From: Paucibacter sp. KBW04
Lineage (GTDB): Bacteria > Pseudomonadota > Gammaproteobacteria > Burkholderiales > Burkholderiaceae_C
Reading direction: 5' to 3'
Assembly: GCF_003852425.1 (NCBI RefSeq)
Contig: NZ_QAJN01000012.1
Span: forward strand, 244,009-308,008
DNA: 64,000 nt
The notes beneath the pieces were generated by a model. The model had not been told where the DNA came from and did no database searches. It saw only the letters and a program-made list of their open reading frames with translations. The position numbers and the translations under genes are program-made. Of this stretch, positions 1 through 64,000 are shown piece by piece. Within the stretch, counting starts at the first letter, position 1; each line of letters opens with the position of its first letter.

Positions 1-438
1 GGTGGGGTCCGCGGCGGGATCTGAGGAGCGGAAGTCTATCGCGGCCGAGTTGATGCAGAAACGCTCACCCGTGGGTTCGGGGCCATCCGGGAAGACATGG
101 CCCAGATGCGAGCCGCAGTGATTGCAGCGCACCTCGACACGCACCATGCCATGGCTTTCATCCACCACCCGCTCGACCACCTCGCTATTGACCGGGGCGT
201 AGTAGCTGGGCCAGCCGCAGCCCGCGTCGAACTTGGTCTCGGCCTCAAACAAGGGCGTGCCGCAGCCTACGCAGAGATAACGGCCGTCCTGGAAATGGTC
301 CCAGTACTTGCCGGTGAAGGCGCGCTCGGTGGCGGCATGGCGGGCGACCTGGTATTGCACAGGGTCCAGCTGCGCGCGCCATTCGGCATCGCTTTTCTGG
401 ACGGGGTAGTTGGGGTCGTCGATGGGCTTGTGACTCAT
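1..438 (-). CDS. msrB: Peptide-methionine (R)-S-oxide reductase MsrB, partial at left edge
   Basis: MsrB reduces the R form of methionine sulfoxide in proteins, using thioredoxin as donor, in the cytoplasm. The 146 codons present start at an ATG at 438 and run off the window edge without a stop. Family members are about this long, so only the extreme C-terminus should be missing. Visible are two zinc-binding CxxC pairs (Cys56/59 and Cys105/108), the GCGWPS motif with Cys74, and the RFCIN motif carrying the catalytic Cys128. The gene is transcribed away from the acyl-CoA synthetase gene at 727. The 288 bp between them hold no further gene that I can support. Confidence 0.95.
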
Positions 439-726
439 GGGAAGTGAGGCCAAGGCTTTGGGCCTGGCCCGGCAGTTGGGGGAGGGAATGGGTTCGGGGT
501 CAGTGTAGTCAGGCTGTCTCGGCCTTGCAGGCTTGCGGTTTTGGCCGCTGCGCCGGGTCGGCGCGGGCCAGCCTGAGCCCTTGCCGGCTAGCGCCGGTGA
601 ATACCCCTAGAGGACTTGCCCTGAGGGTGTAACGCGGGTGACTATGAGGGGCACAAACGTCGGCATAGACTCGGCGGCAACAAGGTTCGGGGCCCTAGGC
701 CCGAGCACGAGAAAAGGAGACAGTTA

Positions 727-2385
727 ATGGCGCGAATGGGTCAAATGATGGGTCAGATGATGGCGATGCCGCTGTTGATTTCGTCCTTGATCAAACATGC
801 CGCCCGGCATGCAGGGGACACCGAAATCGTCAGCAAGCGAGTCGAAGGCGATCTGCATCGCTACACCTGGGCGGCGGCCGAAAAGCGCAGCCGTCAACTC
901 GCCCAGGCCCTGGCCCGATTGGGCTGCCAGCCCGGCGACCGCGTCGGCACCCTGGCCTGGAACGGCTACCGGCATCTGGAAATCTATTACGGCAGCTCGG
1001 GCTCGGGCCTGGTCTGCCACACCATCAACCCGCGCCTCTTCCCCGAGCAGATCGCCTGGATCGCCAATGACGCCCAGGACACGGTGCTGTGCTTCGACCT
1101 CAATCTGCTGCCCCTGGTGGAAAAGCTGGCGCCCGGCCTGCCCAGCATCAAGCACTACATCGTGATGACGGACCGGGCCCACATGCCGGCCCAGACCAGC
1201 TTGTCCGGCCTGCTCTGCTACGACGAGTTGCTTGACGCTGAGGATGGCCGCTACACCTGGCCGGAGTTTGACGAGAACACCGCCTGCTCCCTGTGCTACA
1301 CCTCGGGCACCACAGGCAACCCCAAGGGCGCCGTCTACAGCCATCGCTCGACCCTGCTGCACACCTATGCCTCGGCCCTGCCGGACGCGCTGGACTGCTC
1401 GGCCCGCGACGTGATCTTGCCGGTCGTGCCCATGTTCCACGTCAACGCCTGGGGCCTGCCCTATAGCTGTGCGCTGATAGGCTGCAAGCTGGTGATGCCG
1501 GGGCCGCATCTGGACGGCAAGTCGCTCTATGAATTGTTTGAAGGCGAGAAGGTGTCCTTCAGTGCCGGTGTGCCCACCGTATGGCTGGGCCTGCTCAATT
1601 ATGTGAAGGCCAATAATCTCAAGTTCTCGACCTTCAAGCGCACCGTCATTGGCGGCTCGGCCTGCCCGCCGGCCATGATGAAGACCTTGCAAGAAGACTA
1701 TGGCGTAGAGGTCATCCATGCCTGGGGCATGACCGAGCTCTCGCCCATAGGCACTTTGTCCAAGCTCAGCGCCAAGCAGTTGCAACTGCCCAAGGAGGCG
1801 CAGCAGCGTCTGCTGGAGAAGCAGGGCAAGGCGGTGTTCGGCATCGATATGGCGATTGCTGATGACGAAGGTAAGTCCCTGCCCTGGGACGGCCAGGCCT
1901 CCGGCAATCTGCTGGTGCGGGGCCACTGGGTGATCAATAGCTATTACGGCCAAAGCGCCTCGCCCCTGCAAAGCCTGGACGGCGAGCCCGGCTGGTTCCC
2001 GACTGGCGATGTGGCCAGCATCGACGGCGACGGCTTTATGCAGATCACCGACCGCAGCAAGGACGTGATCAAGTCTGGCGGCGAATGGATCAGCTCCATC
2101 GATCTGGAGAACATCGCCATGGCCCACCCGGCCGTGTTCGAGGCCGCCGTGATTGCTTGCGCCCATCCCAAATGGGATGAACGCCCCTTGCTGGTGGTGA
2201 TCAAGAAGCCCGATGCCGAGCTGACGCGCGAGCAGCTGCTGGAGTTCTTCGAAGGGCGCATCGCCAAATGGCAGATCCCCGACGACGTGGTGTTTGTGAA
2301 CGAGATTCCGCACACCGCCACCGGCAAGATCCAGAAGCTGCGTCTGCGCGATCAGTTCAAGACTCATCGCCTGCCCAGCGTTTGA
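727..2385 (+). CDS. AMP-forming acyl-CoA synthetase (fatty-acid--CoA ligase)
   Basis: A 552-residue member of the ANL adenylating superfamily. It activates a carboxylic acid with ATP and joins it to coenzyme A through an acyl-AMP intermediate. The phosphate-binding loop [11 protein letters not shown] is at residues 191-201, the GWFPTGD motif near 422-428, and the catalytic lysine of the C-terminal domain is in TGK near 534. A good AAAAGGAGA ribosome site precedes the ATG. The overall shape resembles medium/long-chain ligases and the DmdB-like (methylthiopropionate) ligases, so the exact acid is not clear. It lies just upstream of a branched-chain-type ABC importer, which suggests that the importer may bring in an acid that this enzyme activates. 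Confidence 0.9.
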
Positions 2386-2501
2386 CCCTGGCGGGCGAGC
2401 AGGCCTGGCGTGCGTTCGCTGGGCCGGTCTGCAGCTGCCGCCGAGATTTTTTCGTCCCGAGTTTTGAGCTTTCCACGCCTATAAATCCACAGGAGACAAC
2501 G

Positions 2502-3743
2502 ATGGGTACAGCCAAACGTCTGATGAAGAACGCCGTTATTGCTTCGCTGCTGCTGAGCGGGGCCGCGGCCTTTGCGCAAAAGGGCGAGACGGTCAAGATC
2601 GCCTGGATCGATCCGCTCTCCGGTCTGATGGGCCCGGTGGGGCAGAACCAGGTGAAGAGCTTTCAGTTCTTTGCCGAGAAGTTCAATGCCAGCAATCCGG
2701 CGGGGGTGAAGTTCGAGATCATCGCCATCGACAACAAGCTGAGCCCGGCCGAATCGCTCAACGCGCTCAAGTCGGCCATCGACCAGGGCGTGCGCTATGT
2801 CACCCAGGGCAATGGTTCCAGCGTGGCCCTGGCCCTGGTGGACGCGATCAACAAACACAACGAACGCAACCCCGGCAAAGAGGTGCTCTACCTCAACCAC
2901 GCCGCGGTAGACCCCGACCTGACCAATAGCAAGTGCAGCTACTGGCACTTCCGCATGGATGCCGACACCTCCATGAAGATGGAGGCCATCACCACCTTCT
3001 TGAAGGACCAGGCCGACGTCAAGAAGGTCTTCTTGCTGAACCAGAACTATGCCCACGGCCAGCAGGTGGCCAAATACGCCAAGGAAATGCTGTCGCGCAA
3101 GCGGCCCGATGTGCAGATCGTCGGCGAAGACCTCCACCCCCTGGCCCAGGTGCGTGACTTCGCTCCCTATGTGGCCAAGATCAAGGCCTCGGGCGCCGAC
3201 ACCGTCATCACCGGCAACTGGGGCTCCGACCTGTCCTTGCTGATCAAGGCGGCCAATGAGTCTGGCTACCACGGCAAATTCTTCACCTACTACGCCGGCG
3301 TGACCGGCACGCCCTCGGCGCTGGGTGCCAACGGCGCGGGCCGGGTCTACCAGGTCGCCTACAACCACTACAACATGGGTGGGCAGATGGGCAAGTGGAT
3401 GAGCGAGTTCCAGACCAAGTTCAAGGACGACTTCTACACCGGCAGCGTGATTCATATCTACAGCCTTTTGGGCTCGGCCATGGCCAAGGCCAAGAGCACC
3501 GACCCGGTCAAGGTGGCCGCGGCCCTGGAAGGCCTGAAGGTGCAGAGCTTTGGCGGCGAGGTAGAGATGCGCAAGACCGACCACCAGCTGCAGCAGCCGC
3601 TCTACATCTCGGTCTGGCAGAAGGCCGATGCCAAGTACCCCTATTCGCCCGAGGGCACGGGCTACACCCTGGCGCCGGTCAAGACCTATGAGTCTTACGT
3701 TTCGTCCACACCGACCTCCTGCCAGATGAAGCGGCCGGGTTGA
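2502..3743 (+). CDS. Periplasmic substrate-binding protein of a branched-chain-type ABC importer (LivK-like)
   Basis: A 413-residue type I periplasmic binding protein of the leucine/isoleucine/valine class. It has a signal peptide with a hydrophobic core at about residues 10-24 and a likely signal-peptidase cut after AFA at residue 25. The ATG at 2502 was chosen because it follows AGGAGA and begins the signal peptide; the reading frame is open further upstream but lacks these features. Two cysteines (near 145 and 408) could form a disulfide. It is the first transporter gene of the operon and is followed by a stable hairpin. The LIV-type fold also covers amides, urea and aromatic or short acids, so the ligand is unknown; the neighbouring acyl-CoA synthetase hints at an organic acid. 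Confidence 0.9.
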   Translation: MGTAKRLMKNAVIASLLLSGAAAFAQKGETVKIAWIDPLSGLMGPVGQNQVKSFQFFAEKFNASNPAGVKFEIIAIDNKLSPAESLNALKSAIDQGVRYVTQGNGSSVALALVDAINKHNERNPGKEVLYLNHAAVDPDLTNSKCSYWHFRMDADTSMKMEAITTFLKDQADVKKVFLLNQNYAHGQQVAKYAKEMLSRKRPDVQIVGEDLHPLAQVRDFAPYVAKIKASGADTVITGNWGSDLSLLIKAANESGYHGKFFTYYAGVTGTPSALGANGAGRVYQVAYNHYNMGGQMGKWMSEFQTKFKDDFYTGSVIHIYSLLGSAMAKAKSTDPVKVAAALEGLKVQSFGGEVEMRKTDHQLQQPLYISVWQKADAKYPYSPEGTGYTLAPVKTYESYVSSTPTSCQMKRPG

Positions 3744-3749
3744 TGGGCT

Positions 3750-3771
3750 GGGGCGGGCCTTGACCCGCCCC
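3750..3771 (+). other. Intercistronic hairpin after the binding-protein gene
   Basis: A perfect 8-bp GC stem (GGGGCGGG / CCCGCCCC) with loop CCTTGA, starting seven bases after the stop codon of the binding-protein gene. No T-run follows, so it is not a classical intrinsic terminator. In other ABC-importer operons a hairpin at this place protects the upstream mRNA and lets the binding protein be made in excess over the permeases; that role is inferred here. Confidence 0.55.
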
Positions 3772-3800
3772 ATCAGCGTTCAAAAGAGAAAAACAGACGC

Positions 3801-4817
3801 GTGGACCAACTCCTCATCAATCTGCTCAACGGCCTGTCCTCCGGGCTCTTGCTCTTCATGCTGAGCTCGGGCCTGACCCTGATCTTCAGCATGATGGGCG
3901 TGCTCAATTTCGCCCATGCCAGTTTTTATATGCTGGGCGCTTACCTGGCCTACAGCCTGGTGGGGGTCTTGGGCTTTTGGCCGGCGCTGATCTTGGCGCC
4001 CCTGCTGGTGGGCGCCTTGGGCGCCGGCTTCGAGCGCATGGCCTTGCGCCGCGTGCATAAGTTTGGCCATGTGCCCGAGTTGCTGATCACCTTCGGCCTG
4101 TCCTATGTGGTGCTGGAGTTGGTGCAGCTGATCTGGGGCCACACAGCGGTGCCCTTCAGCCCGCCGCCAGCCCTGCAGGGTTCGGCCTTCACCATCATCC
4201 AGAGCCCGCTCCGTGGGCTCTCCCTGGTGTGGGGTGCGGCGGGGCCGGATCTCTGCGCGGGCGCGGCCTGCTCGACCTTCCCGCTGACGCGCTTCTTCAT
4301 GATGGGCGTGGCCCTGGCCATGCTCTTGGCCCTGTGGCTGCTGCTCACCCGCACCCGCATCGGCCTGGTGATACAGGCGGCCTTGACGCATCCCGAGATG
4401 GTCGAGGCCCTGGGTCATAACGTGCCGCGTGTGCTGATGCTGGTGTTCGGCAGCGGCTGCGCCTTGGCGGCCTTGGCCGGGGTGATTGGCGGCATCACCT
4501 TTGTGACCGAGCCGAATATGGCGGCCATCGTCGGCTCCATCATCTTTGTGGTCGTGGTGGTGGGCGGTGTGGGTTCGCTGGCCGGGGCGTTTGTGGGTTC
4601 TATTCTGATCGGGCTCTTGCAAACCCTGCCGCTGACGATTGATGGTTCCCTGGCCACCTTGCTCAATGGCTGGGGCCTGCACATCACTGATCAGACGCCG
4701 GGCTATCCGCTGCTGCGCCTGTCCATGGCCCAGGTGGCGCCGATCCTGCCCTATCTGCTGATGGTCTTGATCCTGATCTTCAGACCCAAGGGCTTGCTGG
4801 GAACGCGAGAAGACTAA
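3801..4817 (+). CDS. livH: ABC transporter inner-membrane permease, LivH type
   Basis: Integral membrane permease of the branched-chain amino-acid ABC importer family, 338 residues, rich in hydrophobic spans from the N-terminus on (LLLFMLSSGLTLIFSMMGVLNFAHASFYMLG is the region around residues 15-45). It starts with GTG at 3801; the upstream ribosome site is weak (AAAAGAGAAA). It is longer than the usual roughly 290-310 residues because of an extra periplasmic-looking segment of about 30 residues near 135-165 with two cysteines (CAGAAC). It pairs with the LivM-type permease encoded four bases downstream. Confidence 0.9.
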   Translation: MDQLLINLLNGLSSGLLLFMLSSGLTLIFSMMGVLNFAHASFYMLGAYLAYSLVGVLGFWPALILAPLLVGALGAGFERMALRRVHKFGHVPELLITFGLSYVVLELVQLIWGHTAVPFSPPPALQGSAFTIIQSPLRGLSLVWGAAGPDLCAGAACSTFPLTRFFMMGVALAMLLALWLLLTRTRIGLVIQAALTHPEMVEALGHNVPRVLMLVFGSGCALAALAGVIGGITFVTEPNMAAIVGSIIFVVVVVGGVGSLAGAFVGSILIGLLQTLPLTIDGSLATLLNGWGLHITDQTPGYPLLRLSMAQVAPILPYLLMVLILIFRPKGLLGTRED

Positions 4818-4821
4818 GTCC

Positions 4822-6120
4822 ATGCCAAGCCGTACTCCGAGCTTTCATTTCAAACCCCTCAATGTCGGCCGCTGGCTGGTTTGGGGTGTTTACGCCCTGA
4901 TCCTGATCGTGGCGCCCCTGCTGTGGACCAGCAGCCTGGCGCAGACCATGTTGACGCAAATTGGCATCGCCATCATTGCCTGCCTGGCCTACAACATGCT
5001 CTTGGGCCAGGGCGGCATGCTCAGCTTTGGCCATGCCATCTACAGCGGCCTGGGCGGCTTTTTGGCCATGCACACCCTGAACGCCGTCAGCGGCGGCAGT
5101 TTGGCCCTGCCGGTCAGCCTCGTGCCCCTGGCCGGTGGCCTGGCGGGCTTGTGCTTTGCGGCGCTGTTCGGTTATGTCTCGACCAAAAAGGCCGGTACGC
5201 CGTTCGCGATGATCACCCTGGGTCTGGGCGAGCTGATCTGGTCCATGTCCCTGATGCTGCCCGAGTTCTTCGGCGGCGAGGGCGGAGTGACGGGCAATCG
5301 GGTCGTAGGCAAGGCGGTGCTGGGCATCACGTTCGGGCCGCAGATCCAGGTCTATTACCTGATCGCCTTCTACTGCTTTGTCTGCACCGCCCTGATGTTT
5401 GCCTTCACCCGCACGCCGCTGGGCCGCATGCTCAATGCCGTGCGTGACAACCCCGAGCGTGTCGCCTTCATCGGCTATGACACGCAATGGGTGCGCTATC
5501 TGGCCTTCATGATCTCCGGCCTGTTCGCGGGCATCGCCGGCGGCCTGGCGGCACTGAACTTCGAGATCGTCACCGCCGAAGTGGTGGGCGCGGCGCGCTC
5601 CGGCGCCTATCTGCTCTTCACCTTTCTGGGCGGAGCCACCTTCTTCTTCGGCCCCATCAACGGCGCGGTGCTGATGGTGGTGGCCCTGGTGCTCTTGTCC
5701 GAGTTGACCAAGGCCTGGCTACTCTATCTGGGCCTGATCTTTGTCTTCATGGTCATGTATGCGCCGGGCGGTTTTGCCAGCCTCATCATGATGAATCTGC
5801 GGGTGGCCGCCTTCGGCAAGCTGCGCAAACTCTTTCCCGCCTACCTGGCCCTGGGCGGCACGGCCCTGGCGGTGTTGGCGGGCGCGGCCGCCATGATTGA
5901 GATGCTCTACCACCGCCAGCTGAACGAGGCCTTGGGCCCCAAGCTGCGCTTTCTGGGCGTGGCCATGGACAGCAGCGGCTTTGATGCCTGGTTTGGCGCG
6001 GGGCTCTTGATGGCCGTGGGCCTGGGGCTGTTTGAGCTGACGCGCCGACAGTTCCTGCGCGAATGGGGCGAGACGCAGGAAGAGATCGAGAAAGAGATCA
6101 AGCGAAGGGAAACGCTGTGA
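4822..6120 (+). CDS. livM: ABC transporter inner-membrane permease, LivM type
   Basis: Second permease of the importer, 432 residues, with the LivM hallmark LLGQGGMLSFGHA region near residues 60-72 and about eight core membrane spans. After the usual end of the permease domain (MYAPGGFASL, near 310-320) it continues for about 110 residues, with two further hydrophobic spans and a charged tail ending EIEKEIKRRETL. This extra C-terminal part is the main departure from a minimal LivM. The stop codon overlaps the GTG start of the next gene, so the two are translationally coupled. Confidence 0.9.
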   Translation: MPSRTPSFHFKPLNVGRWLVWGVYALILIVAPLLWTSSLAQTMLTQIGIAIIACLAYNMLLGQGGMLSFGHAIYSGLGGFLAMHTLNAVSGGSLALPVSLVPLAGGLAGLCFAALFGYVSTKKAGTPFAMITLGLGELIWSMSLMLPEFFGGEGGVTGNRVVGKAVLGITFGPQIQVYYLIAFYCFVCTALMFAFTRTPLGRMLNAVRDNPERVAFIGYDTQWVRYLAFMISGLFAGIAGGLAALNFEIVTAEVVGAARSGAYLLFTFLGGATFFFGPINGAVLMVVALVLLSELTKAWLLYLGLIFVFMVMYAPGGFASLIMMNLRVAAFGKLRKLFPAYLALGGTALAVLAGAAAMIEMLYHRQLNEALGPKLRFLGVAMDSSGFDAWFGAGLLMAVGLGLFELTRRQFLREWGETQEEIEKEIKRRETL

Positions 6121-6896
6121 GCGCAAAGCCAGAATCGCCCTACGCGCTTGAACTGCTGGACCTGCGCAAAACCTTTGGCAAGACCGAGATCATCCGTGGC
6201 GCCCAGCTGCAGGTGAGGGCAGGTGAGCGGGTTGCCATCATCGGGCCCAATGGCGCGGGCAAGTCCACGCTCTTCAATCTGATCAGTGGCCGTTTTGCCC
6301 CCAGCAGCGGTGACATCCGCCTGCACGGCGAGCGCATTGCCGGCCTGCCGCCCTACCAGATCAACCGCCGGGGGCTGTCGCGCAGCTTCCAGGTGTCCAA
6401 TCTTTTTACCCGGCTCTCGGTGTTCGAGAACATTCGCTGCGCCGTGCTCTGGAGCATGGGCCATCGCTATGCCTTCTGGAAGTTCCTGGCCGATCTGGAC
6501 GACGCGAACGAGCGCGCTGAAGCCGTGCTGGAGATGATCAAGCTGGATCGCCGCCGCGATGTGCTGGCCATGAATCTCACCTATGCCGAGGCGCGGGCGC
6601 TGGAGATCGGCATCACGATTGCTGGCGGCTCCAGCGTGATCTTGCTGGACGAACCCACGGCCGGCATGAGCAAGAGCGAGACGCAGCGCTTCATCCAACT
6701 GATCCGCGAGGTGACCGTGGGCAAGACCTTGCTGACCGTGGAGCACGATATGGGCGTGGTGTTCGGCCTGGCCGACAAGATTGCGGTGCTGGTCTACGGC
6801 GAGGTGATCGCCTTCGACACGCCCGAGGCGGTGCGTGCCAATGCCCGCGTGCAAGAAGCCTATCTGGGCTCGGTGCTGGCCGAGGTGCAGGTATGA
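6117..6896 (+). CDS. livG: ABC transporter ATP-binding protein, LivG type
   Basis: ATPase subunit of the importer, 259 residues. The GTG at 6117 is chosen: it overlaps the livM stop (GTGA) and is preceded by GAAGGGA. Walker A GPNGAGKST is at 43-51, Walker B SVILLDE ends at Glu179, and the switch histidine is His210. The ABC signature, normally LSYGEQR or LSGGQ in this family, reads LTYAEAR at 154-160, so the central glycine is replaced by alanine. The overlap with livF (ATGA) continues the tight operon. The protein is expected to work as a heterodimer with LivF on the cytoplasmic face of the permeases. Confidence 0.9.
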   Translation: MSAKPESPYALELLDLRKTFGKTEIIRGAQLQVRAGERVAIIGPNGAGKSTLFNLISGRFAPSSGDIRLHGERIAGLPPYQINRRGLSRSFQVSNLFTRLSVFENIRCAVLWSMGHRYAFWKFLADLDDANERAEAVLEMIKLDRRRDVLAMNLTYAEARALEIGITIAGGSSVILLDEPTAGMSKSETQRFIQLIREVTVGKTLLTVEHDMGVVFGLADKIAVLVYGEVIAFDTPEAVRANARVQEAYLGSVLAEVQV

Positions 6897-7609
6897 GTAA
6901 CCAGGCTGGCCGGCTGCTGAAGCTGGAGAACGTCCATGCCTTCTACGGCAAAAGCCATGTGCTGCATGGGGTGAGCATGGAGGTGCGGCCGGGCGAGATC
7001 GTCGCCTTGCTGGGTCGCAATGGCTCGGGCCGCTCGACCACGGTCAAGACCATCATGGGCCAGGTCGATGGCCAGGGGACGATCAAGTTTGGCGAGCGCG
7101 AATTGCTGGGCCGCAAGGCCTACGAGATCGCGCACTGGGGCCTGGGTTATGTGCCCGAGAACCGCGATATTTTTCCCAAGCTGACGGTGCAACAGAACCT
7201 CATCCTCGGCCAGAAGTCGGGCGCGAAAAATCCGCGTTGGGGCTTGGAGGATATGTACCGTATGTTCCCACGCCTGAAGGAGCGCCAGCACACCGAGGCC
7301 GGCGTGCTCTCGGGGGGGGAGCAGCAGATGCTGACCCTGTGCCGCAGCCTGATGGGCGACCCGGACCTGATCATGATCGACGAGCCCACCGAGGGCCTGG
7401 CGCCCATGATTGTGGAGCTGGTGGCCCAGTATCTGAAGACGCTCAAGGAGCGCGGCATCTCCGTCCTGCTGGTGGAGCAAAAGCTCGCCATCGCGCTGGA
7501 GATCTCCCAGCGCTGCTATGTGATGGGCCACGGCCGCATCGTGTTTGAGGGCACGCCGGAGGAACTGCGCGCCAACAGCTATATCCGCAAGGAGTGGTTG
7601 GAGGTTTAG
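6893..7609 (+). CDS. livF: ABC transporter ATP-binding protein, LivF type, with Arg in Walker A
   Basis: Second ATPase subunit, 238 residues, starting in the ATGA overlap with livG. The signature LSGGEQQ (139-145) and Walker B LIMIDE (ending at Glu164) are canonical. The Walker A motif reads GRNGSGRST at 41-49, so the normally invariant lysine is arginine (Arg47). LivG has a normal Walker A but an altered signature. In an ABC dimer each ATP site combines Walker A from one chain with the signature from the other, so both changed motifs would fall in the same site: one degenerate and one canonical site is the expected picture. Confidence 0.9.
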   Translation: MSNQAGRLLKLENVHAFYGKSHVLHGVSMEVRPGEIVALLGRNGSGRSTTVKTIMGQVDGQGTIKFGERELLGRKAYEIAHWGLGYVPENRDIFPKLTVQQNLILGQKSGAKNPRWGLEDMYRMFPRLKERQHTEAGVLSGGEQQMLTLCRSLMGDPDLIMIDEPTEGLAPMIVELVAQYLKTLKERGISVLLVEQKLAIALEISQRCYVMGHGRIVFEGTPEELRANSYIRKEWLEV

Positions 7610-7627
7610 TGGGCGTTTAGTTGGCGT

Positions 7628-8908
7628 TCAGGCCAACCACTTCAACAACTGCTCCGTCACCCTTGGGCTGTCCAGCAGCTCCATATGATTGGTCTTGTAG
7701 GCCAGCCAGCGCTGTGAGGCGGGGAAGTGCAGATTGCGGCTCGGGTCTTCGTGCTGACCCAGGGCGCTGTTCAAGGTCACCAGGCCGTCGCCGATCAGGC
7801 GCTCGCTCAGGGAGCCGCTGCGGCTGGCGGTGGTGGCGGCGATGGTGTAGCAGTCCACGCCCTCGGGCAGGGGCAGGGGCTGGCGCTGATCGGGCCGGGG
7901 ATGAAAACGGTCATAGCCCTGCCAATCGGCGTCCAGGACATTGCCGTGGCGCAGATCGGTGATGCCGGCGCTGCGCAGCTGGCCCAGCTTGGCCAGCGGC
8001 GCGGTGAAGCTGCTGCTGCCCAGCAACACGTCTAACCAGTGGCCGGCTCGTTCCAGCGGTGCGCCGTGATGCGGCGTGCCTAAAAACACGACGCGGCTCA
8101 CGCGCTCGGGCCACGCCATGCCCTGGCTTTGCGCGCTGTGCACGGCGCTGCGTATCAGCAGGCCGCCCATGCTGTGGGCCAGCACGCGGATTTCTTCCAA
8201 AGGCCTGGGCCAGCCGCCCAGCAATTGCTCCAGCGCGGCGGCCAGGCGGTGGCCGTTTTGCGAGATGTGCAGGCCGCTGTTGTAGCGCAGATAGACGGGG
8301 TTGAGCCGGCCTGCGGCGCATAGCGCGGCGACGTGGCCGCCGTGCTTGATCTCGGGGCTGTCGGCGGCGTCGATATGGCCCGGCGCCGCGTCGCCCATCC
8401 AGGCCCGCTCGTTCATGCACAGGCCGTGCATCAGCAGCAAGATGCGCGGCCCCACCTGATGGGCCGAGGGCCAGCGCCCGCTTTGCAAGACCTGGGCTTG
8501 CCAGCGCAAACTCATGCCGCTGGCCAGGGGGTTTTTGCTCTCCAGCAGATGGTCACCCATGATGCCGTTGAGGGCGGCCAGCACCGCCTCGCGCTCCGGC
8601 GTGGGCGCATGCTCGCGGCCCAATTCGTCGTTCAAGCTCTTGGCCAGCCAGGGCTCCAGGCCGGACAGGGCCCTGTCCAGGCCGCGGCCCAGCATCTCGG
8701 TCGCGCCGTAAATGCTGCGGTAGACCAGGCCGGTGATGCCGCCGGTTCGGCCCTTGGCGGGGCCGGGCAGGCCCAAGCGATCCCAGACGGATTGGTGCAC
8801 GCCTTCCACCACCCGGGTCAGGCCGGCGGTGGCCTGGACGGCCAACTGGCTCAGCGCGCGCGCATCGCTGGGCTGCAGATGGCGTGTGCGCTTATGGCTT
8901 TTGCTCAT
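7628..8908 (-). CDS. Alpha/beta-hydrolase (lipase/PGAP1-like)
   Basis: A 426-residue serine hydrolase with the nucleophile elbow AHSMGGL, Ser246, and an oxyanion-hole region LLLMHGLCMNE near 155-165. FLGTPHHGAPLER follows at about 270-285, as in lipases of the PGAP1/lecithin-acyltransferase-like group. The C-terminal TNHMELL near 410 supplies the likely catalytic histidine. No signal peptide is seen, so it is probably cytoplasmic. The first 130 residues before the hydrolase core are poorly characterised and helical-looking. It lies convergent to livF and divergent from the FadB-like gene. The substrate is unknown; an ester or lipid role is inferred from the fold only. Confidence 0.8.
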   Translation of the reverse strand: MSKSHKRTRHLQPSDARALSQLAVQATAGLTRVVEGVHQSVWDRLGLPGPAKGRTGGITGLVYRSIYGATEMLGRGLDRALSGLEPWLAKSLNDELGREHAPTPEREAVLAALNGIMGDHLLESKNPLASGMSLRWQAQVLQSGRWPSAHQVGPRILLLMHGLCMNERAWMGDAAPGHIDAADSPEIKHGGHVAALCAAGRLNPVYLRYNSGLHISQNGHRLAAALEQLLGGWPRPLEEIRVLAHSMGGLLIRSAVHSAQSQGMAWPERVSRVVFLGTPHHGAPLERAGHWLDVLLGSSSFTAPLAKLGQLRSAGITDLRHGNVLDADWQGYDRFHPRPDQRQPLPLPEGVDCYTIAATTASRSGSLSERLIGDGLVTLNSALGQHEDPSRNLHFPASQRWLAYKTNHMELLDSPRVTEQLLKWLA

Positions 8909-8960
8909 GCCCCATTGTCACGGCTGGGACAGAGATGTGCAGAGTTTGCTGCCTAAAATC

Positions 8961-8972
8961 GAACGAGCGTTC
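8961..8972. promoter_or_regulatory. Palindrome upstream of the FadB-like gene, candidate TetR-type operator
   Basis: GAACGAGCGTTC is an inverted repeat (GAACG-N2-CGTTC) in a short AT-richer stretch, about 60 bp upstream of the FadB-like start and 53 bp upstream of the hydrolase start. Short palindromes of this style are typical of TetR-family repressors of fatty-acid catabolism in proteobacteria. The regulator is not in the window, and assignment to a specific one is not possible. Confidence 0.35.
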
Positions 8973-9031
8973 TATTTCAGCGCCCATCCCCGAGGCGGCG
9001 CTTTTTCTTGAGACAAGAGAGGACCCAAGGC

Positions 9032-11125
<2,094 letters not shown>

Positions 11126-11158
11126 ACTGCTGCCCTATTCAAGTGAGAACACCGAATC

Positions 11159-12334
11159 ATGAGTAAAGCCGTCATTGTTTCCACCGCCCGCACCCCCTTG
11201 GCCAAGAGCTGGAAGGGTGCTTTCAATCTGACCCACGGCGCCACCCTGGGCGGCCATGCGGTCAAGGCCGCCGTCGAGCGGGCCGGCATCGCTGGTGCCG
11301 AGGTCGAGGACGTCTTGATGGGCTGCGCCACGCCCGAGGGCGCCACCGGCAGCAATATCGCCCGCCAGATCGCCTTGCGCGCCGGCCTGCCGGTCACGGT
11401 CAGCGGCGTCACCATCAACCGCTTTTGCTCCAGTGGCCTGCAGACCATCGCCATGGCCGCCCAGCGCATCATCGCGGGCGAGGGCGAGGTCCTTGTCGCC
11501 GGTGGGGTGGAGAGCATCTCCTGCGTGCAGAACGAGGCCAACCGCCACATGATCACCGACCCGGCCCTGCTCAAGGCCAAGCCGGAGATTTACTGGAATA
11601 TGTTGCAGACCGCCGAGCAGGTGGCCAAGCGCTACAAGATCAGCCGCGAGCGCATGGATCAGTACGGCGCTCAGAGCCAGCAGCGCGCCTGCGCCGCTCA
11701 GGCGGCTGGTTACTTTGCCGCCGAGATCGAGCCCATCACCGTCACCATGGGCGTGGCGGACAAGGTCCTGGGCCTGACCACGCGTGAAGTCAAGGTCAGC
11801 GTGGACGAAGGCCTGCGCGAAGGCACGACGGTGGAAGGCATCAGCGGCCTGCGCTCGGCCCTGCCGGGCGGCCTGATCAGCGCCGGCAATGCCAGCCAGT
11901 TTTCGGATGGCGCCGGCGCCTGCGTGCTGACCAGCGAGAGTTATGCCGAGGCCCATGGCCTCAAGCCCCTGGGCCGCTTCCTGGGCTTTGCCGTGGCCGG
12001 TTGCGAACCCGATGAAATGGGCATAGGCCCCGTCTTCGCCGTGCCCAAGGTCTTGAAGCGCCTAGGGCTCAAAGTCTCGGACATCGACCTCTGGGAATTG
12101 AACGAAGCCTTTGCCGTGCAGGTGCTGTACTGCGCCGACACCCTGGGCATCCCGATGGAGCGGCTCAATGTCAACGGCGGCGCGATTGCCGTGGGCCACC
12201 CCTACGGTGTGTCGGGCCAGCGCTTGACCGGGCATGCTTTGATTGAGGGCAAGCGTCGCGGCGCCAAGCGGGTCTGCGTCACCATGTGCATTGGCGGTGG
12301 CATGGGCGCGGCGGGCGTGTTTGAAGTGCTGTGA
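11159..12334 (+). CDS. Acetyl-CoA C-acyltransferase (thiolase, FadA-like)
   Basis: A 391-residue thiolase, which cleaves 3-ketoacyl-CoA with CoA in the last step of beta-oxidation. The acyl-accepting Cys90 lies in NRFCSSGLQ, the catalytic His347 in GHPYGVSG, and the second Cys377 in [11 protein letters not shown]. Length and motifs match degradative thiolases. It follows the FadB-like gene closely and very probably forms with it a trifunctional-type complex. FadA rather than biosynthetic PhaA is favoured by the neighbours, but sequence motifs alone do not separate these. Confidence 0.92.
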
Positions 12335-12419
12335 AAAATCAATCGCTTGTCCTCTGCCAAAGCCTAGACTGTTAGTTACCGGGCAGTCCGCCCGGTGAAA
12401 CTGCCAAGAAGGAGCTCGT

Positions 12420-12773
12420 ATGGATTTGGACAATGCGATCAAAGTTCACGGGGAATGGAAGCTCAAGCTGAGGACGGCAATCAGTGCGAAGGAGCAGTTG
12501 GATGCTCCGTCCATCGCGGCCGACAACGTCTGCCCCTTCGGCAAGTGGTTGCATGGCCCGGCGCGCAACCAGTATGGTCATCTGAAGAGTTATGCCACCT
12601 GCCTGGAGCGCCACAAGCTCTTCCATCTGGAGGCAGGCAAGGTGGCTACGGCCATCAATGCCGGCAAGTACCAAGAAGCCACGGCCATGCTGGATGGCGG
12701 CACGCCCTACGCTTCGGCCTCCAGCGCTGTGGGCGGGGCCATTCTGGGCTTGCGCAAAGAAGCCAATCTCTGA
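12420..12773 (+). CDS. Stand-alone CZB (chemoreceptor zinc-binding) domain protein
   Basis: A 117-residue protein consisting of little more than a CZB domain. The 3His-1Cys zinc site expected for the family is visible: His10 (VHGEWK), Cys38 in NVCPFGKWLHG, and His65 and His69 in ERHKLFHLEAG. CZB domains normally sit at the end of chemoreceptors or on diguanylate cyclases such as DgcZ and respond to zinc or to oxidants such as hypochlorite. Here the domain stands alone, has no membrane span, and is preceded by a strong AAGGAG site. It lies inside a fatty-acid oxidation block, although two chemoreceptor genes and a diguanylate cyclase occur elsewhere in the window. Confidence 0.85.
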   Translation: MDLDNAIKVHGEWKLKLRTAISAKEQLDAPSIAADNVCPFGKWLHGPARNQYGHLKSYATCLERHKLFHLEAGKVATAINAGKYQEATAMLDGGTPYASASSAVGGAILGLRKEANL

Positions 12774-12812
12774 GCGGGCTCCTAGGCCGTGGCGCGCATG
12801 GTGGCCCGTTCA

Positions 12813-12825
12813 ATCATTCAATGAT
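12813..12825. promoter_or_regulatory. 13-bp palindrome before the acyl-CoA dehydrogenase
   Basis: ATCATT-C-AATGAT is a perfect inverted repeat in the 69-bp gap between the CZB gene and the acyl-CoA dehydrogenase, 18 bp before the ATG and overlapping the region where an mRNA leader or operator would lie. It could be an operator or chance; no matching second copy was noticed. Confidence 0.25.
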
Positions 12826-12842
12826 GTGATGAAAGGGACGCC

Positions 12843-14639
12843 ATGCGACAGACCCTGGACTTTTTTCTGAACGACTGGCTGCGCGTGCAAACGCTCACCC
12901 AGCGTGAGCGTTTTGCCGAGCACAGCGCGGAGACCTTTGCCGCCGTGCTCGACACCTGCGAGAAGATCGCCGCCGACAAGTTCGCCCCATTCAATCGCAT
13001 CAGCGATGTGGAGGAGCCGCGTTTTGATGGTGAGCGGGTCCATCTGCCTGCCAGCACGCAGGCGGCGGTCAAGGCCTATGCCGAATCGGGCATGCTGGCC
13101 GCCGCGCAGGACTATGCCGTCGGTGGCATGCAATTGCCCTGCGTGATCGAGATGGCGGCCAATGCCTTCTTCAGCAAGGCCAGCGTTTCGATGGGCGCTT
13201 ATGCCATGCTCACCAGCGGCAATGCCAATCTTTTGATGGCCCACGGCACGCCGCAGCAGCGCGAGGTGTTTGCCAAGAACGAGTTCGCTGGCCGCTGGTT
13301 CGGCACCATGTGTTTGAGCGAGCCGCAAGCCGGCTCCAGCCTCTCTGACATCGCCACCCGAGCCCTCGCCGACGGGGCAGACTTTGAGTCAGACCCACTG
13401 GGCCCGCGCTATCGCCTGACGGGCAACAAGATGTGGATCTCGGCCGGCGAGCATGAGCTGAGCGAGAACATCATCCATCTGGTGCTGGCCAAGATCCCCG
13501 ATGCGCAGGGCAAGCTCGTCCCCGGCGCGCGCGGCATCTCGCTCTTCATCGTGCCCAAGCATTGCGTCGATGCCAATGGCCGCCTGACGGGGCAGCGCAA
13601 CGATGTGAGCCTGGCCGGGCTCAACCACAAGCTGGGCTTTCGCGGCACCACCAACTGCTTGCTGAATTTTGGTGAAAAAGGCGGCGCCATCGGTTACCGC
13701 GTGGGCGCGCCGGGCGAGGGCCTGGCCTGCATGTTCCATATGATGAACGAGGCCCGCATCGGCGTCGGCCTGGGCGCGGTGATGCTCGGCTATGCCGGTT
13801 ATGAGGCCAGCCTGGCCTACGCGCGCCAGCGCCCGCAAGGTCGCGCCATGGGCCCCAGTGGCAAGGATGCCAGCAGCCCGCAGCGGCCCATCATCGAGCA
13901 CGCCGACGTCAAGCGCATGCTCTTGGCGCAGAAGAGCTATGTGGAAGGCGGCCTGGCCCTGGCCTTGTTCTGCGCCAGCCTGGTGGACGAACAACACACG
14001 GGCGAGGCAGCGGCCGCAGCTCAGGCCAAGCTCTTGCTGGAGGTGCTGACTCCCATTGTCAAGAGCTGGCCCAGCGAGTGGTGTGTGGAGGCCAACTCCC
14101 TGGCCATCCAGGTCCTGGGTGGCTACGGCTATACCCGTGACTTCCCCGTCGAGCAGTACTGGCGCGACAACCGCCTGAACATGATTCACGAGGGCACGCA
14201 TGGTATTCAGGGCCTGGACCTGCTGGGCCGCAAGGTCACGATGCAAGGCGGCCAGGCCTTGCTGGCCCTGGCCGGCCGCATCAACACGACGGTGGAGCGA
14301 GCCCAGCAAGACGAGCGCTGGATGGGCCTGGGCCATGAGTTGGCCGCGGCCCTGGTGCAGCTGGGCGGCGCCACCAAGAAGGCTTGGTCCAGCGGCAATC
14401 CCGAGGCGGCGCTGGCCAACGCCACGCCCTATCTGCAGGCTTTTGGCCATGTGGTGCTGGCTTGGATCTGGTTGGATGTACTCTTGAGCCTGGGTGGCCG
14501 CGAAGACGACTTCGCCCAGGGCAAGCAAGCGGCAGCGCGTTATTTCTACGCCTACGAGCTTCCCAAGATCAATGCCTGGCTGGCCGTGGTCGCGCGCTGC
14601 GAGCCTCTGTGCCGCGAGACAAAGGACGAATGGTTTTAA
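12843..14639 (+). CDS. Acyl-CoA dehydrogenase, long form (DmdC/FadE-like)
   Basis: A 598-residue flavoprotein that inserts the trans-2 double bond into acyl-CoA. The FAD/substrate-binding segment (FGTMCLSEPQAGSSLSD) is near 158-174 and the putative catalytic base Glu450 is in NMIHEGTHGIQG. A further C-terminal extension of about 130 residues makes it longer than the 380-residue short/medium-chain enzymes and like the group that includes the methylthiopropionyl-CoA dehydrogenase DmdC. AAAGGG precedes the ATG. It fits as the first oxidation step before the FadB/FadA-like pair upstream. The DmdB-like synthetase at 727 is notable in this respect, but no DMSP demethylase is present. Confidence 0.9.
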   Translation: MRQTLDFFLNDWLRVQTLTQRERFAEHSAETFAAVLDTCEKIAADKFAPFNRISDVEEPRFDGERVHLPASTQAAVKAYAESGMLAAAQDYAVGGMQLPCVIEMAANAFFSKASVSMGAYAMLTSGNANLLMAHGTPQQREVFAKNEFAGRWFGTMCLSEPQAGSSLSDIATRALADGADFESDPLGPRYRLTGNKMWISAGEHELSENIIHLVLAKIPDAQGKLVPGARGISLFIVPKHCVDANGRLTGQRNDVSLAGLNHKLGFRGTTNCLLNFGEKGGAIGYRVGAPGEGLACMFHMMNEARIGVGLGAVMLGYAGYEASLAYARQRPQGRAMGPSGKDASSPQRPIIEHADVKRMLLAQKSYVEGGLALALFCASLVDEQHTGEAAAAAQAKLLLEVLTPIVKSWPSEWCVEANSLAIQVLGGYGYTRDFPVEQYWRDNRLNMIHEGTHGIQGLDLLGRKVTMQGGQALLALAGRINTTVERAQQDERWMGLGHELAAALVQLGGATKKAWSSGNPEAALANATPYLQAFGHVVLAWIWLDVLLSLGGREDDFAQGKQAAARYFYAYELPKINAWLAVVARCEPLCRETKDEWF

Positions 14640-14644
14640 CCGTG

Positions 14645-14854
14645 ATGAATCCCAAGACCCTGGTCTGGATCGAGCGCTTGGTGTGGATCTTCATCTACAT
14701 CGGCGCGCTGCTGGCCGTCCTGGGTCTGTTCGTGATTCGCCAGCGTCTGGACGATGAGCTGGGCACTAGCCTGGGCACCGGCTTGCTGCTGATCGGCGGC
14801 GCTAGTGTGGGCCTGGGCGTGTTCCTGATCTGGCTGCGTTCGCGCCTGAGCTGA
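14645..14854 (+). CDS. Small two-span membrane protein of unknown function
   Basis: A 69-residue protein with two hydrophobic spans (about 9-28 and 44-63) joined by a short charged loop (RQRLDDELG), ending in basic residues. I place the start at the ATG at 14645; an ATG at 14630, inside the end of the dehydrogenase gene and three bases after AAAGGA, would add MVLTV and overlap the preceding gene. The arrangement implies co-translation with the acyl-CoA dehydrogenase. No family is recognised. It could be an anchor or a modulator of the lipid-oxidation enzymes, but nothing in the sequence proves that. Confidence 0.65.
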   Translation: MNPKTLVWIERLVWIFIYIGALLAVLGLFVIRQRLDDELGTSLGTGLLLIGGASVGLGVFLIWLRSRLS

Positions 14855-14906
14855 GCCTGTTCGGCTTTCCCTTTTGTTCAAGAATTTCACCTCTGGAGCC
14901 ATGCTC

Positions 14907-15698
14907 ATGAGCACTTCCGTGCAATCTCTGTTCGACCTTAGCGGCCAGGTGGCCTTGATCACCGGCGGCTCGCGCGGCCTGGGCCTGCAGATCGCCGAGA
15001 GCCTGGGCGAGGCCGGCGCCAAGATCATGTTGACCTCGCGCAAGGCGGCCGATCTGGAGGAGGCCGTCGCCCATCTGCAAGCACGCGGCATCGATGCCCG
15101 CTGGATCGCCGCCGACGCGGCCGATGAGGCCCAAGCCCAGCGCGTGGTCAGCGAGACCCTGGAGCGCCTGGGCCCCATCGACATCCTGGTCAATAACGCC
15201 GGCGCCACCTGGGGCGCGCCGGCCGAGGATCACCCGATCGAGGCCTGGGACAAGGTGATGAATCTGAATGTGCGCAGCCTCTTCGTCTTTGCCCAGGCGG
15301 TGGCCAAGCAAAGCATGATTCCGCGCGGCCGAGGCCGCATCATCAACGTCGCGTCGATTGCGGGCCTGGGCGGCAACCCCAGCGCCATGAAGACGATTGC
15401 CTACAACACCAGCAAGGGCGCGGTGGTCAACTTCACCCGCGCCCTGGCGGGCGAGTGGGGCGAGTTCGGCATCACGGTGAATGCCTTGGCGCCGGGCTTC
15501 TTCCCCAGCAAGATGACCAAGGGCCTGCTGGCAGCTCTGGGCGAAGGCACGCTGGCCGCCGCCGCGCCGCTGCGCCGCATCGGCGATGATGAGGACTTGA
15601 AGGGCGCGGCCCTGCTGTTCGCCTCACGCGCCGGTAAGCACATCACCGGCCAGATTCTGGCGGTGGACGGCGGCGTCAGCGCCATCCACGGAGCTTGA
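14907..15698 (+). CDS. Short-chain dehydrogenase/reductase (FabG-like SDR)
   Basis: A 263-residue classical SDR: the nucleotide-binding TGGSRGLG is near residues 17-24, NNAG near 95, and the catalytic Tyr166/Lys170 pair is in YNTSKGA, with the serine in NVASIAG. The ATG at 14907 is preferred over the one at 14901 because CTGGAG then has a normal spacing. It probably acts on a hydroxyacyl-CoA or similar alcohol, given its position after the acyl-CoA dehydrogenase and before a thioesterase, but SDR substrates cannot be read from sequence alone. Confidence 0.88.
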   Translation: MSTSVQSLFDLSGQVALITGGSRGLGLQIAESLGEAGAKIMLTSRKAADLEEAVAHLQARGIDARWIAADAADEAQAQRVVSETLERLGPIDILVNNAGATWGAPAEDHPIEAWDKVMNLNVRSLFVFAQAVAKQSMIPRGRGRIINVASIAGLGGNPSAMKTIAYNTSKGAVVNFTRALAGEWGEFGITVNALAPGFFPSKMTKGLLAALGEGTLAAAAPLRRIGDDEDLKGAALLFASRAGKHITGQILAVDGGVSAIHGA

Positions 15699-15702
15699 GT
15701 GA

Positions 15703-16182
15703 ATGAGTCAAAGAGAAGTACAGAACACGCCAGCCCCGCTGGCCTTTCCCGTCCATATCCCCTTTGTTGAAGACTTAGGCCTGAGCCTGTATCGCATGGC
15801 CGGCGGCGAGGCCGAGCTGCGCCTGGACCTGCAGACCAAGCATCTCAATTCCTGGGCCGTGGCCCATGGCGGTCTGATGATGACCATGCTGGACGTGGCC
15901 ATGGCGCATGCCGCGCGCAGCGTGCACATCGGCGAGGGTGGCAATCTGAATGCCGGCCCCGGCGTGGTCACCATCGAGATGAAGACCTCTTTCATGCGGC
16001 CCGGCGAAGGCGAACTGCGCGCCGTGGGCAAGCTGCTGCACGGCACGGCCACCCTGGCCTTTTGTGAGGGCTCGGTGTTCGGCCCCGAGGGCCAGCTCTG
16101 CGCCCATGCCACCGCCACCTTCAAATACATCCGTGCTTTGCCCGGTGCCGGGCGGGCCATCAAGCCCCTGCAAAAGCGCTGA
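15703..16182 (+). CDS. PaaI-type hotdog-fold acyl-CoA thioesterase
   Basis: A 159-residue protein of the hotdog thioesterase family. The central-helix motif AHGGLMMTMLDVAM near residues 52-66 contains the HGG turn and the acidic residue that helps hydrolyse the thioester. It starts four bases after the SDR stop, so it ends the likely operon that began at 9032. It would release CoA from an acyl-CoA intermediate that stalls in the pathway. The strand-forming second half (FMRPGEGELRAVGKLLH) is typical. The specific acyl group is unknown. Confidence 0.85.
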   Translation: MSQREVQNTPAPLAFPVHIPFVEDLGLSLYRMAGGEAELRLDLQTKHLNSWAVAHGGLMMTMLDVAMAHAARSVHIGEGGNLNAGPGVVTIEMKTSFMRPGEGELRAVGKLLHGTATLAFCEGSVFGPEGQLCAHATATFKYIRALPGAGRAIKPLQKR

Positions 16183-16231
16183 AGGTCTCAAGCGTCCAAG
16201 GCCGCGCGAACTTGGCTTCAAGCAAGCGTGC

Positions 16232-17590
16232 TCAAGGATGTGCTTTGTGCTGATCTTGGCTGGGTGTTGCCTCGGTTTCCCTGGGCAAGCGGGCTAATTG
16301 CATCAAGGCCAGCGTGGGGTAGAGGGGCGGGCTTAGAACTTTTGATACGGCGCTGGCAAGCAAGGCGCAAGCCATCAGGCTGAGTACCATGGCATGCCCG
16401 TCGACCATCTCCATCACGATGATGAAGGAAGTCAGGGGCGCTCGCGTGGTTGCGGCCAAGAAGCCGGTCATGCCCAGCGCGATCAAGGTCGGTGCATGCG
16501 GGTAGCCGGTGAGCAGGGCGATGTCATTGCCCAGGGCGGCCCCGATGGCCAGGGCCGGCGCGAAGATGCCACCCGGTACACCGGACCAAGCCGTTAGCCA
16601 GGTCGCCACAAACTTGAACAGCAGATAGAGCGCGGGCATGCTTTCATGCCCCTCCAACATGGCCCTGGTTGAGCTGTAGCCGCTGCCGTAGGTGGCACCA
16701 GAAGACACCCAGCCGATGAGGGCAATGGCCAAGCCGCAAGCCGCGGCAAACACGACCGGCCGCCGCCGCCGCAAGCGGCTGAACCGGTCGCGACCGTCAT
16801 TGGCTAGTGAGCGAATCATCAAGCGGGCAAACAGGCCGCCGGCTGCTCCGCTCAACAAGGCGACCAAAAGGCCCGGCCAGATCAATTGGGTATCCACGCT
16901 CACCGCGTGGATGACACCGAAGTAGGTCGCGTTGCCGCTGATGGATACCGCGATCAGGCCAGCCAGCACGATGCCGGTGACCAAGAGCCCGCTGCTGCGC
17001 TGCTCCGGCGAGCGGGACAACTCTTCGATGGCGAACATCACGCCGGCCAGGGGCGTGTTGAACGCGGCGGCAATGCCAGCAGCGCCGCCCGTCACCAGCA
17101 GCCCGTGAGCCGTGACCTTGCTGTTCTTTGGCAGCCAAGGAGAAAAGCTCAGCATGACACCGGCTGCCACCTGCACCGAAGGACCCTCCCGGCCCAGCGA
17201 CAGGCCCGCCAGCAATCCCCAGCTGCTCAAGACAATCTTGGCCAGGCTGAGCTTCAGGGAGACGAACAGCCCGCGCTGCTCGGGTGCGACCTCGGGCTCC
17301 AAGGCAGCCATCACTTGAGGTATCCCGGAGCCGGAAGCACCCGGCACGAAACGGCGAGTCAGCCAGACGATCAGCGCCGCACTCAGCGGCATCCACAGCA
17401 GCGGCAACCAGGGGTGGGCCGTGCTCCAGTGAAAGAAGGTCGCCAAGGCATGTTCTGTGATCCAGGTAAATGCCAGGACGGTCAGCCCAGCGGCGACCGA
17501 AGCGATGATGACCAAGGCCCTGGTTCGCCATAAACCCAGATCAGCGAACTCATGGCGGAATGCACTGGCGATGTGGTGTTCGTGTTTCAT
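16232..17590 (-). CDS. CLC-family chloride/proton antiporter or channel
   Basis: A 452-residue polytopic membrane protein of the voltage-gated chloride channel family. The three anion-selectivity signatures are present: GSGIP at 87-91, GREGP at 133-137 with the gating glutamate Glu135, and GGIFAPAL in the later half; the tyrosine of PPLYPTL near the end corresponds to the pore tyrosine. An acidic pair after FAI (EEL) sits where the internal proton glutamate of antiporters lies, so exchange of chloride for protons is more likely than a passive channel. There is no C-terminal CBS domain. It is divergent from a MarR regulator 55 bp away. Confidence 0.92.
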   Translation of the reverse strand: MKHEHHIASAFRHEFADLGLWRTRALVIIASVAAGLTVLAFTWITEHALATFFHWSTAHPWLPLLWMPLSAALIVWLTRRFVPGASGSGIPQVMAALEPEVAPEQRGLFVSLKLSLAKIVLSSWGLLAGLSLGREGPSVQVAAGVMLSFSPWLPKNSKVTAHGLLVTGGAAGIAAAFNTPLAGVMFAIEELSRSPEQRSSGLLVTGIVLAGLIAVSISGNATYFGVIHAVSVDTQLIWPGLLVALLSGAAGGLFARLMIRSLANDGRDRFSRLRRRRPVVFAAACGLAIALIGWVSSGATYGSGYSSTRAMLEGHESMPALYLLFKFVATWLTAWSGVPGGIFAPALAIGAALGNDIALLTGYPHAPTLIALGMTGFLAATTRAPLTSFIIVMEMVDGHAMVLSLMACALLASAVSKVLSPPLYPTLALMQLARLPRETEATPSQDQHKAHP

Positions 17591-17645
17591 GAGAAGGCGA
17601 GTCGGTGGCAGCGGGGCGCTGAACTGCTGGCCCTATGATTGGACA

Positions 17646-18179
17646 ATGGTTTCAAGCAGAAAGACTTCGAGCAAAAAAAGCGCAGCCCAGGCCGAGCCTG
17701 CGCCCATGAGCCAAGGGCTTGAAGAAGCGAATGTTCGCGTGCTGCGGCGGTTCCGGGTGGTCTTCAATGCGGTCAAATCGCATTTTCGGAATGTCGAGAA
17801 AACAGCGGGTGTTGGCGGGGCACAGCTCTGGGCACTCAGTGTCGTGCGGGACCAGCCATTTCTGGGAGTCAATGATCTGGCGAGGGCGATGGATGTGCAT
17901 CAGTCGACAGCCAGCAATTTGGTCAAGTCTTTGATCGCGCAGGACTTGATTGTTGTGACCAAGACGGGCCAGGACAAGCGTTCGGTACAGCTGCAGCTGA
18001 CACTCGCGGGTCAGCAGGTTTTGTCACGCGCGCCCGGGCCTTTCGTCGGTGTATTGCCGCAGGCCCTGGCCAGCCTGGACGCGCAAACCTTGCTTCGCCT
18101 GGATCAAGACCTGGGGGAGTTGATCACCGTGTTGGGCGTGGATGAGGAGGCGGCCGGCCTGCCTCTGGGGCAAGACTGA
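17646..18179 (+). CDS. MarR-family transcriptional regulator
   Basis: A 177-residue winged-helix regulator. The helix-turn-helix region GVNDLARAMDVHQSTASNLVKSL lies near residues 78-101, followed by the wing with TKTGQDKRSVQLQLT near 108-122. The start at 17646 was chosen because upstream codons in this frame overlap the divergent CLC gene. The first 30 residues are lysine/serine-rich. The divergent layout with the CLC antiporter suggests that it controls that gene, itself, or both from the 55-bp gap. I see no clean palindrome there. Confidence 0.85.
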   Translation: MVSSRKTSSKKSAAQAEPAPMSQGLEEANVRVLRRFRVVFNAVKSHFRNVEKTAGVGGAQLWALSVVRDQPFLGVNDLARAMDVHQSTASNLVKSLIAQDLIVVTKTGQDKRSVQLQLTLAGQQVLSRAPGPFVGVLPQALASLDAQTLLRLDQDLGELITVLGVDEEAAGLPLGQD

Positions 18180-18216
18180 TTGGGCTGGCCGCCCGCCCGC
18201 GACTTTTGCTTGCTGG

Positions 18217-18762
18217 TTATTTGTTGGGGTAGCTGAGATCCACGCGGCGATTCTCTGCCCACGCCGCTTCATCGTGCCCGCTGGCCTTGGGGCGCTCCTT
18301 GCCCCAGCTGACGGCTTCAAGTTGCGAGTTCTTGGCGCCATACACCTTCAAGGTTGCCAGGACGGCCTCCGCACGTTTCTGACCCAAGGCCAGGTTGTAC
18401 TTTGTCCCGCCTCGCTCGTCGGTATTGCCTTCAACCTTGACGGCCACGGCGGGGTGATTCGCCAGAAAACTGCCATGCCGTTCAAGCAGGGGGCGGTACT
18501 CGTTCTTGACCGAGAAATTGTCGTAGTCGAAATAGACAGACTTCTGCTTAGACAAAGGATTGCTCGGGTCCAGATAGGCCGGCAAAGTGACCGTCGCAAT
18601 CTTGGATTCAGGCACAGCCTGGCTGGTCTGCGGTGCTGGCTTTGCCTGGCTTGCAGTTGGGCTGACCGGCGCGGCTGTAGCTGGGGTCACGGGCGTGCTA
18701 CTGCATCCCCCCAAAGCAAGCAAGGCAGCGGACAGACTCAGACTCAGCATTTTGAAATTCAT
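18217..18762 (-). CDS. Pal/OmpA-like peptidoglycan-associated lipoprotein
   Basis: A 181-residue outer-membrane lipoprotein. The signal peptide ends in the lipobox ALGGC with lipidated Cys20, followed by a Ala/Pro/Thr-rich linker to about residue 60. The OmpA peptidoglycan-binding domain covers about 70-180, with VYFDYDNF, NTDERGGTKYNLALGQKRA and NRRVDLSY. GGAG lies seven bases before the ATG. It resembles Pal, but there is no tol operon next to it, so it may be an extra Pal paralogue rather than the Tol-Pal member. Confidence 0.9.
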   Translation of the reverse strand: MNFKMLSLSLSAALLALGGCSSTPVTPATAAPVSPTASQAKPAPQTSQAVPESKIATVTLPAYLDPSNPLSKQKSVYFDYDNFSVKNEYRPLLERHGSFLANHPAVAVKVEGNTDERGGTKYNLALGQKRAEAVLATLKVYGAKNSQLEAVSWGKERPKASGHDEAAWAENRRVDLSYPNK

Positions 18763-19109
18763 CGATGGGCTCCAATTACTCCAAGAAGGACAAGGGCAGG
18801 GACTAGAACTTGGGCCAGGTACCTGAAAAATCTGCTTGCACCCGATGCGAGCATTGGATTACACATTTCTACAAATGTAAATTCATTGAGCAGGACTTTT
18901 CAAAAGTTAACCGGCTGGATTGCTTGGGTTTGCGCTCAGTCTTGTCAGCTATTGCTAAAGAAAAAGGGGCGCAGATGCGCCCCAGGAAGTGGTTGCAATC
19001 AATCCCAAAGAACAGCTGGATTTACAGGAATTTTGATGTGTATTTGTGGAAATCTATTTTTTCAAGTTCTTTGGAGGCGGCTCAGGCAGGCTTGGCCTGA
19101 TATGCAATA
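18763..19109. other. AT-richer intergenic region between pal-like gene and chemoreceptor
   Basis: A 347-bp gap holding the leader of the pal-like gene on the minus strand and the 3' region of the chemoreceptor gene. It is visibly lower in GC than its surroundings. It contains ACATTT-CTAC-AAATGT (18863-18878) and the palindrome ACTTTT-C-AAAAGT (18895-18907), plus the terminator described separately. No gene is supported. Confidence 0.6.
18951..18983 (-). terminator. Intrinsic terminator of the chemoreceptor gene
   Basis: Read on the minus strand: a GGGGCGCA / TGCGCCCC stem (18966-18983) followed by TTTTTCTTT. It lies 127 bp after the stop codon of the chemoreceptor gene that ends at 19110 and is in the right orientation to end its transcript. 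Confidence 0.75.
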
Positions 19110-20666
19110 TCAACGCCCGATCTTGAAGAAAGCCACCGCGCTGACCAGTTGTTGAGCTTGCTGACGCAAGCTCTCGGCGGCGGCGGCACTTTCTTCCACC
19201 AGAGCGGCGTTTTGCTGGGTGACCTTGTCCATCTGGGTGATGGCTTCACCGATCTGTGACACGCCCGAGCTTTGCTCGATGCTGGCCGAGCTGATCTCGC
19301 CCACGATATCGGTCACGCGCCTGATGGCGCCGACGATCTCCTGCATGGTCTTGCCGGCTTCGTCCACCAGGCCCGTGCCTTGCTCCACCCGCTCCACGCT
19401 GGCGGCGATCAAGGTCTTGATCTCCTTGGCGGCCTCGGCGCTGCGCTGGGCCAGGCTGCGCACTTCCGACGCCACCACCGCGAAGCCGCGGCCTTGCTCA
19501 CCGGCGCGGGCCGCTTCGACCGCCGCATTCAAGGCCAGGATATTGGTCTGGAAGGCGATGCCGTCGATGACGGTGATGATGTCGGTGATCTGCTTGGAGC
19601 TGTCGTTGATGCCGCGCATGGTCTCGACCACCTGGCTCACCACCGCACCGCCCTGGGTCGCAACATTGGAGGCATTCATGGCCAGCTGATTGGCTTGCTG
19701 CGAGTTGTCGGCATTGTTGCGCACGGTGGAGCCCAGCTCGTCCATGGTGGCGGCGGTTTGTTCCAAGGCGCTGGCCTGTTCCTCGGTGCGTTGGCTCAGG
19801 TCGGAGTTGCCTTGGGCAATCTGCGCGCTGGCCGTGGCCACGCTCTCGGCATTGCTGCGCACATTGCCGACGATGCCGGCCAGGGTCTGGCGCATCTCTT
19901 CCAGCGTTTGTGCCAGTTGGGCGGTTTCATCGCGGCCCACCACCTCAATGGCCTGGCTCATATCGCCTTCGCTCATGCGCTTGGCGCCTTCCACCGCGCG
20001 ACTCAGGCTGCTGGTCACATTGCGGCTGATCCAAAGCCCCAGGCCCACACCCAGGCTCAGGCTCACAAGGATCAAGGCGATGGCCCAGTTGCGGCTGCTG
20101 CTGTAAGTCTCCGCATTGGCTGCGACCAATCTTTGGGTGTTGGCCTCCTTGAAGCGAGCAATAGCCGTCATCTGATCGTCCACCTTGTTCACCGCTGGTG
20201 AGAAGTTCGTCAGAAGAAAGCTTGTGACTTCTTGGCTCTCGCCAATCTTGCTGGCGCTGATTTTCTCAATGAGCTTGGCGAGCACGGTTTCGTACTCTGT
20301 CCAAAAGCCCGCCAATTTGGCAATTTCAGCCTTGCCCTTTTCCGAAAGAAAGTACTTGCCTGCAAGGGCCATATTTGATTTGGTCAGTTCAAGATTTGCT
20401 TTCGTCGCGGTCAAGGCCTTGGAGCGTGTCTCAGCATCCGGAGCGAGGATGGCGGTGCGAACCTCACGGCTGATGTAGATCAGATTGATGTTGGCTTCCT
20501 TGATGGCTGAAAGCCCAGGCAACTCCCGCTCAAAAACCTGTTTGGCGCCTTCATTGATGCTGGCCGTGGTTCTCATGCCAATCATGCCAATGGCCACGCC
20601 GAAAAGTGCCACTGCGATGAAGCCGGCAATCAGCTTCGTGGAAATTTTGTAGTCAGAGAGATTCAT
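19110..20666 (-). CDS. Methyl-accepting chemotaxis protein
   Basis: A 518-residue transmembrane chemoreceptor. One span near residues 10-30, a periplasmic four-helix-bundle type ligand domain to about 190, a second span near 193-215 and a HAMP domain (SRAVEGAKRMSEGDM) lead into the cytoplasmic coiled-coil signalling domain. The hairpin tip that contacts CheA/CheW is recognisable as [20 protein letters not shown]. The C-terminus has no receptor-tethering pentapeptide. It is divergent from a second, closely similar receptor at 21176; no chemotaxis kinase or adaptor genes are in the window. The ligand is unknown. Confidence 0.93.
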   Translation of the reverse strand: MNLSDYKISTKLIAGFIAVALFGVAIGMIGMRTTASINEGAKQVFERELPGLSAIKEANINLIYISREVRTAILAPDAETRSKALTATKANLELTKSNMALAGKYFLSEKGKAEIAKLAGFWTEYETVLAKLIEKISASKIGESQEVTSFLLTNFSPAVNKVDDQMTAIARFKEANTQRLVAANAETYSSSRNWAIALILVSLSLGVGLGLWISRNVTSSLSRAVEGAKRMSEGDMSQAIEVVGRDETAQLAQTLEEMRQTLAGIVGNVRSNAESVATASAQIAQGNSDLSQRTEEQASALEQTAATMDELGSTVRNNADNSQQANQLAMNASNVATQGGAVVSQVVETMRGINDSSKQITDIITVIDGIAFQTNILALNAAVEAARAGEQGRGFAVVASEVRSLAQRSAEAAKEIKTLIAASVERVEQGTGLVDEAGKTMQEIVGAIRRVTDIVGEISSASIEQSSGVSQIGEAITQMDKVTQQNAALVEESAAAAESLRQQAQQLVSAVAFFKIGR

Positions 20667-21175
20667 ACATTGGACTCCGAATCACTAGAAAGACCAGAAG
20701 GGGAGGAGGCGCAGGCAGAGGATTCGGCAGCGGCTGGGGAGGCTGCGAGGAATCTGGGTCAGGCGCTGTGCGCGCGGGCTCAAACGCTGCGCGTTGGGCG
20801 GGAGGGGATAGCCATCGAAACAAGCAGTCCTTGCAAAAGATTGCACCCTGGCCTTGCTCAAACAAGGTTTTCAGGGCAGCTCCCTCCGACCACTCGTCGA
20901 TGTGGACATGAGTTCCAACGCACCGCCTCCTTGCTGGGCAGGGGCGGCATCTGACTCAGGTCTCCAGGCCATGAAAGCCCATGGCTTGTACATGGTTTTC
21001 GCCAGCCTAATGCCTTTCTTGATGCCTGGTTTTGATTTAAGTGCTCAATTCGTGGCCTTTTTCGCCGAACTAGAAAAGCTTGCACTTCGGTGCCTTTCAG
21101 ATCCATCGTTTTTTTGATGCGGCGCTGCACAATCGGCGCCGGTCCATGCGTTTTGTTGTTAGTGAGAGGTCCTCA
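20667..21175. other. Intergenic region between two divergent chemoreceptor genes
   Basis: 509 bp that should hold both promoters. Open frames here lack ribosome sites and protein-like composition, so I call no gene. I looked for flagellar sigma-28 promoters (TAAA-N15-GCCGATAA); GCCGAACT near 21064 and GCCGAATC on the minus strand near 20725 lack a correctly spaced -35 box. Confidence 0.5.
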
Positions 21176-22720
21176 ATGGGTCACACATCCACGTTCGGAA
21201 TTGCCAAGCGTCTGTATGCCGCCTCCCTGCTCCTGGTCGTCTGCCTGGTGGTGGTGGCGGTGGTCAGTTGGAATTCGCTCTCGGCTGTCGCGGCTAACGG
21301 AGACTCGGTGAACGAGTTGCGGGTGCCGCAGCTGATGCGCATCGCGTCTGCTCAGCTCAATCTGACCCGGGTTTCTTTGCAGGTGCGCCACGCCATCTTG
21401 GTGCGGACGCCGCAAGACCTGGAAGCCACGCTGCAATACATCGACCACAAGCACCAAGAAATTGATGAGACGCTGGCGGCCTTTAACAAGGCGGCAAATG
21501 AGCCAGAGGCCAAGGAGGCCGGGCGCAAGTTGGAGGAGATCTTCAAGGAGTTTTGGCGGGTCGGGAATGAGAACATCGCCCTGATCAAGGCCGACAAGAA
21601 GATCGAAGCCTTTGACTATCTTGTGAACACCACGATCCCGGTGCGGAACCGAGCGCTGGACATCATGGAGGCCGAGGTCAAGCGTGAGAACGCGATGCTG
21701 AGCCATGAGATTGGGGTGGTCACCGGTGACGCCAAGTCGGTACGCAGCCTGGTCGTGGGCCTGGTGCTGGTGCTGGCCCTGGGGCTGCTGACCTTCTCCT
21801 GGTACATCGCCCGGCTCTTGCAGCGGCGCGTGGGCCAGTCCCAGGCCGTGGTGGAGCGGGTGCGTGACGGCAATCTGAGTGTGGACATCGTGGACCGCGA
21901 GAACGACGAGTTCTCGCCCCTGCTGGCGGCCATGCAGGAGATGCAAAAGTCGCTCACCCGGGTGGTGGGCACCGTGCGCAGCAATGCCGAGAGCGTGGCC
22001 ACGGCCAGCGCCCAGATTGCTCAGGGCAATCAAGACCTTTCGCAACGCACCGAGAGCCAAGCCGGCGCGCTGGAGCAAACCGCCTCATCGATGAGCCAGC
22101 TGGGCACCACCGTGACCCAGAACGCCGAGAGCGCCGCCCAGGCCAATCAGCTGGCCATGAGTGCCTCCACCGTGGCCCAGCAGGGCGGCGATGTGGTGGG
22201 TGAGGTGGTGGGCACGATGAAGGACATCAACGACAGCTCCAAGAAGATCGCCGACATCATCTCGGTGATCGACGGCATCGCCTTCCAGACCAATATCCTG
22301 GCCCTGAATGCGGCGGTGGAAGCGGCACGGGCCGGCGAGCAAGGCCGCGGCTTTGCCGTCGTGGCCGGCGAGGTCCGCAGCCTGGCCCAGCGCAGCGCCG
22401 AGGCGGCGCGCGAGATCAAGACCCTGATCATGGCCAGTGTGGAGCGGGTGGACCGCGGCACCCAGCTGGTGGACAAGGCCGGTAGCACCATGCTGGAGGT
22501 GGTCAGCGCCATCCGCCGGGTGAGCGATATCGTCAGCGAGATTGCCTCGGCCAGTGCCGAGCAGAGCCGGGGCGTGGCCGTGGTGGGCTCGGCCCTGACG
22601 CAGATGGACCAGAGCACCCAGCAGAACGCCGCCTTGGTGGAGCAAAGCGCCGCTGCCGCCGAAAGCCTGCGCGGCCAGGCCTCCCAACTGGTGGAAGCCG
22701 TCGCGGTTTTCAGGCTTTAA
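21176..22720 (+). CDS. Methyl-accepting chemotaxis protein
   Basis: A 514-residue chemoreceptor with the same plan as its divergent neighbour: a span near 12-32, a periplasmic helical-bundle domain to about 185, a second span near 190-210, HAMP, then the signalling domain with [24 protein letters not shown]. The ATG at 21176 is preceded by GAGAGG and starts just before the first span; the open frame upstream is not protein-like. The signalling domains of the two receptors are nearly identical in stretches while the sensor domains differ, so they are paralogues with different ligands. Confidence 0.93.
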
Positions 22721-22724
22721 ACGC

Positions 22725-22744
22725 GGCTGCGCGCTGGCGCAGCC
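22725..22744 (+). other. GC hairpin after the chemoreceptor gene
   Basis: GGCTGCG / CGCAGCC with a six-base loop, beginning five bases after the chemoreceptor stop codon. No T-run follows, so termination is uncertain; it may protect the mRNA end. Confidence 0.4.
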
Positions 22745-22838
22745 TTCGGGGGCCCTGCTTTGTCGCCCATGGGACTGGGGCTGTGAATTTGGCATGATTC
22801 AATTCAGCACAAATTTGCATTCCGCAGGAGCCCTTCCC

Positions 22839-23876
22839 ATGAGCCAAAACAAGACCCTCAATCGCCAGATCCTCCTGGCCTCACGCCCCCAGGGCGAGCC
22901 CACGACTCAGAACTTCACCCTGCGTGAGCAGGCGCTGCCCACGGCCGATGAGTTGGCCGAGGGTCAGGTCTTGATCCGAAATCATTTCCTGAGCCTGGAC
23001 CCGTATATGCGCGGCCGCATGAATGACGGCAAGAGCTATGCCCAGCCCCAGCCCTTGAATGAGGTGATGATTGGCGCAACCGCCGGTGAGGTCATCGCCT
23101 CCAAGAACGCCCACTTTGTTGTCGGCGACAAGGTGTGGGGCATGGGCGGTTGGCAGGAATATTTTGTGGTGGATGCCGCCCAGCGCGGCGTGCTGCAAAA
23201 GGTGGACACCACCCACATCCCCCTGTCGGCCTACCTCGGCGCCGTGGGCATGCCCGGCGTGACGGCCTGGTACGGCTTGATCAAAATCATCAATCCCAAG
23301 GCCGGTGAGACCGTGGTGGTCAGCGCCGCCAGCGGCGCGGTGGGCAGCGTGGTGGGCCAGCTGGCCAAGGCGCGCGGTGCGCGCGCCGTGGGCCTGGCCG
23401 GTGGTGCGGACAAATGCCGTTATGTGGTCGAGGAGCTGGGCTTTGATGCCTGCATCGACTACAAGCAGCACGCCGATCTGCGCTCGCTCTCGGCCGCGCT
23501 CAAGGCCGCTTGCCCGAATGGCATCGACGGGCATTTTGAAAACGTGGGCGGCATGATTCTGGACGCGGTGATGCTGCGCGCCAATGCCTTCAGCCGTGTG
23601 GCCATGTGCGGCATGATCTCCGGCTACAACGGCGAGCCCATCCCCCTGGCCGCGCCCCAGCTGATCCTGACCAATCGCATGAAGGTGGAGGGCTTCATCG
23701 TCAGCGAGCATATGGAAGTCTGGCCCGAGGCCTTGAAGGAGCTGGGCGGCCTGGTCGCCACCGGCAAGCTCAAGTTCCGGGAGTCGGTGGCCCAAGGCAT
23801 TGCCGCTGCGCCCGAAGCATTCTTGGGCCTGCTCAAGGGCAAGAATTTCGGCAAGCAGCTGGTCAAGCTGGTTTGA
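22839..23876 (+). CDS. Zinc-independent NADP-dependent oxidoreductase (CurA/leukotriene B4 dehydrogenase-like)
   Basis: A 345-residue medium-chain reductase, the same length as E. coli CurA. It has the LSLDPYMRGRM motif near residues 50-60, the NADP-binding SAASGAVGSVVGQ near 160-172, and the family C-terminus GLLKGKNFGKQLV. Such enzymes reduce alkenals, alkenones or similar activated double bonds with NADPH. The ATG at 22839 follows CAGGAG. The stop overlaps the start of the next gene by one base (TGATG), so it heads a coupled run of four genes. Confidence 0.88.
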   Translation: MSQNKTLNRQILLASRPQGEPTTQNFTLREQALPTADELAEGQVLIRNHFLSLDPYMRGRMNDGKSYAQPQPLNEVMIGATAGEVIASKNAHFVVGDKVWGMGGWQEYFVVDAAQRGVLQKVDTTHIPLSAYLGAVGMPGVTAWYGLIKIINPKAGETVVVSAASGAVGSVVGQLAKARGARAVGLAGGADKCRYVVEELGFDACIDYKQHADLRSLSAALKAACPNGIDGHFENVGGMILDAVMLRANAFSRVAMCGMISGYNGEPIPLAAPQLILTNRMKVEGFIVSEHMEVWPEALKELGGLVATGKLKFRESVAQGIAAAPEAFLGLLKGKNFGKQLVKLV

Positions 23877-24352
23877 TGGGCGAGCTGCTTTGGCATTGCG
23901 CGCCCCTGCATGAGCTGAACGCCGTCCAGCTCTACCAAGCCCTGGCCCTGCGGGCTCGGGTGTTTGTGCTGGAGCAGCAATGCGTTTATCTGGACCCAGA
24001 CGGCGTCGATCTGCACAGCTGGCATTTGCTGGGCAGTGAGCCTGGCAGCGGCGACTTGCAAGCCTATGCCCGCCTGCTGCCGCCTCTGGCCAAGGGCACT
24101 AGCCATGTTTTGCCCGAGATCGGTCGGGTCGTGACGGCCCCCGAGGCGCGCGGCGCGGGCCAGGGCCGGCGCCTGATGCAAGAGGCCGTGCAGGCCTGCG
24201 GGCGCCTGTGGCCGGGGCAAGACCTGGCCCTCAGCGCCCAAGCCCATCTGCAAGGCTTTTACGCCAGCCTGGGCTTTGAGCCGGTCTCTGCCGTCTACGA
24301 CGAGGACGGCATTGATCACATCGATATGCAGAGAAAGGCCGACCCGCGATGA
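23876..24352 (+). CDS. ElaA-type GNAT N-acetyltransferase
   Basis: A 158-residue GNAT protein that aligns by eye with E. coli ElaA along its length: LYQALALRARVFVLEQQC near the start, the acetyl-CoA loop RGAGQGRRLM near 95-105, and the AHLQGFYASLGFEPVS...YDEDGIDHIDM ending. ElaA proteins acetylate unknown small molecules. The start codon overlaps the stop of the oxidoreductase, and the end overlaps the GST gene (ATGA). Confidence 0.85.
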   Translation: MGELLWHCAPLHELNAVQLYQALALRARVFVLEQQCVYLDPDGVDLHSWHLLGSEPGSGDLQAYARLLPPLAKGTSHVLPEIGRVVTAPEARGAGQGRRLMQEAVQACGRLWPGQDLALSAQAHLQGFYASLGFEPVSAVYDEDGIDHIDMQRKADPR

Positions 24353-25302
24353 AAACCCCCCATCCCCACCTGATCTTGCACCACTACCCCGGCTCGCCGT
24401 TCTCCGAGAAGCTGCGCCTGATCCTGGGCAGCAAGGGTTTGAGTTGGCTCAGCGTGACGGTGCCGGTGATGCTGCCCAAGCCCGATGTGCAGGCCTTGAC
24501 CGGCGGCTATCGACGCACACCTTTTCTGCAGCTGGCGGGCGATGTCGTTTGCGACACGGCCCTGATCTGCGAGCTGCTGGAGGCTGTCCAGCCCGAGCCG
24601 AGCTTGTTCCCGGCCGCCATTGCAGGCCAGGCCCGTATGCAGGCGCAATGGGCCGATCGCGAGCTGTTCTGGGCGGCTGTGCCCTACACCATGCAGCCGG
24701 CCGGGGCGGCCGCCATCTTTGCCGGGGCGCCGCCGGAGTTTTTGGCCGCTTTTGCGGCCGACCGCGCGGCCATGCTGGGCGGCATGAAGCGACCCTCGGT
24801 GGCGGACGCCACGGCAGCTCTGCGCACGCAGCTGCAGTGGCTGGAATCCCAGCTCGCCGATGGCCGCCGCTTCTTGCTGGGCGAAGTCTCCAGCGTGGCT
24901 GATTTCTCGGTGGCGCAAAGCCTCTGGTACATCCGCCGAGCCCCACCGGTGGCCGGTGTTCTGGCGCCCTACAGCCGCTTGAACGACTGGTTCGAGCGCG
25001 TGGCCGCTTTCGGCCATGGCCGCAGCGAGAAGCTGAGCAGCGAGGCCGCGCTGGCCATCGCTCGCGAGCAGGGGCCGCAGCTGCCGGTGGCGGTACAGCC
25101 CGGCCTGGGTTTTGAGGCCGGTCAGACCGTGCAGGTGGCCGCCAGCGATTACGCCAGCGACGCGGTGCGTGGCGAGTTGGTGGGTCTGACGGAGGAACGC
25201 ATCAGCCTGGCGCGCTTGGACGAGCGGGCCGGACGGGTGCATGTGCATTTCCCGCGCATGGGTTACAGCCTGCGCAAGGACACTGGAGACGCAAAATCAT
25301 GA
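24349..25302 (+). CDS. Glutathione S-transferase family protein with C-terminal extension
   Basis: A 317-residue protein. The N-terminal thioredoxin-like half (HHYPGSPFSEKLRLIL, then the TPFLQL cis-proline region) and the helical C-terminal half (VADFSVAQSLWYI) are GST features, with Ser in PFSEK at the place of the catalytic residue. A normal GST ends near 230-240; about 75 more residues (rich in beta-type sequence) follow and are not recognised. Coupled by ATGA overlaps to the acetyltransferase before it and to the SDR after it. Confidence 0.8.
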   Translation: MKTPHPHLILHHYPGSPFSEKLRLILGSKGLSWLSVTVPVMLPKPDVQALTGGYRRTPFLQLAGDVVCDTALICELLEAVQPEPSLFPAAIAGQARMQAQWADRELFWAAVPYTMQPAGAAAIFAGAPPEFLAAFAADRAAMLGGMKRPSVADATAALRTQLQWLESQLADGRRFLLGEVSSVADFSVAQSLWYIRRAPPVAGVLAPYSRLNDWFERVAAFGHGRSEKLSSEAALAIAREQGPQLPVAVQPGLGFEAGQTVQVAASDYASDAVRGELVGLTEERISLARLDERAGRVHVHFPRMGYSLRKDTGDAKS

Positions 25303-26204
25303 GCAAAAGCCATCAGGGCAAGACCGCCGTCATCACCGGCGCGGGTTCGGGCTTCGGCCTGGAAGTGGCGCGGCTGGCGGCGGCGCGCGGCATGAATCTG
25401 GTGCTCTGCGATGTGCAGGCCGATGCCTTGGAAAAAGCCGCGGCCGAGTTCGATGGTTTGCCAGTGCTGGCCCAGCGGGTCGATGTGTCCAAGGCGGCCG
25501 AGATGGAGGCGCTGGCCGCCGCCGTGAAGCAGCGCTTTGGTGCCCCGCACTTTGTCTTCAACAATGCCGGCGTGGGCTCGGGCGGCCTGGTGTGGGAAAA
25601 CACCTTGGCCGATTGGGAATGGGTGCTGGGCGTTAATCTGATGGGGGTGGTGCATGGCGTGCGTCTGTTCACCCCCATGATGCTGGAGGCGGCCGCCGCC
25701 GACCCGGCTTACCAGGGCCATATCGTCAACACCGCCTCCATGGCCGGCATGGTCAATGCGCCGAATATGGGCGTGTACAACGTCTCCAAACACGCGGTCG
25801 TGGCCTTGAGCGAGACGCTCTATCAAGACCTGGCCCTGGTGACGCAGCAGGTCCATGCCGCTGTGCTCTGCCCCTTCTTTGTGCCCACGGGTATTGCGCA
25901 AAGCCATCGCAACCGGCCGGGTGAGCTGGCCGCAGCCAAGCCGACCAAGAGCCAGCTGGTGTCTCAGGCCATGAGCGACAAGGCCGTGTCCGCTGGCAAG
26001 GTGACGGCGGCTGAGGTGGCGGCCATGGTGTTCGCCGCTGTGGACTCGGGCCAGTTCTATATTTTCAGCCACCCCAAATCCCTGGCTGGAGTGCAGGTTC
26101 GCATGGAAGATGTGATGCAGCTGCGCAACCCCAGCGACCCCTTCAAGGACAAGCCGGAGCTAGGCGCGCAGATCGCCGCCTTGCTGAAGTCGGCAGGAGG
26201 CTAG
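25299..26204 (+). CDS. Short-chain dehydrogenase/reductase (SDR)
   Basis: A 301-residue SDR with TGAGSGFG near residues 13-20, NNAG near 87-90, the serine in NTASMAGM and the catalytic Tyr160/Lys164 in YNVSKHA. It is longer than a 250-residue core SDR because of a C-terminal part that continues to DKPELGAQIAALL. It ends the coupled group oxidoreductase-acetyltransferase-GST-SDR, which looks like a detoxification or xenobiotic module, although no substrate is identified. Confidence 0.87.
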   Translation: MSKSHQGKTAVITGAGSGFGLEVARLAAARGMNLVLCDVQADALEKAAAEFDGLPVLAQRVDVSKAAEMEALAAAVKQRFGAPHFVFNNAGVGSGGLVWENTLADWEWVLGVNLMGVVHGVRLFTPMMLEAAAADPAYQGHIVNTASMAGMVNAPNMGVYNVSKHAVVALSETLYQDLALVTQQVHAAVLCPFFVPTGIAQSHRNRPGELAAAKPTKSQLVSQAMSDKAVSAGKVTAAEVAAMVFAAVDSGQFYIFSHPKSLAGVQVRMEDVMQLRNPSDPFKDKPELGAQIAALLKSAGG

Positions 26205-26256
26205 GGCGGCGGAATCTGGCACACTCCCTGCCCCCGCTCTCTTTACTGCCCTGCAC

Positions 26257-27540
26257 ATGCCTTCCACTTCCCCTCGCTCCAACAAACACGCCCTGGTCAT
26301 CGGTGGCGGTCCAGCGGGGCTGATGGCGGCCGAGCGCCTGCGCGCGGCCGGCCTGGAGGTCGAGGTCTGCGATGCCATGCCTTCGGTAGGCCGCAAGTTC
26401 CTGCTGGCCGGCAAGGGCGGTTTGAACCTGACCCATTCCGAAGACAAGGCCGATTTCATTCAACGTTATGCCGAGCGCAACGCGGAAGTGGCGCGCTGGT
26501 TGGACACCCTGGACGCCGAGGGCCTGCGCGCCTGGGCGGCCGAGCTGGGTGTGGAGACTTTTGTGGGCAGCTCGGGCCGGGTCTTCCCCTCGTCCATGAA
26601 GGCCGCGCCCCTGCTGCGCGCCTGGCTGCACCGCTTGCGTGAGGCGGGCGTGCGCTTTTCCATGCGCCAGCGCTGGCTGGGCTGGGCGGCCGATGGTCAG
26701 CTGAAGTTCGAGGGCGAGCAGGGGCAGGAGCGTTTGCTCAAACCTGATGTGCTGGTGCTGGCCTTGGGCGGCGCCTCCTGGCCGCAGCTGGGCTCCAACG
26801 GCGCTTGGCTGCCTTTGCTGGCTGCACGCGGTGTGAACATCGCCCCCTTACAAGCCGCCAACTGCGGTTTTGATCTGGGCCCGCGCCGCGCAGGCGCTGA
26901 GGTGCCGGGTTGGAGCCCCCTGTTTGCCGAGAAATTCGCCGGCCTGCCCATCAAGCCGGTGGCCCTGCATTTCGTCAGCAGCAAGAGTGGCCGCCAGTTC
27001 GCCCGCCAGGGTGAGTTTGTGGTGACGGCCAGCGGCATCGAAGGCTCCTTGGTCTACGCCGCCGCCCATCTGCTGCGTGAAGAGATCAATGAACAAGGCG
27101 AGGCCCTGGTTCATCTGGACCTGCTGCCCGATCGCACGGAGGACTTCGTCGCCGCCGAGGTCTCGCGCCCGCGCGGGCCCCGCTCGCTCTCTACCCATCT
27201 GAAAAGCCGCTTGGGCATCGAAGGCCTGAAGGCCGGCCTGCTGCACGAGGTGCTGAGCAAGGAGGAGTACAAGGACGAGGCCTTGCTGGCTCGCACCCTC
27301 AAGCGCCTGCCCCTGCGCCTGAAAGCCGCCCGTCCCGTGGCCGAGGCCATCAGCACGGCGGGTGGCGTGCGTCTGGAGGAACTGGACACCGGGCTGATGC
27401 TGAAGGCCTTGCCGGGTGTGTTCTGCGCCGGTGAGATGCTGGACTGGGAGGCGCCCACCGGCGGCTATCTGCTGACGGCCAGCATGGCCAGCGGCGCGGT
27501 GGCGGGCGAGGGCGCGGCGCGCTGGGCCTTGAGCCAATAA
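26257..27540 (+). CDS. HI0933/YhiN-family FAD-dependent flavoprotein
   Basis: A 427-residue flavoprotein. The FAD-binding GGGPAGLMAAERL is near residues 16-28 and the second motif GKGGLNLTHSE near 53-63 is typical of the HI0933/YhiN group. FCAGEMLDWEAPTGGYLLTAS near the C-terminus is the FAD-contacting signature of that family. The biochemical role of these proteins is not established. No ribosome site is obvious before the ATG. Confidence 0.85.
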   Translation: MPSTSPRSNKHALVIGGGPAGLMAAERLRAAGLEVEVCDAMPSVGRKFLLAGKGGLNLTHSEDKADFIQRYAERNAEVARWLDTLDAEGLRAWAAELGVETFVGSSGRVFPSSMKAAPLLRAWLHRLREAGVRFSMRQRWLGWAADGQLKFEGEQGQERLLKPDVLVLALGGASWPQLGSNGAWLPLLAARGVNIAPLQAANCGFDLGPRRAGAEVPGWSPLFAEKFAGLPIKPVALHFVSSKSGRQFARQGEFVVTASGIEGSLVYAAAHLLREEINEQGEALVHLDLLPDRTEDFVAAEVSRPRGPRSLSTHLKSRLGIEGLKAGLLHEVLSKEEYKDEALLARTLKRLPLRLKAARPVAEAISTAGGVRLEELDTGLMLKALPGVFCAGEMLDWEAPTGGYLLTASMASGAVAGEGAARWALSQ

Positions 27541-27547
27541 ACCGGGC

Positions 27548-28729
27548 TCAAGGCTTGGGCGGGAGGAGTTCGATCAGCTTTTGCTGGGCCGTGTTGACGT
27601 CTTTGCTGTACTCCTCGATATAGCGCTGGCGTTCCTCGCTGGCCCACTCGGCGTTGGAGAAGCTGCCGGGTGCATAGCTGGTGCTGGTGTAAACCAGGCC
27701 GGGCCAGCGCGGCATCATGGCGCGGTCGGGGAAGCGGTCGGCCAGCAGCAAAAAGCCCTGCACATCGCGCAGCTTGATTGGAAAAGCGGGCTGCGAATCC
27801 TGCAAGAGCTTGCCAAACAGGCGCAGGCGGAAGTCCTGGTTGCCGGCCTCGACTTCCTCGTTGAACTGCAGCAGGGCAAACATTTGGCCCTTGGCATCTT
27901 CCACCCGGGCGCTCACCACATAACGCCCCGCCTGATTGATCTTGGCGCCGATCAAAAAATCCAGTGAGCCCTGCGCCAGCTGCTCGCGCACCGTGCCCGT
28001 CCATTGCGCGGGAATCAGGGGCTGGTAGACGATGTCAAAGCTCAGCTGACCCAGGCGCCCGTTCTGGTTGTACTGCACCTGCACCCGCAGGGTGCCGGCA
28101 AAGTCGGCAAAGCCCTGGCTCGCCGGGTTGAAGGAGGCGCGCAGCACGCCGTCGCCTCCGGCCACAAAGTTCAGGGCCACCTGGGGCCGGCCCTGAGCCT
28201 GGCGTGGGTCGGGCAGGTCAAAGGCCAGGGCGCGGGTCGCCAGCAAGGGCAGGGTCTGGCCACTGTTGTCGAGCGCGGCGAAGCTGAAGTTCACCGTCTC
28301 ATTGCCGCTCATGAAGATGCGGTCCTGCGTGCTGACGATACGCACCCCGTCCACGCCCTTGCCGTCGGGCGTGCGCATGGGCGACTCCGAGACGACGGGG
28401 GCAAAGGGCTGGCGCTGGTCGGGGTGCTCGCTGATGGGGCGGGACTCGGGCGGGTAGCGGGTGGACTGCTTGTAGTGATCCAGGCTTTGCTGGGCACGCT
28501 CCAAGCGCTGCTGCCAGAGTTGGCGCTGGGCTTGGGCGTCTTGCCTGGCTTCCAATTTGAGCGGGCTGGTGTTGGTGGGCGTTGGCACCGAAGCCGGCGC
28601 GGAGGCGGCGCTGGCCTGCAGCTTCACCCCTGCCTCAGCTGGGGCCGGGCTGCGCAAGGCCAGAAAGACCAGGCAGGCCACAGCCACCAGCCCCAGCAGC
28701 AGAGCTGCCCATTCGCGTTTGCTCTTCAA
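27548..28729 (-). CDS. Membrane-anchored periplasmic protein of unknown function, partner of the hydrolase-like gene
   Basis: A 393-residue protein that I do not recognise. One hydrophobic span at about 8-26 is followed by an Ala/Pro/Ser/Thr linker (28-56) and a short charged helical segment (58-90). A long beta-rich periplasmic part of about 300 residues follows, containing segments such as RIFMSGNETVNFSF and GRYVVSARVEDAKGQ that look like Ig-type sandwich strands. It begins three bases after the stop of the secreted hydrolase-like gene, so the two are co-transcribed. The layout (secreted enzyme, then an N-anchored periplasmic protein with a Pro/Ala linker) resembles lipase plus its foldase, but the foldase motif RxxFDY is not present. 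Confidence 0.7.
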   Translation of the reverse strand: MKSKREWAALLLGLVAVACLVFLALRSPAPAEAGVKLQASAASAPASVPTPTNTSPLKLEARQDAQAQRQLWQQRLERAQQSLDHYKQSTRYPPESRPISEHPDQRQPFAPVVSESPMRTPDGKGVDGVRIVSTQDRIFMSGNETVNFSFAALDNSGQTLPLLATRALAFDLPDPRQAQGRPQVALNFVAGGDGVLRASFNPASQGFADFAGTLRVQVQYNQNGRLGQLSFDIVYQPLIPAQWTGTVREQLAQGSLDFLIGAKINQAGRYVVSARVEDAKGQMFALLQFNEEVEAGNQDFRLRLFGKLLQDSQPAFPIKLRDVQGFLLLADRFPDRAMMPRWPGLVYTSTSYAPGSFSNAEWASEERQRYIEEYSKDVNTAQQKLIELLPPKP

Positions 28730-28732
28730 ACC

Positions 28733-29623
28733 TTAGTTGGCGTTGGTGACCATATCCGCCCGCACCTTGCTGACCACGCCGCCCCAATTGCCGTTGGTGT
28801 AGTGGTTGTAGGCTTCCGCATCGTCGCGGAAAACGACGGAGTGATTGCTCCACTTGGCCTTGCCACCTTCGACGGCGGCCGTGCCCAGGGTCAGGTCATT
28901 GCACAGCCAGTCGCTGGGGTTGCAGTAGCTGCCGCCCGAGCTGCCCGAGACGCCGCCCGAGGAATGGTAGGCCACGGCTTCGTCGTCCTGGCCCGGCAGG
29001 ATGAAGGAGTAGGCCGTGCCCTTGGCACCGGCGTACATATAAAACATCTTGGCGCGGGTGTTGTTGTGGTCGTACATGGCGCGCGCGGTGGTGGTCTTGA
29101 GGTCGGCCACCAAGGGCTCAGACGTTGTCCAGCTGCCGGCATCCGAGAGTTCGCTGCCGCCGGCCGCACCGGCCGCCACATTGACCCATTTGATATTCCA
29201 GCCGGTCTGGGTCGTGCCATCGCTATTCGCGCATTGGCCGTCGCTGCCGGGGCTGGCGTTCTTCTTGTAGCGGGTGCTGCCGCCGTACATGGACAAGGTG
29301 TAGCCCATCATCAGATTGCCGGCGCTGTGGACCGCGACGTAGCACCAGTTGGGCCCCGTGCAATAGCAGTCCAGGGCATTGCGCACCAGATAGTTCTGGT
29401 CGGAGATGTGGTGGTAGCCATCCCAGTTGACGGCTTTCTTGTTGATGCCCGCGGCCGTGGTGGCCGGGCCCCAGTAAGTGAAGTCGGCATAGTTGCCGGC
29501 CACGCCGCCGCCAGTGCGGCCATTGATCCACAGCGAGTAATTGGTGGCCCAGGCGGCCGAGGCCGCAAGCAGGGCGAGGACGAGGGCGCCACCCAGGGCG
29601 CGACGAGGGGTGAGGAAGGCCAT
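28733..29623 (-). CDS. Secreted alpha/beta-hydrolase-like protein with six cysteines
   Basis: A 296-residue protein with a signal peptide (positive RR, hydrophobic core to about 24, likely cut after AWA at 27). The ATG at 29623 follows CGGAGACA; codons further upstream do not add a signal sequence. The mature part has an HSAGN nucleophile-elbow-like motif at 99-103 (Ser100) and, later, LPGQDDEAVAYHSSGG near 209-224, which could supply the acid and His220 of a triad. Six cysteines (86, 88, 94, 131, 234, 241) fit disulfides after export. No family is firmly recognised; lipase/esterase activity is inference. Confidence 0.65.
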   Translation of the reverse strand: MAFLTPRRALGGALVLALLAASAAWATNYSLWINGRTGGGVAGNYADFTYWGPATTAAGINKKAVNWDGYHHISDQNYLVRNALDCYCTGPNWCYVAVHSAGNLMMGYTLSMYGGSTRYKKNASPGSDGQCANSDGTTQTGWNIKWVNVAAGAAGGSELSDAGSWTTSEPLVADLKTTTARAMYDHNNTRAKMFYMYAGAKGTAYSFILPGQDDEAVAYHSSGGVSGSSGGSYCNPSDWLCNDLTLGTAAVEGGKAKWSNHSVVFRDDAEAYNHYTNGNWGGVVSKVRADMVTNAN

Positions 29624-29765
29624 GTGCTGTCTCCGGCTCGGTTTTTGTCGAGGCAGCATAGGCAGCCCCACCGCTTGGCCCCATTCATGCAAACCCTTGC
29701 TGACCTAGGGGAAGGTCCTGTCCATCGGGGACGCGGGCTCTAGACTCAGGCCAAAGGAGGCCCGC

Positions 29766-31433
29766 ATGAAGGAACACAAGCCCTGGCAAACCCATGAGTT
29801 GATGAACCAGGTGGATGAGCTGAGCGACTACCGTCCACTCGCCACCGACCCAGCGCTGCGCGAAGCCTTGCAGCGCGGCGGTGGCAGCGCCTTCGAGCCG
29901 CGCTTGTCGGCCTATGCCGATCGCCTGGGGACGGCCGTGAGCTATGCCCTGGCGGCCCAGGCCAATCGCCATACGCCCGAGCTGCAGAGTTTTGATGCGC
30001 GGGGGCGCCGCATCGACCGCGTGGACTTCCATCCCAGCTGGCATCGCTTGATGGCCATGGTTCGAGCCGAAGACCTGATCGCCATGCCCTTCCGTGAGGG
30101 CCAGAGCGGCCGCTGGTCGGCCTGGGCGGCGGGCTTTTATCTGCATGGCCAGGTGGAGGCCGGCACGCTGTGCCCGGCCACCATGACGCAAGCCGCCATC
30201 CCGGTGCTGCAGAAGGAGCCGGCCTTGTGGGCGCAGCTGAAAGATCAACTTCTTTCTACCGAGTATGACGAACGCGACCTGCCCTTGGCGCAGAAGCGCT
30301 CCATCTGGGTCGGCATGGGCATGACGGAGAAGCAGGGCGGCTCCGATGTGCGGGCCAACACCACCCTGGCCACGCCGGTGGGCGCTGGCGGTCGCGGGGC
30401 CGAGTACGCCTTGCGCGGCCACAAATGGTTTTTCTCCGCACCCATGTGCGACGCCCATCTGGTGGTGGCCAAGACGGCGGATGGCAGCCCCAGCTGCTTC
30501 TTCGTGCCGCGCTGGCGGCCCGACGGAACAAAGAACGCCGTGCAGATTCAGCGCTTGAAAAGCAAGGTCGGCAATCGCAGCAATTCCAGCTCCGAGGTCG
30601 AGTTTCAGGACGCCTACGGCCTGCTGATGGGCGAGCCCGGCCGTGGCATTCCCACCATCATCGAGATGGCCGGCTACACCCGACTCAACTGCGTGGTGGG
30701 CAGCGCCGCCATGCTGCGCCAGGCCCTGGTGCAGGCGCTGCACTATGCCCGCCATCGCCAGGCTTTTGGCCGTTTGCTGATAGAGCAGCCCCTGATGCGC
30801 ACGGTGCTCTGCGATCTGGCGCTGGAGAGCGAGGCCGCCGTCGTCTTGATGATGCGCCTGGCCCAGGCCTTTGAGCATCAAGCCGAACCCAGCCAGCGCG
30901 CCTGGATGCGCATCCTCACCCCGGCCGCCAAGTTCTGGGTTTGCAAGCGCGCTGTTGAGCTGACGGGCGAGGCCATGGAGGTGCTGGGCGGCAATGGCTA
31001 TGTGGACGAGGGCGTGATGGCCCGGCTCTTCCGCGAGGCACCGGTCAACTCCATCTGGGAGGGCTCGGGCAATGTGATGTGCTTGGATGTGCTGCGTGCC
31101 ATCGCCCGCGAGCCCCAGGCCTTCGAGACCTTGCTGGATGAGTTGGCCCAGGGTCTGGGCGATGAGGCCTGCTTGCTGGCCGCCTTGGCCCAGCTGCGTG
31201 CCTTGCTCAGCCTGCCACCCGCCGAGCTGGAAGGCCTGGGCCGCCAGCTGGCCGCCCGCCTGGTGCTGCTGGCGCAAGCCGCCTTGCTGCGTCAGCATGC
31301 GCCGGGCTTTGTGGCCGAGGCTTTCGTAGCGACCCGCTTTTCGGCCTCAATGCCCTGGGGCGCGGTCAGCGGCCTGGCCGATTCACGTGGCCAGCAGGTG
31401 GAAGCGATTTTGCAAAGAGCCTTTCCCGCCTAG
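29766..31433 (+). CDS. aidB: AidB-like acyl-CoA dehydrogenase family protein
   Basis: A 555-residue member of the acyl-CoA dehydrogenase superfamily. It starts with the AidB-type N-terminus THELMNQVDELSDY, has MTEKQGGSDVRANTT near 195-209, and the C-terminal RLFREAPVNSIWEGSGNVM near 420-438. In E. coli AidB is a DNA-binding flavoprotein of the adaptive alkylation response; homologues without an ada neighbour may instead be catabolic. Here there is no ada or alkylation-repair gene nearby. A strong AAAGGAGG precedes the ATG. Confidence 0.88.
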   Translation: MKEHKPWQTHELMNQVDELSDYRPLATDPALREALQRGGGSAFEPRLSAYADRLGTAVSYALAAQANRHTPELQSFDARGRRIDRVDFHPSWHRLMAMVRAEDLIAMPFREGQSGRWSAWAAGFYLHGQVEAGTLCPATMTQAAIPVLQKEPALWAQLKDQLLSTEYDERDLPLAQKRSIWVGMGMTEKQGGSDVRANTTLATPVGAGGRGAEYALRGHKWFFSAPMCDAHLVVAKTADGSPSCFFVPRWRPDGTKNAVQIQRLKSKVGNRSNSSSEVEFQDAYGLLMGEPGRGIPTIIEMAGYTRLNCVVGSAAMLRQALVQALHYARHRQAFGRLLIEQPLMRTVLCDLALESEAAVVLMMRLAQAFEHQAEPSQRAWMRILTPAAKFWVCKRAVELTGEAMEVLGGNGYVDEGVMARLFREAPVNSIWEGSGNVMCLDVLRAIAREPQAFETLLDELAQGLGDEACLLAALAQLRALLSLPPAELEGLGRQLAARLVLLAQAALLRQHAPGFVAEAFVATRFSASMPWGAVSGLADSRGQQVEAILQRAFPA

Positions 31434-32917
31434 CCCTGCATGTAGGCAAAGTCGATAAAGCCTTTTTCGATATTGCAGCCTACCAAGCGCACATTCAGGC
31501 GCTGGCCCAGGCGCATCTCGGGGGCGTGGCCGACCAACATGCCTTCCACCGGCGGGTTCAGCACGCGAACCCAGGTGCCGGCCTCGCCGCGCCCGGTGAC
31601 CAGGGCCGCGAAGATCTCGCCGATGCGGGGTTCCAGAAATAGCGCGGCCTCGGACTTGCGCATGCGCCTCTCCACCTTGCGGGCTGCGTCCTCTTGCCGG
31701 GTGCAGTGCAGGGCCAGGTCTTCTAACTCGGCCGGGCTATAGGGCCCGGGCTGGCCAGCCAGGCAGGCCTTGATCATGCGTTGGCTGATCAGGTCGGGGT
31801 AGCGCCGGTTGGGCGCGGTGGAGTGGGTGTATTCGCGCTCGGCCAAGCCGAAGTGGCCGATGGGCGCGCTGCCCGGCCGCTCCACCACATACTCACCCGC
31901 GCCCATCAGCTTGACGATCACCAGGGATAAATCAGGAAAGCGCAGCGGGTCGGCGCGCCTGCGCCGCGCCAGAAAGCCTTCCAGCGCCTGCGCGTCTGGG
32001 GAGTTAGGCAATTGCTCGCCGTATTTGTGCGCTTCTTCGACGATGCGGGCCCAGCGCTCGGGCGAGCGCACCACCCGGCGCAGCGAGGCGCCGCCATGTG
32101 CGGCCAAGAAGCGGGCGCAGCAGCCGTTGGTAGCGATCATGAATTCTTCGATCAGCTGACGGGCGCGGTTTTGCTCCTGCTGCTGCAAGTCCAGTACTTT
32201 CTCGCCCTCGAAGATGACCCGCGGCTGCAGGGTTTCAAACTCCAGCGAGCCCTGGGCATGGCGGCGCGCGCGCAGGGTTTGCGCCATCGCGTCTTGCAGG
32301 CGCAGCTGCTCGTCCATGCCCGGCCAGGCAAGGGCGGCGGCGGGCAGCTCGGCCTCGCCCAGCAGCCAGGCGGAGGTGGCGTCATAAGCCAGCTTGGCCT
32401 GGTTGCGCACCCAGGCGCGGCCGATGCTGGAATGCTGCAGTTCGCCCTGGGCGTCGATCAGCATCTCGGTCACCAGGGCCAGGCGGTCTTGCTGCGGGTT
32501 GAGCGAGCTGAGATCGGTGGACAGGCGCTCGGGCAGCATGGGGAAGATGCGCGCAGAGGTGTAGACCGAGCAGGTATTGAGCTGGGCATGTTGATCGATG
32601 GCCGAGCCCGGCGGCACCCGCACATCCACATCGGCCACGGCCACGAAGAGACGCAGGCCGCCGCCGCGCTGGCGCTGGCAGGTGGTGAGTTGGTCCAGGT
32701 CCAGGGAGTCGTCGTTGTCGATTGAGCACCAGGGCAGGGCGCGCAAATCGCGAATTGCCGCCGGCCCGGCCGTGGCCTGGGGCGGCAGATCGGCCGGCAG
32801 GCCGGCCAGCTCCTTCTGGACCGCGGGCGGGAACTCGGGCTCCAGCCCCCGCTCCAGCATGGCTTGGCTGGCCAGGGCGGCCAGATCATGACGCTTGAAT
32901 CGGTGTTGATTTCGCAT
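31430..32917 (-). CDS. RNB-domain exoribonuclease (RNase II/VacB family, short form)
   Basis: A 495-residue ribonuclease. The catalytic RNB domain starts with the acidic cluster CSIDNDDSLDLDQL (Asp67-Asp75), which binds magnesium, and includes HSTAPNRRYPDL near 375-386. A short S1-like part follows to the end (GMLVGHAPEMRLGQRLNVRLV). The N-terminal cold-shock domains of E. coli RNase II/R are absent, so this is the shorter lineage form. The start is the ATG at 32917; a TTG 18 bp upstream is possible. The stop overlaps that of aidB by four bases on the opposite strand. Confidence 0.85.
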   Translation of the reverse strand: MRNQHRFKRHDLAALASQAMLERGLEPEFPPAVQKELAGLPADLPPQATAGPAAIRDLRALPWCSIDNDDSLDLDQLTTCQRQRGGGLRLFVAVADVDVRVPPGSAIDQHAQLNTCSVYTSARIFPMLPERLSTDLSSLNPQQDRLALVTEMLIDAQGELQHSSIGRAWVRNQAKLAYDATSAWLLGEAELPAAALAWPGMDEQLRLQDAMAQTLRARRHAQGSLEFETLQPRVIFEGEKVLDLQQQEQNRARQLIEEFMIATNGCCARFLAAHGGASLRRVVRSPERWARIVEEAHKYGEQLPNSPDAQALEGFLARRRRADPLRFPDLSLVIVKLMGAGEYVVERPGSAPIGHFGLAEREYTHSTAPNRRYPDLISQRMIKACLAGQPGPYSPAELEDLALHCTRQEDAARKVERRMRKSEAALFLEPRIGEIFAALVTGRGEAGTWVRVLNPPVEGMLVGHAPEMRLGQRLNVRLVGCNIEKGFIDFAYMQG

Positions 32918-32981
32918 GGGCCAATGTAGAGCCAAAGCGTGGCTCTGAACAGGCGCTGCCGAGCAAGCCTGTTGGCGGCCT

Positions 32982-35387
32982 GTGGCAAACTCCGCCGCTT
33001 CCGGTTTTCAAGTGATCCCCGACGATCCCGACGCTTTGGACAAGATCCTGCTTCAAATTGCCGCCGAGCTGAATGTTCGCCCGGCCCAGGTCAACGCCGC
33101 TGTTGAACTGCTCGATGGGGGCGCCACCGTCCCCTTCATCGCCCGCTACCGCAAAGAGGTCACCGATGGCCTGGATGACGCCCAGCTGCGTGATCTGGAG
33201 GCCCGCCTGGGCTATCTGCGCGAGCTGGAAGACCGCCGTGCCGCGGTGCTCAAGAGCATCGAGGAGCTGGGCAAGCTCACCCCTGAGCTGCGCGCCCTGA
33301 TAGCGGCTGCGCCCACCAAGCAGGAGCTGGAAGACCTCTACCTGCCTTACAAGCAAAAGCGCCGCACCAAGGGCATGATCGCCCGCGAAGCCGGCCTGGA
33401 GCCCCTGGCCGACAAGCTGTTTGCCGACCCGACGCTGGACCCGCAGGCTGAAGCCCAGGCTTTCATCAACGCGGAAGCCGGTTTCGCCGACGCCTTCGCG
33501 GTGCTGGACGGTGTGCGCGATCTGCTCTCCGAGCGCTGGGCCGAGGACGCCTTGCTGATCGGCAAGCTGCGCGAATGGCTGTGGGAGGAGGGCCTGTTCC
33601 GCTCCAAGCTGATGGAAGGCAAGGACGAGAACAATCCCGATATCGCCAAGTTCCGCGACTATTTCGACTACGACGAGCCGATCAAGACCGTGCCCTCGCA
33701 CCGTGCCCTGGCCGTGTTCCGTGGCCGCACGCAGGAATTCCTGGACGCCAAGCTGGTGCTGGACGAAGAGCTGGTGGCCGGCCAACCGGGCCTGGCCGAA
33801 GGCCGCATCGCCCGCCATCTGGGCTGGAGCCACGCCAAGCGCGCCAGCGATGAGCTGATTCGCAAGACCGTGGCCTGGACCTGGAAGGTCAAGCTCAGCA
33901 TGAGCTTGGAGCGCGATCTGTTCTCGCGCCTGCGCGAAGAGGCCGAGCGCGTGGCCATCAAGGTGTTTGCTGAGAACCTGCGCGATCTGCTCTTGGCTGC
34001 ACCGGCCGGCAAGCGGGTGGTGATGGGTCTGGACCCCGGCATCCGCACCGGCGTCAAGGTGGCGGTGGTCAGCGATACCGGCCGGGTGCTGGACACCTGC
34101 GCCGTCTTCCCGCACGAGCCGCGCAAGGACTGGGAAGGTTCCATTCACACCCTGGGGCGGCTCTGCGCCACCCACGGCGTCAACCTGATCGCCATCGGCA
34201 ATGGCACGGCCAGCCGCGAGACCGACAAGCTGGCCGCCGATCTGATCAAGCGCATCCAGCAGCTGGCCCCCGGCACCGAGATTCAGAAGGTCGTGGTCAG
34301 CGAGGCCGGTGCCTCGATCTACTCGGCCTCGGAGTTCGCCTCCAAGGAGCTGCCGGATCTGGATGTGACTTTGCGCGGCGCGGTCTCCATCGCCCGCCGT
34401 CTGCAAGACCCGCTGGCCGAGCTGGTCAAGATCGACCCCAAGAGCATAGGCGTCGGCCAGTACCAGCACGATGTGAATCAGAGCGAGATGGCCAAGACCC
34501 TGGACGCGGTGGTGGAAGACTGCGTGAACTCGGTGGGCGTGGACCTCAACACGGCGTCTGCGCCCCTGCTCTCGCGGGTGTCGGGTCTGAGTGCCACCGT
34601 GGCCGCCTCCATCGTGCGCTGGCGCGATGCCAATGGCGCTTTCAAAAACCGCAAGCAGCTGATGGATGTGACGGGCCTGGGCCCCAAGACATTCGAGCAG
34701 GCGGCGGGCTTTTTGCGCATCCGCGATGGCGAGAACCCCTTGGACTTCTCCGGCGTCCACCCCGAGACTTACCCCGTGGTCGAGCGTATCCTGGCCGCCG
34801 TCAAGCGGCCGGCGGCCGAGGTGATGGGCAAGAGCGATGTGATCCGCACGCTCAAACCCGAGGCCTTTGCCGACGACAAGTTCGGCGCCATCACCGTCAA
34901 GGACATCCTGGCCGAGCTGGAAAAGCCAGGCCGCGATCCCCGCCCCGACTTCAAGGTCGCCCGCTTCAGCGAAGGTGTGGACGATATCAAGGACCTGGTC
35001 GAAGGCATGGTGCTGGAGGGCACGGTCTCCAACGTCGCCCAGTTCGGCGCTTTTGTGGACCTGGGCGTGCACCAGGACGGCCTGATCCACGTCAGCCAGC
35101 TGGCGAACAAGTTCGTCAGTGACGCCCGCGAGGTGGTCAAGACCGGTGACATCGTCAAGGTGCGGGTGCTGGAGGTGGACCTCTCGCGCAAGCGCATCTC
35201 GCTGACCATGAAGCTGGATGCGCCGCTACAAAAGAGCGGCAGCAAGCCCGACAACAGCTACCGGCCCGCCGCGCGCAATGAGCGTACGGGCGGCGGCGCG
35301 GGCGATCGTCGCACGGCCGCACCCGCCGCGCCGGCCGGTGGCAGCGCCATGGCCGCGGCCTTTGCGAAGTTGCAAACCAAGCGTTGA
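32982..35387 (+). CDS. tex: Tex-family transcription accessory protein
   Basis: An 801-residue nucleic-acid-binding protein that matches E. coli Tex/YhgF over nearly its whole length: [29 protein letters not shown] at the start, [15 protein letters not shown] (YqgF-like domain) near 347-361, the helix-hairpin-helix [16 protein letters not shown], and the S1 domain with [21 protein letters not shown] near 687-707. The tail is Arg/Gly/Ala-rich. No ATG lies at the start; GTG codons at 32982 and 33012 are both possible, and I list the longer. In other bacteria Tex helps keep transcription and RNA processing in order and affects toxin genes. Confidence 0.93.
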
Positions 35388-35581
35388 TGCGGTCTTGAGT
35401 TCCCGGCCCGGGCGCGTTGACCTTGCTTGCGATTCCGCGCTCGGGCTGGCGAATGAGTACCTGAAATCCACCATTGGTCGCATTGGGGCAGACAGCGCTT
35501 GAGCTTGCACTTATGGTGCGCGCTGGTTTTGATTTCAAACGAAGCAGCGAAGCCCCCACCGCTGAACCCTTGGAGTATTTC

Positions 35582-37801
35582 TTGAAGCTCTCGTCAGTTG
35601 CCGCCGCCTGCGCCGCCCTTGCCTTCTCCTTGCATGCCCCCAGTTCGCAGGCCCAGGAGGGCCCACCCGGAAGTGAGGCACAGCCCCGTCCTGGAACCAA
35701 GCTGGAGCGCGTCGAGATCAAGAGTCAGAGCAGCGATGTGGATCTGCGACGCCGCGCCCCGGTGGCCAAGCAGATTTATGGCCGTGAAGAGATCGCCAAG
35801 TTCGGTGACAGCAATGTGGCCGATGTGCTCAAGCGCCTGCCCGGCGTGACGGTGGCCGGTGGTGCGCCGCGCATGCGTGGCCTGGGTGCCGGCTACACCC
35901 TGATTCTGATCAACGGCGACCCGGCGCCTCCGGGCTTCGCCTTGGACCAGCTGGACCCGGCCCAGGTCGAACGCATTGAGGTCAGCAAGGGCCCTACGGC
36001 CGACCAGAGCGCCCAAGCGGTGGCCGGCTCCATCAACATCATCCTGAAGGACGCACCGCGCGTCAGCCAGCGCGATCTGCGTCTGGGCACCGGCTATAGC
36101 GCCGTGCGGCCCACGCCTTCAGCCACCTTCACCTATGGTGAGCGCAAAGGCAATGTGTCTTTGTCCTTGCCAATCTCGGTATTCGAGTGGCGCGGGCAAA
36201 ACAACTTCAGCACCGATCGGACGCTGGGCAGCTCTCCGCTGGTCTACAGCCGACAAGGCGAGCAGGCCAACTGGGGCCATGGCTTCAACACCGCGCCGCG
36301 CCTGAATTGGAAAATCAGCGATGAAGAGAGTTTGTCAGTGCAGGCCTTTGTGCAAAAAGGCTACTGGAACAACCGCCAAACCTTTGACAAGCAGCCGGCG
36401 CAGCTGGTCTCGCCCTTCGCCGACGACGACTCCTTGAATCACGGCACCTGGCAGAACCTGCGCGGCAATGCGCAGTGGATCGATCGCTTCAGCGACTCCC
36501 AGCGCATCGAGCTCAAGCTGGCGCTGCAGGACTCCAAGGGCACTTACGACAATCTGAGCTACCGCGAGCTGGTAGCCGGTGCCGGCCCGCAGCCCTTCCG
36601 CAACACGGTGGGCAATAGCCATGACCGGAGCGTGATCCAGGGCGGCAAGTACGGCCAGCTGCTGGGTGATGAGCACAGCCTCACTGTGGGCTGGGAGCTG
36701 GAGTGGCGCAAGCGTGATGAACTGCGCACCCAGACCCAGAACGGCGAGGTCTTGCAACCCAAGTACGACAACCAGCTCTTCTCGGCCGGCATCGAGCGTC
36801 AGGCCTTGTTTGTGCAGGACGAGTGGGAGTTGTCGCCCCAGTGGTCGACCTATCTGGGTCTGCGCGGTGAGCGCATCAAGTCCAGCAGCCGCGGCAGTGA
36901 ATATCAGTTCAGCAATGTGAGCACGGTGGTGACGCCGCTCTGGCATCTGAACTACAAGCTGGACCCCAAGGGCCGCGACATGATCCGCGCCAGCGTGACG
37001 CGCAGCTACAAGGCCCCCGATCTGAATGCGCTGCTGGCCCGCCCGTTGACCAATACCGTCAAGCCGGTGTTCGGGGCGGATGGCATCACGCCTTTGCCGA
37101 ACGACGAACTCAACCCCGACCGCGCCGGCAATCCGAACCTGAAGCCTGAGTTGGCCACCGGCCTGGACATCGCGTTTGAAAAATACCTGAGCGGTGGCGG
37201 CTTGGTCAGCGTGGGCGCCTTCTACCGTGGGGTGACGGATTTGATTCGCAACAGCGTGTCGCTGGAGACGGTGGACTGGTCGCCGCTGCAGCGCTATGTC
37301 TCGCGTCCGGTGAACTTCTCCAAGGCCCAGACCATGGGCCTGGAGCTGGAAGTGAAGGGCCGCGCTGGCGAGTTGATGCCCACGCTTTTTGACCCCAAGC
37401 TGGCCCTGAATCTGCGCGGCAATCTGAGCATCTACCATTCCAATGTCGATGCACTGCCCATGGCTAATAACCGCCTGGACGGCCAGCAGCCTTGGTCGGC
37501 TAATGTGGGCTTTGACTACCGCCTGAGCAGCTTGCCGCTGAGCACGGGCATGTCCTTGGCCTACACGCCGGGCTATGTGACTCAGCAGACGCTGACGCAG
37601 TCGCTGGACCAGTCCAATAGTCGCTCGCTCGATGTCTATGCACAATGGGTGTTCAACAAGTCCGCCTCACTGCGTTTCTCGGCCAGCAATCTGGCGCCGC
37701 TGGATACCCGCTCCCTGACCCTGGTCAGCGACGGCAGCAGCACCAATGTTTTGCGCGAGTCACGCACCCAGTTTGGCCTGGCCTTGGAACTCAAGCTTTG
37801 A
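35582..37801 (+). CDS. TonB-dependent outer-membrane receptor
   Basis: A TonB-dependent receptor, 739 residues from a TTG at 35582. That start is favoured because TTGGAG lies seven bases before it and it opens a proper signal peptide (KLSSVAAACAALAFS) ending in SSQA. An ATG at 35513 would add 23 residues. The plug domain (ADVLKRLPGVTVAGG, RIEVSKGPTADQSAQAVAGSINI) covers about 60-190, followed by the 22-strand barrel. The final residue is leucine rather than the common phenylalanine. The next gene, a patatin phospholipase, starts 13 bp later. The ligand (siderophore, vitamin, metal or sugar) cannot be told. Confidence 0.9.
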   Translation: MKLSSVAAACAALAFSLHAPSSQAQEGPPGSEAQPRPGTKLERVEIKSQSSDVDLRRRAPVAKQIYGREEIAKFGDSNVADVLKRLPGVTVAGGAPRMRGLGAGYTLILINGDPAPPGFALDQLDPAQVERIEVSKGPTADQSAQAVAGSINIILKDAPRVSQRDLRLGTGYSAVRPTPSATFTYGERKGNVSLSLPISVFEWRGQNNFSTDRTLGSSPLVYSRQGEQANWGHGFNTAPRLNWKISDEESLSVQAFVQKGYWNNRQTFDKQPAQLVSPFADDDSLNHGTWQNLRGNAQWIDRFSDSQRIELKLALQDSKGTYDNLSYRELVAGAGPQPFRNTVGNSHDRSVIQGGKYGQLLGDEHSLTVGWELEWRKRDELRTQTQNGEVLQPKYDNQLFSAGIERQALFVQDEWELSPQWSTYLGLRGERIKSSSRGSEYQFSNVSTVVTPLWHLNYKLDPKGRDMIRASVTRSYKAPDLNALLARPLTNTVKPVFGADGITPLPNDELNPDRAGNPNLKPELATGLDIAFEKYLSGGGLVSVGAFYRGVTDLIRNSVSLETVDWSPLQRYVSRPVNFSKAQTMGLELEVKGRAGELMPTLFDPKLALNLRGNLSIYHSNVDALPMANNRLDGQQPWSANVGFDYRLSSLPLSTGMSLAYTPGYVTQQTLTQSLDQSNSRSLDVYAQWVFNKSASLRFSASNLAPLDTRSLTLVSDGSSTNVLRESRTQFGLALELKL

Positions 37802-37814
37802 TCTGATCGGGTCC

Positions 37815-38936
37815 ATGACGACAAGCGCTCCTGCACTGCTGATTTACGCCGGTCCGCGCGCCAAGGCGCGCTTGTTGGAGCGCGGCCTGCGCCCGGAAGA
37901 TGTGCAGGTGGTGCCTGCTGCGGCCGGCGGCCCCAAGGGTTTGATTCTTGGGCCGCTGGACAAATTCATCTTCGGCGATTGGCTGGCCCGCAGCGAGCAG
38001 CCGGTTCATCTGATGGGCGCCTCCATCGGCGCCTGGCGCATGGCCACGGCTTGCTTGACCCGCAACGCCGCCGAGGTGGAGCGCGAGTTCGAGAACTTGG
38101 CGCAGGGCTATGTGCACCAAAGCTATGACGAGGAGTCGCCCGCAGGCAGCTCGGCCAAGAGGAAAAACAAGATGCCCTCGGCCGCCACCGTCAGCAAGGG
38201 CTTTGCCGCCAAGCTCGATGAGGTCTTCGGCGGCCGTGAGGCCCTGGCCCTGAGCCACCCGCGCTTTCGTCTGCATGTGCTGGCCTCGCGCGGTCGGCGC
38301 TTGTTGGCCAGGGAAGGGCGTTGGCGCACGCCGCTGGGCTATACGGCGGCTTTTGCGGCCAATCTGCTGTCTCGCCAAGCCATGGGGAGTTGGCTGGAGC
38401 GGGTGAGTTTTTCAGACCCCCGCACGCCCCTGCCTCTGCCCCTGAACGACTTCCGCAGCCACCAAGTCGAGCTCAATGCCAGCAACTTTCAGCCCAGCAT
38501 TCTGGCCAGCTGCTCCATTCCCTTTTGGTTGCAGGCGGTGCACGACATCCCCGGCGCACCGCGCGGCGCTTACTGGGACGGGGGCATCACCGACTACCAC
38601 CTGCATCTGAACTACGGCGCCATGGCCAGTGAGGGCCTGGTGCTGTATCCGCATTTCCAGCGCCAGGTCGTGCCCGGCTGGCTGGACAAGGCCTTGAAGC
38701 GCCGCCACGGTGCCACACCTTTTCTCGACAACGTCGTGTTGCTGGCCCCCAATCCTGCCTGGATTGCCACACTGCCCGGCGCCAAGCTGCCGGATCGCTC
38801 CGACTTCCAGCACTTCGGTGACGATGCCGCAGGCCGCGCCAAGCAATGGCTGCGCGCGATTGCCGAGAGCGAACGCCTGCGCGACGAGTTCGCCCAGGCC
38901 TGCGAAGCCCCGTCTTTGCAAAGCTTCATCTTGTAA
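37815..38936 (+). CDS. Patatin-like phospholipase
   Basis: A 373-residue patatin-fold lipid acyl hydrolase. The oxyanion-hole glycine stretch is AAAGGPKGLILG (35-46), the nucleophile Ser70 lies in GASIG, and the catalytic Asp255 lies in YWDGGITD; this Ser-Asp dyad is the family signature. The start at 37815 is the first methionine after the TonB-receptor stop. No signal peptide is seen. It is likely to be co-transcribed with the receptor gene. Confidence 0.87.
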   Translation: MTTSAPALLIYAGPRAKARLLERGLRPEDVQVVPAAAGGPKGLILGPLDKFIFGDWLARSEQPVHLMGASIGAWRMATACLTRNAAEVEREFENLAQGYVHQSYDEESPAGSSAKRKNKMPSAATVSKGFAAKLDEVFGGREALALSHPRFRLHVLASRGRRLLAREGRWRTPLGYTAAFAANLLSRQAMGSWLERVSFSDPRTPLPLPLNDFRSHQVELNASNFQPSILASCSIPFWLQAVHDIPGAPRGAYWDGGITDYHLHLNYGAMASEGLVLYPHFQRQVVPGWLDKALKRRHGATPFLDNVVLLAPNPAWIATLPGAKLPDRSDFQHFGDDAAGRAKQWLRAIAESERLRDEFAQACEAPSLQSFIL

Positions 38937-39039
38937 AAGAAAGAAAGCATGGGCCTGGCACGGCCAACCTGCGGGCCTGCCGTCGCGTTGAGCAAGGGTT
39001 CCAGCCGGAACTCAGCTTTTGACGGAGTGGCATCACATC

Positions 39040-39381
39040 ATGTTGTCTTTCACCAACTCACCCGAGGCGCCTTCGCAGGCGCGCAAGATCCTCACTCGCG
39101 GGGCTCGACTGCTGGTCGTGCTGATGGCGGCCAGCAGCCTCAGCGCCTGCATCTGCTACCCGCCGCGCGGCGGTGGTGGTCATCACTACGACGGCCGTGG
39201 CTATGGCCATGGGCAGGGTGGCCGCTATGGTTACGGCCCCACCTCGGGTGGCGGCGCCGTGGTCGGTGGCGTCGTGGGTGGCGTGATCGGCCATGCGGTG
39301 GAGCCCGGCGTGGGCACGGCCATCGGCGTGGTGGGCGGCGCCATCGTCGGCAATGAGATTGAACGATCGGGCCGGCGCTGA
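39040..39381 (+). CDS. Glycine-zipper outer-membrane lipoprotein
   Basis: A 113-residue lipoprotein. A basic start and hydrophobic run lead to the lipobox LSAC with lipidated Cys37, after which comes a His/Gly/Tyr-rich stretch (about 45-68). A glycine-zipper segment (GAVVGGVVGGVIGHAV...GTAIGVVGGAIVGNEIE, about 72-108) then resembles the 17-kDa surface-antigen/SlyB group. The ATG at 39040 follows CGGAG, with somewhat long spacing. Function in these proteins is largely envelope stability; nothing more specific can be said. Confidence 0.8.
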   Translation: MLSFTNSPEAPSQARKILTRGARLLVVLMAASSLSACICYPPRGGGGHHYDGRGYGHGQGGRYGYGPTSGGGAVVGGVVGGVIGHAVEPGVGTAIGVVGGAIVGNEIERSGRR

Positions 39382-39415
39382 GGATTTGTCACAACGCCTG
39401 CCGAATTTCAATGGC

Positions 39416-39421
39416 TACAAT
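39416..39421 (+). promoter_or_regulatory. Candidate -10 box for the thrS leader transcript
   Basis: TACAAT, one of the better -10 matches in the region, 38 bp before the leader ATG. TTGTCA at 39386 is the nearest -35-like hexamer, but the spacing (24) is too long, so the -35 is unresolved and the call is weak. Confidence 0.3.
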
Positions 39422-39458
39422 CGAGGCACGATCAACGAACAAGGGCGAGAAAGGCATC

Positions 39459-39503
39459 ATGGTTATGACACCGCGAACTACGACCACCTCTACACAGGTT
39501 TAG
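39459..39503 (+). CDS. Threonine-rich leader peptide (thrS attenuator)
   Basis: A 14-codon open frame, MVMTPRTTTTSTQV, ending in TAG at 39501. Six codons are for threonine (ACA, ACT, ACG, ACC, ACC, ACA), four of them in a row at 39477-39488, and all four Thr codons occur. It is preceded by AAAGG four bases before the ATG. Its stop lies 152 bp upstream of thrS. With the downstream terminator and the pairing segments described for the attenuator, the pattern fits a peptide whose translation measures the supply of charged threonyl-tRNA. The translated product would have no other role. Confidence 0.75.
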   Translation: MVMTPRTTTTSTQV

Positions 39504-39558
39504 TCGGCCGCGGCTTGTCACGTCTTTCTCAGCTGTCTTTTCTCAGGCAGCCCCCAGC

Positions 39559-39588
39559 AAAAAGCGCGGCACAGTGGCCGCGCTTTTT
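39559..39588 (+). terminator. Intrinsic terminator in the thrS leader
   Basis: AAAAAGCGCGGC / GCCGCGCTTTTT with a six-base loop (ACAGTG): a 12-bp stem whose right side ends in five T, followed by CATTTCT. It lies between the leader peptide and thrS, in the sense orientation. Confidence 0.85.
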
Positions 39589-39655
39589 CATTTCTGGGTT
39601 TGCATTGAGGCCAATAGCGCCCGGGCAGTCCCACAGAATTTCGGAGTATTGAAGA

Positions 39656-41563
39656 ATGATCTCGATTCAATTGCCTGACGGCTCCAAGCGCGAGTTCCCG
39701 CAAGCCGTCACGGTGGCCGAGGTGGCTGCCTCTATCGGTGCCGGTTTGGCCAAGGCCGCGCTGGCGGGGCGTGTCGACGGCCAAATGGTGGACACCAGCC
39801 ATCTGATCGCCGCCGATGCCCAGCTGGCCATCATCACGGACAAGGATGCCGACGGCCTGGAGGTGATCCGCCACTCCACCGCCCACTTGCTGGCTTATGC
39901 CGTCAAGGAATTGTTCCCCGAGGCCCAAGTCACCATCGGCCCGGTGATCGAGCACGGCTTCTATTACGACTTCGCCTACAAGCGTCCCTTCACGCCGGAA
40001 GACCTGGCCGCTATCGAATCCAAGATGAGCGAGCTGGCCAAGAAGGACGAAAAAATCACTCGCTCGGTGCTGCCGCGCGACGAAGCTGTCAGCTATTTCA
40101 AGGGGCTTGGCGAGGCCTACAAGGCCGAGATCATCGAGAGCATTCCGGCCGATCAGGATGTCTCGCTCTACGCCGAAGGCAAGTTCACCGATTTGTGTCG
40201 TGGCCCTCACGTGCCCTCTACGGGCAAGCTCAAGCATTTCAAGCTGATGAAGGTGGCCGGCGCTTACTGGCGCGGTGACCATCGCAACGAGATGCTTCAG
40301 CGCATCTACGGCACGGCTTGGGCCAGCAAGGACGACTTGCAAAAGTATTTGCTGATGCTGGAAGAGGCGGAAAAGCGCGACCACCGCAAGCTGGGTCGTG
40401 AGCTGGACCTGTTCCATATCGACGAGCACGCACCGGGCGTGGTGTTCTGGCACCCCAAGGGCTGGACGGTCTGGCAAGAGGTGGAGCAGTACATGCGCCG
40501 CGTCTACCGCGACAACGGCTATCAGGAAGTCAAGGGCCCGCAGCTGCTGGACAAGTCGCTGTGGGAGGCCTCGGGCCACTGGGACAAGTACAAGGACGCG
40601 ATGTTCACGACAGAGTCGGAAAAGCGCGACTACGCGCTCAAGCCGATGAACTGCCCCGGTCACATCCTGATCTTCAAGCATGGCATCAAGAGCTATCGCG
40701 ATCTGCCTCTGCGCTTCGGTGAGTTTGGTCAATGCCATCGCAACGAGCCCACAGGCGGCCTGCACGGCATCATGCGTGTGCGTGGTTTCACGCAAGACGA
40801 CGGCCACATCTTCTGCACGGAAGATCAGATCCTGCCCGAGTGCGTCAACTACACGGCTCTGCTGCAGAAGGTCTACAAGGACTTCGGCTTCACCGACATC
40901 ATCTACAAGGTGGCCACGCGACCCGAGGCTCGCATCGGCTCGGACGAAGTCTGGGACAAGGCCGAGTTCGCGCTTATGGAATCGCTGCGTGCCTCGGGCG
41001 TGGAATTCGTCATCGCCCCGGGTGACGGCGCCTTCTATGGCCCCAAGATCGAGTACACGCTGAAAGACGCCCTGGGCCGCCAGTGGCAGTGCGGCACCAT
41101 GCAGGTGGACTTCTCCATGCCCGGTCGCCTGGGCGCGGAGTTCGTCGACGAAGACGGCCAGCGCAAAACACCGGTGATGCTGCACCGCGCCATCGTGGGC
41201 AGCCTGGAGCGTTTCATCGGAATTTTGATTGAGCAGCATGCGGGCGCTCTGCCGGCCTGGCTGGCGCCGACCCAGGTTGTGGTGGCCAATATCACGGATG
41301 CGCAGGCGGATTACGTCGCTGAAATCGTGAAATCGCTGGAGAAACAAGGGCTTAGAGTCCAGGCCGATTTGCGCAACGAGAAGATCACGTATAAAATCCG
41401 CGAGCATTCTTTGCAAAAGGTTCCGTTCATCCTGGTCGTAGGCGACAAGGAAAAGGCAAATGGAACCGTTGCGGTGCGCGCCCGTGGCAACCAAGATTTG
41501 GGTGTGATGGCTCTGGCAGACTTCCTCGTGAAGGCCGCAGCCGACGTCGCTCAAAAGACCTGA
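39656..41563 (+). CDS. thrS: Threonyl-tRNA synthetase
   Basis: A 635-residue class II synthetase (E. coli 642) that charges tRNA-Thr. The N-terminal TGS domain covers about 1-62, and the editing domain with [10 protein letters not shown] begins near 79. The catalytic core has the zinc cysteine in MNCPGH and the motif 2 region [24 protein letters not shown], and the C-terminal anticodon-binding domain runs from about 540. CGGAG precedes the ATG. It is the first structural gene after the candidate Thr attenuator and starts the conserved translation-factor operon thrS-infC-rpmI-rplT-pheST-ihfA. Confidence 0.97.
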
Positions 41564-41592
41564 TTGGCCTGATAAAGGCCGGGTTCTTGTCA

Positions 41593-41634
41593 CCCGAGGC
41601 GCGCTTTTGTTTTGTTTGGGCCCCGCGCCTCGGG
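41593..41634 (+). promoter_or_regulatory. Hairpin in the thrS-infC spacer
   Basis: A perfect 11-bp stem CCCGAGGCGCG (41593-41603) / CGCGCCTCGGG (41624-41634) around a U-rich 20-base loop. Its right arm also belongs to a second possible hairpin, GCCCCG / CGGGGC (41620-41636), so the two exclude each other. It ends 21 bases before the infC start codon. No T-run follows, so it may control translation or RNA cutting rather than transcription end. Confidence 0.5.
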
Positions 41635-41655
41635 GCTCGTTGAAAGGTATCCACC

Positions 41656-42201
41656 ATCGCTACTTTTGCTGACCGTCGTGCTGTTCCTGAGCGCAAGCAT
41701 CGGCTGAACCGTGAAATCATGGCTCCCGAGGTTCGTCTGAACGGCCCTGAGAATGAGCCGCTCGGAATTGTGAGCATCCAGGAAGCGCTGCGCATGGCGG
41801 GCGAGCTGGACGTGGACGTTGTCGAAATCTCCGCCACCGCCACACCTCCGGTGTGCCGCCTGATGGACTACGGCAAGTTCAAGTACATCGAACAAAAGCG
41901 CGCTGCCGAGGCCAAGTCCAAGCAGAAGGTCATTGAAATCAAGGAAGTCAAGTTCCGCCCGGGTACGGACGAAGGCGACTACCAGATCAAGATGCGCAAT
42001 CTGCGCCGCTTCATCGCCGAGGATGGTGATAAAGGCAAGGTGACCCTGCGTTACCGCGGCCGCGAAATCACCCACCAAGACATCGGTATGCGTCTGCTGG
42101 AGCGTATCCGTGATGAGTTGGCGGATGTGGCCGTGGTGGAGAATATGCCGCGCCTGGAAGGCCGTCAGATGATCATGGTCCTCGCTCCTAAAAAGCGTTG
42201 A
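41656..42201 (+). CDS. infC: Translation initiation factor IF-3, AUC start codon
   Basis: IF-3 (181 residues) binds the 30S subunit and checks start-codon pairing. The C-terminal domain ([29 protein letters not shown]) and end VLAPKKR are intact. The start is assigned to ATC at 41656: this gives the conserved N-terminus with KHRLNREI, and AAAGG lies eight bases before it. In this frame a TGA at 41641 is followed only by AAG, GTA, TCC, ACC, ATC, so no ATG, GTG or TTG can begin the full protein. The next in-frame ATG at 41719 would remove 21 conserved-type residues and has no ribosome site. A rare start codon on infC is the basis of IF-3 autoregulation in E. coli (AUU). Confidence 0.95.
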
Positions 42202-42250
42202 TCGCGGGCTGAGCCCCCAGAGGGAAATCTCAAAGGCTCAAAAAATTTGG

Positions 42251-42276
42251 CCCGCTGATTTGGTCATCGGCGGGCT
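42251..42276 (+). other. Hairpin in the infC-rpmI spacer
   Basis: GCCCGC / GCGGGC stem with a 14-base loop, followed by TTATTAG, and shortly after it a second hairpin GTTGAG / CTCAAC (42302-42318). Either could be part of a leader for rpmI-rplT, where L20 is known to repress its own operon in other bacteria. Weak as a terminator. Confidence 0.3.
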
Positions 42277-42350
42277 TATTAGTCTCCAGAGGCTGGCAAG
42301 TGTTGAGAGGCCCTCAACCGCCCCTGGGACATCTTAAAAGGAGCACTCAC

Positions 42351-42554
42351 ATGCCCAAAATGAAGACCAAGAGCAGCGCGAAGAAGCGTTTCCGCGTTCG
42401 TCCGGGTGGTACCGTCAAGCGCGGTCAGGCGTTCAAGCGCCACATCCTGACCAAGAAGTCGACCAAGAACAAGCGCCATCTGCGCGGTTCGGCTGCCGTG
42501 CACGAAACCAACATGGGTCACATCGCTCAGATGTTGCCCGGTGCTGGCCTGTAA
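42351..42554 (+). CDS. rpmI: 50S ribosomal protein bL35
   Basis: A 67-residue basic protein of the large ribosomal subunit, with the family start [16 protein letters not shown] and the [17 protein letters not shown] stretch. AAAAGGAG precedes the ATG at 42351. It lies between infC and rplT in the usual order. Codon use here and in rplT is shifted towards the most-used codons (for example AAG, CGT), as expected for highly expressed ribosomal genes. Confidence 0.97.
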
Positions 42555-42579
42555 ACCACTTAACTAAAGGAGATTTAAT

Positions 42580-42936
42580 ATGCCTCGCGTTAAACGTGGT
42601 GTTACCGCTCGTGCCCGTCACAAGAAGGTCCTGGCTCTGGCCAAGGGCTTCCGTGGTCGTCGTAAGAATGTCTTCCGCATCGCCAAACAGGCGGTGATGA
42701 AGGCAGGCCAATACGCCTACCGTGACCGTCGCGCCAAGAAGCGTGTGTTCCGTGCCCTGTGGATTGCTCGTATCAACGCAGCAAGCCGCGGTCTGGGCCT
42801 GACATACAGCAAGTTTGTGGCTGGCCTGAAGAAGGCTCAGATCGACATCGACCGCAAGGTCCTGGCTGATCTGGCTGTTAACGATCCTGCTGGTTTTGCC
42901 AGCATCTTCGCCAAGGTCAAGGCCGCTCTGGCTTAA
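42580..42936 (+). CDS. rplT: 50S ribosomal protein bL20
   Basis: A 118-residue ribosomal protein needed early in 50S assembly. It carries the highly basic N-terminus [29 protein letters not shown] and the globular C-terminal part with [18 protein letters not shown] very strong site (AAAGGAGATTTAAT) precedes the ATG, 25 bp after rpmI. In other bacteria bL20 represses translation of the rpmI-rplT mRNA by binding an rRNA-like fold. Confidence 0.97.
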
Positions 42937-42942
42937 TGTGAG

Positions 42943-42991
42943 GAACCGCTCTTGGCGGTTCTTCGCAGCCTCAGGCTCTTGTGGCCTGAGG
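42943..42991 (+). other. Two hairpins in the rplT-pheS spacer
   Basis: GAACCGC / GCGGTTC (42943-42961), then CCTCAGGC / GCCTGAGG (42969-42991). They sit directly before the terminator at 43003. The right arm of the second hairpin contains GGCCT, able to pair with AGGCC in the left arm of that terminator, the geometry of an antiterminator. Confidence 0.45.
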
Positions 42992-43002
42992 TGAGCACCC
43001 TC

Positions 43003-43034
43003 AAGGCCGACGCTGCATGCTCGGCCTTTTTTTA
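43003..43034 (+). terminator. Intrinsic terminator between rplT and pheS
   Basis: AAGGCCGA / TCGGCCTT stem (43003-43010, 43021-43028) with a ten-base loop, followed directly by TTTTTATTT. It lies 66 bp downstream of the rplT stop and 33 bp before pheS. Either it ends the thrS-rplT transcript or it works as an attenuator for pheST. Confidence 0.8.
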
Positions 43035-43067
43035 TTTCCGCCCGAACGAAGAATTTTTGGCTTCAAG

Positions 43068-44105
43068 ATGACTGATCTCGAACAACTGCTGCAGACGGCC
43101 CAGAGCGAATTCGCGGCCGCCGCCACGCCCGCCGATCTTGAAAACGCCAAGGCGCGTTTTCTGGGCAAAGCCGGTCGTGTGACCGAGCTGCTCAAGGGCC
43201 TGGCCGCCCTGCCCGTGGATGAGAAGAAGGCGCGCGGCGCCGAGATCAATGTCTTGAAGACTGGCATCGAGGCCGCCCTGACGGCCCGCCGCCAAGCCCT
43301 GGCCGATGCGGAGCTGGCTTTGCAGCTCAAGGCCGAGGCCCTGGATGTGACGCTGCCCGGCCGCCAGCGCGGCACCGGCGGCTTGCATCCCATCACCCGC
43401 GCGATGGAGCGCATCGAGGCCATCTTTGGCTCCATGGGATTCGATGTGGCCGACGGCCCGGAGATCGAGAACGACTGGTTCAATTTCACCGCGCTGAACA
43501 CACCGGCCGATCACCCGGCACGCTCCATGCACGACACCTTCTACGTGGAAGGGGGGCATGTCTTGCGCACCCACACCAGCCCCATGCAAATCCGCTATGC
43601 GGTTCAGCATGTGAAGCGCCACAAGGCGCTGATTGACGCCGGCCAGCCCATGCCGGAGATTCGCGTCATCGCCCCTGGCCGCACCTACCGTGTGGACAGC
43701 GATGCCACCCACTCGCCCATGTTCCACCAGGTCGAAGGCCTGTGGGTGGGCGAGAACATCAGCTTCAAGGATTTGAAGTCGGTGTACGGCAACTTCCTGC
43801 AGCAGTTCTTTGAGTCGGATGAGCTGGAGTTGCGCTTCCGCCCCAGCTACTTCCCCTTCACCGAGCCCAGCGCCGAGATCGACATGATGTTCGCCACCGG
43901 CCCGCTGAAAGGTCGCTGGTTGGAAGTGTCCGGCTCCGGCCAGGTTCATCCCCAGGTGATTCGCAATATGGGTCTGGACCCCGAGCGTTATATCGGTTTT
44001 GCCTTCGGCTCCGGCATCGACCGTCTGGCCATGCTGCGCTACGGCGTGAGCGATCTGCGTCAGTTCTTTGACGGTGATTTGCGCTTCTTGTCGCAGTTCA
44101 AGTGA
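43068..44105 (+). CDS. pheS: Phenylalanyl-tRNA synthetase alpha subunit
   Basis: A 345-residue catalytic subunit (E. coli about 327) with an N-terminal coiled-coil of about 90 residues that contacts tRNA. The class II core follows: [19 protein letters not shown] near 110-128, the motif 2 region [26 protein letters not shown] near 205-230, and [15 protein letters not shown] near the end. The ATG at 43068 was chosen. An upstream ATG at 43020 in the same frame would add residues encoded by the terminator's T-run and has no ribosome site. Confidence 0.96.
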
Positions 44106-44147
44106 ACGACAAGCAAATCAAAGTCTGAGAACTCAAGAGAACACATC

Positions 44148-46562
44148 ATGCAATTTCCTGAATCCTGGCTGCGGGCCTTTTGCAACCCCGCGCTGAACAC
44201 CCAAGAGCTGGCCGATCTGCTGACCATGTCGGGCCTCGAAGTGGAAGAGCTGCGCCCGGTGGCGCCGCCTTTCCATGGCATCGTCGTGGCTGAAATCCTG
44301 TCGGCCGAGCAGCACCCTAACGCCGACAAGCTGCGCATCTGCCAGGTCAATGCCGGTGCTGCGGAACCGCTGCAAATCGTCTGCGGCGCGCCCAATGCGC
44401 GTGCTGGCATCAAGGTGCCCTTGGCCACCGTGGGTGCCGAACTGCCCCCTGGCGAAGATGGCAAGGCCTTCAAGATCGGCGTGGGCAAGCTGCGCGGCGT
44501 TGAGAGCTTTGGCATGTTGTGCTCTGCCCGTGAACTCAAGCTGAGCGAAGAGCATGGCGGCCTGCTGGAACTGGCGGCGGACGCTCCCGTTGGCCAGAAC
44601 ATCCGCGAGCATTTGCAGCTCGACGACACCTTGTTCACCCTCAAGCTGACGCCCAATCTCGCGCATGCGCTGAGCGTCTACGGCATTGCCCGCGAGGTCT
44701 CGGCCTTGACCGGCGCGCCCCTGCAAACGCCTGACTTTGCGCCCGTGGCCGTGAGTCACCAGGACAAGCTGCCGGTGCGCATCGAGGCTGCCGATCTGTG
44801 CGGTCGCTTCTCCGGTCGCATCGTGCGCGGCGTCAATACGCAGGTGAAGACGCCCGCCTGGATGGTCGATCGCTTGGCCCGTTGCGGCCAGCGTTCGGTC
44901 TCGCCCCTGGTGGACATCTCCAACTACGTGATGTTCGAGCTGGGCCGTCCTTCGCATATCTTCGATCTGGACAAAATCCACGAGGAGCTGGTGATCCGCT
45001 GGGCCAAGCCCGGCGAGACGCTCAAGCTGCTGAACGGCAACACGGTGGAGCTGGACGAGACGGTCGGTGTAGTGGCCGACTCTCAGGCACCCGAGTCCCT
45101 GGCCGGCATCATGGGCGGCGACGCCACGGCCGTGTCCGACGACACCAAGAATGTCTACGTCGAGGCCGCGTTCTGGTGGCCCAAAGCGGTGATGGGCCGT
45201 TCGCGCCGCTTCAACTTCTCCACCGACGCGGGGCACCGTTTCGAGCGCGGTGTCGACCCGGCGCTGACGGTGGCGCATATCGAGCGCATCACCCAGCTGA
45301 TTCTGGACATCTGCGGTGGCCAAGCCGGCCCCATGGACGACACTGTTGCCGCGCTGCCCGAGCGCAAGCCCGTGGCCCTGCGGGTCGCACGCGCGTCCAA
45401 GGTCATCGGCATGCCGATCTCGCAGGAAGACTGCGCCCGCGTGTTCACCCGCCTGGGCCTCGCCTTCACCGAGGCCCCCGGCGTCTTGACGGTGACCCCG
45501 CCCAGTTTCCGCTTCGATCTGCAGATCGAAGAGGACCTGATCGAAGAAGTGATCCGCGTCTTGGGCTTCCCTCAGCTGCCTGCCACGCCGCCGCTGGCAC
45601 CTGTGGTGGCCAAGGTGGCTTCGGAGTCGCGCCGCGCCATCCATGCCCTGCGTCATGCGCTAGCCGGCCGTGACTACTTCGAGACCATCAATTTCAGCTT
45701 CGTCGAAGCGCGCTGGGAACAAGAGTTAGCTGGCAATAGCAATCCTATCCAGTTGCTCAACCCCATCGCCGCGCCCCTGGCTGTGATGCGGACCAGCCTG
45801 ATCGGCAGCCTGATCAACACCTTGCGCTACAACCTGACGCGCCGCGCGCCGCGGGTGCGCCTGTTCGAGATCGGTCGTGTCTTCCTGCGCGACGCTTCGG
45901 TGGTGGAAAGCGATGCCACCATTGCCGGCATTCATCAGCCCATGCGCGTGGCTGGCCTGGCGTTTGGTCCGGCCGAGCAGCAGCAGTGGAGTCAGCGCGA
46001 GCGCCAGGTTGACTTCTTCGATGTGAAGGGCGATCTGGAGGCTTTGTTTGCGCCGCGTCAGCTGCGCTTTGTCGCGGCCGAGCATCCCGCTCTGCACCCG
46101 GGCCGCAGTGCGCGCATCGAGCTGGACGGCCAGGACATCGGCGTGATCGGCGAGCTGCATCCCAAGTGGCGCCAGGGCTATGAGCTGCCCACCGCGCCCA
46201 TCGTCTTCGAGCTGGACCTGCCTGCCGTGCTGGCGCGCCAGCTGCCGGCAGCCCAAGCCATCCCGCGTCAACAGGCCGTTTTGCGCGATCTCGCCGTCAT
46301 CGTGGGCGAGGGTGTCACGCACGAGGCCTTGATGCAGACCATTCAGTCGGCTCACAGCGGTTTGATCCGCTCCGCCAAGCTCTTCGATGTGTTCAAGCCT
46401 ACGCAGGCCAGCAGCGACCTGAAGGACGGCGAGCGCAGCATGGCCGTGCGCTTGGAGTTGCTGGACGACGAAGTCACCTTGACCGAAGAGCGCATCGAGC
46501 AGACCGTGGCCGCCGTGATCGAGGCCCTGGGTCAGCGCCTCGGTGCGCGCCTGCGGGCCTGA
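44148..46562 (+). CDS. pheT: Phenylalanyl-tRNA synthetase beta subunit
   Basis: An 804-residue beta subunit (E. coli 795). It has the N-terminal OB-type tRNA-binding domain with LSAEQHPNADKLRICQV near 50-66, the B3/B4 editing module in the middle (LVDISNYVMFELGRPSHIFDLDKI near 255-278), the catalytic-like fold, and the C-terminal anticodon-binding ferredoxin-like domain. It makes the alpha2-beta2 enzyme with PheS. It starts 42 bp after pheS. Confidence 0.96.
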   Translation: MQFPESWLRAFCNPALNTQELADLLTMSGLEVEELRPVAPPFHGIVVAEILSAEQHPNADKLRICQVNAGAAEPLQIVCGAPNARAGIKVPLATVGAELPPGEDGKAFKIGVGKLRGVESFGMLCSARELKLSEEHGGLLELAADAPVGQNIREHLQLDDTLFTLKLTPNLAHALSVYGIAREVSALTGAPLQTPDFAPVAVSHQDKLPVRIEAADLCGRFSGRIVRGVNTQVKTPAWMVDRLARCGQRSVSPLVDISNYVMFELGRPSHIFDLDKIHEELVIRWAKPGETLKLLNGNTVELDETVGVVADSQAPESLAGIMGGDATAVSDDTKNVYVEAAFWWPKAVMGRSRRFNFSTDAGHRFERGVDPALTVAHIERITQLILDICGGQAGPMDDTVAALPERKPVALRVARASKVIGMPISQEDCARVFTRLGLAFTEAPGVLTVTPPSFRFDLQIEEDLIEEVIRVLGFPQLPATPPLAPVVAKVASESRRAIHALRHALAGRDYFETINFSFVEARWEQELAGNSNPIQLLNPIAAPLAVMRTSLIGSLINTLRYNLTRRAPRVRLFEIGRVFLRDASVVESDATIAGIHQPMRVAGLAFGPAEQQQWSQRERQVDFFDVKGDLEALFAPRQLRFVAAEHPALHPGRSARIELDGQDIGVIGELHPKWRQGYELPTAPIVFELDLPAVLARQLPAAQAIPRQQAVLRDLAVIVGEGVTHEALMQTIQSAHSGLIRSAKLFDVFKPTQASSDLKDGERSMAVRLELLDDEVTLTEERIEQTVAAVIEALGQRLGARLRA

Positions 46563-46599
46563 GGTGGACTGAGACCATAGCGGAGGCCCTGGGCACATC

Positions 46600-47031
46600 A
46601 TGACGAGCGATCTGAACAAGAAGAGCGAGCCAAGCGACAAGCCGGAAGGCGAGGGCGCGGATCTTGCGACGCCTGCTGCATCCAAGCCAGCGGCGCGGGT
46701 GCTCTTGCCCAGCTTGGAGACGCCCACGCTGACCAAGGCCGAGTTGTCCGAACTCCTGTTCGACAAGCTGGGCCTGAACAAGCGTGAGTCCAAGGACATG
46801 GTCGAGGCCTTTTTCGACATCATCCATGGCAAGCTGGTCGAGGGTGATGATGTCAAACTCTCCGGCTTCGGTAACTTCAATATCCGCCGCAAAGCTCCTC
46901 GCCCAGGTCGCAACCCGCGCACCGGCGAGTCAATCCCTATCAAGGCCAGGGACGTGGTGACATTTCACGCCAGTCACAAACTCAAGAGCCTGGTGCAAGG
47001 CGATGTTTGCGACGAAGATGACATCGAGTAG
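46600..47031 (+). CDS. ihfA: Integration host factor alpha subunit
   Basis: IHF-alpha, half of the DNA-bending IHF heterodimer. Residues about 42-135 are the HU/IHF fold with [29 protein letters not shown] and the beta-arm [17 protein letters not shown], whose proline intercalates in DNA. The protein is 143 residues against about 100 in E. coli because of an N-terminal acidic/Pro-Ala extension of about 40 residues. There is no later ATG before the fold. GGAGG precedes the ATG, with long spacing. Placement after pheT is the usual proteobacterial one. Confidence 0.94.
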
Positions 47032-47068
47032 AGTCTGAATTCCCCGTACTTCAAGCAGCCAATCACGC

Positions 47069-47614
47069 ATGGACAATGCGCTTCCCGCCATCCCCGCCAA
47101 ACGCTACTTCACCATCGGTGAGGTGAGCGATCTGTGCGGCGTGAAGCCCTATGTGCTGCGCTATTGGGAGCAAGAGTTCAGTCAACTCAAGCCCATGAAG
47201 CGGCGCGGCAATCGACGCTACTACCAGCACCATGAAGTGCTGCTGATCCGCCGCATTCGCGGCCTGCTGTATGAGCAGGGCTTCACCATCAGTGGCGCTC
47301 GCAACCAACTCATCGATGTGGGCAGCTCTCGCAACGCCGAGTCCAAGCTGGCTGCTTCCATGCTTGATTCGGACGAGTCGGATATGGACTCGGGAGATGA
47401 GGGTGCCGGTTTGTCGCCCGAACTGAGCGGCATTGTGGCCACCAAGTCTTCTGCTGCCAGTGCGAGCGCATCTGCCGCCGCCCATGCCAGCGAGGCGCGC
47501 AGCCAGATCGCCGTGACCGAGGTCTTGGCCAACCAGGGCGAGTCCTTGGAGCCCTGGTCTTTGAGTCAGGTGCGCGAAGAGCTTTTCGCCATTCGTTCTA
47601 CTCTTTTTATCTGA
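47069..47614 (+). CDS. MerR-family transcriptional regulator
   Basis: A 181-residue regulator with the N-terminal MerR winged helix: RYFTIGEVSDLCGVKPYVLRYWEQEF near 12-37 and RRGNRRYYQHHEVLLI near 45-60. It lacks the metal-binding cysteines of MerR/CueR; the C-terminal part is Ser/Ala-rich and unlike known ligand domains. This ihfA-adjacent MerR gene is a common neighbour in beta- and gammaproteobacteria; its target is not known to me. Confidence 0.87.
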   Translation: MDNALPAIPAKRYFTIGEVSDLCGVKPYVLRYWEQEFSQLKPMKRRGNRRYYQHHEVLLIRRIRGLLYEQGFTISGARNQLIDVGSSRNAESKLAASMLDSDESDMDSGDEGAGLSPELSGIVATKSSAASASASAAAHASEARSQIAVTEVLANQGESLEPWSLSQVREELFAIRSTLFI

Positions 47615-47640
47615 ATCTCGCAGAGCCTAGAAAAATGGGC

Positions 47641-47646
47641 TATACT
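47641..47646 (+). promoter_or_regulatory. Candidate -10 box for the first tRNA-Pro
   Basis: TATACT, 12 bp before the mature tRNA start. A -35 match at 17 bp upstream (TCGCAG) is poor, so the promoter is only partly convincing; read-through from the preceding regulator gene is also possible. Confidence 0.35.
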
Positions 47647-47657
47647 GCGAAGCTCAG

Positions 47658-47735
<78 letters not shown>

Positions 47736-47752
47736 AAAACAAGAAGAGAAAT

Positions 47753-47788
47753 AAACGAGCCGCCTGCGCAAGCAAGCGGCTCGTTTTT
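47753..47788 (+). terminator. Intrinsic terminator after tRNA-Pro 1
   Basis: AAACGAGCCGC / GCGGCTCGTTT, 11-bp stem, ending in five T (47784-47788). It lies 17 bp after the tRNA and closes that transcript, so the second tRNA needs its own promoter. Confidence 0.9.
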
Positions 47789-47948
47789 CCTTTCAGGCTT
47801 TGAAATTGGGCCTGGATTGAAGCTGCCGTTGGCGGCTTGATCGAGCCGAGTTCGCGAGCGCAAAGAGTGAGCAGAAATCTCCTCGTCACTTGTTTGCCAA
47901 ATCAAACATTTGTGCAAAGACTTGCTCTCTTCTTGCCTCGTTTGCGGC

Positions 47949-47977
47949 TGGCAGGTTTAAAAATTAAGGCATAATAT
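47949..47977 (+). promoter_or_regulatory. Candidate promoter of the second tRNA-Pro
   Basis: TGGCAG (47949-47954) and TAATAT (47972-47977), spaced by 17 bp in a local AT-rich stretch, 31 bp before the mature tRNA. The -35 matches only partly, the -10 well. Confidence 0.45.
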
Positions 47978-48008
47978 TAAGCATCGGTTTTCAGCAATGA
48001 AACCCAAT

Positions 48009-48085
48009 CGGAGCGTAGCGCAGCCTGGTAGCGCACTTGCATGGGGTGCAAGGGGTCGCGAGTTCGAATCCCGCCGTTCCGACCA
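48009..48085 (+). tRNA. tRNA-Pro (anticodon GGG), second copy
   Basis: The same tRNA as at 47659 with an encoded CCA and identical anticodon arm. Three bases differ: acceptor position 4 is A (A-T instead of G-U), and one T-stem pair is C-G instead of T-A. The changes keep or improve pairing, so both copies are expected to be functional. Confidence 0.97.
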
Positions 48086-48102
48086 TTGATAAAGAAATGA
48101 AC

Positions 48103-48137
48103 AACGCGTTAGCAGCTCAGGCGGCTAGCGCGTTTTT
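48103..48137 (+). terminator. Intrinsic terminator after tRNA-Pro 2
   Basis: AACGCGTTAGC / GCTAGCGCGTT, 11 pairs with one G-U, running into TTTTTCTTT. It lies 17 bp after the tRNA. Confidence 0.88.
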
Positions 48138-48161
48138 CTTTGTCCGCAACTGTTTGAAGCC

Positions 48162-49259
48162 TCAATGGCTATGGCTGTGATGCTCATCGGGCACATGCGC
48201 GTGGGCATGGGTGATGGGGCTGTGCCTATGCCTGTGGCTGTGCAGACCTTGGGGCATGGGCGAGCGCTGGTGGTCGTGGTCGTGATGGCCATCGTCATGG
48301 CGGTGGGCATGCTCGTGCTCCACGGCCTCGTGGCTGTGCTCGTGCGCATGGGACTCCGCCAGATGCAGCAAGAGGCCCAGAATCATTAGCAGGCCCCCCA
48401 GCAGCAGCCAGAGGCCACCGTCGCGCTCGCCCAAGGCGTAGGCTAGGCCTGCGCCAAAGAAGGGCGCAAAGGCAAAGACCGAGGCGGTGCGGGCCGCGCC
48501 GAAAGCGCGTTGCGCCAGCAGATAGCAGCGCAGGCTCAGTCCATAGCCGGTGGCGCCCACGGCCAAGAGGCCCAAGGCCGGCCAAAGACCGGGCAGAGGT
48601 TCACTCAAACACCAGGCCAGCACGGCCGAGGCATTGGCGCCTAAGGCGCTTTTGTAGAGCACGACCTGGCCAGGATCGCGGTTGGCCAGAGCGCGCGACA
48701 AGGTATTGTCCAAGCCCCAAGCAGCGGTGGCTGCCAGCACCGCCAGCAGGCCCAGCAGACCCTGCAATTGGCTCTGCAAGTGGTTGGCTGCCTGCGTCTG
48801 CGCCCGGTCCCAGATCAAGGCCACGCCGCCCAAGGTCAGCAGCAGCAGGGCAGCGGCCACCCGGCGATCCAATTGCTCGCGATAGAGCGCGCGGGCCAGC
48901 AGGGCGGTGAAGACGGCTTCCAGGGTCAGCATCAGGGCGGCGGCGCTGCCGCTGGTGTGCTGCAGGCCCCAGGCCAGGGCGACGGGGCCTAGCAAGGCTC
49001 CGAAGAAAGCCATCAGCAAGAGGCGTGGGATATCGCCGCGACGCAGGGCAGCCTCGCGCTCCAGGGGTTGGCGCAGCAAGCCGCCCACCAAGGCGGCGCC
49101 GGCGTAGAGCAGGGCGGCGGTGCTGAAGCTGCCCAGGCCCGTGCCCAATTGCTGCAACAAAGGCGTGCTGGCGCCGAAAAGCAGGGCGGCCAGCAAGGCG
49201 TTCAGGCCGCCGCGCAAGGCGGGCCAGCGCGAGCCGGGCGTGGGGGTGTGAGAGTGCAT
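48162..49259 (-). CDS. EamA/DMT-family permease with histidine-rich C-terminal tail
   Basis: A 365-residue drug/metabolite-type transporter. Two EamA repeats (about ten spans between residues 15 and 297) include LTLEAVFTALLARALYREQLD, the usual repeat ending. After the last span the chain goes on for about 64 residues with 23 histidines, mostly alternating with Asp, Glu, Ala or Ser (for example HRHDDGHHDHDH). Such tails bind Zn, Ni or Co in metal transporters and chaperones. DMT proteins export or import small organic molecules, so a metal-linked function is inference from the tail alone. Confidence 0.87.
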   Translation of the reverse strand: MHSHTPTPGSRWPALRGGLNALLAALLFGASTPLLQQLGTGLGSFSTAALLYAGAALVGGLLRQPLEREAALRRGDIPRLLLMAFFGALLGPVALAWGLQHTSGSAAALMLTLEAVFTALLARALYREQLDRRVAAALLLLTLGGVALIWDRAQTQAANHLQSQLQGLLGLLAVLAATAAWGLDNTLSRALANRDPGQVVLYKSALGANASAVLAWCLSEPLPGLWPALGLLAVGATGYGLSLRCYLLAQRAFGAARTASVFAFAPFFGAGLAYALGERDGGLWLLLGGLLMILGLLLHLAESHAHEHSHEAVEHEHAHRHDDGHHDHDHQRSPMPQGLHSHRHRHSPITHAHAHVPDEHHSHSH

Positions 49260-49308
49260 GGGCCTGACTGTAGATCAGGCCTGTTTCATCCAGCGGGCGG
49301 AGCGGCCT

Positions 49309-49977
49309 TCAGAGCAGCGTCGCGAGATCCAGGCCCGTCCAGGCGGAGATCCAGGCCAGCGCGCGCTGGCCTGCGTCCAGCAGCACATGGCCCATCATCA
49401 GGGCGAAGGCCACGGCGCCCGAACCCACCAGGGCCGAGGCCAGCAAGGCCAGGCCGTCGCGGAACATCCAGCCCAGACTCAGCAGCACCAGGCTCAGGCT
49501 GGGCAGCACATTGCCCAGCGGCAGGGGCAGCAGAATCAGCACGCCCATCAAGGCGATCCAGACTCGCCAGCCGGTGTGGGTGCGGCTGTGGCTGGTCCAG
49601 GTCCAGCGGGCCTTCATCAGGCGATCCGAGAGACCGTACATCCAGGCCAGAAAACGCAGGCAGCGGCGCGACCACAAGGCATTGAGGCGCACGCGTCCCA
49701 AGCGCTCCGGCACGATGCTGCCGTCCAGCTGGCTGCTCCAGCGCCAAGCGATCACAAAGATCACCAAGCTCAGCAAGGTGCCCACACCCGCCATGGGCAT
49801 GACGCTGAGCACGGCCATCAGCAGCAGCAAGACGGCGGCCGAGGCCTCGCCGTGCAGGCGCAGCAAGTCCGGCAAGCTGAGTTCTTGGAAGGAATCAGGC
49901 GCTGCGCCCGTCTCGGAATGGGCCTCTGAATGAGCCTGGGCGGCGCGGTGGAAGACTTCGGCAAGTAGCTTGGACAT
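49309..49977 (-). CDS. ExoD-family membrane protein
   Basis: A 222-residue membrane protein of the ExoD type, named for exopolysaccharide synthesis in Rhizobium. It has the family segment LLLLMAVLSVMPMAGVGTLLSLVIF near 50-75, the central basic part RLNALWSRRCLRFLAWMY, and paired hydrophobic spans near 140-170 and 185-210. Biochemistry of the family is unknown. It faces the same way as the next, small membrane protein gene upstream. Confidence 0.8.
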   Translation of the reverse strand: MSKLLAEVFHRAAQAHSEAHSETGAAPDSFQELSLPDLLRLHGEASAAVLLLLMAVLSVMPMAGVGTLLSLVIFVIAWRWSSQLDGSIVPERLGRVRLNALWSRRCLRFLAWMYGLSDRLMKARWTWTSHSRTHTGWRVWIALMGVLILLPLPLGNVLPSLSLVLLSLGWMFRDGLALLASALVGSGAVAFALMMGHVLLDAGQRALAWISAWTGLDLATLL

Positions 49978-50014
49978 GGCTGTGCCCGACTCAATCAGTG
50001 CGATGACTCTGGCT

Positions 50015-50416
50015 TCAGAAGCCCGCGCGTTGCTTGAGTGTTTCCAGGCGCGGAATGCGGCCCAGCAGCAGGTGGCCGGCGATGGCCAAGACCAGCATGA
50101 TGACCATGCCCAGCAGCCAGAGCAGCCAGATCAGGGGTTCCAGCCAGCCCATGGCCGAGCCCAGCATGGGCAAGACATCACGGCTGGCCGTGATGGCCCA
50201 GAGCACGGCTTCCTGCGCCAGCTTGATCGACGCCGGGTCCAGCCACAGGCTGACCCAGGTCGGCACCGGCCATTGGGCGGCTGCCGTTCCCGCCGCCACC
50301 GCATCGCCGCTGCCCAGCAATTGGGCGGCCCATTCGCTCAGGGCGATCACCAGCAAGGCGCCGCCGGTCCACAGGGCGCTCAAAAGGGCGAAAACAATCC
50401 AGACTGCAATTTTCAT
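50015..50416 (-). CDS. Hypothetical membrane protein
   Basis: A 133-residue protein, start taken at MKIAVWIVFALL because it opens a hydrophobic span (about 3-25). A second span lies near 98-123, with an amphipathic, tryptophan-rich middle. No family is recognised. An upstream in-frame start would add a polar N-terminus; a ribosome site is not evident for either, so the start is uncertain. Confidence 0.6.
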   Translation of the reverse strand: MKIAVWIVFALLSALWTGGALLVIALSEWAAQLLGSGDAVAAGTAAAQWPVPTWVSLWLDPASIKLAQEAVLWAITASRDVLPMLGSAMGWLEPLIWLLWLLGMVIMLVLAIAGHLLLGRIPRLETLKQRAGF

Positions 50417-50557
50417 CAGAGGTGTGGTCTTCACGGTGGAATGCCGCGGGAGCCCGTGCTTGAAGTAAGAAGGGCTCAACCATAGCTTGATAACTCCACA
50501 TGAAAAACCAGACAGTCGCTGAGAGTCACTGATGTTTTTCGGAAGCTTCCCGGCGCT

Positions 50558-52564
50558 TCAGGCCGGCTTTTGGCTGCTGCGCACCGTGCCGCGGCCGGCT
50601 TTCTTGGCGGCATAGCTGGCCAGATCGGCGCGTGCCAGCCACTCCGCCGCGCTGCCCATGTCTTCGCTCAGCGCGGCCACCCCCACGCTGGCGCCAACAC
50701 TCAGGCGCTGACCCTGCCAATCCACGCTCAGGGCCTGGATGGCTTCGAGCAAATCGTGGGCCACACGCTCAGCCCCCTCGGCATGGCAGCGTTCCAGCAA
50801 CACGGCGAACTCGTCACCGCCCAGGCGTGCCAGCAAATCGCCGGCGCGAATCGCGGCCGCCGCGGTATCGGCCACTGCCTTGAGCATGGCGTCACCCGCG
50901 GCATGGCCCAGGCTGTCGTTGATCTCCTTGAATCGGTCCAGGTCAAAGGCGATCAAGGCAGCCGGCTTGGCGCGCGAGCGCATGGCGTAGACGGTGTCCA
51001 GGCGGTGCATGAACTCGCGCCGATTGGCCAGGCCGGTCAGGTTGTCGTGCTTGGCCGACCATTCCAGCGCCAGGCGCGAGCTGACCTCCTCGGAAATATC
51101 GCTGACCGTCCAGATGGCGCCGGCCTCATGGTCCAGCGGGTCCACCGGCTGGCCGGACAGGCGGCCCCAGAAGGTGCTGCCATCGGCGCGCAGCATTTGC
51201 CAGTCGCCCTGGTAGTGGCGGCCGGCCTCGAAGGCCTCGCGCACCTGGGGGCTGAGTGCGTCAAAATCGCCTTCCAGCGCGTAGATCAGCCGCGTGGGCT
51301 GGCCCATCAACTGGTCGGCCGTGTGGCCAAAGAGCTTACAAAACGCCGTGCTGACGAGCTCGAAACGCCGCCGTCGGCTGAAGGCAATGCCCAGCGGTGC
51401 TGCTTCCATCACCGACTGCAGACGACCCAAGGTGACGGCATTGCTGGCCTCGAAATTGGCCCGCTCGCGCGCCACCCGCTGCAAGACTCGCTGCAGCTGG
51501 GCCACCTCGCCGCGGCTTTGGGGCCAGTCTTGATCCACATCGCTGGCACCGTCGAACAAACGGCTGGCGCGTTGACGCAGCTGGCTCAAGGGCTGCAAAA
51601 GCCACCAGATCAAGGCCGTCAAGGCCGTGGCTAGCACGCCGGCGATGGACAGGGTCCAGATCACCGCTTGGCGCTGTGCCGCGGCCAGCGGTGCCAGCAC
51701 GGCGCGGGTCTCGCGGGCGCGCCAGACCATCCAGTCCAGCCCCGGCACCCCGGCCACGCCCAGCAGCTCTTTGGCGTCGCCCAGATGCAGACCGGCCGGT
51801 TCCAGCGGCTGGCCGGCTTGTTGCCAGGCCTCAAAGCCGGCCAGCAAACGCGGTTCCAGGCGGATGGAGCTGCCCACCAGCCGGCTGTTGGGATGGGCCA
51901 GGATCAAGCCCTTGGCGTCAGTCACCACCACCAAGACCCCGTCCTCGCCGCCCACGCTTTCGGCCACGCCTTCCAGCAGGTTCTGGCTTTGCAAGCGCAG
52001 CACGGCACCCATCACAGCCCAGACCCGGCCCTGCTCCATCAGGGGCTGGGCCAACACGACAACAGGCTCCATGCTGACCCGGCTGATCAGCGGCGCCGAC
52101 ACCTGGGGCTGACCCAGGCGCTGGGCCTTGGCGAAGTAGTCACGGTCCTGCACATTGATCTCGGGCTGGCGGAAGCCGGTCTTGTCCACTGTGCCCAGCA
52201 TGCGGCCCTCCGCATCCACCATAAAGAGGCTGCTGAAATTGATTTGCAGACGCATATGGCGCTGCAGGAACTCGCCCAAGGTCTCGGGGCGCAGGGCCGA
52301 GGGCTTGATATCCTTGGTCAGCGCCGCTAGCGCGCGCTGGTGTTGCACCACCCGGTGGGCCAGCAAGGAGGCGGTGCGCACGGCCTCGTTGACCTCGGCA
52401 TGCTGGCGCTCGGACAAGGTGGCGGATTGCGCCTTGTGAGTCAAGACCATCACCGAGGAGCCCATGCCGATCAAGAGCAGCAAGAGGCCGGCCAAGCCGA
52501 CCTGGAACTTGAGGGTCTCGAAGCCGCGAACCAAGCGCTGCAACAGGGGCAGTCGCTCAGTCAT
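50558..52564 (-). CDS. Diguanylate cyclase with dCache-type sensor and PAS domain
   Basis: A 668-residue membrane sensor that makes cyclic di-GMP from two GTP. A span near 20-40, a periplasmic Cache-like ligand domain to about 300 (RDYFAKAQRLGQPQVSAPLISR is typical), a second span near 310-330, a PAS domain around 390-500 and a GGDEF domain to the end. The active-site motif GGDEF is at 582-586. The inhibitory RxxD site (Arg573-Asp576) is intact five residues upstream, so product feedback is likely. The ATG at 52564 is used; the longer upstream frame is Pro/Arg-rich and not protein-like. No EAL domain. Confidence 0.92.
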   Translation of the reverse strand: MTERLPLLQRLVRGFETLKFQVGLAGLLLLLIGMGSSVMVLTHKAQSATLSERQHAEVNEAVRTASLLAHRVVQHQRALAALTKDIKPSALRPETLGEFLQRHMRLQINFSSLFMVDAEGRMLGTVDKTGFRQPEINVQDRDYFAKAQRLGQPQVSAPLISRVSMEPVVVLAQPLMEQGRVWAVMGAVLRLQSQNLLEGVAESVGGEDGVLVVVTDAKGLILAHPNSRLVGSSIRLEPRLLAGFEAWQQAGQPLEPAGLHLGDAKELLGVAGVPGLDWMVWRARETRAVLAPLAAAQRQAVIWTLSIAGVLATALTALIWWLLQPLSQLRQRASRLFDGASDVDQDWPQSRGEVAQLQRVLQRVARERANFEASNAVTLGRLQSVMEAAPLGIAFSRRRRFELVSTAFCKLFGHTADQLMGQPTRLIYALEGDFDALSPQVREAFEAGRHYQGDWQMLRADGSTFWGRLSGQPVDPLDHEAGAIWTVSDISEEVSSRLALEWSAKHDNLTGLANRREFMHRLDTVYAMRSRAKPAALIAFDLDRFKEINDSLGHAAGDAMLKAVADTAAAAIRAGDLLARLGGDEFAVLLERCHAEGAERVAHDLLEAIQALSVDWQGQRLSVGASVGVAALSEDMGSAAEWLARADLASYAAKKAGRGTVRSSQKPA

Positions 52565-52802
52565 GGGAGGCGTGGGGCAGGGGCATGGCGGGGTGTGCTT
52601 GCGGGCTGAGAGCGGTGGGCGAGGCGCTGCTGGCGGGCGTGTTCGGCGCATGCAGCGAGAACAAAGTTTAGGCCAAGCGGCCACAAGCGCCGTCTTGGCG
52701 CCGGATTAGGATTTTTTACGCTTCATGGCCTGCCGGGCTTGCCCCGGATTTGCCACGGAAAGGCCCTAGACTTTCGCCCAAATCTACCGCGTGGGAGGGC
52801 CG

Positions 52803-55800
52803 ATGAGCCAGCGTCTGAAGAAGTTTCTGCAGCGAGCCAAAACCGGCTCGGCCTGGGCGGCGGCGCTGCTGGGAGTGGCGGCCTGTGTTTGGCCCGCGCA
52901 AGAGGCTGCGGCCGCGACGCTTGCGATGACGCCCTCCGGCCAGGTCAGTGAGTTGCGTCAGCTGCGCCTGGTCTTCTCCGAAGCGGTGGTGCCGGCCGGT
53001 GACCCGCGCCTGCCCGCGCCCGGTGAGCTGCGCTGCGCGGGTCAAGCCAAGCCGGTGGCAGGCGATGGACGCTGGGCCAGCGAACGCGAATGGCTGTTTG
53101 ATCTGCGCGAGCCCTTGGCCGCGATGAGCCGCTGCTCGTTCAAGCTCAGCGAGGGCTTCAAGCCCCTGGCCGGGGTGACGCTCAGCGGCGCGCGTGAGTT
53201 TTCTCTGAGTACCGGCCCAGCCCTGGTCGTGCGCGCCCACCCCTGGGAGGGCAGCCAGATTGAGGAGGACCAGCACTTCTTGCTGCAGTTCAACGGCGTG
53301 GTCAGTGATGCGGATCTGGCTCAGCGGGCCTGGTGCGAGGTCGAGGGCCTGGGCGAGCGGCAGCCGGTCAAGCGGGTGACGGGCAAGGTCCTGGAGGCGG
53401 TGTTGAAGTCCGAAGGAATTGCCGGGCCGCAAGCCGCCCGCGCCGTCCTGCTCAGCTGCCAGCGCCCCCTGCCACCGGACGCCCATGTGCAAATCAAATG
53501 GCGGCACGCCGAACAAGAAGGCAAGAGTGCCAACAAGGCGGAGGCTGGCGTGCAGCGCTTTGAGTTCCAGGTGCGCCGCCCCTTCACCGCCGAGTTCAGC
53601 TGCGAGCGCGAGCGGGCGAATGCGCCTTGCTTACCGATCCGGCCTTTGCGCGTGGTCTTCAGCGAAGCGGTGCCGCGCGAGCTGGCCCAGCAAATCAAGC
53701 TGCAGCCCAAGAGTGGCTCGCCCATTGCGCCCAGCCTGGACAAAGACAATAAGGAAAGCGAGCTCAGCGAGGTCAGTTTTCAAGGCCCGTTTGCCGAGAA
53801 CGCCGAGTTCAGCATCGTCTTGCCCAAAGGGCTCAAAGACCGCAGCGGCCGGCTCCTAAGCAATGCCGACAGCTTCCCGGCCCTGAAGGTGCAGACCGGC
53901 ATCGCACCGCCGCTGGCCAAATTCGCGGCCGCGCCCTTCGGCATTCTGGAGCGCGAGGCCAAGGGCCCGGCCGTCTTGCCCATCACCATGCGCCATGTGC
54001 AGAGCGACTGGGCGGCGGGGCCGAACAAGGCCTCGCCCGGCGAGATCCGCATCAAGCGGGTGCAAAGCGATGCCGAGGTGTTGGCCTGGTATGCCAAGCT
54101 CAAGCGCTATCACGAGAACCAGCTGACGGCCCGTGAGCTGGGCCTGCCGGCCTCGGAGTGGGACGAAATCGTGCCCGGCCAGGACGGCCGCGGCAATCCG
54201 GTGGAGCGCAAGGTGCCGCGCTATGTGCGCACCCGCGAGGCCTCTTTGCTGCAGCGCGAGGCGGGCACCGAAACCTTGGCCTTGCCGGCCCCGGTGGGTG
54301 GCAAAGAAGGTGACGCCCGCCCCTTCGAGGTCATAGGCCTGCCCCTGGCCCAGCCCGGCTACCACGTGGTGGAACTGAGCTCGCGCCGCCTGGGCCAGGC
54401 CTTGCTGGACAAGGCCGCGCCCATGTATGTTCGCACGGGAGTGCTGGTGACCAATCTGGGCGTGCATTTCAAGCTGGGCCGCGAGAACAGCCTGGTCTGG
54501 GTCACCAGCCTGGACAAGGGCAAGCCGGTGGCCGATGCAGACGTGGCGGTGAACGACTGCCATGGCAAGCGCCTGTGGGCCGGGCGCACCGACGCCCAGG
54601 GCCTGGCCCGTATCAACGAAGGCCTTGAACGCCGTCGCCATGGCAATGAGCGTTGCGAGGCCGAGTACGGCCTTTTCGTGACGGCCCGCAAGGCCGATGC
54701 GCAAGGCCAGACCGATATGGCTTTTGTGTTCAGCAACTGGAACAAGGGCATTGAATCCTGGCGCTTCAATCAGTCAACGTCCAACCAGCGCGAGCCCGAT
54801 GTGCGGGCCCACACGGTGCTGGACCGCAGCCTTTTGCGAGCCGGTGAAACCGTCTCGATGAAGCACTTCTTCCGCCTGGAAAACAGCCAGGGCCTGGCCC
54901 TGGCCGGCGCCGCCCAACTGCCCGATCAAGTCACGCTCACGCATGACGGCAGCGGCCAGCAAATCGTCTTGCCCCTGAGCTGGCCCAGCCCGCGCAGCAG
55001 CGTGACGCAGTGGCAGATCCCGGCCAATGCCAAGCTGGGCACTTACAGCATCACGCTGGAGCGCGGCGCCGCCGCCTCCTCCAAGCGCGGCCGGCAGGCC
55101 TGGCATAGCGGCAGCTTCCGGGTCGAGGAGTTCCGCCTGCCCCTGATCGATGCCCGCCTGAGCGGCCCCAAGGCCTTGCCCATCGCGCCCAGCGAGCTGC
55201 GCATCAACGCTCAGCTCAACTACTTGTCGGGTGGCGGGGTGGCGGCGGCACCGCTCAAGCTCTCGGCCGTGCTGCGGCCGCGATATGTGCAGTTTGCGGG
55301 TTATGAAGAGTTCAATTTCTCGCCCCCAGCCAGCGACGATGGCACGGTCAGCCGCCCGGCCAACGAGGCGATGGAGGAGGATGAGTCCGAGGCCAGCCGC
55401 CCGCGCGATAGCAAGCTCGTGGCCGACAAGCTGGCCACGTTGACCGATCGCAATGGCGCCGCCGAACTCTTGCTGAAAAACCTACCCAAGATCAGCCAGC
55501 CTAGCGAGCTGCAGGCGCAGATCACTTTTGCCGACCCGAATGGCGAGACCAAGACCGCCTCGCAGAGCTTCAATCTCTGGCCCGCCAAGCTGGTCTTGGG
55601 TCTGAAGGCGGGCAGCTGGGGCAGCAATCGCGGCAAGATCAAGTTCAGCGCCCTGGCCTTGGACACGGCCGGCAAGCCGCTGGCCGGCCAGCGCCTGGAG
55701 GTGCGCGCCCGCCTGAACCAGACCATCAGCAGCCGCAAGCGCATGGTCGGTGGCTTCTACGCCTACGACAACCATGTGGAGCGCAAGGACCTGGGCGCCC

Positions 55801-58754
55801 TGTGCAGCGGCAGCAGTGATGAGCATGGCCTGCTGAGCTGCGAGTCCGAGCTGGATGCTTCGGGCGAGGTGGAGTTGATCGTCCAAGCCAAGGACGCCGA
55901 TGGCCGCTCCGTGCAAGCCGCTACCACCGCCTGGCTGACCCGCCAGGGTGAACTCTGGTTCGCGCAGGACAACGACGATCGCATCGACGTCCTGCCCGAG
56001 AAAAAGCACTACGAGCCGGGCGAGACGGCGCGCTTGCAGGTGCGCATGCCTTATCGCGAGGCCACGGCCCTGGTCGCCATCGAGCGCGAGGGCGTGATCG
56101 AGACGCGCCTTGTCACCCTGCGCGGCGATGACCCGACGATAGAGCTGAAAATCGACAAGGCCTGGGCGCCTAACGTTTACGTCAGCGTGCTGGCCCTGCG
56201 CGGCCGCATCCATGAGGTGCCTTGGTACAGCTTCTTCAGCTGGGGCTGGAAGGCCCCCATCAACTGGTGGCAGGCTTGGCGCGAGTCCCGCAACACGCCG
56301 CCGCCCACGGCCTTGGTCGATCTGGCCAAGCCTTCTTTCAAGCTGGGCGTGGCCAATTTGCAGGTGGGCCTGGCCGAACATCAGCTGCAGGTGATGGTGA
56401 GCACCGACAAGCCTCAGTACAGCATCCGCCAAAAAGTGCAGACCCGCATCAAGGTCTTGCAGAACGGCCAGCCGCTGAAGGATGCGGAAGTGGCCTTCGC
56501 AGCGGTGGACGAAGGCCTGCTGCTGCTGGGCCCCAACAACTCCTGGGACCTGCTCGCTGCCCTGATCCAGCAGCGCAGCTGGGGCGTGGAAACCGCCTCG
56601 GCGCAGAGCGAAATCATTGGCCGCCGCCACTATGGCCGCAAGGCCGTGGCCGCAGGCGGCGGCGGGGGCCATGCGGCCACCCGCGAGTTGTTTGACACCT
56701 TGCTGCTCTGGCAGGCCGTGGTCAAGCTGGACGCGAATGGCGAGGCCTTGGTGGAGGTGCCGCTGAATGATTCGCTGACCAGCTTCCGCCTGGTGGCCGT
56801 GGCGGATGCCGGGGCGCAAAAGTTCGGCACTGGCCAGACGACGGTGCGGGTCACGCAGGACTTGCAAGTCCTGTCCGGCCTGCCGCCCCTGGCGCGCGAG
56901 GGCGACCGCTTCCAGGCCATGCTCACCGTGCGCAATAGCACCACCCGAGCCATGAAGCTGCGCGCCACGCTGCAAGGCCAGGTGCCAGGAGCGACTGAGC
57001 CTTTGAAGCTGGCCCCGCAAGACCTGAACCTTGCTGCCGGGGCGGCCCAGGAGCTGCAATGGCAGGTGACGGTGCCCGAGGGTGCTCAGCGCATTGACTG
57101 GGAGCTGGCCGCTCAAGAGCAAGGGGGCGGCAATGCCCAAGACCGTGTCAAGCTCAGCCAGCGCATCGTGTCTGCCGTGCCCTTGCAGGTTCTGCAGGCC
57201 TCGCTGAGCCAGCTGGACGGCAAGCTGAGCATTGCCGTGGCCCCGCCTGCCGATGCCTTGCCACTCAGTGGCCCCAAGCAAGGCGGCGTCAACATCAGCC
57301 TGCTGCCCCGCCTGGGCGGCGAGCTGCCCGGCCCGCGCCGCTTCTTTGAGACCTATCCCTACAGCTGCCTGGAGCAGCAAACGTCCAAGGCCCTGGGCCT
57401 GCACGACGAGGCCCAGTGGCAGGCGGTGATGGCCAAGCTGCCGGGTTATTTGGATGCCGAGGGCTTGGCGCATTACTTCCCGCCGCGTGCCGACTCCGGC
57501 GCCACCGGCAGCGAGCGCCTGACCGCCTATCTGCTGGCGGCCTCGCAAGAAGCCGGCCGGGAGATCCCGGCGGCCTCGCGCCAGCGCATGCTGGACGGCT
57601 TGCAAGCCTATGTGGAAGGGCGCTTGGTTCGCTCCTTCTGGACGCCCAAGCCGGGTCAACTGGACGGCGAGGTGCGCCGTCTGAACGCGCTGGAGGCCTT
57701 GTCGCGCTACGGCCGGGCCTCGCCCGCCTTGCTGAGCACGGTGGATGCCAAGTCTTTGCCCACCTGGCCCACGGCCGCGGTATTGGACTGGCTGCAAATC
57801 CACCAGCGTCTCAAGACCGCCCCTGAGCGCGACAAGCGCTTGGCCGAGGCCCAGAACCTGCTGCGCAGCCGCCTCACTTACGCCGGTACCACGCTCAAGT
57901 TCAGCAATGAGGAGGGCGATGCCTGGTGGTGGTTGATGGACAGCGCCGATGCCAATGCCGCGCGCCTGATCTTGGCCCTGGTCGATGAGCCCACCTGGGC
58001 GCAGGAGCTGCCCCGCTTGCTGATGGGCACGCTGGCTCGTCAGCGCCAAGGCGCTTGGTCCACCACCACGGCCAATCTCTGGGGTGTGCTGGCCTTGGAC
58101 AAGTTCAGCGCCCGCTTTGAGAAGACGGCCGTTGCCGGTCAGACCGCTGCCAGCCTCGGGAGCCAGACGCAGAAATTTGATTGGGCTGCCAAACCGGCCG
58201 GGGGCCAGTTCTTGCTGCCCTGGCCTGCGGCTGCCAACGGCAAACTCGAGCTGAGCCAGGAAGGCGCGGGCAAGCCCTGGGTGACGCTGCAGTCCCTGGC
58301 CGCCGTGCCGCTGAAGTCGCCGCTGTACTCGGGCTATCGCATCACCCGCACCCTGCAGGCGGTGGAGCAAAAGCAAGCCGGCAAATGGAGCCGTGGCGAT
58401 GTGATCAAGGTGCGCCTGGAGCTGGAAGCCGCCAGCGATATGACCTGGGTGGTTTTGTCCGACCCTTTGCCCACGGGCGCCGCCGTGCTGGGCTCGGGCT
58501 TGGGCGGGCAGAGCTCTTTGGCGGCCGAGGGCGAGTCCAGCAAGAGCACCATCTGGCCCAGTTATGAGGAGCGTGCCTTCGAAGCCTGGCGCGGCTATTT
58601 CGAGTATCTGCCGCGCGGCAAGCATCAGATCGAGTACACGATTCGCCTCAACAATGCGGGCCGCTTCCAGCTGCCCGGCACCCGGGCCGAGGCCATGTAT
58701 GCGCCGGACAGCTTTGGCGTCTTGCCCCAGCAGCTGATGGAGGTGCAGCCTTGA
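52803..58754 (+). CDS. Bacterial alpha-2-macroglobulin, thioester type (YfhM/ECAM-like)
   Basis: A 1983-residue periplasmic protease trap. The N-terminus has a signal region (LLGVAACVW, then AQEAAA), with no clear lipobox at the expected place. Macroglobulin beta-sandwich repeats make up the first two thirds. The thioester motif CLEQ is at residues 1522-1525, within YPYSCLEQQTSKALG, followed by the helical toroid (thioester) domain and a C-terminal receptor-binding-like part. It acts as a bait for foreign proteases that enter the periplasm. The GGGAGG site precedes the ATG at 52803. The stop overlaps the TTG start of pbpC, the pairing seen in E. coli (yfhM-pbpC). Confidence 0.93.
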   Translation: MSQRLKKFLQRAKTGSAWAAALLGVAACVWPAQEAAAATLAMTPSGQVSELRQLRLVFSEAVVPAGDPRLPAPGELRCAGQAKPVAGDGRWASEREWLFDLREPLAAMSRCSFKLSEGFKPLAGVTLSGAREFSLSTGPALVVRAHPWEGSQIEEDQHFLLQFNGVVSDADLAQRAWCEVEGLGERQPVKRVTGKVLEAVLKSEGIAGPQAARAVLLSCQRPLPPDAHVQIKWRHAEQEGKSANKAEAGVQRFEFQVRRPFTAEFSCERERANAPCLPIRPLRVVFSEAVPRELAQQIKLQPKSGSPIAPSLDKDNKESELSEVSFQGPFAENAEFSIVLPKGLKDRSGRLLSNADSFPALKVQTGIAPPLAKFAAAPFGILEREAKGPAVLPITMRHVQSDWAAGPNKASPGEIRIKRVQSDAEVLAWYAKLKRYHENQLTARELGLPASEWDEIVPGQDGRGNPVERKVPRYVRTREASLLQREAGTETLALPAPVGGKEGDARPFEVIGLPLAQPGYHVVELSSRRLGQALLDKAAPMYVRTGVLVTNLGVHFKLGRENSLVWVTSLDKGKPVADADVAVNDCHGKRLWAGRTDAQGLARINEGLERRRHGNERCEAEYGLFVTARKADAQGQTDMAFVFSNWNKGIESWRFNQSTSNQREPDVRAHTVLDRSLLRAGETVSMKHFFRLENSQGLALAGAAQLPDQVTLTHDGSGQQIVLPLSWPSPRSSVTQWQIPANAKLGTYSITLERGAAASSKRGRQAWHSGSFRVEEFRLPLIDARLSGPKALPIAPSELRINAQLNYLSGGGVAAAPLKLSAVLRPRYVQFAGYEEFNFSPPASDDGTVSRPANEAMEEDESEASRPRDSKLVADKLATLTDRNGAAELLLKNLPKISQPSELQAQITFADPNGETKTASQSFNLWPAKLVLGLKAGSWGSNRGKIKFSALALDTAGKPLAGQRLEVRARLNQTISSRKRMVGGFYAYDNHVERKDLGALCSGSSDEHGLLSCESELDASGEVELIVQAKDADGRSVQAATTAWLTRQGELWFAQDNDDRIDVLPEKKHYEPGETARLQVRMPYREATALVAIEREGVIETRLVTLRGDDPTIELKIDKAWAPNVYVSVLALRGRIHEVPWYSFFSWGWKAPINWWQAWRESRNTPPPTALVDLAKPSFKLGVANLQVGLAEHQLQVMVSTDKPQYSIRQKVQTRIKVLQNGQPLKDAEVAFAAVDEGLLLLGPNNSWDLLAALIQQRSWGVETASAQSEIIGRRHYGRKAVAAGGGGGHAATRELFDTLLLWQAVVKLDANGEALVEVPLNDSLTSFRLVAVADAGAQKFGTGQTTVRVTQDLQVLSGLPPLAREGDRFQAMLTVRNSTTRAMKLRATLQGQVPGATEPLKLAPQDLNLAAGAAQELQWQVTVPEGAQRIDWELAAQEQGGGNAQDRVKLSQRIVSAVPLQVLQASLSQLDGKLSIAVAPPADALPLSGPKQGGVNISLLPRLGGELPGPRRFFETYPYSCLEQQTSKALGLHDEAQWQAVMAKLPGYLDAEGLAHYFPPRADSGATGSERLTAYLLAASQEAGREIPAASRQRMLDGLQAYVEGRLVRSFWTPKPGQLDGEVRRLNALEALSRYGRASPALLSTVDAKSLPTWPTAAVLDWLQIHQRLKTAPERDKRLAEAQNLLRSRLTYAGTTLKFSNEEGDAWWWLMDSADANAARLILALVDEPTWAQELPRLLMGTLARQRQGAWSTTTANLWGVLALDKFSARFEKTAVAGQTAASLGSQTQKFDWAAKPAGGQFLLPWPAAANGKLELSQEGAGKPWVTLQSLAAVPLKSPLYSGYRITRTLQAVEQKQAGKWSRGDVIKVRLELEAASDMTWVVLSDPLPTGAAVLGSGLGGQSSLAAEGESSKSTIWPSYEERAFEAWRGYFEYLPRGKHQIEYTIRLNNAGRFQLPGTRAEAMYAPDSFGVLPQQLMEVQP

Positions 58755-60859
58755 GTTGGAAGTTTGCTGCGGCCCTGCTGGTTTGCAGTGTGAGTGCCGT
58801 GGCCCAGCCCAGCTTTCAGGAGGTGAAGTCAGCCCACCGGGTTTCGGACTTCACCTTGCTGGATAGGCGTGGCGAGGCCTTGCAGACCCTGCGTCTGGAC
58901 ATGCAAGGCCGCAGCTTGGATTGGCTGGCCCTGGATCAGATGTCGCCCGCGCTGTTGCAGGCCTTGCTCTTGGGTGAGGACCGGCGCTTTTACGAGCACA
59001 GCGGGGTGGACTGGAGTGCGGTGGCGCGCTCGGCCTGGGCCAATCTGTGGAATAGCCGCACACGCGGCGCCTCCACCCTCACCATGCAGCTGGCCGGCTT
59101 GATCGATGAAGGCCTGGCCCGCCCGGCCGGTGGCCGCAGCCTGACGCAAAAAATCGGCCAGGCCGTCTTGGCCACTCGCCTGGAGCAGCGCTGGAGCAAG
59201 GCGCAGATTCTGGAGGCCTATCTCAATAGCGTGCCCCTGCGCGGCGAAGTGGTGGGCGTCAACGCCCTGGCGCAAACCCTGTTCGCCAAAAGCCCGGCCG
59301 GGCTGACGGCGCAAGAGGCGGCCCTGGTCGCGGCCATGGTGCGCGCGCCCAATGCCAGCCCGGCCTTGCTGGCACAGCGGGCTTGTGCACTCTTGCAAAT
59401 GCCTGAGATGGGGCAGGGAGGTTCAAGCTGGAATTGCGCGCCCCTGCGCGGCCAGATCGAAGCCTTGCTGGCCCGCCGCGCCAGCCCCACCCTGGGCCCG
59501 CAGCTGGCGCCCCACTATGCCCGCCGTGTCTTGAGTGCCGAGGGCCCGCCGCGCCAAGGCAGCACGCTGGACGCCGGCCTGCAGCGCCTGGCCTTGCAGA
59601 GCCTGAAGCAGCAACTGGCCGAGCTTTCGGGCCGCAATGTGGAAGACGGGGCGGTGCTAGTGCTGGACAACGCGACGGGTGCGGTGCTGGCCTGGGTGGG
59701 CAGCAGCGGCGAGGCTTTTTCCAACGCGGCCCAGGTGGATGGCGTGCTGGCGCGGCGCCAGCCGGGCTCCACCCTCAAGCCCTTTATCTACGAGCTGGCG
59801 CTGGAGAAGCGAATCATCACCCCGGCCAGCCTGCTGGACGACTCACCGGCCCAGATCGCCACGCCCGCCGGCCTGTACCTGCCGCAGAACTACGACAAGG
59901 AATTCAAGGGTTATGTCTCGGCCCGCGCCGCCCTGGGCAATAGCCTCAATGTGCCGGCCGTCAAGCTCGCCGCCATGCTGGGCGTGGACCCGGTCTTTGC
60001 CCGCCTGCAGGCCCTGGGCCTGGATTTGCGGGAGAGCGCCGGCTTCTACGGCCTCTCCCTGGCCCTGGGCAGCCCGGATGTGAGCTTGCTGGCGCTGACC
60101 AATGCCTATCGAAGCTTGGCGCGTGGTGGTTTGTACAGCGAGGCAGAGATGCCAAAGGCCACGGCGGCTCGGCAAGTGCTGGACCCGGGCGCGAGCTTTA
60201 TCGTCAGCGATATGCTGGCCGACAACAATGCCCGCGCCATCACCTTTGGCCTGGATAGCCCCCTGGCCACGCGCAGTTATGCGGCCGTCAAGACTGGCAC
60301 CAGCAAAGACATGCGTGACAACTGGTGCCTGGGCTATAGCTCGCGCTACACGGTGGGCGTGTGGGTGGGCAATGCCAGCGGCGAGCCCATGCATGGGGTC
60401 AGCGGCATCAGCGGCGCAGCGCCGGTGTGGGCCACGCTGATGCGCTATCTGCACGAGGGCCGCCCTTCGCTCGCACCCAAGCCGCCGGCCGGTGTCGTGC
60501 GCCAAATGGTGAGTTTTGAGGCCCAGCGCGAGGCGGCACGCGAGGAATGGTTCATGGCCGGCACCGAGCAGGCGCAGATGCGGGCCACGGCCCAGATGCA
60601 GGGCCAGACCCAGCAAGGCATCAGCAGCCCACGCGACGGCAGCATCTTCGCCCTGGACCCCGACATCCCGCCCCAGGCCCAGCGTCTGCGCTTCAGCGGC
60701 CAGGCCGGTCGCTGGGAGCTCAACGGCAAGATACTGGGCCGCGGCACCCAGGTGTTCTGGTCCCCCTGGCCCGGCAAGCACCGCCTGCGTCTGCTCGACG
60801 GCCGGGGTCAGGTCTTGCAGCAGGTGGGCTTTGAGGTGCGCGGGGCGACGGTCAAGTAG
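58751..60859 (+). CDS. pbpC: Penicillin-binding protein 1C (bifunctional)
   Basis: A 702-residue class A penicillin-binding protein (E. coli 770). It starts with TTG at 58751, overlapping the previous stop (TTGA) and preceded by GGAGG. The glycosyltransferase domain has the catalytic Glu76 in GEDRRFYEHSG and RGASTLTMQL. The transpeptidase has Ser340-x-x-Lys343 (STLK), the SLN motif at 398-400, and KTG at 514-516. A BiPBP-type C-terminal domain follows. Together with the macroglobulin it is thought to repair peptidoglycan and block proteases after cell-wall attack. Confidence 0.94.
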   Translation: MSWKFAAALLVCSVSAVAQPSFQEVKSAHRVSDFTLLDRRGEALQTLRLDMQGRSLDWLALDQMSPALLQALLLGEDRRFYEHSGVDWSAVARSAWANLWNSRTRGASTLTMQLAGLIDEGLARPAGGRSLTQKIGQAVLATRLEQRWSKAQILEAYLNSVPLRGEVVGVNALAQTLFAKSPAGLTAQEAALVAAMVRAPNASPALLAQRACALLQMPEMGQGGSSWNCAPLRGQIEALLARRASPTLGPQLAPHYARRVLSAEGPPRQGSTLDAGLQRLALQSLKQQLAELSGRNVEDGAVLVLDNATGAVLAWVGSSGEAFSNAAQVDGVLARRQPGSTLKPFIYELALEKRIITPASLLDDSPAQIATPAGLYLPQNYDKEFKGYVSARAALGNSLNVPAVKLAAMLGVDPVFARLQALGLDLRESAGFYGLSLALGSPDVSLLALTNAYRSLARGGLYSEAEMPKATAARQVLDPGASFIVSDMLADNNARAITFGLDSPLATRSYAAVKTGTSKDMRDNWCLGYSSRYTVGVWVGNASGEPMHGVSGISGAAPVWATLMRYLHEGRPSLAPKPPAGVVRQMVSFEAQREAAREEWFMAGTEQAQMRATAQMQGQTQQGISSPRDGSIFALDPDIPPQAQRLRFSGQAGRWELNGKILGRGTQVFWSPWPGKHRLRLLDGRGQVLQQVGFEVRGATVK

Positions 60860-60879
60860 GAGGGAGGCTCAAGGCCGGG

Positions 60880-61968
60880 TCAAGATTGCTTGGCTTCGGC
60901 TTCGGACTCTTCGGGCATCCGATCCCCAATCCAAGCCAGCGTCAAGGTATAGGTCACAGCCAGCACCACCGGCCCGATGAAGAGCCCCACCAGCCCGAAG
61001 GCCAGCAGGCCGCCGATGACGCCGGCAAAAATCAAGAGCAAGGGCAGGTCGGCACCTTTCTTGATCAACCAGGGCCGCAAGACGTTGTCCAGCAAGGTGA
61101 TCAAGACGGTGATGACCAAGAGCACCGTGCCCCAGGTCGGCTCGCCCGACCAGTACAACCAGGCCACGGCCGGGCCCAGCACCAGCACGACACCGATCTG
61201 CGCCAGGCAGGCCATGAACATCACGGCCGTCAGCAAACCTGCAAAGGGCACGCCCACCAGCAGCAGGCCCAGGCCGCCCAGGGCGGATTGCACAATCGCC
61301 GTCACCACGAGGCCCAGCGCCACACCGCGAATGGCTTGGCCCGCCAGGGTGATGACTTGGTCGCCTTGCGTGCCCGCCAGGCGCAGGGCAAAGCCGCGCA
61401 CACCACGGGCCGCGTTCTCACCGTAGAGATAAAGAATGGCGGCGATGGCCACCGTCATCATGAACTGCATGCCGATCAGGCCCAGATTGCCGGCCTGCGA
61501 GGCCACCCATTTCAGCGAGCTGCCGAAATAAGGCTTGATCATGCTCACGATGGGGCCAAAGCCGTCCACCGCCACCCGGTGCCACAGAGCGCCCAGGCTC
61601 TCGCCCACCAAAGGCAAGCTGAGCAGCCATTGCGGAGGCTCGGGCACCTTGGCGTCGCTCAGCGAGTTGAACAGGGTGACGAGGCTGTCCGCATGGGTGA
61701 CCACCGTACTCAGGGCCACGCTGAGTGGCACGAACAAGAGCAGCAGCAAGACCAGCACCATCACCGAGGTGGCCAAGCCGCGTCGGCCCCACAGCCGCGC
61801 CTGGATGGCGCGCATCATGGGCCAGGTGGAGACGACGACCATGGTGGCCCAGATCAAGGGCCCCAAAAAGGGTCGCATCACCCACAAGGACATGAAGAGC
61901 AGCAAGGCCACGCTGAGGACGGCCAGCAGGGTGCGGGTCAGTTCGGGTTTGGAGGTTTGGACGCGCAT
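60880..61968 (-). CDS. AI-2E/PerM family membrane protein
   Basis: A 362-residue member of the AI-2 exporter/YdiK/PerM family with about eight spans. It has an N-terminal pair near 10-50, the central periplasmic part with SLVGESLGALW near 140, and the family C-terminus LLLIFAGVIGGLLAFGLVGLFIGPVVLAV near 315-343. Members are proposed to move autoinducer-2 or to act as Na/H antiporters, but in most the substrate is unknown. The ATG at 61968 (MRVQTSKPELTR) is used; the ribosome site is weak. Divergent from ybaK, 57 bp apart. Confidence 0.87.
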   Translation of the reverse strand: MRVQTSKPELTRTLLAVLSVALLLFMSLWVMRPFLGPLIWATMVVVSTWPMMRAIQARLWGRRGLATSVMVLVLLLLLFVPLSVALSTVVTHADSLVTLFNSLSDAKVPEPPQWLLSLPLVGESLGALWHRVAVDGFGPIVSMIKPYFGSSLKWVASQAGNLGLIGMQFMMTVAIAAILYLYGENAARGVRGFALRLAGTQGDQVITLAGQAIRGVALGLVVTAIVQSALGGLGLLLVGVPFAGLLTAVMFMACLAQIGVVLVLGPAVAWLYWSGEPTWGTVLLVITVLITLLDNVLRPWLIKKGADLPLLLIFAGVIGGLLAFGLVGLFIGPVVLAVTYTLTLAWIGDRMPEESEAEAKQS

Positions 61969-62025
61969 AGTTTTGACAGAGATGTTTGGCCTGGATTCTG
62001 ACCTCAGTCTGAGAAAATATTCGCC

Positions 62026-62520
62026 ATGAGCAAGAAAACCGTTCACGTCAGCGAGACCCCGGCCACCCAGTTTCTGCGGCAGCACAAAATCGCCTTCAGC
62101 GAGCATGTGTATGACTATGTGGAGCATGGGGGCACGGCCGAGTCCTCGCGCCAGCTGGGTGTGCCCGAGCACGAGGTGGTCAAAACCCTGGTCATGCAGG
62201 ATGAAAAAGCCCAGCCCCTGATCGTGTTGATGCATGGCGACCGCCAGGTCAGCCTGAAGGAGTTGGCGCGGCAGATCCCCTGCAAAAAGGTGGAGCCCTG
62301 CAAACCTGAGGTGGCGCAGCGCCACAGCGGCTATATGGTCGGCGGCACCTCGCCCTTTGGCACGCGCAAGACCATGCCGGTGTTCGTGGAGGCCTCGATT
62401 CTTGAACTGCCGCGCATCTGCATCAATGGCGGGCGGCGTGGTTTTCTGGTCGGCATTGAGCCCAAATTGCTGACCGAGCTGCTGGCGGCCCGGCCCGTGC
62501 ATTGCGCCAGTGCAGAATAG
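62026..62520 (+). CDS. ybaK: Cys-tRNA(Pro)/Cys-tRNA(Cys) deacylase YbaK
   Basis: A 164-residue editing protein of the YbaK/ProX superfamily. It removes cysteine wrongly attached to tRNA-Pro. The family traits are VVKTLVMQDEKAQPLIVLMHGDRQVSLKELA near 52-82, GYMVGGTSPFGTRKTMPVFVEASI near 102-125, and RICINGGRRGFLVGI near 130-145. The catalytic-type lysine is in VKTL. The ribosome site is unclear. Confidence 0.93.
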   Translation: MSKKTVHVSETPATQFLRQHKIAFSEHVYDYVEHGGTAESSRQLGVPEHEVVKTLVMQDEKAQPLIVLMHGDRQVSLKELARQIPCKKVEPCKPEVAQRHSGYMVGGTSPFGTRKTMPVFVEASILELPRICINGGRRGFLVGIEPKLLTELLAARPVHCASAE

Positions 62521-62526
62521 CGCCCC

Positions 62527-63246
62527 ATGCAAGACACCTTATTCCCTCTCTTGGCCGCTCTGGGCGGCTACCTCATCGGCTCACTCTCCTTTGCCGTCAT
62601 CATCAGCCGAGCCATGGGCTTGTCCGACCCGCGCAGCTATGGCTCGGGCAACCCCGGCGCCACCAATGTGCTGCGCTCGGGCAACAAGGCCGCGGCCATC
62701 CTGACCCTGGTCTTTGATGCGCTCAAGGGCTATGTGCCGGTGCTCTTGGTGACGCTGTTTGGCGCCCGCTTCGGCCTGGGCGAAGGCACGGCCGCCCTGG
62801 TCGGCCTGGGCGCCTTCTTGGGCCATCTGTGGCCGGTGTTCTTCCGCTTCGAGGGCGGCAAGGGCGTGGCCACGGCAGCGGGCGTGATCCTGGCGCTCAA
62901 CCCCTTGCTGGGCCTGGCCACGCTGGCCACCTGGCTGATCATTGCCTACTTCTCGCGCTATTCCTCGCTGGCCGCGCTGACCGCCGCCGGCTTCGCGCCG
63001 TTTTACGAGATGCTGATCTGGGGCACCGGCCCCATCGTCGGCGTGCTGGTGCTGATGGCCTTGCTGCTGGTGTGGCGCCATGAGGCCAATATCAAGAAGC
63101 TGCTGAACGGCACCGAGAGCAAGATCGGCCAAAAAGCCGCCGCCGCTGCGGCCCCGGCCGGCAGCAGCAAGAAACATCCGCATGGCCAGGGCCCCAAGCC
63201 GCACGGCCATTCGCACCACCATCCTTCCAAGAAAAAAGGTTCCTGA
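62527..63246 (+). CDS. plsY: Glycerol-3-phosphate acyltransferase PlsY, with His-rich tail
   Basis: PlsY uses acyl-phosphate to acylate glycerol 3-phosphate, the first step of phospholipid synthesis, in the inner membrane. Seen are the [34 protein letters not shown] region near 19-52 (family motif 1), [24 protein letters not shown] near 97-120 (motif 2), and about five spans. The family averages about 200 residues; here 239, because about 40 residues follow the enzyme, rich in Ala, Lys and seven His ([18 protein letters not shown]). It starts six bases after ybaK and has a weak ribosome site. Confidence 0.93.
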
Positions 63247-63247
63247 T

Positions 63248-63604
63248 ATGTCTAACTCTTCAATTGAGCGCTTCGACGTCGGCGCCCGCATGTCCGAGAT
63301 GGCTGTTTACAACGGCGTGGTCTATCTGGCCGGGCAAATCCCCGAGGACGCCAGCCAGGACATCACTGGCCAGACGGCCCAGGTGCTGGCCGCCATCGAC
63401 GCCTTGCTGGCCCGCGCCGGCTCAGACAAAACCAAGATCCTGCGCGCGCAAATCTTTATTGCCGATCTGGCCGACTTCCCTGGCATGAACGCCGCCTGGG
63501 ACGCCTGGGTCGCTCCCGGCCACACGCCCCCCCGCGCCACCGTCGAGGCCAAGCTGGCCCGCCCGGAGTGGAAGGTGGAGATTGTGGTGACGGCCGCTGT
63601 TTGA
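63248..63604 (+). CDS. RidA-family protein (enamine/imine deaminase)
   Basis: A 118-residue protein of the YjgF/RidA family. Members hydrolyse reactive enamines and imines formed from serine or threonine, or have other roles. The conserved arginine lies in PPRATVEAKLARP, and YLAGQIPEDASQDITGQTAQVLAAIDALL near 20-48 is typical. The ATG at 63248 lies just after the plsY stop. This variant ends in KVEIVVTAAV and is of the group lacking the exact RidA signature, so the deaminase role is likely but not proven. Confidence 0.87.
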   Translation: MSNSSIERFDVGARMSEMAVYNGVVYLAGQIPEDASQDITGQTAQVLAAIDALLARAGSDKTKILRAQIFIADLADFPGMNAAWDAWVAPGHTPPRATVEAKLARPEWKVEIVVTAAV

Positions 63605-63631
63605 GCTTGAGCTGAGCCTGGCCCAGCGCTG

Positions 63632-64000
63632 ATGGACAAGACCAAGGGCCGCTCGGCCAAGCAGTTTTGGCCCCTGCTGCTGATTGTTCTGGGCGTTTGG
63701 AGTTTGAGCCAAGCCGCCTCCTGGTGGCTGGCTCGTTCTCAGGCGCAAACCCTGCGTGAGCTGGCCAAGCCGGGCGATATCCGCATGATTTCCTCCACCA
63801 CCTGCGTCTTCTGCGAGAAGGCGCGGCGCTGGATGACGGCTCAGGCCGTGCCGTTTCAGGAATGCTTTATCGAAACGGATGCGGCTTGCATGAGCGAGTA
63901 CCAAGCGCGCGGGGCGCGCGGCACGCCGACCATGGTGGTGCGGGGGCAGACCCAGCTGGGCTTTGACAAGCAGCGGGTGGCGCAGGCCTTGAAACTATGA
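63632..64000 (+). CDS. Membrane-anchored glutaredoxin/thioredoxin-fold protein
   Basis: A 122-residue protein with an N-terminal span (about 12-30, with preceding basic residues), then a glutaredoxin-like domain: the redox pair Cys58-Val-Phe-Cys61, the cis-proline in RGTPTMVV near 94-101, and a C-terminal helix. The orientation of the anchor would place the redox domain outside the cytoplasm. The full gene fits in the window, ending with TGA at its last base. Confidence 0.8.
   Translation: MDKTKGRSAKQFWPLLLIVLGVWSLSQAASWWLARSQAQTLRELAKPGDIRMISSTTCVFCEKARRWMTAQAVPFQECFIETDAACMSEYQARGARGTPTMVVRGQTQLGFDKQRVAQALKL

Follow-up and report, generated by a model that had tools for sequence, protein, structure and literature searches.

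Ribosome-mediated attenuators that act through a leader peptide control the amino-acid operons thrABC, trp, and his of Escherichia coli, and in the same organism a tRNA synthetase operon, pheST, is under attenuation via the leader peptide PheM. For thrS, the gene encoding threonyl-tRNA synthetase (ThrRS), the textbook forms of autoregulation are tRNA mimicry in E. coli and T-boxes in the Firmicutes, where thrS carries T-box leaders that attenuate according to the charging of tRNA-Thr. Among the papers listed in our literature searches, none appears from its title and abstract opening to treat a thrS leader attenuator in proteobacteria; Lopatovskaya et al. 2010, which reportedly concerns attenuation of aminoacyl-tRNA operons, may include a thrS prediction.

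Two published systems act on the same gene as the leader described here. In the available text on E. coli, the thrS operator is a mimic of the tRNA-Thr anticodon that is bound by ThrRS, and repression is translational, with ThrRS acting on hairpins upstream of the start codon (PMC11088916, PMC3858243). In the available text on S. lividans, thrL is a predicted leader peptide (MKRVRPFLETTPGFVPAR, with two Thr codons) before thrS, on a leaderless transcript and with no clear Rho-independent terminator (PMC8079986).

Here we analyze the leader of thrS in a stretch of 64,000 nucleotides from Paucibacter sp. KBW04, referred to as the window, and in relatives across the order Burkholderiales. A preliminary description of the window had proposed a threonine leader-peptide attenuator for thrS, and the proposal is supported, at the level of sequence, by a conserved start, conserved Thr codons, and co-varying pairings. 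We consider it highly probable that thrS is controlled by its leader through ribosome-mediated transcription attenuation, with charged tRNA-Thr as the signal sensed. Like the amino-acid operon attenuators, it combines a short open reading frame (ORF) rich in cognate codons, competing 1:2, 2:3, and 3:4 stems, and an intrinsic terminator, but its target is a tRNA synthetase gene, whereas those of the E. coli thrABC, trp, and his attenuators are biosynthetic operons. It resembles pheST with PheM in kind of control and differs in amino acid, gene, and sequence. Attenuation and the thrS target are shared with the T-box, the RNA of which binds the tRNA itself, unlike the ribosome-sensing leader proposed here. 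The S. lividans thrL sequence is unlike that of the window leader and is described for one genome, with covariation not given in the available text, whereas the Burkholderiales leader co-varies (PMC8079986). The mechanism is classical and its target unusual; a proposed order-wide swap of control and a tRNA-hosted form, described below, seem to be the new parts.

The Leader and Its RNA Elements

The reading frame at 39459-39503 translates as MVMTPRTTTTSTQV and contains six Thr codons, four of them consecutive, with all four Thr codon types used. This much of the 14-codon ORF of the preliminary description holds; its start, ATG 39459, does not, because the base triplet there varies among relatives while GGTTATGACACCGCGAAC is kept, and it was discarded in favor of the conserved start at 39465. 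Read from that ATG, the leader has 12 codons, MTPRTTTTSTQV, and a TAG stop at 39501-39503. Among the relatives compared, what is conserved more widely is an R-T core, which the run of four Thr codons extends. AGAAAGG at 39448-39454, which matches the 16S tail, is the likely Shine-Dalgarno sequence. The elements before thrS thus run in the order TACAAT, AGAAAGG, ATG 39465, the codons for MTPRTTTTSTQV, TAG, a spacer hairpin, and a 12-bp terminator:

39416..39421, plus strand: -10-like hexamer TACAAT, inferred leader promoter (from position clustering in relatives)
39447..39455, plus strand: 5' strand of outer stem P1, overlapping AGAAAGG and pairing with 39522-39530 in the predicted untranslated fold
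39465..39503, plus strand: leader peptide ORF, MTPRTTTTSTQV and stop, with Thr at codons 2, 5-8, and 10; conserved start and MTPRT core
39466..39475, plus strand: element 1, inside codons 1-4, partner of element 2 (duplex -18.1 kcal/mol)
39507..39516, plus strand: element 2, 5' strand of the antiterminator, directly after the stop codon (-14.0 kcal/mol with 39562-39570)
39522..39530, plus strand: 3' strand of outer stem P1 (predicted fold)
39532..39551, plus strand: spacer hairpin between elements 2 and 3 (minimum-energy folds)
39559..39570, plus strand: element 3, terminator 5' arm AAAAAGCGCGGC, conserved in relatives
39577..39588, plus strand: element 4, terminator 3' arm GCCGCGCTTTTT, with both-side changes in 5 of 11 stem pairs among relatives
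39656..41563, plus strand: thrS, threonine--tRNA ligase, presumed target (TIGR00418, 726.8 bits)

Among the matches listed for thrS, the closest named genes are those of Roseateles and of a Rubrivivax MAG, at 90% identity.

The 12-bp intrinsic terminator that had been proposed between the ORF and thrS is present at 39559-39588, with a loop of 6 and a stability of -19.5 kcal/mol. A simple terminator scanner reported only a minus-strand match at 39559-39588 and missed the plus-strand terminator, an omission that pairing of the U-run into the stem might explain. The fold of 39440-39600 reaches -66.5 kcal/mol (z -6.1), and none of 200 shuffled sequences folded as well. In this segment, the mutually exclusive 1:2, 2:3, and 3:4 pairings put forward in the preliminary description can all be found, and 1:2 and 2:3 co-vary among relatives: 1:2 joins 39466-39475 with 39509-39513 and 39516-39520, and 2:3 joins 39507-39516 with 39562-39570. 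Their position would allow a ribosome sitting on the Thr codons, or at the stop, to switch between them. Control must be kinetic, because the finished terminator (-19.5) outweighs the antiterminator (-14.0) at equilibrium.

Transcription probably begins near 39428, ahead of the leader, as judged from a -10-like hexamer that keeps a nearly fixed upstream distance, and not downstream of the terminator, the arrangement that the preliminary description had held to speak against attenuation. In 114 leaders, -10-like hexamers occur 54 times at -48 to -51 from the leader ATG, against 2.6 per 10 nt further upstream; the TACAAT of the window lies at -49. A promoter scanner found no full sigma-70 promoter before the leader.

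We propose the following sequence of events. RNA polymerase would start near 39428, and a ribosome would load at AGAAAGG and translate MTPRTTTTSTQV. With Thr-tRNA scarce, the ribosome would stall on the Thr codons and cover element 1; element 2, freed by the stall, would pair with the incoming 5' arm of the terminator, the terminator would form too late, and thrS would be transcribed by read-through. With Thr-tRNA plentiful, the ribosome would reach the stop codon and cover element 2, and the terminator would form. On an untranslated leader, the outer stem would close, element 1 would pair with element 2, and the terminator would form as well. The net response to threonine would be more ThrRS when charged threonine tRNA is low.

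Conservation of the Leader

Enrichment was assessed by counting short ATG ORFs with at least three Thr in eight codons upstream of thrS. Such an ORF occurs in 44 of 48 upstream regions of the family, comprising the window and others picked without use of the motif (0.7 in dinucleotide-shuffled sequence, 0 on the reverse strand), in 39 of 75 named loci (1.1 shuffled, 1 reverse), and in 18 of 62 upstream regions from other families (1.5 shuffled, 5 reverse). Val is also high (16) in the set of 62, where a nearby tRNA-Val gene reads as a short ORF. A search for GGTTATGACACCGCGAAC with an upstream AAGG, allowing up to two mismatches, matched 32 of 399 genomes of the order, compared with 1 for the pattern written backwards. 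All 30 GGTTATGACACCGCGAAC matches that were fetched lie 113-280 nt upstream of thrS, and a 31st (G342) does likewise by its coordinates.

Among 196 distinct upstream regions not picked by pattern, 105 short ORFs begin M-T-P. The detector pattern had required Thr at codon 5, and codon 5 was recounted without that requirement: with codons 4 and 5 unconstrained, it is Thr in 105 of 105 (ACT 98, ACG 7). Codon 4 is CGA in 93, CGG in 7, and CTG in 5, and Thr-5 is kept in the CTG cases. After codon 5, Thr accounts for 155 of 763 codons (20.3%) in 87 non-redundant leaders, followed by Ser (10.1%) and Arg (9.2%), and is spelled ACC 82 times, ACG 39, ACA 21, and ACT 13. The stretch ACA CCG CGA AC is nearly invariant. 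Conservation of the core extends to the nucleotide level, wobble positions included, which threonine sensing alone would not require, and many leaders have just two or three Thr codons.

Elsewhere in the order, Thr-bearing leaders include MSFRTTTTGTLNLG, MFKRTTTTRISR, MQRTSTKTITYLG, MLFRTRTRTF, and MISRPTRTTTGNFRPMSR, among others, and most leaders outside the MTPRT group retain a CGA-ACN core. A leader detector, designed after the R-T core had been seen and biased toward it, registered 30 of 66 upstream regions from other families of the order, representing 20 of 43 families; it found no leader in 25 of 78 named upstream regions or in 23 of the 43 other families sampled. The 20 families include f8 and f10, which have leaders although their loci were later dropped as duplicates. 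Families f2, f9, f16, f27, f41, f42, and f45 of the order fall outside the sample. Duplicates, judged by the last 180-200 nt, and loci with too little upstream DNA were left out, as were doubtful ORFs (L104 from the set of 107 leaders; L053, L076, L104, and L207 from the sets of 105 and 87); L053 and L076, both doubtful, are still contained in the 107-leader swap test and the ribosome-state modeling below. By our own detector, a terminator is present in 150 of 156 leader loci. Aligned across Burkholderiales, a comparison that the preliminary description had recommended, the leaders have a start, Thr codons, and stem pairings that are conserved or co-vary.

Some relatives depart from this pattern. 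The leader ORF was not found in L043, L046, L060, L067, L075, L077, and L026, several of which are labeled Limnohabitans; these loci retain, before thrS, a hairpin like AAGCGCGGC..GCCGCGCTT about 20-30 nt past a TAAAAT-like box. In L070 the leader sequence is recognizable, and the position of the start codon reads ATA.

A covariance model, R1, placed the leader directly before thrS in 122 of 150 genomes of the family, a count that is partly circular because most of the leaders used to build R1 come from that family. The location directly before thrS is free of this circularity, and 122 of 122 family matches of at least 37 bits are immediately upstream of thrS. An off-target family match, G089, scored 30.8 bits, and L293 is another family match of R1. 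When the order was searched, 44 of the first 50 matches sat before thrS. Among four off-target matches examined, two come after genes of cold-shock-like appearance by eye, a third is a plain terminator, and the fourth is an additional copy of a tRNA-Val-leader at a contig end; L292 and G241, the latter with no thrS position on record, also fall outside the 44.

In Rfam 15, T-box included, nothing matched the window leader at gathering score, and Thr_leader (RF00506) gave 17.0 bits, under its cut-off of 55. In the leaders of 17 related loci, the only matches were to tRNAs and to a single antisense model, the latter in overlap with a tRNA, and assignment to a known Rfam family was dropped for the window leader and these 17 loci. 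The leader is an easily aligned RNA family lacking an Rfam 15 match in the loci searched.

Co-variation and Predicted Switching

A swap test compared the duplex energy of each leader's own strands with that of strands exchanged among leaders, over 5000 permutations. In 105 non-redundant leaders, the own strands pair better than exchanged ones for the 2:3 antiterminator (z -6.3), the 1:2 pre-emptor (z -3.6), and the Shine-Dalgarno and post-stop strands of P1 (z -4.8), in each case with 0 of 5000 permutations as good. Two control pairings gave z -0.2 (1:3) and z +0.4 (Shine-Dalgarno with element 3); direct pairing of element 1 with the terminator arm, as in 1:3, was rejected since it does not co-vary. 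In a subset of 31 very dissimilar leaders, the values were -4.7 for 2:3 (0/5000), -2.1 for 1:2 (102/5000), and -3.4 for Shine-Dalgarno with post-stop (1/5000). The effect is modest for any one leader: own pairing beats the median swap in 64 (2:3), 59 (1:2), and 75 (Shine-Dalgarno with post-stop) of 107. In the window leader, the native 2:3 duplex (-15.4) does not surpass the median obtained with swapped partners (-16.1). For the Shine-Dalgarno sequence with element 1, own pairing in the 105 leaders is worse than swapped (z +3.4), as if masking of the ribosome site by element 1 were selected against.

In the terminator stem, where 88% of cells are paired, 5 of the 11 pairs show changes on both sides, a result reached by 0 of 500 shuffles. 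This covariation count is weak alone, because a slide control with the partner shifted by 2 columns scores almost equally (0.126 vs. 0.127; double-changed cells, 13 vs. 8; 68% paired).

Ribosome states were modeled on the RNA up to the terminator loop, as the probability that the 5' arm of the terminator pairs upstream. Averaged over 107 leaders, it is 0.40 on untranslated RNA, 0.615 when the ribosome sits at codon 5, and 0.43 when it sits at the stop. The codon-5 state lies above the untranslated state in 83 leaders and above the stop state in 93, the latter in part owing to the smaller amount of RNA in the stop state; with the linker shuffled, the probabilities are 0.51 at codon 5 and 0.50 untranslated. 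For the window leader, the model gave 0.12 untranslated, 0.58 stalled, and 0.56 at the stop, so that in this model its untranslated state agrees with attenuation and its stop state does not clearly do so. The best structure for the window holds the antiterminator at -21.4 kcal/mol when the ribosome is stalled at codons 5, 6, and 10; with the ribosome at the stop, the best structure is weaker, at -15.5.

These patterns also bear on what the ribosome would report. An attenuator governed by ribosome position might sense some other or additional signal, such as slow decoding of Arg CGA, the MTPRT nascent peptide, or the efficiency of leader initiation. Such a reading could draw on CGA at codon 4 in 93 of 105 leaders, on the near invariance of ACA CCG CGA AC, on the few further Thr codons in some leaders, and on the co-variation of the Shine-Dalgarno and post-stop strands, which would have initiation compete with structure. 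We nonetheless think it unlikely: codon 4 can be CTG (Leu) while codon 5 is always Thr, Thr after the core stands at 20% against 9% for Arg, the best 122 family matches of R1 all precede thrS, and pairing with element 2 could account for the CGAAC bases.

A Proposed Exchange with the E. coli-Type Operator

Outside Burkholderiales, other orders of the class often have a UCGU-type loop on a hairpin ahead of thrS, as E. coli K-12 does; we take this hairpin to be the published ThrRS operator, the hairpins of which are described as resembling the tRNA-Thr anticodon loop (PMC11088916). A relaxed search for such anticodon-mimic hairpins, broadened after those of the other orders and of E. coli had been seen, found them in 19 of 48 other-order upstream regions, against 0.75 in shuffled sequence. 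Inside the order they are at chance, with 1 in 66 upstream regions from other families and 2 in 127 from the family and the named loci (1.25 and 1.8 in shuffles); the two family and named matches are both terminator loops, and a ThrRS-binding mimic in the order was dropped as a candidate. In turn, the leader detector registered 0 of the 48 other-order upstream regions, which were drawn from higher-scoring thrS matches and not randomly.

Leader and mimic look mutually exclusive, and this suggests that the control of thrS was swapped near the base of Burkholderiales, an order that, from these sequences, seems to use the leader in place of the E. coli-type control. The leader would be a further way of controlling thrS, conserved in a large part of this big order, and the mimic does not exceed chance among the groups that have the leader. 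This recommends thrS as a compact system in which to study the exchange of regulators at a single essential gene.

The same comparison weighs on the idea that ThrRS, or some other factor, binds the conserved RNA itself, as happens at the E. coli operator, and that the ORF is incidental. Conservation of GGTTATGACACCGCGAAC at the nucleotide level is what gives that idea its appeal, but the start codon is conserved with an AAGG-type site upstream, later codons keep Thr despite different third bases, the anticodon-mimic hairpin is not above chance in the order, and the strands that co-vary are the switching strands; we judge direct binding very improbable.

Leaders in the Trailer of tRNA-Val

A tRNA-Val(GAC) gene lies within 450 nt upstream of thrS in 32 of 48 other-order loci and, within the order, in 47 of 66 loci belonging to other families. 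Its frequent presence, and the terminator it needs, could suggest that upstream transcription simply ends at an ordinary terminator ahead of thrS and that the short ORF is there by chance, but this is scarcely credible in view of the Thr enrichment, the conserved start, the co-varying 2:3 pairing, the R1 matches before thrS, and the window itself, which has no tRNA gene upstream of thrS. A chance ORF was ruled out by the enrichment and the R1 matches together with the conservation of codon 5.

Twelve loci, which represent 11 families plus an unassigned MAG, have their leader ATG only 17-27 nt past the 3' end of the tRNA, placing the leader in the tRNA trailer:

L100, L186, L190, L198, L202, L209, L210, and L212-L216: leader in the tRNA-Val(GAC) trailer

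The gap would be too short for a separate promoter, and the attenuator is the sole terminator noticed by eye between the tRNA and thrS in these 12 loci. The terminator of tRNA-Val and the attenuator of thrS may therefore be one and the same, a single terminator for both genes. We offer, tentatively and with somewhat less than even confidence, the following history: early Burkholderiales passed from repression of thrS by ThrRS and a tRNA mimic to codon-sensing attenuation, which was born in the 3' trailer of tRNA-Val; in several families a single terminator still ends tRNA-Val and gates thrS, and the lineage of the window later gained a promoter. If true, the arrangement would be a case of a tRNA terminator serving as an amino-acid sensor. 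One locus, L290, has another copy of the tRNA-Val-thrS leader where its contig ends; the sequence past the terminator looks like the 5' end of a group II intron.

The Downstream Cluster

In the window, thrS is followed by infC, rpmI, rplT, pheS, pheT, and ihfA, and the leader offers a direct route for asking whether threonine charging reaches IF-3, L35, L20, and PheRS, as the preliminary description suggested that it could. Between thrS and infC, an 11-bp hairpin without a U-run occupies 41593-41635. By eye, the probable start of infC is a non-standard ATC at 41656, which precedes the ATG ORF at 41719 by 21 codons. The gap between rplT and pheS contains, at 42930-43040, three stable hairpins, the last of them terminator-like and followed by a U-run (AAGGCCGACGCTGCATGCTCGGCCTTTTTTT), with a fold z of -6.85; no Phe-rich short ORF was seen there by eye, and the cluster of hairpins is possibly a separate attenuator of pheST. 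Downstream of the gene cluster lie two tRNA-Pro(GGG) genes, at 47659-47735 and 48009-48085, about 270 nt apart.
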